Positions 1 to 34,052 of a stretch of DNA of 34,052 nt are shown piece by piece. The stretch is from Acidobacteriota bacterium (GTDB lineage Bacteria; Acidobacteriota; Terriglobia; Terriglobales; Acidobacteriaceae), in the NCBI GenBank assembly GCA_003225055.1, contig QIAU01000176.1, positions 1 through 34,052 of the forward strand. The letters are read 5' to 3'. Under the pieces are notes generated by a model. That model ran no database searches. It was not told the origin of the DNA and saw only the letters and a program-made list of their open reading frames with translations. Made by a program: the position numbers and the translations under genes. Positions within the stretch are counted from its first letter, which is position 1. Each line of letters starts with the position of its first letter.

Positions 1-567
1 GGGGAGGTTGATTGGGACGAGCTCGACCGAGTGGCGGGCCACAGCAGCGGCGGATTCCAGGATTCCACGCCCAACCTGCCGTCCGAAGGTTCCTCTGTCT
101 GAATACAAGACACAAATTCGCCTGAGAGCGGGGGACTCTTCAGCTAGCCAATACGGGAGTGCTCGTAGGTACTCACTTGCGGGGCTTGTGATGCCCACCA
201 AGTAACGCCAACCATGGCTGAAGAGCTCATCGGAAGAGCCGCCATGATTCCATAGGACTTTCTTGTATTCTTCCGCTATCTCCACTACGGCCATCGTCAA
301 GCCGCTGGAGTACGGCCCTAAGAGAATGTCAATCTGATCCTCTCGAACAAGCCGGAATACGTTTTTCCGGGCGCAGCTGATCTGACTGCGGTCGTCATAC
401 CAAATCAGCCGGACAGACCTTTTATCTCCATGCTGGACGGCAATGCCGCCTTGAGCGTTGATATATGACTGCCAGAGGAGGAGACCCTGAAGCGCCTGTT
501 GCCCTTGGAAGTGAAACTTACCTGAGAGAGAAATGGACAGGCCGGCGGTGATTTCTGAAGCGTTCAC
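1..567 (-). CDS. Type 1 periplasmic-binding-protein-fold protein (Leu/Ile/Val-binding-like), partial, GTG start
   Basis: The minus strand is open from base 567 to the window edge, giving 189 residues with the C-terminus missing. The start of the frame reads like the first lobe of ABC-type branched-chain amino-acid or amide receptors (Peripla_BP_6): ITAGLSISLSGKFHFQGQQA, then an NAQGGI turn, DDRSQ, and LLGPYSSGLT followed by a helix leading to the NHGGSSDELF segment. A TGA stop lies two codons upstream of the GTG, so GTG567 is the first possible start and no signal peptide is encoded. The protein would therefore be cytoplasmic, unless it is a broken or domain-shuffled copy whose leader was lost. 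A weak GGATGAG lies just upstream as a possible ribosome site. The fold assignment is from remembered family pattern; the ligand is unknown. Confidence 0.7.
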   Translation of the reverse strand, partial: MNASEITAGLSISLSGKFHFQGQQALQGLLLWQSYINAQGGIAVQHGDKRSVRLIWYDDRSQISCARKNVFRLVREDQIDILLGPYSSGLTMAVVEIAEEYKKVLWNHGGSSDELFSHGWRYLVGITSPASEYLRALPYWLAEESPALRRICVLYSDRGTFGRQVGRGILESAAAVARHSVELVPINLP

Positions 568-1025
568 GGCTCATCCGTATGCGGCTCCGTCACAGATAGC
601 CGGCTGCGGCTCGCTCCGGAGTCGTCAAACTCCGCCAGGAGGTGACTGCGACTTATGTTAGTTTAGTGGTTGGATCAGAAAAATTATGCTTGGTGACTCT
701 ACTGTGCTTGGAGCACGCAAGTAGTATGCTCTAATGTGCAACCTCAGAAGCCAGCTCAATGTCCGACGCTCTCAGTTGGTTGGTTGAACAAATTCAGTGG
801 ACCTCAGACCCCTCGAAGCGAAAATCTCAGGCACGCTTACCTTAAGGCACTGGAATGGAAGAGGCTGCATGCAACCTGACTCTCTCAGACTGTTCGCCCC
901 TCAGCAACACGACATCATCAGCCGTGACTTTCGAAGCATCATCCTAATCCTCTCCCGGCGGGGGATGCTGCCCAGCTGTCGTTTCCTCGTAAACGTGCTC
1001 CAGAGGGAAGCGGCTGCTCTGGACG
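568..1025. other. Gene-free stretch
   Basis: I see no convincing gene on either strand. A plus-strand open frame beginning near 797 has protein composition unlike real genes and overlaps the permease remnant in another phase. The segment probably holds the promoter of the leftward binding-protein gene and decayed sequence. Confidence 0.4.
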
Positions 1026-1121
1026 CGCTTCTTCTGTGGCGTGTCGATGCTCTTGACGCTGGTTGCGCTGGCGGGCTGCTACATCCCCGCGCGCCGCACC
1101 GCCAGGGTCGATTCCATGGTT
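1026..1121 (+). pseudogene. Remnant: C-terminal tail of an ADOP/MacB-type ABC transporter permease
   Basis: A short plus-strand segment translates to SMLLTLVALAGCYIPARRTA followed by RVDSMV. This closely resembles the last transmembrane helix and conserved tail of acidobacterial ADOP-type permeases (FtsX/MacB fold), which typically end LLACYIPARRA-RVDPMVALR. Nothing upstream in this frame matches the rest of a permease: a stop occurs at 990-992 and only about 10 residues precede the helix. Downstream the frame continues to 1247 with arginine-rich sequence I do not recognise. I read it as the leftover 3' end of a deleted gene. Confidence 0.55.
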
Positions 1122-1372
1122 TGTGTACGAGGGCTGAAGCGTCCGCGGCGGCCCAAAGATCCTACCGATACCATCCGCCACATTTTATCGCTCACGCCGC
1201 GCGGTCGGAAGAGAATCGAGGTGAAATTGCCGAGATCTGCGTTGTAGATGTGATGTGGTGCCGCCTCCAGGCTCTGACAGGTTAAAGAAGCAGTTCAAGG
1301 TCCCAAACACCGTCGCCTAATCGAAGAATGCACAAACAGGAGATTTTCCGATGAATCTCGAGGAGTTACCAG

Positions 1373-1561
1373 ATGGAACCCAATCCGATCGTCTTCCGCG
1401 ATCTGACTTATATATTCCTGGCGGCCGTACTCGGAGGCCTACTGGCCTGGCGCCTTCGCCTTCCCCTGATCTTAGGCTTTGTGATCGGAGGGATCTGCGT
1501 CAGTCCCTTCACTCCCGGACTGCGTGTGTCCGATGCGCAGACCCTCCTAATGGGTTGGTAG
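1373..1561 (+). pseudogene. Truncated N-terminus of a CPA2-type (Kef/YbaL-like) cation:proton antiporter
   Basis: The frame starts with an ATG preceded by GAGGAG at 1359-1364. It encodes about 58 residues typical of the first two membrane segments of monovalent cation:proton antiporter-2 proteins: RDLTYIFLAAVLGGLLAWRL, then RLPLILGFVIGGICVSPFTPG and VSDAQTL. Full proteins in this family run 400-650 residues and continue with an IGVVLLMF-type helix; here the frame ends in LMGW and a stop. The homology breaks at about base 1545 and is followed by unrelated acidic low-complexity sequence. The start and ribosome site survive but the rest is gone, so this is a broken gene, not a functional short protein. 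Confidence 0.65.
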
Positions 1562-1600
1562 CTGCCGATGTCTTCCTTCGACAAGAGCCAGACGATGGAG

Positions 1601-1651
1601 AAGAGGAAGAGGAAGAGGAAGAGGAAGAGGAAGAGGAAGAGGAAGAGGAAG
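1601..1651 (+). repeat. (AAGAGG)8.5 hexanucleotide tandem repeat
   Basis: Eight perfect AAGAGG units run from 1601 to 1648, plus a partial unit. On the plus strand this would encode poly-glutamate, followed by Asp/Lys-rich codons to about 1700. On the minus strand it would encode Ser, Leu/Pro or Phe-rich tracts. It sits directly after the truncated antiporter. It is a simple-sequence repeat expected to vary in length. Confidence 0.9.
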
Positions 1652-2140
1652 ATGTAGGCGACGGTAAAGAAGATGACGGTGACGACGACAAAGACGACGA
1701 CGGGTACTCAGAGGGAGCACCGCGGAGCGACAGGAATGGGTGTCATCGGCGAGATGTTTAGCGCTTGGCCCAACTTCGTTGCCCTTTTTTTGCTCTTCCC
1801 GTGGACCAAACGCCGACATACTCCGGCAGGTGGCGGCACAAGGCGAAGGTGCGAGATCAGTTGATTTGGCAGGCCGGGCACGCGATCCGGCAACTCTGTG
1901 TAGCGGCCGGCAAATCGCGGCTAAGTGCACTTTTGCCGGCTGTTAACTGGAGGGTCTAGGTTCGAATCGCATCGCGAACAGGCCGGTTAACTGTCAGTGC
2001 GACTCAGGTCACGATTTCTTCCCGACTAATTCTGGCGTCAACTACTTACCCACTACCAAGCCCGCACGGAGGCACTCTACGAAAGTATCGAGGACCCTAT
2101 GAGTGTTATGGCGATGTAACGCCCGTTGAAACTGCGGCCC
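1652..2140. other. Gene-free stretch with tRNA-like scar and hairpin repeat copy
   Basis: Open frames here are short and overlap in several phases, and none is recognisable. Bases 1935-1968 resemble the anticodon arm to T-loop part of a tRNA-Asn (TGTTAA then GGTTCGAATC) but cannot fold into a complete tRNA. Bases 2100-2122 carry one copy of the small GGCG hairpin repeat found elsewhere in the window. Confidence 0.4.
2100..2122 (+). repeat. Copy of small hairpin repeat (GGCG-ATGTAA-CGCC)
   Basis: The motif GAGTGTTATGGCGAT followed by GTAACGCCC shares its frame with copies near 8030, 10884 and 5736. The arms GGCG and CGCC enclose six bases. It lies about 20 bases beyond the 3' end of the TPR gene. 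Confidence 0.5.
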
Positions 2141-3385
2141 CTAGCATGTCAGGTGCGACGCCCCGGTATCGGGGGACTTCGCTCGAATGCGTTCTTGCAG
2201 CTCCTTTGCAAACGAGTCATCAAGCGATGTCAATAACGTGTGGAGATAGGCGGCTCCGGGGTGTGCGTCGATGGCACGCTTATACACTGGAATAGCCTCA
2301 GCGAATCTCCCACTCTTCAAGTAGATGTACCCGAGTCCCTCGATAGCTGGTGATGAATTTGGGTTGTGCTCTAGATTCGCCTCGGTGACTTCAATCGCCT
2401 CTGCGTAACGCTCCATCTCAGCGTATGCCGAACTCATAATCCAGTATCCGATTTCGTGGTCAGGCATCAGTTGTCTGAGTCTCTTTCCGGTTTCAACGGC
2501 TGACTGCCACTGACCGAGTTCGCTGTAGACAACACCAATCTGAGCATAGGCATCAGGGTCGTCTGGGGAAAGTCGAATCGCCTCCTTTAGCGAATTAGCA
2601 GCTTCGCTGAACTGCTCCAATTCTTTGTAGGCTGCGCCTAACCCGCAATGTGCGTCACTTCTCATTGGATTCAGGATGATTGTTTCTTGAAATTCGCGTG
2701 CAGCTTCTTTCCACTTATCCTGCGCTCCGAGAGCGACGCCGAGGTTGTAATGTGCGTCCGCGCTCTTCGCATCAAGCGAAACAGCCCCGCGTAAGAGCCG
2801 CTCCGCGTCCGTGAACCTCTTAGAGGTACATAGCGCCCAGCCATAGTGGTACACGACCTCCGCATCGCTCGGAAAGAGACGGTATGCTTCTTCGTATGCA
2901 GCAACACTCTCGGTCATCAATTGCAAGTGTGAATGCGCAGAGCCGAGAGCAAGGAGATATTCGCGGCGCGTCCGATACTGCGGGTCGATACGAGAAGCGC
3001 GCAACAATTCATCAACGGCCTGTCGATAATGCCCTAAGAAAGCGAAAGAACGCCCCATCTGCGCATGTGCATACGCAGAGCTTGGCTTTAACTGGAGGGC
3101 TCGCTCAAACGCAGCGAGTGCCTCAGTATGATTCTCAAGCTGCTGGTACGCCCAGCCAATCCAGCACTGGACGGCGACAGACTCCGGGTGCAAGTCACTG
3201 GCGTGCCGGAAATAGCCAAGAGCTGAATCGTATCGCCGCGCCCTACCTAGCAGCTTCCCCATCAACACGCAGAGTCTGGCCTGAAACGTCCGCAGCATGC
3301 CTAAGCATACGCTATCATCTGTCGAGAACAGGCCATGTCGCTCACTGATCCCAGAGGGGTGGCCCGGGGACGCAGTTGGTGACAT
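2141..3385 (-). CDS. Tetratricopeptide-repeat protein
   Basis: This is a 414-codon frame built almost wholly of TPR helix pairs, about ten units from residue 45 to 395, with the usual W-x-G-x-A-Y, N-L-G and A-x-x-x-F/Y-x-x-A spacing (for example AYAQIGVVYSELGQWQSAVE). There is no signal peptide or catalytic domain, so a scaffold or protein-interaction role is likely. The ATG at 3385 lies 13 bases after the upstream dehydrogenase gene, suggesting co-transcription, but it has no ribosome site and sits inside a degenerate copy of the hairpin repeat. An internal ATG at 3298 (MLRTFQARL) just before the first TPR is an equally good start. Partner and process cannot be deduced. Confidence 0.85.
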   Translation of the reverse strand: MSPTASPGHPSGISERHGLFSTDDSVCLGMLRTFQARLCVLMGKLLGRARRYDSALGYFRHASDLHPESVAVQCWIGWAYQQLENHTEALAAFERALQLKPSSAYAHAQMGRSFAFLGHYRQAVDELLRASRIDPQYRTRREYLLALGSAHSHLQLMTESVAAYEEAYRLFPSDAEVVYHYGWALCTSKRFTDAERLLRGAVSLDAKSADAHYNLGVALGAQDKWKEAAREFQETIILNPMRSDAHCGLGAAYKELEQFSEAANSLKEAIRLSPDDPDAYAQIGVVYSELGQWQSAVETGKRLRQLMPDHEIGYWIMSSAYAEMERYAEAIEVTEANLEHNPNSSPAIEGLGYIYLKSGRFAEAIPVYKRAIDAHPGAAYLHTLLTSLDDSFAKELQERIRAKSPDTGASHLTC

Positions 3386-3398
3386 CGCGATGTAACAG

Positions 3399-4973
3399 TC
3401 AAGCTGCCGCGCTTACGAGGTGCCACGGATCGCTACTATTTGCGCGAGACGCGACCCTGATACCGCGAGTTAATAGTTCAGCCACAAGTTGCTCGTAGCT
3501 TATCCAGTTTGGCGGGACGATGCCTTCTTTCGGAACCTTGCCAGCGAGCAGCATGGCAGCCGCGATAGCGGCTGGAACTGCGGGAATGCGTTCTCCGCGC
3601 TCGTTGGCCCACACCGCCCATTCGACTTGACGATGCTCCCCGTCTAAGCGGCCTTCGATACGAATCCAGACTCCTCCTTGCGAAGTACCAAACGGGGCGA
3701 AAAGGGCTACGGCAAGGCGGCTTGGGGCGATTAGAAACTTGGCGGGCATGCCCAGCTTGCCGCGCAGAGCAGCAAGCCAGGAGAACAACAAATTCAAAAT
3801 CAAGAGTTCCGACCCGATTCGAAACTCAACTGCTTTCGTCCCAAAATAATGCGGCTGGACAAAGTAGTCAGCAATATCCACAACGCGATAAACCGTCCTC
3901 CAGCCCATCGGTGAAGGAAAGTCAACCGATCGTGGCTCGCTCCATCCGCGGACGGAGGCCTTTCCGAACTGCTCGCCAACCGTGGTCAGAAGGCACTCGA
4001 AAGATGCCGGTCCGCGCGGATGTTTTGTCCCGGGGGAAATTGCGATATCCACCTTCTCGATACTGCCAACTTGTGCGCGGCTGAATTGGGTGAACAACGA
4101 TGTTAGTCCCGGGACGACGGAGCAGCCGATGAAGGCCGCAATACCCGCTTTTTCGACATCAGCCGCGAGCTTGTGGGCAGTATCAACGAAGCTGCGGTCG
4201 TCCGCAATGTCAATATATGAGATCTTCTTCTCGACACAAGCCCGCAAAAGCGACTGTGGCGTTCGCTGGAATGGTCCGCCGCAAAGCATGGCGATACTCG
4301 CGCCATCGATGGTGCGCAGCACCGAACCATAGTTGCTCAGGTCGGATTCGGCGAACTTGACTCGAGCTTGCTGGCTGCCAAAGTCTAAGTACTTTGCCTT
4401 GCGCGAGGCTATCAGAATGTCGGCTGTCGTATGCCTTAGTAGTTCCTCAACAACCAACTTGCCAAAGAAGCCGTTGCCGCCATAGACCACGATGCGTGGC
4501 GCCCTGTGCTCATGTCGCCGGAAGCCGGATTGCTCAAGCGCGTATTCCCGCTCCAGCAGGTCCGTGTCGCACTTGAGGATGTCTTGCTTTTGCCTGAGCA
4601 GGAGCGGCTTGAGCAGCCAGAACAGCGGTGTCAATATGAGCGGAAACCTGAAGGTAATGGTTTCAGTCTGGGTCAAGTTTCCGTCCGTTCCTGCGAGACT
4701 CCCATCCACGCGTGCCGTCGCCAGGGGTAAGACGAACTCGTACCAATAGTGGTCATCATCGATTGGCCCACCGCGAGCCAGAATGTGCTGTTTCAGGCCA
4801 AAGAAGTAGCTCGTCAACCGGTACTCGACATAGTCTGGCCTCTGCTGACGAATCCGCACCGCACCAAACCAGCGTCTGTGCACGACCGGGACATGTTCCA
4901 GGTCCATGATGTTTTCAAAGACGAGCCTCCGCGAGCTTCGCAATTCGTGTCGGAACTCGACCCGCATCTGCAT
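3399..4973 (-). CDS. START/SRPBCC-like domain fused to saccharopine-dehydrogenase-type NAD(P) oxidoreductase
   Basis: The protein has 524 residues. Residues 1-145 look like a START/SRPBCC ligand-binding domain (FENIMDLEHVPVVHRRWF, YRLTSYFFGLKQ, ETITFRF), a type that binds lipids or aromatic molecules. From about residue 160 a Rossmann fold begins with IVVYGGNGFFGKLVVEELL (glycine motif at 165-171). It continues with the CGGPF and ISYIDIADD elements seen in saccharopine-dehydrogenase-like proteins, and GCSVVPGLTS. Such proteins are often annotated as membrane or polyketide-related reductases; true lysine-pathway activity is unlikely. The hydrophobic stretch near residues 385-430 may contact membrane. 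The start has no clear Shine-Dalgarno, and ATG4967 two codons inside is possible. The TPR gene follows closely. Confidence 0.75.
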   Translation of the reverse strand: MQMRVEFRHELRSSRRLVFENIMDLEHVPVVHRRWFGAVRIRQQRPDYVEYRLTSYFFGLKQHILARGGPIDDDHYWYEFVLPLATARVDGSLAGTDGNLTQTETITFRFPLILTPLFWLLKPLLLRQKQDILKCDTDLLEREYALEQSGFRRHEHRAPRIVVYGGNGFFGKLVVEELLRHTTADILIASRKAKYLDFGSQQARVKFAESDLSNYGSVLRTIDGASIAMLCGGPFQRTPQSLLRACVEKKISYIDIADDRSFVDTAHKLAADVEKAGIAAFIGCSVVPGLTSLFTQFSRAQVGSIEKVDIAISPGTKHPRGPASFECLLTTVGEQFGKASVRGWSEPRSVDFPSPMGWRTVYRVVDIADYFVQPHYFGTKAVEFRIGSELLILNLLFSWLAALRGKLGMPAKFLIAPSRLAVALFAPFGTSQGGVWIRIEGRLDGEHRQVEWAVWANERGERIPAVPAAIAAAMLLAGKVPKEGIVPPNWISYEQLVAELLTRGIRVASRANSSDPWHLVSAAA

Positions 4974-5094
4974 AGAGCAACAATTCTATGCTCGTGTGTC
5001 GGCAGGAACGGCGTGGGATGGGAAGAACAGGGGTAGCGGTCAGAATCATCGAAGCGCGCTATCGAGATTTATCAACAGTTGGTGGGTCGCTCGC

Positions 5095-5670
5095 CTATTG
5101 CTCTTCACTGTGGCCCGTCGACTCAGTGGGCAACTTTGTCACTGTCGCACGACCAGTGTTGATGTAATAGTTCTCAAGAATGCTGTGTAGCAAGCCGACA
5201 CCAAATAGCGCAAACGCGCACGCCCCAATGCCTACCCTTGCCGTCGACCCCGCCACTGGGCATACGCCTAACATTACCATCACTGCGACTATTACCAAGA
5301 ACGCAATACGTGCTCCGACCATTGCGGAAGGCAGACCATTAGCAAAATTGATTGCTACTGTGGGGCTACTCCGTACCACTCGCCTCATGTAAGCGCGGAC
5401 AAACTTGGAATTGAAGAAGAGGATAAGCACTGCAGACGACGGCACCGCAACGCGCCATCCAACATCAAGCCCGCCAGAACGGCCAAGCAGCCGCTGAAGC
5501 CCATCAATGAAAACAGCCATTCCGGCTAAGAAAATAATCACCCTTCCAGCTTTAGAAATCGGGTGGGAGGGGCCGCGACCAAACGCTCCTCTTATGCCAG
5601 CCGCGTAGAACCCAGCAAACATGAACAGAACGCCAAGAATGCACCCCAGAATTTCCGTGAATAGGGTCAT
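5095..5670 (-). CDS. Small multi-spanning membrane protein, unknown function
   Basis: The 191-residue product has about five hydrophobic segments, near residues 5-27, 44-60, 74-90, 118-137 and 142-165, separated by short basic loops such as RAYMRRVVR. The C-terminus is polar (ESTGHSEEQ). A GAGGG sits about eight bases before the ATG. I do not recognise the family. Its gene is separated from the dehydrogenase fusion by 121 bases on the same strand. The regular hydrophobic pattern and the ribosome site make it a real gene. Confidence 0.7.
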   Translation of the reverse strand: MTLFTEILGCILGVLFMFAGFYAAGIRGAFGRGPSHPISKAGRVIIFLAGMAVFIDGLQRLLGRSGGLDVGWRVAVPSSAVLILFFNSKFVRAYMRRVVRSSPTVAINFANGLPSAMVGARIAFLVIVAVMVMLGVCPVAGSTARVGIGACAFALFGVGLLHSILENYYINTGRATVTKLPTESTGHSEEQ

Positions 5671-5735
5671 GCGAAAGCCCTCGTTTGCATTATGCTCCTG
5701 CGTACCTGTAGATCAGGCGATTACTCAGAACCCGT

Positions 5736-5757
5736 CAATGAGGCGATTTTTCGCCAA
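5736..5757 (+). repeat. Copy of small hairpin repeat (GGCGA-TTTT-TCGCC)
   Basis: A perfect five-base stem GGCGA/TCGCC at 5742-5755 encloses TTTT and is followed by AAC. The preceding CTCAGAACCCGTCAATGAG is nearly the same as the sequence before the copy at 10893, so the shared unit is about 35 bases, longer than the hairpin itself. Confidence 0.7.
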
Positions 5758-5801
5758 CAACACGCATGGTCGCCGAGAGCGGCGCGTCTAACGGATGCGA
5801 T

Positions 5802-6341
5802 TCACTGGTGTGGGACGGTCAACGCCAACTTTCGTGGCGAAAAAATCGTGTACGACACTTTGTGTCGGCCGTCTGGGCGGAGGGCAACTTTTGGAGGGCC
5901 GAAGACAGGCTTAGACGGAGAAGTGTCGAGGAGCGCCTTCTTATCCGTCTGTCCCGCGTAGACCTCGCCGTCAGCCAGTTTGGGGTAGTCACTAAGCTGC
6001 CGCTGGCAATACAGGACGACCGAATACCTTTGGCCGTCTGCCGTTGTCAGAATGGCATTCGTCTGAGTGAATCGGAAGGGAAAGCTCATTACCCCTGAAC
6101 TACCGTAAGTGCAAAAGGGAACGGCTGATCCGGGCTCACGAAGGGGTGGATTCGAGTCGGCGGGAACTGGCTCTCCACAAGGTACAGATACGATCGATTC
6201 GGAGCCTGACGCGCCAGTCAGGTTGCCTCCTCCGGTGTAGCTGTTGACGACCAGAATCTTCACAGTCTGCTGAGAGGCCAAAGCCGTACCGGTCAGTGAG
6301 AGCAGCAAAAGGAAAAAACACGGGAAGGTATGCCGGCTCAT
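5802..6341 (-). CDS. Secreted protein of unknown function
   Basis: This gene encodes 179 residues. An N-terminal signal peptide is evident (RHTFPCFFLLLLSLTGTALA, cleavage probably after ALA at residue 22). The mature part is rich in Ser, Thr, Gly and Pro and has three cysteines (in VPCGE, PFCTYG and LYCQRQ). A GGAGGG four bases before the ATG supports the start, and a TATACT at 6369-6364 on the minus strand could be its -10 box. I do not recognise a domain. The predicted location is periplasm or outside the cell. Confidence 0.7.
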   Translation of the reverse strand: MSRHTFPCFFLLLLSLTGTALASQQTVKILVVNSYTGGGNLTGASGSESIVSVPCGEPVPADSNPPLREPGSAVPFCTYGSSGVMSFPFRFTQTNAILTTADGQRYSVVLYCQRQLSDYPKLADGEVYAGQTDKKALLDTSPSKPVFGPPKVALRPDGRHKVSYTIFSPRKLALTVPHQ

Positions 6342-6371
6342 TTGCCCTCCGACACTACTTCAAAGTATACG

Positions 6372-6386
6372 CTCGGCGATTTGTCG
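6372..6386 (+). repeat. Degenerate copy of hairpin repeat (GGCGA-TTTG-TCGCG)
   Basis: GGCGATTTGTCGCG lies between the leftward secreted-protein gene and the IS element. It keeps the GCGA/TCGC arms but lacks the flanking sequence of the better copies, so its membership in the family is uncertain. It overlaps the promoter region of the leftward gene. Confidence 0.35.
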
Positions 6387-6434
6387 CGGACCAAAATGCT
6401 AAGGAAAGGAATCAGATCGTTGATGCTATATAAA

Positions 6435-6498
6435 AAGGCGCCCCTTTCAGAGTAGGTTGTGAGTGGTTGCCTCACTACCCACAGGAAAGGAGCGCCTT
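6435..6498 (+). promoter_or_regulatory. Hairpin burying the transposase ribosome site
   Basis: Bases 6435-6448 (AAGGCGCCCCTTTC) pair with 6485-6498 (GAAAGGAGCGCCTT) with one mismatch in 14. Inside, GTGAG (6459-6463) pairs with CTCAC (6471-6475), extended by GTAGG/CCCAC with one mismatch. The 3' arm contains GGAAAGGAG, the only good Shine-Dalgarno for the ATG at 6499, and ends at the base before it. Transcripts crossing from outside would fold this arm and block translation, as known for IS10 and IS200. It could also be part of the element's non-coding RNA. Confidence 0.65.
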
Positions 6499-7564
6499 AT
6501 GGACACGAAGTATATCGGAATGGATGTTCACAAAGAAGCCATTGCTATCGCAGTTCTGAACGCTGCAGGGAAGCTGGTCATGGAATCGATCATTGAGACG
6601 AAAGCGAACACGATTCTGGAGTTTCTGAAGGGATTGCGCGGGGAACTGCAGCTTACCTTTGAAGAAGGAACCTGGGCCAGCCTGGTTGTACGACCTGCTG
6701 AAGCCCCACGTGAAGAGAATCGTGGTGTGTAACCCCCGAAGGAACGCGCTGCTGAAAGAGGGGAGTAAGAGTGACCGAGTCGATGCTCGGGAGCTGGCTG
6801 AGTTGCTGTACACGAAAATGTTGCGGCCCGTCTACCACCGAGACCACGGAATGAGAGTTGTGAAGGAGCTGGCACGCAGCTATGTGACCATCAGCAAAGA
6901 TCAGGCGCGCGTGATGACCCGGGTGAAGGCGTTGTATCGAAGCTGGGGGATTGCCTGTTCTGGGAAACAGATCTCCACCGTCCGCCCCCGGTCAAACTGG
7001 CTAGAGAAAATCACGGAACCTGGTGTGCGACACCGGGCGGAGTTCTACTATCAGCAGCTGGATGGGTTGCGGTCGGTGCGTCGAGAAGTGCGCCGCGAGT
7101 TGTTGCAGGAGAGCGGGAAACACAAGGCAAGTCAATTGCTTCGGCAAATTCCCTCCATCGGTCCCATCCGGGCGGCGCTGTTGCTGGCATTGGCGCAAAC
7201 CCCGCACCGCTTTCGCAGCAAGCGGCAGCTGTGGACGTACAGCGGTTTCGGCATCGAGACCCATGACAGTGCCGAATACCGTTACCTGGCCGGACAACTG
7301 CAGCGCTCCGAGAAGCCCCCGCAGGTGCGCGGGCTCAATCGAAACTACAATCACGATCTTAAGAATCTCTTCAAAAGCGCAGCCACCAACGCGGTGGCCA
7401 AGTCTGGGCCCCTGCAAGAGTTTTACCTGGCACTAGTAAAACGAGGAATCAGGCCGGAGATGGCCCGCCTGACCCTGGCACGCAAGTTCGCCGCCATCAC
7501 GTTAGCCATCTGGAAGAAAGGAGTGAGCTTCGACGCCGAACATCTGAAACAACAAACAGCTTGA
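6499..7564 (+). pseudogene. IS110-family transposase (DEDD), single-base frameshift
   Basis: The transposase begins MDTKYIGMDVHKE. The catalytic pattern is D9 in GMDVHK, E in LTFEEGTWAS, and the two Asp of KSDRVDARELAELL; the C-terminal Transposase_20 domain shows IPSIGPIRAALLL and the WTYSGFG serine region. Reading ATG6499 in frame, the protein derails after EEGTWAS at about 6681 and stops at 6732. The WLYDLLKPHVKRIVV continuation is in the +1 phase and is then open to 7564. One extra C in the AGCCTGG run explains this. Total length (~355 residues when repaired) is normal for the family. It may be a real inactivating mutation or a sequence error; a programmed shift is unlikely because no slippery heptamer is visible. 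Confidence 0.85.
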
Positions 7565-8029
7565 GCGTCCCTGGGAAAACCTAGCTTCCATCTCTGGAGT
7601 TCATTTCTAGTGGTGGTCAGTCCGATTCTTGAGACGCCCGGATTCGAGAGTGGAGTCTCAACTGATTACGTAGACATCGTGTGCCCCGGCACCAAGTCTC
7701 CGAGTTGATCCTAGTCCCTCTCGGACAATCCGAAAAAGCGATGGGCCATGAGTCCCCGATAGAATCATGGTTGGCATCTGACAACCGTTGTGCTTGCTAG
7801 TTTCAGAATGGACTGGCTTCGTGGTTAATCTGCGATGACAGCGCCACCGAAATCCCAGACCGTCGGACGGATGCACGCAGCAAACCTGCGCTACGAGGGT
7901 ACAAGCCAGAGCCTCGTGCTCAATTACAGGGGCTGGATGTCAGGAGCGACGTCCGGTCAACGGAGAAATATTTTCCTTGACATTCTTTTTATAGAATGTA
8001 ACCAGGCGTAGATTGACCAGTAGTCAACT
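7565..8029. other. Gene-free stretch, probable right flank of the IS element
   Basis: No gene is recognisable on either strand. The first part probably includes the right non-coding end of the IS110 element. Near the right side lies a 20-base palindrome (7980-7999) upstream of the next gene. Confidence 0.4.
7980..7999. promoter_or_regulatory. 20-base palindrome, possible operator
   Basis: ACATTCT and AGAATGT are perfect inverted repeats around TTTTAT. The left arm overlaps a TTGACA (7977-7982). No well-spaced -10 box is visible, so a repressor site overlapping a promoter is inferred only from geometry. It lies about 100 bases before the start of the small gene at 8081. Confidence 0.4.
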
Positions 8030-8052
8030 TGTGCTATGGCGATGTTACGCCG
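8030..8052 (+). repeat. Copy of small hairpin repeat (GGCG-ATGTTA-CGCC)
   Basis: TATGGCGATGTTACGCCGGTTG differs from the copy at 2106-2127 at only two positions. The arms GGCG/CGCC enclose six bases. It falls between the palindrome and the start of the small gene, possibly in its 5' leader. Confidence 0.5.
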
Positions 8053-8080
8053 GTTGCCCCGGGGACGGAATCATGGCAGC

Positions 8081-8410
8081 GTGCTGACCAGCTTGAAGTT
8101 CTGGCTTGCTGTGCGAAGGGCAAAGCGTGAAATTGAAGCCATTGCACGCCACCATTGCCCGAACGCCGAGGTGAGCAGTCGCAGGGGCGCTACCGCCAAG
8201 CATCTATCTTTCCGCATCGCTGTCAATACGGACAAAGAGCGCGACTGCATGCGTGCGGAGCCAAACCTGTACCAGCAATTCTGCAACGCGTTAGTCCGCG
8301 TTGGCTATCCTTCAGAGGCTGCTCCGGGCGTACGTTTTCGCATTGAGTCACAAGAAACGGTTGACCGCGACTACGGCGGAAGTTGGCAGGAAGAAAGTCA
8401 AATGCCATGA
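8081..8410 (+). CDS. Conserved-looking small hypothetical protein
   Basis: From GTG8081 the product is 109 residues: an N-terminal basic helix (SLKFWLAVRRAKREIEAIAR), a middle with HLSFRIAVNTDKERD, and a C-terminus LVRVGYPSEAAPGVRFRIES followed by QETVDRDYGGSW. The end resembles uncharacterised proteins I recall ending in SQETVDR-YGG-W, but I know no function. The frame is open upstream to ATG8036, but that would translate the hairpin repeat, so GTG8081 is preferred; neither has a strong ribosome site. It is probably cytoplasmic and acidic-basic mixed. The element at 8420 begins right after the stop. Confidence 0.6.
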   Translation: MLTSLKFWLAVRRAKREIEAIARHHCPNAEVSSRRGATAKHLSFRIAVNTDKERDCMRAEPNLYQQFCNALVRVGYPSEAAPGVRFRIESQETVDRDYGGSWQEESQMP

Positions 8411-8419
8411 CGCTGGACA

Positions 8420-9350
8420 CCAGGTCCATCGTGGTTGGGATAGAACTCGGACGCGCTTGCTGTAGGCGGAGGGTTACCACTCTCACCCTTTCGGTAGCGA
8501 GGTGGGATCACAATTCCGCCGTGGCCACGGTTTCCGAAGCCCCCCTATCATGCCGGACGGCCGAGTTTCTCAGGTCCGGTTGGAAGTCTTGGCAGTTCGT
8601 CGGTGAGCCTTCCCATCCGCGGCGAGGCTTAAGCGCTGGTTCGCATACGCCCCGTATTCGCATGGTTTGCTCACGGCTTAGTGTCATCTCCCACGTCGGC
8701 TTATCGCCGGCTCTGTGTCCGGCCACCGCGCTGACTATGGCACCACCAAGTACCCAGAGTCCCTTTGCCTGATATCGGCATTACCTTTATCAGGGAGACG
8801 TGGATCGCCTCCTGCGAGGACATTACTCCCCGGTCATGGCTCTTACGGACTCATTCGTCAGTCCCGTTCGGCTCTCCTCTCCTTCGGCCTAAGCCTCGTT
8901 CGAGGAGTTTGTGCAGGTTGCTACCAGCCCCTGCTACCGATGGGACTTTCCCGACGTTATCCCTGTGAATCCTTCCCTGGGTGCCTGGGCCCCTGTCACG
9001 GCGGTACCGCGGAGTGCCTCTGCCTGTTTCTTCCTCCACGTCATCGGCCTTCCCCCGTACGCTATCGAGGTCGGCTATTCCCGCGTCTTCACGTCGAAAC
9101 GATTTCTTGACGGATCGCTTTTTCGAGACTGCAGCCATTTCTTTATGTTCAAGCCCCCAAGTTTGCTCGCCTCCCCGATCGTTCCTACTGCTGCGACCTA
9201 CGTCGCAGGGCAGCCGAGGCTTTTACATCCGAGCAGAACATGCTTCGTTTCCTCCACATGCATCGGACATGCTAACCACCCGACTCAGGCAATTGGTGGT
9301 GTGGGGACTTACACCCCACTAGATTCACAGCCTTGTCGGCTGCTCCAGCA
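8420..9350 (-). ncRNA. Probable non-coding structured or retroelement-like element
   Basis: This ~0.93 kb block has long stop-poor frames in several phases on both strands, none with plausible protein composition. That is the usual sign of conserved, GC-rich non-coding DNA. Read on the minus strand it starts with stem-loops: CAGCC/GGCTG, then GTGGGG-TGTAAGT-CCCCAC (plus 9301-9319), and continues with many short complementary blocks. The GGGG-TGTAAGT-CCCC stem near the 5' end recalls HEARO/omega-type RNAs and leaders of some group II-type reverse-transcriptase elements, but no IscB, HNH or RT gene lies downstream. It fits snugly between the small gene at 8410 and a hairpin-repeat copy at 9354. 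The family is not assigned; strand is inferred. Confidence 0.35.
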
Positions 9351-9353
9351 CTA

Positions 9354-9370
9354 ACGCGATTTTTCGCCAA
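9354..9370 (+). repeat. Copy of small hairpin repeat (GCGA-TTTT-TCGC)
   Basis: ACGCGATTTTTCGCCAA matches the GGCGATTTTTCGCCAA core with one base changed at the 5' arm. It marks the right edge of the non-coding element. Confidence 0.5.
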
Positions 9371-9451
9371 TTGGCAAGCACCTCGGCACCTCATGATTTG
9401 ACTGTATGTCCTGTACTATGACTGGGAATGACTTTTACGGCGGAGGGCTAG

Positions 9452-10254
9452 GTGAAAACGGCGTCTCGGTTCCTAACAGATCTCGTTCTCTGCGTGTCTG
9501 TCCTCGTTCCGCTCACTTCCCAAGGCGCTGATCCGAAAGAGACTATCCGACAAGCACGCGAAAGCTATTACAGCTTGAAGGGCCAGGGTCTCACGGAGTT
9601 CCGATGTCAAGTAGACCCGGATTGGGATTCGATATTCAAAGGTGTAAAGACCGACGCTGTAGGGCGGGGGCAGGTTCTACCAATCCTGAAAAAGACGCAT
9701 TCCCAACTGCTGGTCGGCCCGAAGGTAGTTCGTCAGTGTCGCACCAGACCGAGGTCGCACCCCCGAACGAGAAGGTTGCTGAGCGAGTTCGCTCGTCGGT
9801 TGCAGGTGTCGAGCAGATTCTGACTGGTTTTTTGCAGACATGGTCAGTTTTCGTGATCAGCCCGCCTCTTCCCAGTATCGACAGCGAATATGAACTGCAG
9901 GATCTCGGCGAGAAATTCCGCTTAAGCTATCGTGAAGGACAAGCTGATATCGTAACGTCAATGTCTCACGATTTCGCGATTGATGAATTGAAGGCAACGA
10001 CGCCAGAATTTGAAGGTTCTGTTCGTCCAAAACTGTCCCGCAACAAAGAGGGATTCCTTCTAGGCGGCTGGGAGGCCACCTACAAGGCTGCTTCCGGTGC
10101 TCCCCAGCAATTAGCGGTCAAAATCGAATACGGAAATGTTGAAGGATTTAGATTGCCCACCACTGTGGAAGTGGTCACATCCCTTGATATCCATCTGACT
10201 TTTGCTGACTATCAAGTCAAGCGCAGAATTCCCAGCGCCACTGTCGAACACTAA
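9452..10254 (+). pseudogene. Secreted protein of unknown function, one-base frameshift
   Basis: The gene starts at GTG9452 with GGAGGG four bases upstream. A signal peptide (TDLVLCVSVLVPLTSQGADP) is followed by KETIRQARESYYSLKGQG. At about 9718-9722 the frame is lost: LLVGP continues naturally only in the -1 phase as EGSSSVSHQTEVAPPNEKVA and on to 10254. A single missing base in GGCCCGAAGG repairs it to about 267 residues. The C-terminal half (FRLSYREGQADIVTSMSHDF, GFRLPTTVEVV) has the alternating pattern of a LolA- or DUF4292-like beta fold, but this is only a suggestion. It is either a real pseudogene or a sequence error. Confidence 0.65.
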
Positions 10255-10298
10255 GGAATAGATTGTTGACGAAACCGGCGATTTGATTCATTGACCGC

Positions 10299-10847
10299 AT
10301 GAGATTCATAGCGCGGTGTCTTGTCAAAATCGCTCTCTCAGTCGGCCTATGCCTTTGTGGGGCAGCACAGGTGAAAACGGAACTACACGGCCGTGGACGG
10401 GAATGGCTCTCGTGGACCCCCGTGCAACGACGTGCTTATGTCTATGGTTTCGCTGACGGCCATATGCTCGGATTCTCCAACGCTTGTCATTTAGCCGACC
10501 AGTTGTTCGAAACCGACAAGCCGCATCGTCTTGGTGATGAGCGGCACCCTACCGAGGTACCATCCGGTCGCTGTCTTGCTCATCGTGGCGAGTTTCAACA
10601 CATCAAGTTCGATGGAGAAGGTCACTTTGTCGGGGTCAATGAGTATGCAGACGTCATAACCACCTTCTACGAAAAACACACCACCTGCCGAGACTTCCCA
10701 TTCCCGTTCCTGTTGCAGGCGCTCGGATCGAAGTACGTAACCGCAGACCAGTTGTATAACTTGGCTTTGAAGGGCGAACTGAAGGGCTACGAACTACGCG
10801 GTCGTGAATGGTGCAGCGGGGTGAGTCCTCAGGTACCGAGTCCATAA
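10299..10847 (+). CDS. Secreted protein of unknown function
   Basis: The 182-residue product has a signal peptide (CLVKIALSVGLCLCGAAQ). The mature part opens with WLSWTPVQRRAYVYGFADGH, containing a helix ending GFADGHMLGF, and later has EYADVITTFYEKHTTCRDFP. The cysteines at CHLAD, RCLAH and TTCRD may form disulfides. The helical pattern vaguely recalls Rap1a/Tai-type immunity proteins, but I would not annotate it so without a search. It follows the frameshifted secreted protein by 44 bases on the same strand and could be co-expressed. Confidence 0.65.
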   Translation: MRFIARCLVKIALSVGLCLCGAAQVKTELHGRGREWLSWTPVQRRAYVYGFADGHMLGFSNACHLADQLFETDKPHRLGDERHPTEVPSGRCLAHRGEFQHIKFDGEGHFVGVNEYADVITTFYEKHTTCRDFPFPFLLQALGSKYVTADQLYNLALKGELKGYELRGREWCSGVSPQVPSP

Positions 10848-10860
10848 CTGTTGCCAGGCC

Positions 10861-10908
10861 ATGTCACTCAGAACCGGGTCAACGAGTGACATGGCGATTT
10901 TTCGCCAA
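10861..10908 (+). repeat. Composite: 9-base inverted repeat plus GGCGA hairpin
   Basis: ATGTCACTC (10861-10869) and GAGTGACAT (10884-10892) are perfect inverted repeats around 14 bases. The next base begins GGCGA-TTTT-TCGCC (10893-10906). The two hairpins stand back to back 13 bases after a stop codon. The flank resembles the copy at 5722-5757, so this is the most complete member of the family. A terminator role is possible but no U tract follows. Confidence 0.7.
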
Positions 10909-11257
10909 CTCCGACGAGAAGCTGATAACCCTTGTTGCCGCTACTCATCCAAAGCCAACGCCAGTACCCGCCGTAAGTATTCACCCAGAGTCGCTGTACG
11001 TGGTAAGGACGCCCGCCGAATGTTAAGTTGTAGGGCGAGCCTCTCATTGACGTTGGGAAAATGGAAAAATGGAAAAATGGGATTTATTGACACGCCATTC
11101 TTTGCGAGTTAGTATCTGCGCCAACCTCTGCGAACCATTGGTGAACCATCTCTCTCCTGCCGGGTCCGGTCCGATGGGGTTTCGGGTCCATCTTGGGAAC
11201 GAGTCCAGGCATTTCAGCCCCGGAAAAGCGATCTATCAGTCCGTAAGTTGGGCAGAA
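10909..11257. other. Gene-free stretch with short tandem repeat
   Basis: No gene is seen. At 11057-11080 there are three near-identical GAAAA(A)TG units in tandem. The end of the segment leads to the ribosome site of the secreted protein starting at 11271. Confidence 0.5.
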
Positions 11258-11270
11258 TGGAGGCCCTCCA
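11258..11270 (+). promoter_or_regulatory. Ribosome site inside a 13-base palindrome
   Basis: TGGAGGCCCTCCA ends at the base before ATG11271 and contains GGAGG. The Shine-Dalgarno can pair with the downstream CCTCC in a tight hairpin, which may lower or gate translation. Confidence 0.4.
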
Positions 11271-11729
11271 ATGCAACGAATACAAAGGTCCTTAATGGCT
11301 ATCGCTATTGTGACGACAACGGCGCTGGCCTTGGTAATGTTCGGACATCGTAATGTCGCACAAGCGAACGACGAAGGATGTAATGCTGCCACTGTACAAG
11401 GTACTTACGGTTCTGCCATCGGTGGTTTCGTCAGCACGACGTTCAGCGGCAGTCCGCAACTGGTTGGCGAGTTCGTTCCTCTTGCCGCAGCTGGTACCTT
11501 CTCCTTTGACGGCCAGGGAACCACCTCCCGCTCATTCACGGTGAGTTTTGGTGGGGCTACTTTTCCCCTCAGCGACTCCGGACCATATACCGTGAGTAGG
11601 GACTGCACCCTGTCCGCAACCTACTCCGATGGCACTTGGAGCATGGTCATCATAGGCCGTGGCCGGGAGATCAAGGCGATGAACACCGCGCCGGGAACCG
11701 CCGTTCAGGGAGTTCTGACAAGGCAATAG
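11271..11729 (+). CDS. Secreted, beta-rich protein of unknown function
   Basis: The 152-residue product has an N-terminal signal peptide (MAIAIVTTTALALVMFGHRN, cleavage near AQA). The mature part is Gly/Ser/Thr-rich with alternating beta pattern: ATVQGTYGSAIGGFV, AAGTFSFDGQGTTSRSFTVS, YTVSRDCTLSATYSDG. Small secreted proteins with GTYG and FSFDGQG motifs recur in Acidobacteriota, to my recollection, with no known role. It has two cysteines, probably paired. The ribosome site is the palindromic GGAGG just upstream. Two strong hairpins follow the stop. Confidence 0.65.
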   Translation: MQRIQRSLMAIAIVTTTALALVMFGHRNVAQANDEGCNAATVQGTYGSAIGGFVSTTFSGSPQLVGEFVPLAAAGTFSFDGQGTTSRSFTVSFGGATFPLSDSGPYTVSRDCTLSATYSDGTWSMVIIGRGREIKAMNTAPGTAVQGVLTRQ

Positions 11730-11751
11730 ACCTTCGAGGGTGATCGCGGGT

Positions 11752-11787
11752 GCCGTCCTTTCGCGTCTTTGCGGAAGGGTGGACGGC
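11752..11787. terminator. Hairpin after convergent genes
   Basis: GCCGTCC (11752-11758) pairs with GGACGGC (11781-11787), and CCTTTCGC with GCGGAAGG inside, leaving a GTCTTT loop. It lies between two converging genes and can serve either direction. There is no strong U tract, so it may be a REP-like repeat, not a simple terminator. Confidence 0.5.
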
Positions 11788-11837
11788 GCTTCCCAGAATT
11801 TCAGCCAACGTCTCACGTCGAATTTACACACCGTGAT

Positions 11838-11869
11838 GCCCGCCCTTGCAAAGAACGCAAGGGTGGGGC
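11838..11869. terminator. Second hairpin between convergent genes (REP-like)
   Basis: GCCCGCCCTTGC (11838-11849) pairs with GCAAGGGTGGGGC (11857-11869) with a small bulge and an AAAGAAC loop. I recall a GCCCCACCCTTGC-type dispersed repeat in other Acidobacteriota, unverified. With the hairpin at 11752 it forms a tandem structure in the intergenic gap. Confidence 0.5.
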
Positions 11870-11968
11870 ACCCTCAGTTGTGGTGATCCCCTGAAAGAAA
11901 AGTGGGCCACCCGCCATTTTGAGTGCTGTTTAACGTCAAATGATCGGAACGCACAACCGTAATTGAGC

Positions 11969-12440
11969 CTACTTCTTTTTCAAAGCTTCGTCTGACGTGA
12001 TCTCTTTGCCTGCGTCGTCCACATAGTGAATAGCGAACGGCCCGTCTGTGTACACAAAAAGAGTGCACTCGCGGACGCAAACAAAATTCATGACATGTTG
12101 TGGCGGAACCGATAGAAAACTCCCCGCCGACAACTGCACGGGCTTCTCGTTCTTGATTGCCGTGTGCGCTGTGCCACTGACCATCATGATGTTCTCTGTT
12201 GACGGATGCCAATGCCAAGGTACGGAGCATCCCGCGCCGCCCTTCATCTTGAGGATGGACGCTTCTTTGCCGGGGTCTCCCTGCTGCGCCGCCATCACGA
12301 AGCACTCGGGCGTGCCCGGCATATGGACCATTGGAATAGCGTCTGGGTGCATCGTTCTGTTGTCCTGCGCTTGCGACGACAAAGCATAAGGAAGCGATCA
12401 ACGATACGAGTGTGAGCATGCGCATCGAGTAGAGCCTCAT
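11969..12440 (-). pseudogene. Secreted cupin-domain protein, frameshift in the signal peptide
   Basis: ATG12440 has an excellent AAGGAGGG ribosome site and encodes a signal peptide start (MRMLTLVSLIASLCFV). The cupin body (SSQAQDNRTMHPDAIPMVHM, WHWHPSTENIMMVSGTA, SFLSVPPQHVMNF) is in the +1 phase, open from TTG12382 to 11969. One extra T in the TTTGTCG run at about 12382 explains it; without it the leader would read ASLCLSSQAQ. The HWHPSTE(N) motif gives His-x-His and Glu metal ligands and PPQHVMNF the fourth His, as in single-domain cupins. Either the gene is dead, or a leaderless cytoplasmic form starts at TTG12382. Substrate unknown. Confidence 0.75.
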
Positions 12441-12608
12441 CTGAACCCTCCTTAGCCTTTCAGCGTGCGAACCTGCGTCTCTCGGGCCGGGAGTATACCT
12501 CGATTCAAGCTGTTGCACGCCGGAAATTGGGGTTTTCCGCAAGGCGTCCCAGTTTTGTCTTTTTCAAGTCCCCGGCCAGAGTCGGCAGAAGTCAACTGGC
12601 GATTTCAC

Positions 12609-12929
12609 TTATCGGCCACTAGTAGAGGCCTTACTGCATCGAATAACGCGCCCAATAACCGAGCCCTCGCCTTCCAACAGGCTTTGGGCCTCCGCGAAAG
12701 CTGGATTGGAACGGTTTAGCTTGTTCGCCCAACGCAGCAGCATTGTCATCTTCTCCTCGAAGTCGGACTCGGCCCATGGATTTGGTCTGACGACCTCGCG
12801 CCCAGACCTATAATGCTCGGAACCAAAGAGGCGGTTCTTATCGGAATCGTGCAGGGAGGAGTCGGTTTCCTTGTAGGCAGCGTAGTTGATGCTGTCCACG
12901 ATGATTTGCCGGGCTTCTTCCAAGGTCAT
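12609..12929 (-). CDS. Hypothetical small soluble protein
   Basis: The 106-residue frame starts MTLEEARQIIVDSINYAAYK and has a helical, acidic-basic composition with no signal or membrane segment. Residues 60-85 (KMTMLLRWANKLNRSNPAFA) form a likely amphipathic helix. No good ribosome site is visible and I do not recognise a family. The C-terminal 15 residues (VIRCSKASTSGR) look like run-on sequence, so the 3' end may be disturbed. Its composition supports a gene, with caution. Confidence 0.45.
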   Translation of the reverse strand: MTLEEARQIIVDSINYAAYKETDSSLHDSDKNRLFGSEHYRSGREVVRPNPWAESDFEEKMTMLLRWANKLNRSNPAFAEAQSLLEGEGSVIGRVIRCSKASTSGR

Positions 12930-13008
12930 ACACAGCGGTCGTGCCCGGGATAAGTTGTTACCAACTCATTCCGGGGAGGAGGGAACAAAAATCTTGAATC
13001 AAAGGAGA

Positions 13009-13764
13009 ATGAAATTGAAGACGATCTCGATTTTGATGTTGCTGCTTGCGCTGGCCCTGCCGGTCAGCGCAATGCCAAAGAGTGAAGGCCGCTACGACCA
13101 GCAGATTCAGGCCACAGCGATAGAGGAACTGCGTAAACGCGACAGGTTCAAAGAAGTTACTGTCACGGTCGAGGACGGCATTGTGACCTTGTCTGGCAAC
13201 GTAGAACTTTACATCGACAAGGTCGATGCGGAAAAGAAAGTGCGCAAGGTCCAGAAAGTTGATGGCGTGCGAAATCACATTGAGGTCGCGAGCAGCGTTC
13301 ACGATGAGATTCTGCGTGATCAACTATCGAACAAGGTGCGCTATGACCGGATCGGATACGGCATTGTGTTCAACAATCTGACGTTGAGTGTCGAAGACGG
13401 CGTTGCGACCGTGGGAGGCAAGGTGCGGAACTATCCGGACCGCGACTCCGCCATCGCGATCGTGGAAACCACCCCCGGCGTCAAAGATGTCATCGATGAA
13501 ATCGACGTGGCACCCACCTCGATCAGCGATGACAGGCTGCGAGTAGCTCTGGCGCGGTCTGTTTATGGCCACTCGACGCTCCAGAAGTATGCGCTCGATC
13601 CGCAAGCGCCAATTCGCATCGTGGTGGAGAACGGCAATGTCGAACTCCACGGTGTTGTCGCGAACAACCTGGACAGGCTGGTGGCTTATATGCAGGCTAG
13701 CTCTCTCCCCGGTGTGTTCAGTGTAAAGAACAACATCATGATTGCATCGGAAGTGAGCCGGTAA
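13009..13764 (+). CDS. Periplasmic protein with three BON domains (OsmY-like)
   Basis: The 251-residue product has a signal peptide (KTISILMLLLALALPVSAMP). Three BON modules follow: residues ~25-88 (VTVEDGIVTLSGNVELYIDK), ~95-160 (LTLSVEDGVATVGGKVRNYP) and ~165-245 (IRIVVENGNVELHGVVANNL). Each has the typical helix, strand, G-x-V pattern. BON domains bind phospholipid surfaces, and OsmY-like proteins help protect the periplasm under osmotic and envelope stress. AAAGGAG lies immediately before ATG13009, unusually close, so TTG12994 or TTG13015 is possible. A strong terminator follows the gene; a membrane protease gene comes next. Confidence 0.85.
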   Translation: MKLKTISILMLLLALALPVSAMPKSEGRYDQQIQATAIEELRKRDRFKEVTVTVEDGIVTLSGNVELYIDKVDAEKKVRKVQKVDGVRNHIEVASSVHDEILRDQLSNKVRYDRIGYGIVFNNLTLSVEDGVATVGGKVRNYPDRDSAIAIVETTPGVKDVIDEIDVAPTSISDDRLRVALARSVYGHSTLQKYALDPQAPIRIVVENGNVELHGVVANNLDRLVAYMQASSLPGVFSVKNNIMIASEVSR

Positions 13765-13772
13765 GTCTCATT

Positions 13773-13803
13773 AAGGCCCTGCCCTCATGGGCGGGGCCTT
13801 TCC
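13773..13803 (+). terminator. Rho-independent terminator
   Basis: AAGGCCCTGCCC and GGGCGGGGCCTT form a 12-base-pair stem (one G-T pair) around TCAT, followed by TTT. It sits eight bases after the BON gene stop and separates it from the protease gene. Confidence 0.85.
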
Positions 13804-13838
13804 GCTGGCGAGGATGTTTGTGCACGGAGGGAGGACCC

Positions 13839-14984
13839 ATGAAGTGGTCTTGGAAGATCGGTACTTTTGCCGGAGTTGCACTCTACATGCACGCCACGTT
13901 TCCACTGCTCCTGGGATGGATTGCACTAACGCACTGGATGCAATCCCACGGCCTGCTTCCGGCGCTGCTGGGGATAAGTCTTACCGTCGCTCTTTTTGTG
14001 TGCGTGGTTCTGCATGAATACGGACATGCTTTCGCTGCCCGCCGGTTTGGCATCGCTACAAAAGACATTACGTTCTTACTCATCGGCGGCATAGCGCGGC
14101 TGGAACGTATACCAGAGAAACCCGAGCATGAACTGTGGGTAGCTCTGGCCGGACCAGCGGTCAATGTCGCCTTGGCCTCTGTGCTGGGAATCTATCTGTT
14201 GTTCAGTGGCCACTTCGAACCGGTCCGGCAAATCGGCCTGACGCACGGCATGTTCCTTGAGAGAATTCTGTTCGCCAACCTGTTCCTTGCGGGCTTCAAC
14301 CTGATCCCTGCATTCCCAATGGATGGAGGGCGTGTGCTACGCGCTCTTCTGGCCAAACGCATGGAATACAAGCAGGCCACCCGGATCGCAGCCGGCGTGG
14401 GTCAAGGCTCGGCTGTCATCCTCGGATTTATCGGTTTATTCACGAATCCGTTTCTCGTGTTTGTCGCGTTGTTCGTTTGGATTAGTGCAAACCAGGAGGC
14501 GGCGCTGGTGGAGACGAAATCCGCACTGGGTTCGGTTCTTGCAAAGGACGCGATGATTCCCGAGTTCCGGACTCTGTCGCCACAAGATGAGCTTTCGAAA
14601 GCAGTAACGCTCGTGCTCGACGGCTGGCAGCAGGATTTTCCCGTAGTGGACCAGGGGCGCGTTGTGGGCATGCTGTTGCGGTCGGATATGATCGCGAGCC
14701 TGGCCAACGGCGACGTTCGCGCAAATGTTGACAAGGCAATGCGCCACGACTTTCCTGTCGCCTCCCCTGCAGAGCCCCTGGAGTCGGTGTTCACCCGGTT
14801 GCACGAAACTGAAGTCGCTACCATGCCCATCATCGATAACGGCCAATTACTAGGACTCGTCACTCTCGGAAACCTGGCCGAGCACATGATGGAGCAAACC
14901 GCTATGACGAAAGCCGGCAAGATGATGGGGAACTGTCCCATCAAAGTCGATCTTCTGACGCTGACCGGACGTGCCGTCACTTAG
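13839..14984 (+). CDS. Site-2 protease family (M50) membrane metalloprotease with tandem CBS domains
   Basis: The 381-residue protein has zinc ligands HEYGH at residues 59-63 and the paired motif NLIPAFPMDGGR at 154-165, the signature of M50B/S2P intramembrane proteases. About six hydrophobic segments span residues 10-220. Residues ~235-360 form two CBS modules (AKDAMIPEFRTLSPQDELSK and later VATMPIIDNGQLLGLVTL), which usually bind adenine nucleotides and regulate activity. Such SpoIVFB-like proteins cut membrane-anchored regulators. GGAGGGAGG at 13827-13834 fixes ATG13839 as the start. Neighbours are a BON protein and TerC, fitting an envelope-stress neighbourhood, but the substrate cannot be inferred. 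Confidence 0.9.
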   Translation: MKWSWKIGTFAGVALYMHATFPLLLGWIALTHWMQSHGLLPALLGISLTVALFVCVVLHEYGHAFAARRFGIATKDITFLLIGGIARLERIPEKPEHELWVALAGPAVNVALASVLGIYLLFSGHFEPVRQIGLTHGMFLERILFANLFLAGFNLIPAFPMDGGRVLRALLAKRMEYKQATRIAAGVGQGSAVILGFIGLFTNPFLVFVALFVWISANQEAALVETKSALGSVLAKDAMIPEFRTLSPQDELSKAVTLVLDGWQQDFPVVDQGRVVGMLLRSDMIASLANGDVRANVDKAMRHDFPVASPAEPLESVFTRLHETEVATMPIIDNGQLLGLVTLGNLAEHMMEQTAMTKAGKMMGNCPIKVDLLTLTGRAVT

Positions 14985-15067
14985 GAACCGCCCAGTCGAT
15001 GGCGGTTGCCCTTATTTCATCTGTTCCCGCGAAAAAGCAGCGCTAGCGGAATCACGTGGAGGTGTTG

Positions 15068-16118
15068 ATGACGGGAGTGTCTCTCTTTCCCTTCGCAGAA
15101 TACTGGTGGTTTTACGAGGCCTTCACCCTCTTCATCCTGGGAACGTTGGCGCTGGATCTAGGTATCTTTCACCGGCGGGCACACAAGATCTCGGCGCGCG
15201 AGGCTATTACCTGGAGTGAGTTTGGACTGTTCTGGCTCTCGTCTTCGCTGGTCTTCTTTACGCTTACTGCGCGTGGAAGCTCCCCCTCGATCCGCGCCTG
15301 AGCGGACTGCCGGGCGTCGAAGACGGAAGCCTGGCTTGGCGGACAACCATGGAATTCCTTACGGGCTTTCTCATCGAGAAGGTGTTCGCACTCGACAACC
15401 TGTTCGTGTTTGTCGCGATCTTCCAATTCTTCGCGATCCCAGCGACATACCAGCACCGCGTTCTGTTCTTCGGCCTGTTGGGTGCGCTGGTATTCCGCGT
15501 GATCTTTATCGCGTTGGGTGCAGTCCTTCTCAAGTACAAAGTGTTGGTCATCGCTTTCGGCGTTTTGTTGGCCGCAACGGGGGTAAAGATACTCTTCGCT
15601 CCGAAGAAGCCGATCAATCCGGAAGCGAACGTAACGATTCGCCTGCTGCGCAGGCTTCTTCCAGTGACATCACAACTCGAGGGGCAAAACTTCTTCCATC
15701 GTCTTGCGGGAACGTGGAACCTGACGCCCTTACTAGTCGCGCTGGTATTTATCGACATGTCCGACATTCTATTTCGGCAGATTCGGTGACGGCGATCTTC
15801 GCGGTCACCAGCGAGCCGTTAGTCGTGTTCACTTCGAATGTCTTCGCGATTCTGGGAATGCGGGTCCTGTATTCTCTTCTGGTCGGTATAGTGTCGAAGT
15901 TCAGCCTGCTCAAGTACGCTCTGGGAAGCATTCTCGTGTTGGTGGGGTTGAAGATGGCGTGGCTGAACGAAGCCTTCGGCGGCACGTTTCCGATTAGCTG
16001 GTCACTCGCTGTTATCGCTGTCATTCTCACCAGTTCTCTCCTTGTCGAGATCATGCCGCGTGAGATGGCCACTTTGCCCTCACCTCTGCCCTGGAAGGCA
16101 CTGCTGGACAGCAGCTGA
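15068..16118 (+). pseudogene. TerC/Alx-family membrane protein, two single-base frameshifts
   Basis: The start ATG15068 follows GGAGGTG. Three segments in three phases together make a full ~350-residue TerC protein: 15068-~15260 (FAEYWWFYEAFTLFILGTLA, ending SSLVFFTLT), ~15268-15775 (AWKLPLDPRLSG, then EKVFALDNLFVFVAIFQFFA and FIDMSDILF) and ~15776-16118 (ADSVTAIFAVTSEPLVVFTS, FSLLKYALGSILVLVGLKM). Each junction is repaired by adding one base. The conserved membrane acidic motifs ALDNLFVF and DMSDILF(A)xDS are present. TerC-family proteins are implicated in manganese or other metal-ion efflux and tellurite resistance. It is either a recent pseudogene or sequence error, because the coding content is otherwise clean. 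Confidence 0.8.
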
Positions 16119-16368
16119 GCCGGCGCTGGGAGCCGCGCCTGAGTGGGCGGCGCGGACGCTCCGGCTCTGATCTGAACCAGCCCGCAGCTTTCCCCGCGAG
16201 GAGGCGGTCGACTCGTACCACAACCAATAACCGGCCTGGAAAAACTAACGGCCGCGAGCGCTCACGTACCATTCACCCCGGATGCTCGCCAATGAGGTGT
16301 CACCCGCTTCCGGCTAGAAGCGGAACTCTCGCCATTAGCTCCCATTAGCTCCCCATTAGCTGGGTTGT
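16119..16368. other. Short gene-free stretch with CCATTAGCT repeats
   Basis: No gene is seen. Three CCATTAGCT copies lie at 16332-16340, 16342-16350 and 16353-16361, just before a TPR gene fragment. Confidence 0.6.
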
Positions 16369-16593
16369 TTGACTCCCGTCGCGGTTGCCATCGTTTACGC
16401 TGGATTAGGTCGGATGGATGAGGCGTTTCACTGGCTGCATACATCTTTCGAACAGCGCGACGGACTGCTGGTCTACCTGAGGGTAGGACCGGTTTTCGAC
16501 TGTTTGCGCTCGGACCAGCGCTTCTCGGAGTTGCTGGGCCGCATGGGTTTTCGCGAAGGCCTGGTATTACCTGTTGAACATTGTCCGGTTTGA
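16369..16593 (+). pseudogene. Fragment: C-terminal end of a TPR-type protein
   Basis: The frame gives 74 residues: VAVAIVYAGLGRMDEAFHWL, then FEQRDGLLVYLRVGPVFDCL and RSDQRFSELLGRMGF. This closely resembles the conserved tail of large acidobacterial proteins that join a kinase or winged-helix domain to TPRs (Y-A-x-LG-x-x-x-x-AF-x-WL, then FD-LRSDPRF-x-LL-R-GL). No upstream domain is present; instead there is a short tandem repeat and unrelated sequence. It is a leftover from a deleted or moved gene. Confidence 0.6.
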
Positions 16594-16894
16594 TAGTCGG
16601 GAACGATTGCCCGAAGAAAGGCCTTGCCTTCGTGGCCGCCGGTGAAGTGACAGCCGCTGCAGCCGCTGGCAGCCGCTGCTGCGGTATGTACAAGAAGGGG
16701 AAATTTGCGTACAATCCCCGCGTCCAAAGGGTCTGAGAATCCCGTGCGTGCGTCGGCCCAGGCTCACGTTCGACCGTAGCGCTCAACGGCAGCCTTTCTT
16801 AGAGTAGCCCCGTCTCTTCCGGCAGGTCATCGGGCCATGTGCGCCCACCGATAGACAAGCGGGCCGGAGAAGCTGCGAAGCAGTATTTTTTTGA
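16594..16894. other. Gene-free stretch
   Basis: No gene is convincing here. A cluster of CAGCCGCTG repeats at about 16650-16680 creates alanine-rich frames by chance. The right end carries the ribosome site of the next gene. Confidence 0.5.
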
Positions 16895-16906
16895 AGGAGG
16901 AGGAGG

Positions 16907-17971
16907 ATGCTTAGGCGACTGACGATTGCTGTTGCCATTCTCGCAATGTTGGGGACAGCCGCTAACGCTCAAAACCGGGATCGGTTTCTCCAAGTGATGA
17001 CTCGGAACATGGATACAGGCTCGGATTTTGGCTTTGTTCTCGGGGCCACCGATCAGCTTGGCGTACTCCTGGGGATCAGGGCGACTTACCAGGAAATTTT
17101 GGCTAGCGATATCCCGGAACGAGCCGACGGGATTGCGGCCGAGATCCAGACTATTCACCCCGATCTTGTTGCACTCCAGGAGATCACTACGTTGAGTACT
17201 GGTCCGTACGGTGGTCCGGCCACAACGGTGGTGGCGAATCAGCTTCAGTCTCTCATGGCGGCGCTTCGACGACGCGGGCTCCACTACGCAACTATTGCAT
17301 TGCAGGCGAATGCTGATGTGGAACTCCCAGCCTTCGATCAATCGTTCAACCTGTTCGATGTCCGTTTAACGGATTTTGATGCGGTGCTGGCACGGACCGA
17401 CCTTCCGGTGTCTCAGTTCAAACTGGCGAACATCCAACAGCAGCACTTCAATGCGGCACTGGTGTTTCCCATTCTTGGTCAGGCGATTCGGTTTCCGCGG
17501 GGCTGGATAGCGTTGGATGCCAAGCTGCGGGGCAAGACATATCGCGTCGTCACGACCCATCTTGAAACCCTGAATCTTGAGGTGCAGGCCGCGCAAGCAC
17601 TCGAATTGGTAAGTGGACCCGGCTCGTCGGGTCTGCCCCTCGTGTTAGCCGGGGACTTGAACTCTGACGCCAACAATCCAAGCCTAACCCAGAGTCCCGC
17701 TTACCATACCCTGGTGAATGCAGGATTCCTGGATGTATGGGAGATCCTTCACCCTGGCGATGCGGGTAACACGTGGCCGCTCCACGGCGAGGATCCGCAG
17801 ACCCAGGCCTCGACGCCGAATCAGCGAATCGACTTGGTTCTGACCAGAGGTGATGGAATCACGGCACGGGAGATATCCTTAGTGGGTACCACTCCGCCCG
17901 GCTCGATGCAGCTATGGCCGTCGGACCACGCCGGAGTGGTGGGATCGTTTACTCTATTGCCGAAGCAATGA
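16907..17971 (+). CDS. Secreted endonuclease/exonuclease/phosphatase-family hydrolase
   Basis: The 354-residue protein has a signal peptide (LTIAVAILAMLGTAANAQ). It carries all core residues of the EEP (DNase I / sphingomyelinase / inositol-phosphatase) fold: N34 in TRNMD, E92 in LQEI, H218 in TTHLE, D250 and N252 in GDLNSD, D309 in RIDLVL, and D340-H341 in SDHAGVVG. These bind Mg and cleave phosphodiester bonds. The substrate, nucleic acid or phospholipid, cannot be told from sequence; secretion favours extracellular DNA or lipid. AAGGAGGAGGAGG directly before ATG16907 gives a very strong ribosome site. Confidence 0.9.
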   Translation: MLRRLTIAVAILAMLGTAANAQNRDRFLQVMTRNMDTGSDFGFVLGATDQLGVLLGIRATYQEILASDIPERADGIAAEIQTIHPDLVALQEITTLSTGPYGGPATTVVANQLQSLMAALRRRGLHYATIALQANADVELPAFDQSFNLFDVRLTDFDAVLARTDLPVSQFKLANIQQQHFNAALVFPILGQAIRFPRGWIALDAKLRGKTYRVVTTHLETLNLEVQAAQALELVSGPGSSGLPLVLAGDLNSDANNPSLTQSPAYHTLVNAGFLDVWEILHPGDAGNTWPLHGEDPQTQASTPNQRIDLVLTRGDGITAREISLVGTTPPGSMQLWPSDHAGVVGSFTLLPKQ

Positions 17972-18443
17972 GTAGGTTGTCATGACCATGCTGGTTTCGG
18001 CCCAAAAGCAGTTGAAGATAAGGACGTATACTTCCCGTGGCTCAGACATTTAGAGGTTTTCGAGACGCACCAGCCCAACTTATCCATGCCACAAACAAAC
18101 GATCTTCCTCGCCCGGATTTCGCTATTTCTCCCGCCCTTCCTCGTGATACTGGGTCGGCGCAATGCCCGGCCCCGACAACCCTCTTACGACCTCACCGAC
18201 ATTAGGTTCCAGCGGGATACCGTTCAACTCAAGTGCCGCCAGTCCGCAGTTCGAGACTGCCGAGTACGCACCACAGTGGCGCACCTTTGAAATAGGGGAT
18301 ACGCAGCCCTCCGCAGTTAGCATCATAGCTGGGTTTTCACAGCCACTGGCCCAAGCCGGGATCAGCATCCACTGGATTTCGAGGATTTCGAGTTCTCCGA
18401 CGGCAGCGAACCTGCGACAGCAGCTTCGGTTTAGACTGATCGC
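17972..18443. other. Gene-poor stretch
   Basis: Two opposing unrecognised frames occupy 18123-18587 (minus) and 18163-18447 (plus). The plus frame ends with a TGA that overlaps the next gene's ATG (ATGA), which could mean coupling, but neither translation looks like a known protein. I leave both uncalled. Confidence 0.35.
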
Positions 18444-18944
18444 ATGAAGGCCGAATACGCTGCCGAGTTGATTAAGTTTCTGGAGCAACATGGCATTGAG
18501 GTCTACGTGGATGGCGGTTGGGCCGTGGATGCCCTGCTGGGTCAACAAACGCGTGTCCACCAAGATCTCGACATCGCACTGCCGCACGAGTATGTGCCAA
18601 GACTGCGGGATTTGTTAAGCACGAGAGGCTATCTGGAGAAATCTCGCGCCGATAGCTGGGAATGCAATTTCGTCCTCGCCGACGCAAGCGCACGTGAGGT
18701 CGATGTTCATTCATACACCCTGGATGAGAGTGGCAACCATGTGCAAGGTGTGGAGTACCAACGGGAGCACCTGACAGGAAAGGGCTCGATCAGTGGCAAT
18801 CCAGTCCGGTGCATTTCGCCCGAGTGGCTCGTCAGGTTCCATTCAGGCTACGAACTCGATGAGAACGATTATCACGATGTCCGGGTTTTATGCGAGCACT
18901 TCGGGATCGCGCTGCCCGATGAATATGGAAGATTTATCAAATAG
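18444..18944 (+). CDS. Nucleotidyltransferase of the lincosamide-type (LinA/Lnu-like) family
   Basis: The 166-residue protein matches the length of Lnu-type nucleotidyltransferases. It has VDGGWAVDALLG (GG-W at residues 24-26, D29), then HQDLDIAL with the metal-binding pair D41 and D43. It continues with EVDVHSYTLDESG, the HLTGKGSISGNPVRCISPEW segment and the family tail VRFHSGYELDENDYHDVRVL. Such enzymes transfer AMP or another nucleotide to a drug hydroxyl such as lincomycin; environmental members often have unknown substrates. No clear ribosome site precedes the ATG. No mobile element or resistance gene adjoins it, so it looks like a chromosomal, possibly housekeeping, relative. Confidence 0.8.
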   Translation: MKAEYAAELIKFLEQHGIEVYVDGGWAVDALLGQQTRVHQDLDIALPHEYVPRLRDLLSTRGYLEKSRADSWECNFVLADASAREVDVHSYTLDESGNHVQGVEYQREHLTGKGSISGNPVRCISPEWLVRFHSGYELDENDYHDVRVLCEHFGIALPDEYGRFIK

Positions 18945-19095
18945 GGGGCGGGTGTTCCGTCGGTGACTCGGTCCATTCGCGTAGCGATCGTGATGACGGA
19001 CCTACAAAGAGAGCAGAGGGCTGCAGTCGAAGCGCTGGCGTCTTATAGTCCGGTTCCAGATGACCCCGCTTTCGTCATTCAAGGAGTAGAACAGT

Positions 19096-19266
19096 ATGGC
19101 GAAGCTCATTTCTCTCCGTGAAATCGCCGAGACCATGGAAGTCTCAAGCGATGAATGCGTTTCCTACTTGGACCCGGACACGGGCGAAATCATCACGGTA
19201 ACAGAAGAGAGCGACAATTGGCGGAACGTGGGAGCAGGGGAGGCGATTCGACATCAGCAAACCTAA
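19096..19266 (+). CDS. Short UPF0158-like protein, probably C-terminally truncated
   Basis: ATG19096 has AAGGAG nine bases upstream. The 56-residue product reads MAKLISLREIAETMEVSSDE, then CVSYLDPDTGEIITVTEES. This matches the start of UPF0158 proteins (IxLxEIxxxME, SYLxxxTGE(I/V)ITVxxE), which normally run ~130-150 residues. Here the frame ends in DNWRNVGAGEAIRHQQT. It may be a natural short variant or a truncated copy. The role of UPF0158 is unknown. It converges on the SCO-cytochrome gene with only 5 bases between their ends. Confidence 0.55.
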   Translation: MAKLISLREIAETMEVSSDECVSYLDPDTGEIITVTEESDNWRNVGAGEAIRHQQT

Positions 19267-19271
19267 GCGGC

Positions 19272-20243
19272 CTATTTCGCCTGGCTCGTCTTTTTAGGCG
19301 AGACGCCCGCATTCCGCTCGCGGGTTTGAGCGTCTAGGTAGGCGATCAGGGCCGCTACATCTGGATCACCCAGCCGCAGGTTGGGCATCGGTACCTGCTT
19401 GTACTTGTTATAAAGGGCAGTCGCAATAGGATCCCGTTCGGCAACCATCTTATCCGGCATTTCGATGAATTGAGTGAGCCAGCTGCGGCTGCGAATACTG
19501 GAAACGCCAATAAGATCCGGCCCCACGCCGTCACCGTGGCCGACCGTATGGCAAGCGGCGCAGCGGGTTTTGAAAAGATACGCGCCTTTGTCAGAGTCAA
19601 CTATGCGGGCTTCGGTGTAACTCGTCCCGGGCGCGTGATGTTGCCAGGAGGATAGCCAGTCACCCACCATGACCGCGACATACTTTGGATCATCCAACGC
19701 GCTGTCCTGCATCCACTGACCCGTCGCTTCGTCGCCGAGCGTGAGGGTGGTGCTGTGCCCGGTCAGAGCATTCTCGCCAGGACGCGCAGCCTGGCCAAGC
19801 TTCTTGCGTATCAGCTCGACATCCTTTTTTTCGCCGGTAAGGAAAAGCCAGCCTGGCTTCACGTGAAACTTGTCCGCATAAGCTTTCAGTTCCTGAGGCG
19901 TGTCTCTTTCGGGATCGATGCTGATGGAGTAAAAGAAGACGTCCTTGCCCACCCGCTCGCCGAGCAGCCGTTGCACCTGAGCCAATTTTGCGGTCTCGAG
20001 TGGACAAGTGTCGCCGCATTTCGTGTAGATGAAATTGATTACGACCGTCTTGCCCCGAAGAAGATCGTCGTAGAAGTGAACTGTTTTCCCGTCCTGCGTA
20101 ACCAGAGGCACATTGGGAAAATAGTTCCCGCCCCAGGGGGAGCCGTTGTCTGCGGCGGCGGCTGGGCACAGGGCTAACGCAGTCATAGCACCCAAAACCA
20201 ATGCAGTGGCCAGCGCGATGCGATTTGAGCTCTTCGGCGGCAT
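19272..20243 (-). CDS. SCO1/SenC copper chaperone-thioredoxin domain fused to cytochrome c
   Basis: The 323-residue protein has a signal peptide (RIALATALVLGAMTALALCP). Residues ~38-200 are SCO1/SenC: copper ligands C76 and C80 in TKCGDTCP and H163 in TGHSTTL, with the ISIDPERDTP strand. Residues ~215-310 are a class I cytochrome c: CAACH haem site at 228-232 and probable axial M286 in VPMPNL. Such a fusion joins copper handling or thiol redox with electron transfer in the periplasm. It is the last gene of an operon after the multicopper oxidase and tatA. ATTATAAGGAG precedes the start, the same 11 bases as before tatA. Confidence 0.9.
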   Translation of the reverse strand: MPPKSSNRIALATALVLGAMTALALCPAAAADNGSPWGGNYFPNVPLVTQDGKTVHFYDDLLRGKTVVINFIYTKCGDTCPLETAKLAQVQRLLGERVGKDVFFYSISIDPERDTPQELKAYADKFHVKPGWLFLTGEKKDVELIRKKLGQAARPGENALTGHSTTLTLGDEATGQWMQDSALDDPKYVAVMVGDWLSSWQHHAPGTSYTEARIVDSDKGAYLFKTRCAACHTVGHGDGVGPDLIGVSSIRSRSWLTQFIEMPDKMVAERDPIATALYNKYKQVPMPNLRLGDPDVAALIAYLDAQTRERNAGVSPKKTSQAK

Positions 20244-20336
20244 GACGTTTCTCCTTATAATCCTCAGCGCAATGATGTGGTTGTTCAGCCTAGTTGCGAG
20301 TTAGCGAACCGGTTGCTGCTTCTCGAAAAGCACGAT

Positions 20337-20525
20337 TTAGCTCAGCCTGCTTTGCTCAGCGGTGGTGCGGACCGGCCCTGGTTCGTCTTTCATGGCGGAC
20401 TTGAAGCCTCGAATGCCTTCTCCCAATCCCTTCCCCAATTCTGGGAGCTTCTTGGGACCGAACATGAGAATGGCAAGTCCGAAAATTACCAGCAGATGCA
20501 TTGGTTGAAACAGTCCTTCAAACAT
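20337..20525 (-). CDS. tatA: Twin-arginine translocase subunit TatA/TatE
   Basis: The 62-residue protein has one transmembrane helix (HLLVIFGLAILMFGPKKLPE) with the conserved FGPKKLPELGKGLGE hinge and amphipathic helix (GIRGFKSAMKD), and a short polar tail: the classic TatA layout. TatA forms the pore of the Tat system, which exports folded proteins. The gene sits between a multicopper oxidase with a Tat signal and a SCO-cytochrome fusion on the same strand, suggesting a dedicated copy for that oxidase. ATTATAAGGAGGG precedes ATG20525. No tatB or tatC is in the window. Confidence 0.92.
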   Translation of the reverse strand: MFEGLFQPMHLLVIFGLAILMFGPKKLPELGKGLGEGIRGFKSAMKDEPGPVRTTAEQSRLS

Positions 20526-20592
20526 AAGCCCTCCTTATAATATTCAGTAGATCGGGCCGCGGCCGAGGCGGCCGGTCTTGAGTTTTGTTCAC

Positions 20593-22695
20593 CTAATAGG
20601 CAGTTGGCAGAGCAGTCGGAGTGATGAATTCCACGCCCTGCGGGGTCGGAACTGGAGTGGGCAAAGCCACCAAGCCGCGGTCCAGCTCCCAGCGAATCAG
20701 CATCGCGTGGTCCTCATGCACCGTGTTGTGGCAGTGCTCGACGAACATTCCTGCAAATTCGCGAAATTGTAAGGTAACTGTGACGGTGCCTCCGCGATGG
20801 AGACGAAACACGTCCTTTCGACCTCGTTCCCAGGGTGGCACATTGCTGAGACTTCCGTCACGAGCCAGCATCTGACTCTCTTCAAAGTGAATGTGAATGG
20901 GGTGATCCCAACCACCGCCACCATTGATCAACGTCCAAACTTCGCGAGTACCGCGCTTAGGAGCCGCCGAAACTTGGTTGTAGTCGGCGGCCAGACCTTG
21001 TCCACCATCTGTTTTGACGGTCCAGGGCGCGTCATCGGTGCCGTTGGACCGCCCAAACTCGAAGGTACGCTCCCGAGCTACAGGAATCGCGGATAGATCG
21101 GGGTTCGGAATCAAGGTGCCAGGCACCTGGCTGTAATCGGGTTTCGTCGACGGAATGATCCGGAACTCGAGAAACTTGCCGACGCAAGCATCGGCGGAAT
21201 TGCCCGCGAGTGCTTCTGCCAGCGACAGATCGGTCTTTGGTCCGCGGCCGTCGTCATGCTCGCAGAGGTTCACCATCCAGACTTTCTCCCCAGGTTTGTA
21301 GCGGGAGAAGTCAATGACGATGTCGTAGCGCTCGGCAATGGATTGTTCGTCCAGTTCCGTCAGCAATATCGGGTGAGGCAGCAGGTTGCCGTCATTTCCG
21401 ATCTGGATCATCGGCGAGCCATCGCTTAAGGCCAACTTGAAAAAGCGCGAAACGCTGCCGTTCAGAATGCGGAAGCGATACTTGCGAGCTTCCACTTCGA
21501 AATACGGCTTATAGCAGGCGTTCACGGTCATAACGTCTCCCAGAAATCCGTCGAGCTGGAAGATGTCAAAGAAGAGCTGTCCGTTTGAATCCCATGCCTT
21601 GTCGGCCAGCATCAGGTTGATGTCGTAATCCAGGTTGCCCCAGGATTTTGCTGAGCCGCTGGGCAGGCCGAGGTTGACGCCGTCCCGGATGGTCTCGTTG
21701 CCGCGATCGATTGCGCTATAGATATTGAACATGGCGGCATTGCCCTTGTAGACGTTCTGGGCGGTGAAGTTGAACATGTGATCGTGGAACCAGTGCGTGC
21801 TCATGGTCTCATGCCAGTCCCCTGGAACCTTGGTGTAGCCGCCGTTATCATCAGGACTGCCGGCCATCTTGTCCGTAGCATCGGTATTGATAGTGTCGTG
21901 TCCGGCCAGGATGATGGGCCAGTGGCAGTCGTAGAACTGACCGGGGAAGAAAAACGCTCCGGTGAAGCCGTCGTTCTCCGACCCGTGGTGCCCGTTGTGC
22001 TCGTGGGTGCTGATCGTATGCCGCCCGAAGCCACCATTCATCCTGACATCCGCGGGCAGTTTGTTGTGATGGCGGAACAAGATCGGTTCGCCATAACGCC
22101 CCAACACCAGTTTCGGCGGGACGGTTCCGTTGAAAGTCCACATCGCCAAAGGTCCCTGAGTGGGCAGGTTGGGGTGAAATTTAAAAGGAATATTGCCGTT
22201 CGCATTGGTCTTTGCACATTCCTGAGTCGCCTCGATAGCCACAGCGGGAGGAAACTCCGCCCATCGCTGGTGTGCCCACTCCGGCCCCGGAGGACGACCT
22301 TCGATTGGCCCAAAGCCGCCGCCCAGAGCAGGGTCAACCCGCTGCAATGTCTCATTGGCCTCGACCATCGGTCGAGGATTCAATGAAGAGATTGGATTGC
22401 GCGGGAGAACTTCCAGACGCAGCATGGGCTGCGTGAAATCCAGGCCAATCAGTCCGGGACTGTTGGGGGCTCCCGTCGGCACTTCTCCGTACGCACTCGA
22501 TACGAAGGGGTTCAGGCCTTTAATCGGGGCGAGTGCGCCCGCGGCTGTAATCAGGCCCCACTTGAGCAAATCGCGACGCGATATTTGTCCCCAGGACAGT
22601 GCTTTCACGATTTCCAGACGATTGTTGCGAGCATCTTCTGCTTCTTTGATTCTGTTTCTTGATGTATTCCACGGTAAATAAATTGTGCGTTTCAT
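20593..22695 (-). CDS. Tat-exported multicopper oxidase
   Basis: The 700-residue protein has a twin-arginine signal SRRDLLK at residues 39-45 after an unusually long n-region, then a hydrophobic core. All four copper-binding motifs are present: HEH at 231-233 (within STHEHNGHHG), HWFHDH at 301-306, HPIHIH before residue 625, and HCHNTVHEDHAM at 654-665, where M665 is the likely type 1 axial ligand. It therefore has type 1, 2 and 3 copper and reduces oxygen to water. Substrate (Cu(I), Mn(II), phenols) cannot be told. GGAGG precedes the ATG and a sigma-54-type promoter lies ~30 bases upstream. It is the first gene of the oxidase-tatA-SCO operon. Confidence 0.93.
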   Translation of the reverse strand: MKRTIYLPWNTSRNRIKEAEDARNNRLEIVKALSWGQISRRDLLKWGLITAAGALAPIKGLNPFVSSAYGEVPTGAPNSPGLIGLDFTQPMLRLEVLPRNPISSLNPRPMVEANETLQRVDPALGGGFGPIEGRPPGPEWAHQRWAEFPPAVAIEATQECAKTNANGNIPFKFHPNLPTQGPLAMWTFNGTVPPKLVLGRYGEPILFRHHNKLPADVRMNGGFGRHTISTHEHNGHHGSENDGFTGAFFFPGQFYDCHWPIILAGHDTINTDATDKMAGSPDDNGGYTKVPGDWHETMSTHWFHDHMFNFTAQNVYKGNAAMFNIYSAIDRGNETIRDGVNLGLPSGSAKSWGNLDYDINLMLADKAWDSNGQLFFDIFQLDGFLGDVMTVNACYKPYFEVEARKYRFRILNGSVSRFFKLALSDGSPMIQIGNDGNLLPHPILLTELDEQSIAERYDIVIDFSRYKPGEKVWMVNLCEHDDGRGPKTDLSLAEALAGNSADACVGKFLEFRIIPSTKPDYSQVPGTLIPNPDLSAIPVARERTFEFGRSNGTDDAPWTVKTDGGQGLAADYNQVSAAPKRGTREVWTLINGGGGWDHPIHIHFEESQMLARDGSLSNVPPWERGRKDVFRLHRGGTVTVTLQFREFAGMFVEHCHNTVHEDHAMLIRWELDRGLVALPTPVPTPQGVEFITPTALPTAY

Positions 22696-22724
22696 GGCTT
22701 GCCTCCGTGTTACGCCGTGTTGAA

Positions 22725-22741
22725 TTGCAGGCGGTGTGCCA
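22725..22741 (-). promoter_or_regulatory. Sigma-54 (-24/-12) promoter for the multicopper oxidase operon
   Basis: On the minus strand TGGCACACCGCCTGCAA matches the RpoN consensus TGGCAC-N5-TTGCW at all but one position, with the invariant GG and GC spaced by ten bases. The predicted start of transcription is near 22715, leaving a ~20-base leader with GGAGG and ATG22695. The divergent neighbouring gene is a sigma-54 activator. Confidence 0.75.
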
Positions 22742-22767
22742 GACCAGGGCGATATGCTAGTCTGGGC

Positions 22768-22787
22768 GTACTAATCATGATAAGTAC
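22768..22787. promoter_or_regulatory. 20-base palindrome, candidate activator site
   Basis: GTACTAATCATGATAAGTAC is self-complementary except for one mismatched pair. It lies 27-46 bases upstream of the -24 element. Sigma-54 activators with Fis-type helix-turn-helix bind such dyads. Confidence 0.5.
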
Positions 22788-22873
22788 CTGATTTGCAAAG
22801 GCTTACTTCTCAAGTTGTGAAAGGTAATCGGTATCGAACGCATCGCGACCGAGGGGTTTTGGCTAACCCAACT

Positions 22874-22927
22874 GTTAATGGCGAACCCTTAGGTTAATGG
22901 GCGTTAATGGGGTTAATGGGGTTAATG
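22874..22927 (+). repeat. Five GTTAATG heptamers, candidate upstream activator array
   Basis: GTTAATG occurs at 22874, 22893, 22903, 22912 and 22921; the last three are at 9-base steps and mostly read GGGGTTAATG. The array is about 135-190 bases upstream of the -24 box of the oxidase promoter, the normal distance for enhancer sites, and 56 bases before the activator's start codon. Confidence 0.6.
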
Positions 22928-22952
22928 AGTGTCACGTGCGCTCGCCGGGAAA

Positions 22953-22967
22953 ATGTGCTAAACACAT
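22953..22967. promoter_or_regulatory. Short inverted repeat before the activator gene
   Basis: ATGTG and CACAT are separated by CTAAA, 16 bases before ATG22983. It may be an autoregulation site; there is no direct evidence. Confidence 0.3.
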
Positions 22968-22982
22968 CGCGACGAGGGGAAA

Positions 22983-24917
22983 ATGAACCCTAGGGTGTCT
23001 GGCATCTCTGGGCCCTTGCAAGGCGCAACCGTCTCTATGGCTTGCGGGGAACTATCGATCGGGCGCGACCCATCCAATCACCTCTGGATCTCTGATCCAG
23101 CTTTGTCGCGCCAGCACTGCCTGCTTACTCGTAAAGGAGACCAGGTCATCATTCGTGATCTTGGAAGCCGAAATGGGACGAGCGTAAATGGAATGGCAGT
23201 GGACGAAGGTCAGCTGCGACACGGAGACCAAATCTCCGTCGGTTCGTCGGTGCTCATGTTTCTGCTTGAGGGCGGTGAAGAAGACCTACAAAGAAGTGAG
23301 GTCGAGTTTACCGAAACGAGGGTGCTGGGGAGCGCTCCAGTTCTGCTCCATCCCGAGGATGCTTTTCATCTGCAGCCTGACAAGCTGCTTTCACGGTTGC
23401 CTCAGACAGCGCATTGGGCTAGCGACTTGAGTGCTCTGCTGAAGCTCGCCACCCGTATCGGCGGCATTTGGGACTTAGAGTCGCTGCAATGGCAGCTCCT
23501 TGGCTCCATCTTCGACCTGGTCCCTGCCGAGCGTGGCGCCATCCTGCTCTTCGAACATGCCGAAGAGTTCAGCTCCGCGGTTGCCTGGGATCGAGTCCGC
23601 GGTCCGAATCATCCCGTCCAAGTAAGCCGCACCATCGTGCAACGGGTTGTGCGGGAGCGAGTCGGCTTGGTCGTGAACGACATCTTCGATGATGAAGGCC
23701 TTCGTGCCGTTCAAACCGTGACTGAATTGCGCATACGCTCCGTGCTCTGCGTTCCGCTAATAGCTGCGGACAGAGTATTGGGGGCGATTTATCTTGACAG
23801 CCAGCACCGGTCAGATCAATTCGATGACAGTCGTCTGCAAGTGATGACGGCCATTGCAGGCATCGCCGGTCTCGCGCTCGGTAACGTCCGCTATATGGAG
23901 AAGTTACGCAAAGAAAATGAGGGATTGCGCGCAGAAATCAACCTGGAACACAACATGGTGGGTGGCAGCCAGGCTATGCGAAAAGTATTCGAGCTCGTTC
24001 GTCGGGTTGCGCCCACAGAATCCACAGTCCTTATAGAGGGTGAAAGTGGAACGGGGAAAGAGCTGGTAGCGCGAGCGATCCACCGCAACAGTCCGCGGGT
24101 CGAGCGGCCTTTTGTGGCAATCAACTGTGCTGCCATCCCCGATACTCTTTTAGAGAGCGAGCTATTCGGGCATGAGAAGGGTGCTTTCACCGGCGCAAGT
24201 GCGCTGAAGAAAGGGAAATTGGAGCTGGCTGACGGCGGAACGTTATTCTTGGACGAGATCGGCGAACTGGCGAGCGGCTTGCAGGCCAAGTTGCTCCGAA
24301 TTCTACAGGAGCGTGAGTTCGAACGCGTGGGTAGTACTCACCCCATAAAGCTTGACATCCGCGTGATCGCGGCCACGAATAAAAGCTTGGCTGAGGCCGT
24401 CAAAACGGGCACTTTCCGCAAAGATTTGTATCATCGCCTGAACGTCGTCACCTTGACCATGCCTGCCCTTCGGGATCGCCGCGAAGATATTCCAGCTCTA
24501 ACTGAGCACTTCATCGTCAAAGCCAGCCGGAAATGTAAGATGCGACCCAAACTGCTCTCGGCGGAAGCAAGAGCGTGCCTGATGAACTACGATTGGCCAG
24601 GTAATATTCGCGAATTAGAGAATGCCGTTGAGCGTGCCCTGGTGTTGGGGTCCAGCAACACTATCTTGCCGGACGACTTGCCAGAAGCCGTTATAGAAAC
24701 GGGTTCGTCGGCCTCGCCTTGCAAAGCGCACTACCACGCAGCGATCACAGACTTCAAGAAGCAGCTGGTCCGTGAGGCTTTTCGAGAAGCCAAGGGCAAT
24801 TATTTGGACGCCGCAAAAGCCTTGGGCATGCATCCCAATTCTTTGCTCCGGTTGATTAGAAACTTGGATCTTAGATCGGATCTAGAATCTGGCTTCCCAC
24901 GCGCAGCAACGGGATAA
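22983..24917 (+). CDS. FHA-GAF sigma-54-dependent transcriptional activator
   Basis: The 644-residue protein has an N-terminal FHA domain (R28, LSRQHC at 41-46, SRNGTSVNG at 62-70) that reads phosphothreonine, and a GAF domain at ~155-305. The AAA+ sigma-54 interaction domain follows at ~325-560, with Walker A GESGTGKE at 353-360, the sigma-54 contact GAFTGA at 400-405 and Walker [12 protein letters not shown] around 424. A Fis-type helix-turn-helix lies at ~587-628 ([20 protein letters not shown]). There is no response-regulator receiver, so control is likely by a Ser/Thr kinase through FHA and by a GAF ligand. GAGGGG precedes the ATG. It is divergent from the copper oxidase operon, its probable target. 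Confidence 0.93.
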
Positions 24918-24952
24918 AGTCGCCAGTTCTGGTTGGGGCTCCCGTTCTCCCG

Positions 24953-25147
24953 TTACTTTGGCGTCGTGCTGAACGCGGTCACTCTGCGTTCTGCGACCGA
25001 GAGATAGCCCAGCCGCACGTCGCTGTTTTCTGAGCTGCAGATGCTGGATACCATCCATTTAGCAGCCGAAAGCACAATCGGCTTGATCTCTATGGCAAGC
25101 ACCAACCATCGGCCGCGGGCATCTGTGCAGCTCTCCACGATTCTCAA
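24953..25147 (-). CDS. Possible small hypothetical protein or fragment
   Basis: The minus strand encodes about 60 residues from a TTG or GTG start: ESCTDARGRWLVLAIEIKPI, later SDVRLGYLSVAERRVTAF. The composition is protein-like, but there is no ATG and no ribosome site, and I do not recognise it. It may be the tail of a lost gene. Confidence 0.25.
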   Translation of the reverse strand: MRIVESCTDARGRWLVLAIEIKPIVLSAAKWMVSSICSSENSDVRLGYLSVAERRVTAFSTTPK

Positions 25148-25317
25148 AACATGTCACACCCGCGGTTTCTATGAGCGCGCTGGCGCGCTTTACCACTGTG
25201 CTCGGGGAACAGCCCTGAAGGGTTCGTTCTGGTTGCCTTTAGCGGGCGGCCGCTGGCGCATTAACTGGCCCCGGACGAAACGCGGGGCGTGAGTCCAGCT
25301 GTGCTTCAGCCAGCAAC
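25148..25317. other. Intergenic segment with a tight hairpin
   Basis: AGCGCGC (25174-25180) and GCGCGCT (25183-25189) form an almost loopless palindrome. No gene is seen here. Confidence 0.4.
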
Positions 25318-25917
25318 TTACCTGTGCTCGATGCGCCGGAATGTCAGGTTAATCCGCGGTTGTTCGACATGAGGTTCTTTTGGTACTTCGTGCCTAAAGT
25401 TTTTCTGCGTCTTTCCCGCCATGATGAACAGGCTCCCGTGGGGCAACCGTTCCGCAAAAGCAACAGCCCCATTTTGGCCTTTGAGACGAAATAGACGTTC
25501 GGCTCCCAGACTGATGGAAGCGATCACCGGCCCCATTTCCGGCTCCGCATCCGCATGCAGGCCGACGCTGTCGTTTCCGTTTTGGTAGAGGTTGCAGAGT
25601 ACGGCGTTGTAGCCCAGTTTCGGCAAACTCAAATTGGCGTAAGCAACTGTGGGAGTAGCCTCTTCTACACGGCTCCTCAAGAAGAGCAATTCCGGAATCC
25701 AGGCGAGCGGCTTGTACTCGCGCCGCGAATATGTGTAGTTGGTTCCCGGATCGCCGTAGTAGGCTTCGTCGCGAGGCACAGCATTTCCGAAGGAAGATTG
25801 GTGTCTTTCCCAGGCGCACTTCGTCCGCAGCACGCTGAACAGGGTCGTTGCCTCTTCCAATGAGAGGAAATTCTTGTCGTAGTAGATTTCCGCGCCGGGG
25901 ATGGGAATCGTTTCCAT
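25318..25917 (-). CDS. AlkB-like Fe(II)/2-oxoglutarate dioxygenase (alkylation repair)
   Basis: From ATG25917 the product is 199 residues. It has the iron site H121-x-D123 (GLHADAE) and H176 (FRHEVPK), and the 2-oxoglutarate arginines R188 and R194 (QPRINLTFR). NAVLCNLYQNGNDSVGLHAD and PHGSLFIMAG are typical of the ALKBH2/3-like subgroup that removes methyl groups from 1-meA and 3-meC in DNA. A 12-codon upstream ATG at 25953 overlaps dinB, so 25917 is preferred. The gene follows the dinB stop by 7 bases on the same strand, so the two are likely co-transcribed in a DNA-damage operon. Confidence 0.9.
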   Translation of the reverse strand: METIPIPGAEIYYDKNFLSLEEATTLFSVLRTKCAWERHQSSFGNAVPRDEAYYGDPGTNYTYSRREYKPLAWIPELLFLRSRVEEATPTVAYANLSLPKLGYNAVLCNLYQNGNDSVGLHADAEPEMGPVIASISLGAERLFRLKGQNGAVAFAERLPHGSLFIMAGKTQKNFRHEVPKEPHVEQPRINLTFRRIEHR

Positions 25918-25924
25918 ATTCGTG

Positions 25925-26986
25925 CTACTCGAAAAGGACCGGTTGCGCGGCATTCTCTTTGGTTTCCCGAAAGTTGCTCAACCCTACGCCGACGAGCCGA
26001 TAGCGCTGCTGTGGGCCTAAGGCCACCCGTTCTCGCAGCCGCAGCGCGATATCCGCCAACTCTTCCCATGTGGACGGAGGAGAGCCTGGCGTATGGCTGC
26101 GAGTGAGAATCTTGAACTCGCTTGTCTTCAGCTTGAGCACTACCGTGCGGGCCGTCCGTGATTCCTGGTGCGAAGCCGACCAAAGCTTCTCGGCAAGGCG
26201 CCGGATCATGGGCTCGGTCTCTACCAGCAGGACGTCCTTCTCAAAAGTATCCTCGACGGAGAGTGATTGCGTAGGCCGGTCGGGGATGACTTCGCTGTCG
26301 TCAATACCACGGGCAAGCTTGTGCAGGCGCAGACCATAGCGGCCGAACTCGGGTTCGAGTATGGACAAATCGAGACCTCGCAAATCTTCTACTGTCTGTA
26401 CTCCGAGTTTGGCCAGCTTCTCTCCCGTAATCTTGCCGACTCCGGGCAGACGTCCAACCGGCAGTGGCAGAAGAAAGGCATCTACGTCCTCGGGCTGAAT
26501 CACAAAGAGGCCATCAGGTTTGCGCCAGTCAGAGGCCAATTTTGCCAAGAACTTGTTGGGCGCCACACCGGCCGAAGCAGTCAGATTCAATTCATGTTGG
26601 ATTTGCTCACGGATCGTCCTCGCCACCAGCGTGGCCGTCGGTAAGCCCGTCTTGTTCTCGGTAACGTCGAGGTAGGCCTCGTCGAGTGATAGTGGTTCTA
26701 TCAGGTCCGTGTGGCGTTTGAAGATCTCCCGCACGCTTCGCGACACAGCCCGATACCGTGCAAAATCCGGGGCGACGAAGATTGCAGCGGGACACAAGCG
26801 TTCCGCTCGTACTGCCGGCATGGCCGAACGCACGCCGAAGCTCCTGGCCTCGTACGAAGCCGCACACACGACAGAGCGGTCACCGCGCCAAGCGACGATT
26901 ACGGGCTTGCCCCGCAGCTCGGGATCATCGCGCTGCTCGACCGAAGCATAAAACGCGTCCATGTCGACATGGATGATTTTTCTCAC
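25925..26986 (-). CDS. dinB: DNA polymerase IV (Y-family)
   Basis: The 353-residue protein has the Y-family catalytic acids D8 (HVDMDAFYAS) and D102-E103 (SLDEAYLDV), the YRAVS steric region, the SAGVAPNKFLAKLASD motif, a helix-hairpin-helix (LPGVGKITGEKLAKLG), a little-finger domain (TQSLSVEDTFEKD) and a C-terminal beta-clamp motif QPVLF. It copies past damaged template bases in the cytoplasm. GGAGGA lies 12 bases before ATG26986. I see no LexA-type box upstream. The alkB-like gene follows directly; the pairing fits translesion synthesis plus direct reversal. Confidence 0.95.
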   Translation of the reverse strand: MRKIIHVDMDAFYASVEQRDDPELRGKPVIVAWRGDRSVVCAASYEARSFGVRSAMPAVRAERLCPAAIFVAPDFARYRAVSRSVREIFKRHTDLIEPLSLDEAYLDVTENKTGLPTATLVARTIREQIQHELNLTASAGVAPNKFLAKLASDWRKPDGLFVIQPEDVDAFLLPLPVGRLPGVGKITGEKLAKLGVQTVEDLRGLDLSILEPEFGRYGLRLHKLARGIDDSEVIPDRPTQSLSVEDTFEKDVLLVETEPMIRRLAEKLWSASHQESRTARTVVLKLKTSEFKILTRSHTPGSPPSTWEELADIALRLRERVALGPQQRYRLVGVGLSNFRETKENAAQPVLFE

Positions 26987-27377
26987 AATCCTCCGGCAAC
27001 AATATTATCCCGCGCGCCAGAGCCCTGTGAATGTCTTCTAGATCGTTAACTGTCGTTGCCGTGAAGTCTGAAGACGGATGCCGGCGTTCCTGCTTCTCAC
27101 TTCTTTTCCGCACTCGCAACGCCCGCCCTCTTCCTGCATGCGTTGTTCATTTTTTGGGTGATGTTGGATGCCCTCCTGTCCTGCTCCCGCCTTATTCTTC
27201 GTTGTTTGCACATCGCATGGCTGAACTGGGGAATCCTTACTGAAGTTCTTCCCTGGCCCTCTCCTTGACACTGTCGGAGAACTGGCTCGAACACCGCCCC
27301 GGAATCGAGCCATACCAAGGCCTGTTCCTGCTCCACTATCTGGACAGCCTTGTGTAGCTGTGTTGGCGTAACCGGCG
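26987..27377. other. Gene-free stretch
   Basis: Open frames on both strands are short and lack recognisable features. The segment contains the dinB promoter region and leads to a transposase remnant. Confidence 0.45.
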
Positions 27378-27605
27378 TTCGCGGAGAAAAGAGGCAATGC
27401 GACTATCCCGCTCCACGGTGGAGCATCCGTTTGCCGCGCTGAAGTACCGAATCTTTGGGCATCCCATGCCCCTTACGCGAGTTGGTAGTAGGAGCGCAGG
27501 CGGAGATGAGTCTAGCCACGATGGTTTTACAACCTCAAACGCATGCGGAACGTCCTTGGCGGAAGTCGGCTGCAAGCAGCCTTGGCGGGACAACTCCCTG
27601 ATGTA
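27378..27605 (+). pseudogene. Remnant: C-terminus of an IS1182/IS5-like DDE transposase
   Basis: The segment encodes RSTVEHPFAALKYRIFGHP in one phase, then AEMSLATM and YNLKRMRNVLGGSRLQAALA in two further phases. This is the conserved end of IS1182-type transposases (the catalytic Glu lies in VEHPF, and the final helix reads M-YNLKR). At least two extra bases break the frame. The rest of the element is absent. It is an old insertion scar. Confidence 0.65.
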
Positions 27606-27782
27606 GCCACGAGACAGCTGCAAAAAGCAAAAACGCGATGTCCGCGACCCAGCGAAAGAGATCGTGATGCCACGGCATGGCCTCACTGGGCGCCGGTCAT
27701 AGTCGGCGCACCATGGTAGTTCCATGCTGAAATAGGCTTTCGTCTGTCATTGCTGATCTCTGGCCGATGAAATGCCCGGTGC
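27606..27782. other. Intergenic segment
   Basis: I see nothing coding on either strand in this short segment, which follows the transposase remnant and precedes the end of a leftward small gene. Confidence 0.4.
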
Positions 27783-27950
27783 TCAGACGCCGTACCGCTT
27801 CCACAGTCGGAACCAAGGATTATTCGCATACATCTCGTCGTGCTTTTGGTTCACAGTGGCAAGATCACTCAACTGTAGCGGTCGAGTGTCTGGGAGGGAG
27901 AACAGCCGCTCCAGCCACTCGATCTCGGCAATGGTTCGGTCAAGGTTCAT
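27783..27950 (-). CDS. 55-residue hypothetical protein
   Basis: ATG27950 opens a short minus-strand frame with convincing protein composition: MNLDRTIAEIEWLERLFSLP, then a Pro/Asp-rich turn and NQKHDEMYANNPWFRLWKRY ending GV. It has a helix-turn-helix-like shape with no signal or membrane segment. The Trp/Tyr-rich end looks like a small conserved module. There is no clear ribosome site. I do not recognise a family, but the sequence is not like random translation. Confidence 0.5.
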   Translation of the reverse strand: MNLDRTIAEIEWLERLFSLPDTRPLQLSDLATVNQKHDEMYANNPWFRLWKRYGV

Positions 27951-28001
27951 GCTGGTCAAAGCATTAGAGTGTCAGTCCCAAGGCGATGTCCTGCGGGAGT
28001 G

Positions 28002-28415
28002 TCAGTGCTCGTCTTCCAGCGGCTGCATGGTTCCGGCAACTCTTTCGCAGACTCCCCCCTTTGCCTTATAGACGTTAAGCATCACCGCTTTGAATTCATG
28101 CGACTTTCCCTGTTCGTCGTAGCTCATGTCCATTGTCCCGTGCTCGTATGCCATGTCACCCGACGCCGAACAGACAATCCTATGATCCGACTCCCACGAA
28201 TGCTTGACGTTGGTTCGGCCTGAGAACTTCTTTTCGGCGGTGTTTTGGATTGCGGTCTTGCCGCTCACAGGCTTGCCAAAGGGCGGCATGTACGAAAACG
28301 CGTCATCTGCCATCGGGAGCTTTCCGTCTTTGACGGCGCCTTCAGTACACGGCCCCTGTGCGCAGACCAGAATCGTGGACGCGAGCACGAACATTGAAGC
28401 CAAGACATAACCCAT
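28002..28415 (-). CDS. Secreted SnoaL/DUF4440-like protein
   Basis: ATG28415 has AAGGAGGG five bases upstream. The 137-residue product has a signal peptide (YVLASMFVLASTILVCAQGP). The mature part is an alpha-beta protein resembling the NTF2/SnoaL fold (DUF4440): ADDAFSYMPPFGKPVSGKTA, then SGDMAYEHGTMDMSYDEQGK and AVMLNVYKAKGGVCERVAGT. Members include enzymes and sequestering proteins; function here is unknown. The promoter should lie in the small gap to the right. Confidence 0.65.
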   Translation of the reverse strand: MGYVLASMFVLASTILVCAQGPCTEGAVKDGKLPMADDAFSYMPPFGKPVSGKTAIQNTAEKKFSGRTNVKHSWESDHRIVCSASGDMAYEHGTMDMSYDEQGKSHEFKAVMLNVYKAKGGVCERVAGTMQPLEDEH

Positions 28416-28536
28416 AGCTCCCTCCTTAAGTTGCGCCATTGTAGCGCCAAACACCTGCCCTCGCCATTCATGACGGCGCAACGATCAAGACGGCGAAGGA
28501 GGTAATCAAGGGATTACCGTCGTCGCGGCCAACTGC

Positions 28537-29805
28537 TTATTCTGCTACATGCGCCGGATGAATGCCGAACGCGATCAGGCGTGCCGGGATGTCTCGTATC
28601 ACGGGTATCCTGAAGAGGAGCGGAACGAGGGTTGGGATTCTCGTCGCGTTCGGCGACCTAAACACACTGGCGATGATGCGCTTTTGAACTGCCGATTGAA
28701 TTGCCTGAATGATGCGCGTCGGCCACTCTCGCTTCGACTGTACTTTGGCCAGATCGCTGACCCGCACCTGACCTGTTCTCAGCGGTATTGCCAATATATT
28801 TGCCGCCACCGTTGCATCTTGGATCGCATAGTTGATGCCTACGCCGCCCACTGGCGACATCACGTGGGCCGCATCGCCAATGAGCAGCAGTCCGGACTTG
28901 TACCAGCGCGGGCATCGACTAGATTCCACCGACAGTAGAGAGAACTGGTGCCAGTCCGTTAGAGAATCAACGTGCTTAGCAAATTGTGGCTCGATTGCGA
29001 CTATTGAATCCCGAAGGGCGCCCAGACCTGCTGCCCGCAAGTCTTGATACGTGCCTTTCGGAAAAACGTAGCCCACCTGCCAGTAGTCAAAACGGTCGAA
29101 GACCGCCAACATCCGTCCGTTGGCGAATCCGCCTCGTACTCGACCGGAATCTTCCTGAGGGTCTTCAGGCATGTGCGGTAACCGGAACCACAAAATGTCC
29201 ATTGGCGGTGAGGTCTTGATCGGTTCGAAGCCACCCAAATGCCGAACCTTTGAGAATCGTCCATCGGCACCTACTGTCAGCACGGCTCGCACTTCATGCC
29301 ATCCATCGATGCTGAGATAGCGAACGCCGCGAATTCGACCGTTCTCCTCGATCAGCGATTCCACATTTGCTGTCATTTTCAGCCGAAACTCTGGATACTT
29401 GCTCGCTTCGTCCGCGATGAATTCGAGAAACTTGGTTTGCGGGATGAGCATGATGTAAGGGAACTTCGTCTTCAGCCTGCGAAGATCAATGGGGTTGAAA
29501 CTGGTGTTTGCCGCCCTAAGCGTTGGGCCGTAAATCTTCACGTGACGGAGCTTGTGAAGCGGTTCTGCTAAACCAATTTCGTCAAGTATCTCCAGAACGG
29601 AGGGATGAAGAGTGTCGCCGCGAAACTCGCGGTCGAAATCCTTGTGCGCCTCTAGAAGGGTAACGCGAACACGTTTCCGCGCCAGAAGAAGGGCAAGCAT
29701 CATGCCGCCCGGCCCACCGCCGACGATCGAGCAGGTGGTCTGTTCAGAATCAATTGCTGATTCAGCGGTTGCGGACTGCGGGGTCGGGATCACTGCTGTG
29801 GTCAT
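28537..29805 (-). CDS. FAD-dependent monooxygenase (PHBH fold)
   Basis: From ATG29805 the protein has 422 residues. The FAD dinucleotide site is CSIVGGGPGGMMLALLLARK (glycines 29-34), followed by the DG motif VGADGRFSKVRHLGG and the GD motif GDAAHVMSPVGGVGINYAIQ. These place it in the p-hydroxybenzoate-hydroxylase-type flavin monooxygenases. The cytosolic enzyme would hydroxylate an aromatic or polyketide substrate using NAD(P)H and oxygen. The GGAAGA near the start is a weak ribosome site. The frame is open upstream to 30003, but that part has no protein-like composition. Substrate unknown. Confidence 0.88.
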   Translation of the reverse strand: MTTAVIPTPQSATAESAIDSEQTTCSIVGGGPGGMMLALLLARKRVRVTLLEAHKDFDREFRGDTLHPSVLEILDEIGLAEPLHKLRHVKIYGPTLRAANTSFNPIDLRRLKTKFPYIMLIPQTKFLEFIADEASKYPEFRLKMTANVESLIEENGRIRGVRYLSIDGWHEVRAVLTVGADGRFSKVRHLGGFEPIKTSPPMDILWFRLPHMPEDPQEDSGRVRGGFANGRMLAVFDRFDYWQVGYVFPKGTYQDLRAAGLGALRDSIVAIEPQFAKHVDSLTDWHQFSLLSVESSRCPRWYKSGLLLIGDAAHVMSPVGGVGINYAIQDATVAANILAIPLRTGQVRVSDLAKVQSKREWPTRIIQAIQSAVQKRIIASVFRSPNATRIPTLVPLLFRIPVIRDIPARLIAFGIHPAHVAE

Positions 29806-30609
29806 AATGATCTTCCAAGCCGAGTTTTCAGTTGAAGGCGGAAATATACACCCGACGAAGGTTGGCAAGGATGGAGCTAGCTCGGATGTCCCTCGTCCCG
29901 TGATGATCTGGGGAGAAGAGCAATTACACTGGCAGCCTATGGCCACTACGCCCTTTCCGCTGACCCACTGCCGATGCAGCAAGACGGCTAACTTTCTCGC
30001 CACCGCGATGACGGCTCCTCTCTTCCCGTTCCTCCCGCCGCGCTCCCCGCAGAACCTTCTCGGGCCCCAACCACTACAGCGCCATTTTTGGCCAAGGAGG
30101 ATGAGACTAAAATAAGGTCGCAGCGGCCAGGACCGGGAGAACTCGTGTCGCGGATGTCATTCTGTCAAATACCGTTTGCAGGTTGCGCATACGAAGCTCC
30201 TTTGTTGGGCGGGGGTCCCCAGACCGTTTGCCACCGCCATGCCGGTTTTGCGCACGTCCGGTTGCGAAGTACAATCAGCGCCGGCACGGCGGAGGTCCGG
30301 GCTGGGAAGTGCCCGTAGTCACGGGCAGAATCACCAGCTACGGCGGTGTAAGCCGGGGCCTACGTGTGTCTCCAGCGGCATCGAGCTAGAGCCAGAGGCT
30401 AGGACAACACCTGAAATCAAACCGTTCGAGATCATCAACAATCCGTTACAGACAGAAAAACAGGCTGTGAATCAATTTTTCAGCAGCCGGCTAAGCTAAT
30501 CTAAAGTCTGGGGGCGTTGCGGTTCTTCGGTATCGCACGGCATAGGCCTTGTCAACCAACGTGACCTTCGAGGTCAAACGCAGTAAAATCAGTACCGCTC
30601 CCCGCGACA
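29806..30609. other. Gene-free stretch (~800 bases)
   Basis: I see no gene on either strand. TGCCCGT-AGTC-ACGGGCA (30310-30327) is a perfect 7-pair hairpin, followed by CGGC/GCCG. It may hold a small RNA or decayed sequence. The right end holds the leader of the DUF1326 gene. Confidence 0.4.
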
Positions 30610-30660
30610 ATGAGGATACTTCCCTTCGGACTCTTCAAGCAGATTGAAAAGGAGGCGAAC

Positions 30661-31350
30661 ATGAAAAAGTGGATGCAACTAAGCACTCTCGTTCTTTGCA
30701 TGCTCCCGCTCATTGCTTCGACACTGACGCCGTCCTGGCGGATGAAGGCGGATTACATAGAGGCTTGCAGCTGCCATTTGTTTTGCCCTTGCTACTTCAA
30801 CAAGCACGCTGAGCACCCGCACTGCGAGTTCAATATGGCGGTGAAGGTGCGCGAAGGAAATTCAGGCGGCACGAATCTGGCTGGAGCCAAGTATTGGCTG
30901 ACGGGCGATCTGGGCGACGAGTGGGGCACAAATAAAAAAGGAGCGTGGGTGGTCGTATCCTTCGATCCATCCACCACCAAAGAACAACGTGACGCGCTTG
31001 CACCCATGATACTCAAGACCTATGGTCTCGAATGGGGTGAGCTAAAGGTACAGGAAGCGCCAATCGAAATCAGCCGCTCCGGCGACGTTGCCGAAGCCAA
31101 GCTGGGGGGTGGCCAACTCGCCTCCATGAAACTAAAGCTGGAACCGGGGGCTGATGGCACGGGCGTGGTGTTGAAGAATGTGAAGTATTTTGGTGCGCAG
31201 AACAACGACGGGTTTGAGATGTATCGTTCTCTCGAGCACCGGGCCGACATACAAGGCCACAAGTTCTCCTACTCGGACCGCAACGCGTTTCTTATTTCGA
31301 TCGATTCCCAGGAAGGTGCGAGCGGAGGCATGGCGGGCGCTGGCCGCTAG
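30661..31350 (+). CDS. Secreted DUF1326 protein
   Basis: AAGGAGG precedes ATG30661. The 229-residue protein has a signal peptide (MQLSTLVLCMLPLIASTLTP) and the DUF1326 core: C36-x-C38-x3-C42-x-C44 (EACSCHLFCPCYF), then FNMAVKVREG, GAWVVVSFDPSTTKEQRDA and YGLEWGELKVQEAPIEI. DUF1326 has no assigned function; the cysteine cluster suggests metal or thiol chemistry. Most members I know lack a leader, so the export here may be noteworthy. A terminator follows. Confidence 0.85.
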   Translation: MKKWMQLSTLVLCMLPLIASTLTPSWRMKADYIEACSCHLFCPCYFNKHAEHPHCEFNMAVKVREGNSGGTNLAGAKYWLTGDLGDEWGTNKKGAWVVVSFDPSTTKEQRDALAPMILKTYGLEWGELKVQEAPIEISRSGDVAEAKLGGGQLASMKLKLEPGADGTGVVLKNVKYFGAQNNDGFEMYRSLEHRADIQGHKFSYSDRNAFLISIDSQEGASGGMAGAGR

Positions 31351-31375
31351 AAAATAAATAAGAGTGCAATCCCTC

Positions 31376-31404
31376 AGCCCCCGTCTCTCTCGGCGGGGGC
31401 TTTT
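31376..31404 (+). terminator. Rho-independent terminator
   Basis: AGCCCCCG (31376-31383) pairs with CGGGGGCT (31394-31401) around a 10-base loop, and T residues follow. It lies 25 bases after the DUF1326 stop. Confidence 0.85.
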
Positions 31405-31654
31405 GGTTGTCCACGAGGAGCGCTGTCAACGACGCCGCTGAACATGGATTTTTTTGGTGAAACCAACCGGTTCGGGCCGGTTTTCCGAGCAGCCAACTAA
31501 ACGGCTAGATAAGCAATTAGAGCGATCGAGACCTACGCGCAAGTTCTAAAAGAGAAAGAACTGACGACGACACACGAATGCCACCCTGCGTCAGAATTGG
31601 TGAGTGATTCCCGATTCGCTCGTTGCTGGTCAAGGTAAAGCGCAGACTTCGGGC
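31402..31654. other. Intergenic segment with a small hairpin
   Basis: AACCGG-TTCGGG-CCGGTT (31465-31482) forms a hairpin with trailing TT. There is no gene. The segment leads to the kinase promoter. Confidence 0.5.
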
Positions 31655-31660
31655 TATAAT
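31655..31660 (+). promoter_or_regulatory. -10 box touching the kinase start (leaderless)
   Basis: TATAAT at 31655-31660 is nine bases before ATG31670. Transcription would start at about 31667, giving a leader of a few bases and no Shine-Dalgarno. I find no well-spaced -35. Confidence 0.5.
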
Positions 31661-31669
31661 ACGCACCAC

Positions 31670-34052
31670 ATGGCGTTAGGAGCAGGCGCCAAACTCGGAC
31701 CCTACGAGATCGTTTCCCCGCTCGGGGCGGGCGGCATGGGCGAGGTTTACCGCGCCCGCGACACCCGCCTGGACCGCATCGTTGCCATCAAGCTCCTTCC
31801 TTCCCATCTTTCTGAAGACCCGATGTTGCGGCAGCGCTTCGAGCGCGAAGCGAAGGCCATCTCGCGGCTGAACCACCCTCACATTTGCGTGCTGCACGAT
31901 GTTGGAAGCCAGGAAGGCACTCTATTCCTGGTGATGGAATGCGTGGAAGGTGAGACGCTCGCGAAGCGCCTCGAAAAGGGCCCACTGCCAGTCGAGCACG
32001 TGCTGAGGTACGGAATCGAAATCGCCGATGCCTTGGACAAGGCGCATCGCAGCGGCATTGTCCATCGCGACTTGAAGCCTGGCAACATCATCCTGGCTTC
32101 CTCCGGCGCCAAGCTGCTGGATTTCGGCCTGGCGAAGCCGGTGGCGCCACTGGCAGCGGGAGCTACAGCGATGGTTCTGCCCAGCCAGACGGCCCCAGTC
32201 ACCGAGCGTGGTGTGGTGGTTGGAACTTTCCAATACATGTCGCCGGAGCAGATCGAGGGCAGAGAGGTGGATGCGCGGAGCGACATCTTCTCGCTCGGGT
32301 CGGTGCTCTACGAAATGGTGACTGGAGGTCCCGCATTTACGGGCAAGAGCCCATTCAGCGTGGCTTCAGCCATCCTCGAAAAAGAACCGGAGCCGGTTAG
32401 CTCATTGCAGCCATTGACACCACGTGCTCTTGATCACGCCATCCGAGTTTGTCTTGCGAAGGACCCGGAAGACCGCTGGCAGGCCGCTCGCGATTTGTTG
32501 ATTGCGCTGCGCTGGGTGGCGGAAGCGTCGGCAAACGCAAAACCTGCGCGACAGATCATGCGATTCTCCTGGCGAACCTGGGCTGTCACTGCCGCAGTTC
32601 TGTTGTCGATCGCGGCACTGGCGCTATGGAACGGGATGCACCTGCGCCCGGCCGATTCAGCACTTACAGGGCGATTTTCAGTGCTGCCGGCATCGGGGAC
32701 GACATTCGTTTCCCTGCAGGCCACGGTCGCCTCACCCTCCATCAGCGTTTCGCCCGACGGCAAGCAACTCGCGTTCGTCGCGGCTGATGTCAGCGGAAGG
32801 AGGCAATTGTGGATTCGCAATCTGGATGCGCTGACGCCGCGCGTTGTTGCGGGCACTGATGACACGATATCCGCTTTCTGGTCGCCCGACAGCCACTCTC
32901 TCGCATTCTTTGCCGAAGGTAAGCTGAAGCGGCTGCACGTCAGCAGCGGAGCCATCCAGGTGCTGTGCGATGCTCCGAACGGGCGAGGCGGCTCATGGAG
33001 CAGCAACGGCACCATCATCTTGGCGCGCAACGTGGGGGACCGACTTTATCGGGTGTCGGCATCCGGTGGAACGCCGGTGCCGGTTACGGAGCTGGATCGA
33101 GCGAAAGATGAATGGTCACATCGTTATCCGATTTTCCTCCCGGACGGTCGGCATTTTCTTTATTTGGCTCGTAGCCCGAATTCGGCAAGCAATGGCATCT
33201 TCATTTCCTCCCTGGATGGAGAACCGCCGCGTCGGCTGTTGGACAGCGACGACGCTCTGCAACCCAGCTATGCGTCGGGTTATCTCTTGTACGCACAACG
33301 TAACGGAACACTGATCGCCCAGGAATTCGACCTTAAGCGGCTACGGCGAACGGGAGATCCGAGGCTCGTCGCAGAGCGGATTGCAGTAAGTGAAGGGTAC
33401 GGCTATGCCGCCTATTCTGTCTCTTCCAATGGCGTGCTCGCCTACTCTAACGCGACTGCGCCAGAGACGCGGCTGGTGTGGGTGAAGCGCGACGGACACC
33501 GGGGAGCGCAGATCGGGACGCTTGGGAGTGGGGGATATGCCAGCGTTGCATTGTCCCCCGACGGTAAGCGGGTGGCCGTCGATCCCTTCGATCTGCAGCT
33601 CGGCACTCGCGACATTGTGCTGGTCGATACTGCTACAGGAGAGCAAAGACGGTTAACGTTCACTCCCAAAAACGAATTCTTTCCTGTGTGGTCGCACGAT
33701 GGGAAAGAACTGGCCTACGCCGCCGAAGGGGGAGGCGGTCTGCCTGACCTTTTCATAAAGCCTGCCAGCGGAGCGGTGGAGCAACAGGCGGTGCTCGCGG
33801 GAGGCGGAGCGAAGTTTCCCACCGACTGGTCTCGCGACGGCAAGTACGTGCTCTACCATGGCGCTGGCGCTACCACTGGCTGGGATGTTTACGTTTACTC
33901 CACCGCGGACAAAACCACCAAGCCCCTGATCCAAACTCCCGCCAATGAGGAGCAGGGGCAATTTTCGCCGGACGGTCACTGGGTCGCTTATACCTCGGAT
34001 GAAACCGGCAATCTGGAAGTGTACGTCCGAGCTTTCTCCTCCGGCGGTGGTA
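31670..34052 (+). CDS. Transmembrane Ser/Thr protein kinase with PD40/WD40-like C-terminus, partial
   Basis: The frame runs off the window after 794 residues. Residues ~12-275 form a PknB-type kinase with GAGGMGEVYRARD (glycine loop), K41, HRD 132-134 in VHRDLKPGN, DFG 151-153 and the MSPEQ activation-segment motif. A single membrane helix follows at ~307-325 (WRTWAVTAAVLLSIAALALW). Then come PD40/TolB-like beta-propeller blades, each with SPDGK-type turns (SISVSPDGKQLAFVA, ALSPDGKRV, FSPDGHWVAYTS). These kinases are very numerous in Acidobacteriota. Their signal is unknown. It is a possible upstream partner of the FHA activator, which reads phosphothreonine, though not by location. Confidence 0.93.
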   Translation, partial: MALGAGAKLGPYEIVSPLGAGGMGEVYRARDTRLDRIVAIKLLPSHLSEDPMLRQRFEREAKAISRLNHPHICVLHDVGSQEGTLFLVMECVEGETLAKRLEKGPLPVEHVLRYGIEIADALDKAHRSGIVHRDLKPGNIILASSGAKLLDFGLAKPVAPLAAGATAMVLPSQTAPVTERGVVVGTFQYMSPEQIEGREVDARSDIFSLGSVLYEMVTGGPAFTGKSPFSVASAILEKEPEPVSSLQPLTPRALDHAIRVCLAKDPEDRWQAARDLLIALRWVAEASANAKPARQIMRFSWRTWAVTAAVLLSIAALALWNGMHLRPADSALTGRFSVLPASGTTFVSLQATVASPSISVSPDGKQLAFVAADVSGRRQLWIRNLDALTPRVVAGTDDTISAFWSPDSHSLAFFAEGKLKRLHVSSGAIQVLCDAPNGRGGSWSSNGTIILARNVGDRLYRVSASGGTPVPVTELDRAKDEWSHRYPIFLPDGRHFLYLARSPNSASNGIFISSLDGEPPRRLLDSDDALQPSYASGYLLYAQRNGTLIAQEFDLKRLRRTGDPRLVAERIAVSEGYGYAAYSVSSNGVLAYSNATAPETRLVWVKRDGHRGAQIGTLGSGGYASVALSPDGKRVAVDPFDLQLGTRDIVLVDTATGEQRRLTFTPKNEFFPVWSHDGKELAYAAEGGGGLPDLFIKPASGAVEQQAVLAGGGAKFPTDWSRDGKYVLYHGAGATTGWDVYVYSTADKTTKPLIQTPANEEQGQFSPDGHWVAYTSDETGNLEVYVRAFSSGGG

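Follow-up and report, generated by a model that had tools for sequence, protein, structure and literature searches.

A putative ORF-less group II intron-type RNA with a noncanonical domain V in Acidobacteriota and other phyla

Gene content of the window and extent of the element

The window, i.e. the whole stretch of DNA analysed here (34,052 nucleotides, contig QIAU01000176.1 of assembly GCA_003225055.1), belongs to an acidobacterial genome of 7.4 Mb, and its scanned frames with a Pfam match are mostly ordinary chromosomal genes. A frame at 18444-18944 on the plus strand matches the aminoglycoside-2''-adenylyltransferase family (PF10706, E=9.8e-33) and possibly codes for a chromosomal nucleotidyltransferase. 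An IS110-family transposase frame is present at 6659-7564 on the plus strand, about 0.9 kb from the element described below, and no link between the two was seen.

This element, hereafter E1, extends from 8434 to 9346 on the minus strand (913 bases), beginning with GGAGCAGCC and ending with CUAUCCCAAC. Its termini are common to the other acidobacterial full copies, which lie in differing flanks, and are fixed by the two empty sites found for the L002 copy (in L011) and for the L052 copy. With the L002 copy as reference, the window copy and the other full copies are 74-81% identical. A sequence-only reading of this DNA had placed the feature at 8420-9350, which is nearly right and is trimmed here at both ends, had chosen the correct strand, and had proposed a large conserved structured RNA, with a HEARO/omega RNA and an ORF-less group II intron among the candidates. 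The conserved structured RNA is borne out by a match to the Rfam family RF02003, by further copies and by covariation, and the ORF-less group II intron is the named candidate that gained support. Judging from its sequence, E1 is best described as an ORF-less (“naked”) RNA of the group II intron type, being neither a protein-coding gene nor a HEARO RNA.

The same reading had taken several stop-poor frames on both strands as a sign of conserved non-coding DNA. The frames exist, but they are no more than base composition yields in dinucleotide shuffles, and since the shuffles reach similar lengths, their openness does not serve as evidence of this kind. The longest open stretch of the element has 152 codons against a shuffle mean of 145 (185 of 500 dinucleotide shuffles are at least as long), and the third longest frame, of 123 codons, is matched or exceeded in 28 of 500. 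The chance that one of these overlapping frames is instead a protein-coding gene appears negligible: frames of 129-147 aa are indeed present, but their lengths fall within the shuffle range, long frames are absent from some copies (the six-frame maximum of L039 is 96 codons), none of the six element frames tested has a Pfam match over the cut-off, and the changes between copies track base pairs.

Homology and distribution of the copies

The covariance-model scan that the sequence-only reading had suggested is positive. The segment 9321-9143 (minus strand) matches the full model (positions 1-138) of RF02003 (group-II-D1D4-4) with 44.7 bits and E=2.4e-8, slightly below the gathering score of 49 for this family. 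The 5' end of E1 was matched by this model at 9 of the 18 loci scanned, with 34.1-46.9 bits, all below 49; the L002 and L003 copies score 38.7 and 26.0 bits. The D5-D6 model RF00029 does not match the window copy, even at E<=10. Neither HEARO/omega nor other Rfam families reached their gathering score in the window, and at E<=10 the region 8200-9600 gave solely RF02003 and a chance match to Yfr1.

Further copies, for which the same reading had suggested a search, were found. The window genome has eight matches including the window copy, one of the others being full-length with 77% identity. The E1 query matches 13 of 299 genomes in a sample of the class, a count that includes the window genome, one match (G185) to the E2-type introns described below and one (G262) of just 40 bases; it also matches 7 of 396 genomes in a sample of the phylum, again including the window genome and weak matches of 23 bases (G553) and about 56 bases (G476). 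An exact 25-base pattern retrieved six stretches from GTDB contigs, five acidobacterial and one from Paenibacillus sp. J2TS4. Used as a query, the Paenibacillus copy led to three plasmid records, from Mycobacterium riyadhense, Niallia and Cupriavidus (the 3' part being seen in the last one), and two other plasmid copies as queries returned the identical three records. Relatives of E1 are present in Acidobacteriota, Bacillota and Actinomycetota, and in partial form in Pseudomonadota. No match was found in plasmids with the window copy as query, in phages with the window, Paenibacillus or Mycobacterium copy, in IMG/VR by two exact-pattern scans, or in E. coli genomes with the Paenibacillus copy.

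Many E1 copies are truncated or interrupted. In L032, a canonical group II intron in opposite orientation (5040-7389, with plus-strand matches to RF02012 at 5040-5187 and to RF00029 at 7313-7389) splits an E1 copy, so that introns within introns occur both ways. In L033 (2813-3451), two E1 pieces lie head to tail and the 3' end of one copy abuts internal E1 sequence, as if one E1 copy had inserted into another.

Secondary structure and covariation

A consensus architecture of six domains (D1 to D6), all on the minus strand in the window, is supported by 11 full or near-full copies from three phyla (alignment A2, in which L044 has a deletion near its 3' end). D1 (8951-9339) is defined by the consensus fold and the pair counts, and its 5' part (9143-9321) is the segment that matches RF02003. 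The hairpin GTGGGG-TGTAAGT-CCCCAC pointed out in the sequence-only reading is real; it lies at 9301-9319 and corresponds to a D1 helix (alignment columns 28-33/41-46) that is 90% paired, with two of its six pairs changed on both sides. D2 (8860-8947, covariation helices 19-24), D3 (8752-8858, covariation helices 25-31) and the D4 region (8588-8750, helices 32-40) are assigned from the consensus fold by their order around the central loop. The D4 region holds no ORF of a known family and no reverse transcriptase among the frames tested (Pfam, over cut-off). It is followed by a D5-equivalent hairpin (8549-8582), with AAC (8581-8579) where the catalytic triad AGC is expected, a CC bulge and a GAAAC loop, and by D6 (8437-8545), which displays a bulged A of the branch-point type at 8441, the eighth base from the 3' end, with an AAC tail after it. 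The D6 helix 42 is 94.6% paired and has seven pairs changed on both sides.

The covariation analysis, likewise suggested beforehand, is positive in that pairs change on both sides. Across the alignment, 92.0% of 2777 cells are paired against 81.2% in shuffles, and two-sided changes affect 135 of 260 pairs against 64.3 in shuffles, neither value being reached in any of 500 shuffles; the two-sided changed cells number 312 against 91.5. Sliding the partner by 1-3 columns leaves 36-45% paired, a control that is biased in favour of the structure. Ten of the counted sequences served to derive the structure (L054, L043 and L041 were left out of the fold), and the two-sided changes are not explained by this derivation from the same sequences. 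A candidate helix of 5 bp that would join the 5' end to columns 756-760 was dropped before the pairs were counted; it is 78% paired and shows no two-sided change.

Recognition of the insertion site

In order to locate the elements of target recognition, alignment columns were scanned for those that pair better with the 5' flank of their own copy than with the flanks of other copies. The window copy has candidate sites for all three exon-binding sequences on the minus strand. EBS2 (GCGAT, 9114-9118), identified by the column scan and by the pairings of each copy, pairs with IBS2 (ATCGC, 9356-9360), and EBS1 (AGCGT, 9059-9063), which lies in a terminal loop, is complementary to IBS1 (GTGCT, 9347-9351), both IBS lying in the 5' flank (9347-9360). 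EBS3 is a G at 8993 and pairs with IBS3, the C at 8433 immediately 3' of the element. The EBS1-IBS1 pairing of the window copy consists of 5 bp including two G.U pairs and is weaker than in most copies.

For EBS1, the highest-scoring of the 199 windows are those that begin at columns 275-290, with a score difference of up to 8.3 against a median of 0.3, and these columns form a terminal loop, as expected for EBS1. When flanks were permuted among 11 copies, the observed sum was reached in none of 200,000 permutations. For EBS2, the windows starting at columns 228-237 top the scan for flank bases -17 to -7. Copy by copy, the pairing is good in the window copy, L002, L039, L040, L029, L035 and L036; in L042, L052, L043 and L044 it is weak or questionable. 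The EBS3 column is Watson-Crick complementary to the first 3' flank base in 11 of 11 copies (L040 and L041 among them being near-duplicates), with G-C, U-A and A-U all represented, and the next best column reaches 75%. L054, with a deleted loop and a gap at the EBS3 column, was left out of the EBS1 scan, L041, as a near-duplicate of L040, out of the EBS1 permutation and the EBS2 scan, and L036, whose ambiguous 3' end was read later, out of the EBS3 scan.

Copies held out of these scans mostly follow the same pattern. L098, which belongs to another family, has an EBS1 of 7 bp, an EBS2 of 6 bp and a fitting EBS3, and L102, read from its sequence, has 5 bp, 6 bp and a fitting EBS3. The EBS1 pairing is 6 bp in L010, 4 bp in L032 and unconvincing in L006, and EBS3 fits by reading in L032, L053 and L036. 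The L052 copy has a strong EBS1 match, and none was found at the junction of L044. Complementarity of EBS1, EBS2 and EBS3 to the insertion site is thus shown in most of the tested copies, and could alternatively have been kept through selection for splicing after insertion. The fold of E1 and its site pairings are shown to be under selection or to reflect recent activity.

These results contradict the possibility that E1 is a structured RNA other than an intron, such as the HEARO/omega RNA of IscB/TnpB transposons or another mobile non-coding RNA. The RNA is large and ornate and the IS110 transposase frame is near, but the EBS/IBS pairings, the bulged A of D6 and the homology to RF02003 are specific to group II introns, and the Rfam scan gave no HEARO match, so that we regard this explanation as very improbable.

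Insertion sites and host introns

Empty sites, whose comparison with occupied ones the sequence-only reading had suggested, were found for two sister copies; none was found for the window copy in 61 genomes. The L002 copy sits within a group II intron whose counterpart in another genus (L011), 86-92% identical, lacks E1: the empty site in L011 joins ...GACGAATGT directly to AAATGAACC..., whereas in L002 the order is ...GACGAATGT, E1, AAATGAACC... In L052, E1 lies in D6 of an E2 intron, and an empty counterpart is present upstream on the same contig, identical over about 30 bases on each side, which points to a recent insertion. There is no target-site duplication at L002/L011 or at L052, as expected of reverse splicing.

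The flank is another group II intron at 9 of the 29 loci with readable flanks. Six hosts were recognised by comparison with fetched introns (L002, L003, L005, L010, L053 and L058). In L029 and L035 the host is evident from a split D5 and a neighbouring maturase gene, and in L052 it is the E2 intron. L003 and L005 share a common host position, in L058 a 5'-truncated E1 precedes the 3' half of a D5, and L006 and L036 are weak further host cases. At 18 of the 29 loci, including the window, no host intron was recognised, and some of these loci have common flanks (L007, L008, L011 and L037 were left out of the flank comparison). E1 was found in D1, D5 and D6 of its hosts.

The Paenibacillus E1 lies between GAGCCGTATGCCTTAA and TTGGGCACGTACGG, directly 3' of a 446-aa frame that has both a reverse transcriptase and a maturase domain, and the Mycobacterium riyadhense E1 lies between AAGCCGTGTGCGGGAG and AACCGCATGCACGG, 3' of a gene with a maturase domain. 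Once joined, the flanks of either copy fold as a D5-like hairpin with a two-base bulge, placing E1 in the D5 loop of the host. The EBS2 of these copies (ATACGGC and TATACGGCT) pairs with the AGCCGURUG strand, i.e. the D5 strand that contains the AGC triad of the host. This match of EBS2 to a conserved D5 strand in two lineages suggests that the target is the catalytic domain of the host intron.

Divergent termini and D5 triad

Two features of group II introns depart from the canonical type in E1. Among the 22 copies that have a 5' end (the window copy and 21 others), 16 start with GGAGC, two with GGAGT, two with GTAGC, one with TGAGC and one with GAAGC, and the canonical GUGYG occurs in none. 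The AGC or CGC catalytic triad is absent from the D5 of E1: at the third triad position, 22 rows of alignment A1 (without L004, L006, L043 and duplicate loci) show 21 A, one C and no G, and A is also found in four later copies (L097, L098, L100 and L102). In L031 and L047 the next C of D5 is lost as well. A loose regular expression for D5 had given chance matches, and the D5s were then found with a profile built without L043. A GUGYG start and the triad G are normally tied to activity. Given the two departures, E1 is not filed as a canonical member of group II. According to a review, the D5 triad of group II introns is taken to be AGC or CGC and has a counterpart in spliceosomal U6 (PMC4424553).

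The other end of the element is closer to the usual type. L029 and the full copies from Acidobacteriota end in AY, with a bulged A of D6 nearby (CUAUCCCRAY, A at -8); in the acidobacterial ones the end reads CUAUCCCRAC and the flanks are unrelated save for a few common sites. L035 ends with CGAGCCCGAC and L036 with CUACCAC, where the A is nearer the end, and the Mycobacterium and Niallia copies deviate with GAGCCCGAC and CUACCAC. E1 would work like a group II intron and descend from one, as a variant departing from the canonical type.

The D5 hairpin itself (helix 41) is 98.6% paired and among the best conserved parts of E1, and it aligns with the AGC-bearing D5s of E2-type introns (two copies in L049 and, by reading, the host in L052). 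As E2 is also missed by RF00029 (E<=0.1), the missing G alone does not explain the failure of this model. In the window D5, the triad A faces a C, and the two may form an A+.C wobble resembling, or isosteric with, the usual G.U pair. Either A works at this position, or the chemistry needs help in trans.

The second option would mean that the D5 of E1 is insufficient and that both catalysis and reverse transcription are provided in trans, e.g. by the D5 of a host intron or by host factors. It is consistent with the absence of the triad G from 26 of 26 E1 D5s, with the frequent location of E1 inside other group II introns and with the introns without DV known from Euglena plastids (PMC2882425). 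A dispensable domain would not be expected to stay as conserved as this hairpin, however, and many copies lie outside recognised introns, and we hold this possibility to be rather unlikely. That the E1 family was active in the past and has left inert remnants, with no present movement or splicing, agrees with the many truncated or interrupted copies and with the noncanonical triad. It seems considerably less probable still, given that the fold is kept across phyla with the excess of two-sided changes over shuffles given above, that copies differing in EBS1 are each matched to the site they occupy, and that the occupied and empty sites of L052 are identical over their flanks.

Reverse transcriptases and proposed mobility

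No reverse transcriptase was identified in the E1 frames tested. The sequence-only reading had remarked that no partner gene is present, which is true locally; elsewhere, the window genome has three matches to the GIIM maturase domain, of which two lie within open frames (467 and 445 codons long). In a comparison of 47 hand-chosen genomes (the 33 negatives being hand-picked and G262, with its single 40-base match, being left out), 12 of the 14 genomes that the E1 query matches were found to have GIIM, compared with 6 of the 33 that it does not match (Fisher p 2e-5, uncorrected for kinship and assembly quality). Removal of G185, whose match is of the E2 type, gives 11 of 13 against 6 of 33 (Fisher p 5e-5, with the same lack of correction). 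G214 and G328 are positive for E1 and have no GIIM match.

Some of the genomes concerned are rich in introns. The acidobacterial genome G231 has 13 GIIM maturase matches together with two E1 matches. The window genome (G000) has ten matches to RF02005, e.g. L063, where a 436-codon frame looks by reading like a reverse transcriptase at its start and no longer does so further on; introns of the RF02005 type host some E1 copies.

We consider it highly probable that E1 is a retromobile ORF-less descendant of RF02003-type introns, which would reverse-splice through EBS pairing, be copied in trans and often come to lie inside introns. The E1 RNA would be spliced and would insert into DNA by reverse splicing guided by its EBS/IBS pairings, in many cases landing inside other group II introns. 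Mobilisation in trans, i.e. copying by the reverse transcriptases that other group II introns of the same cell encode, appears the most likely route. More tentatively, and somewhat short of an even chance, E1 may represent an active lineage with an AAC triad and a GGAGC start, mobilised in trans and in places evolved to home into the D5 triad strand, the most conserved part of its hosts. It would then be a satellite of introns, able to move between phyla wherever group II introns occur, and overlooked since surveys look for a reverse transcriptase or a D5 of canonical form.

Comparison with known systems

A search of the openly licensed literature gave no report of the E1 lineage, which is weak evidence of novelty. 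According to a 2015 review, few bacterial ORF-less introns can have gone unnoticed unless the structure of domain V is unusual (PMC4424553), and E1 fits this exception. A 2022 survey rested on the RF00029 D5 model (PMC8919778) and probably would not report E1, because this model gives no match here. If confirmed, homing into D5 would be, as far as the literature searches show, a new strategy of an intron parasite. In addition, a widespread lineage that covaries, matches its targets and lacks the triad G would make the requirements of the active site directly testable. The presumed catalytic centre of E1 does without a base that is regarded as nearly universal.

Among the systems closest to E1 are the group II introns of the RF02003 type, such as the protein-coding intron at L077, with a homologous architecture of the 5' D1 and the same EBS/IBS logic of group II introns. 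Unlike E1, L077 starts with GUGCG (by reading) and encodes RVT_1 (E=1.5e-37) and GIIM (E=1.2e-13) domains, whereas E1 mostly starts with GGAGC, has no ORF and carries an AAC triad.

The E2 introns, represented by L049 (D5s at 1627-1565 and 1389-1329, minus strand) and by the host in L052 (about 3200-1390, minus strand), form an apparently ORF-less sister group. No sense-strand frame of at least 120 aa was found in the E2 stretch of L052, and none of at least 150 aa in L049; in L052, E2 D6 ends recur repeatedly. They share with E1 the D5-D6 architecture, including the odd D5 loop and bulge, but keep the AGC triad in the three D5s seen, in contrast to E1.

Archaeal ORF-less introns reportedly home into related introns, with the intron ORF as target (Dai and Zimmerly 2003, by title). 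E1 would be similar in homing into group II introns and different in the location of its sites, in D1, D5 and D6 of the host.

Finally, in Thermosynechococcus elongatus, ORF-less introns have been shown to be mobilised by the reverse transcriptases of other introns (PMC2882425). According to this source, the TeI3 introns and twintrons of the species resemble E1 in being ORF-less, in their good EBS/IBS match, in their mobilisation by the IEPs of other introns, as proposed for E1, and in nesting at a conserved site within another intron; they go back to a single ORF deletion within one genome, and the outer intron receives them close to the start of its ORF. E1 differs from them in its presence in several phyla, in its divergent D5 and in targeting the D5 of the host in two cases.
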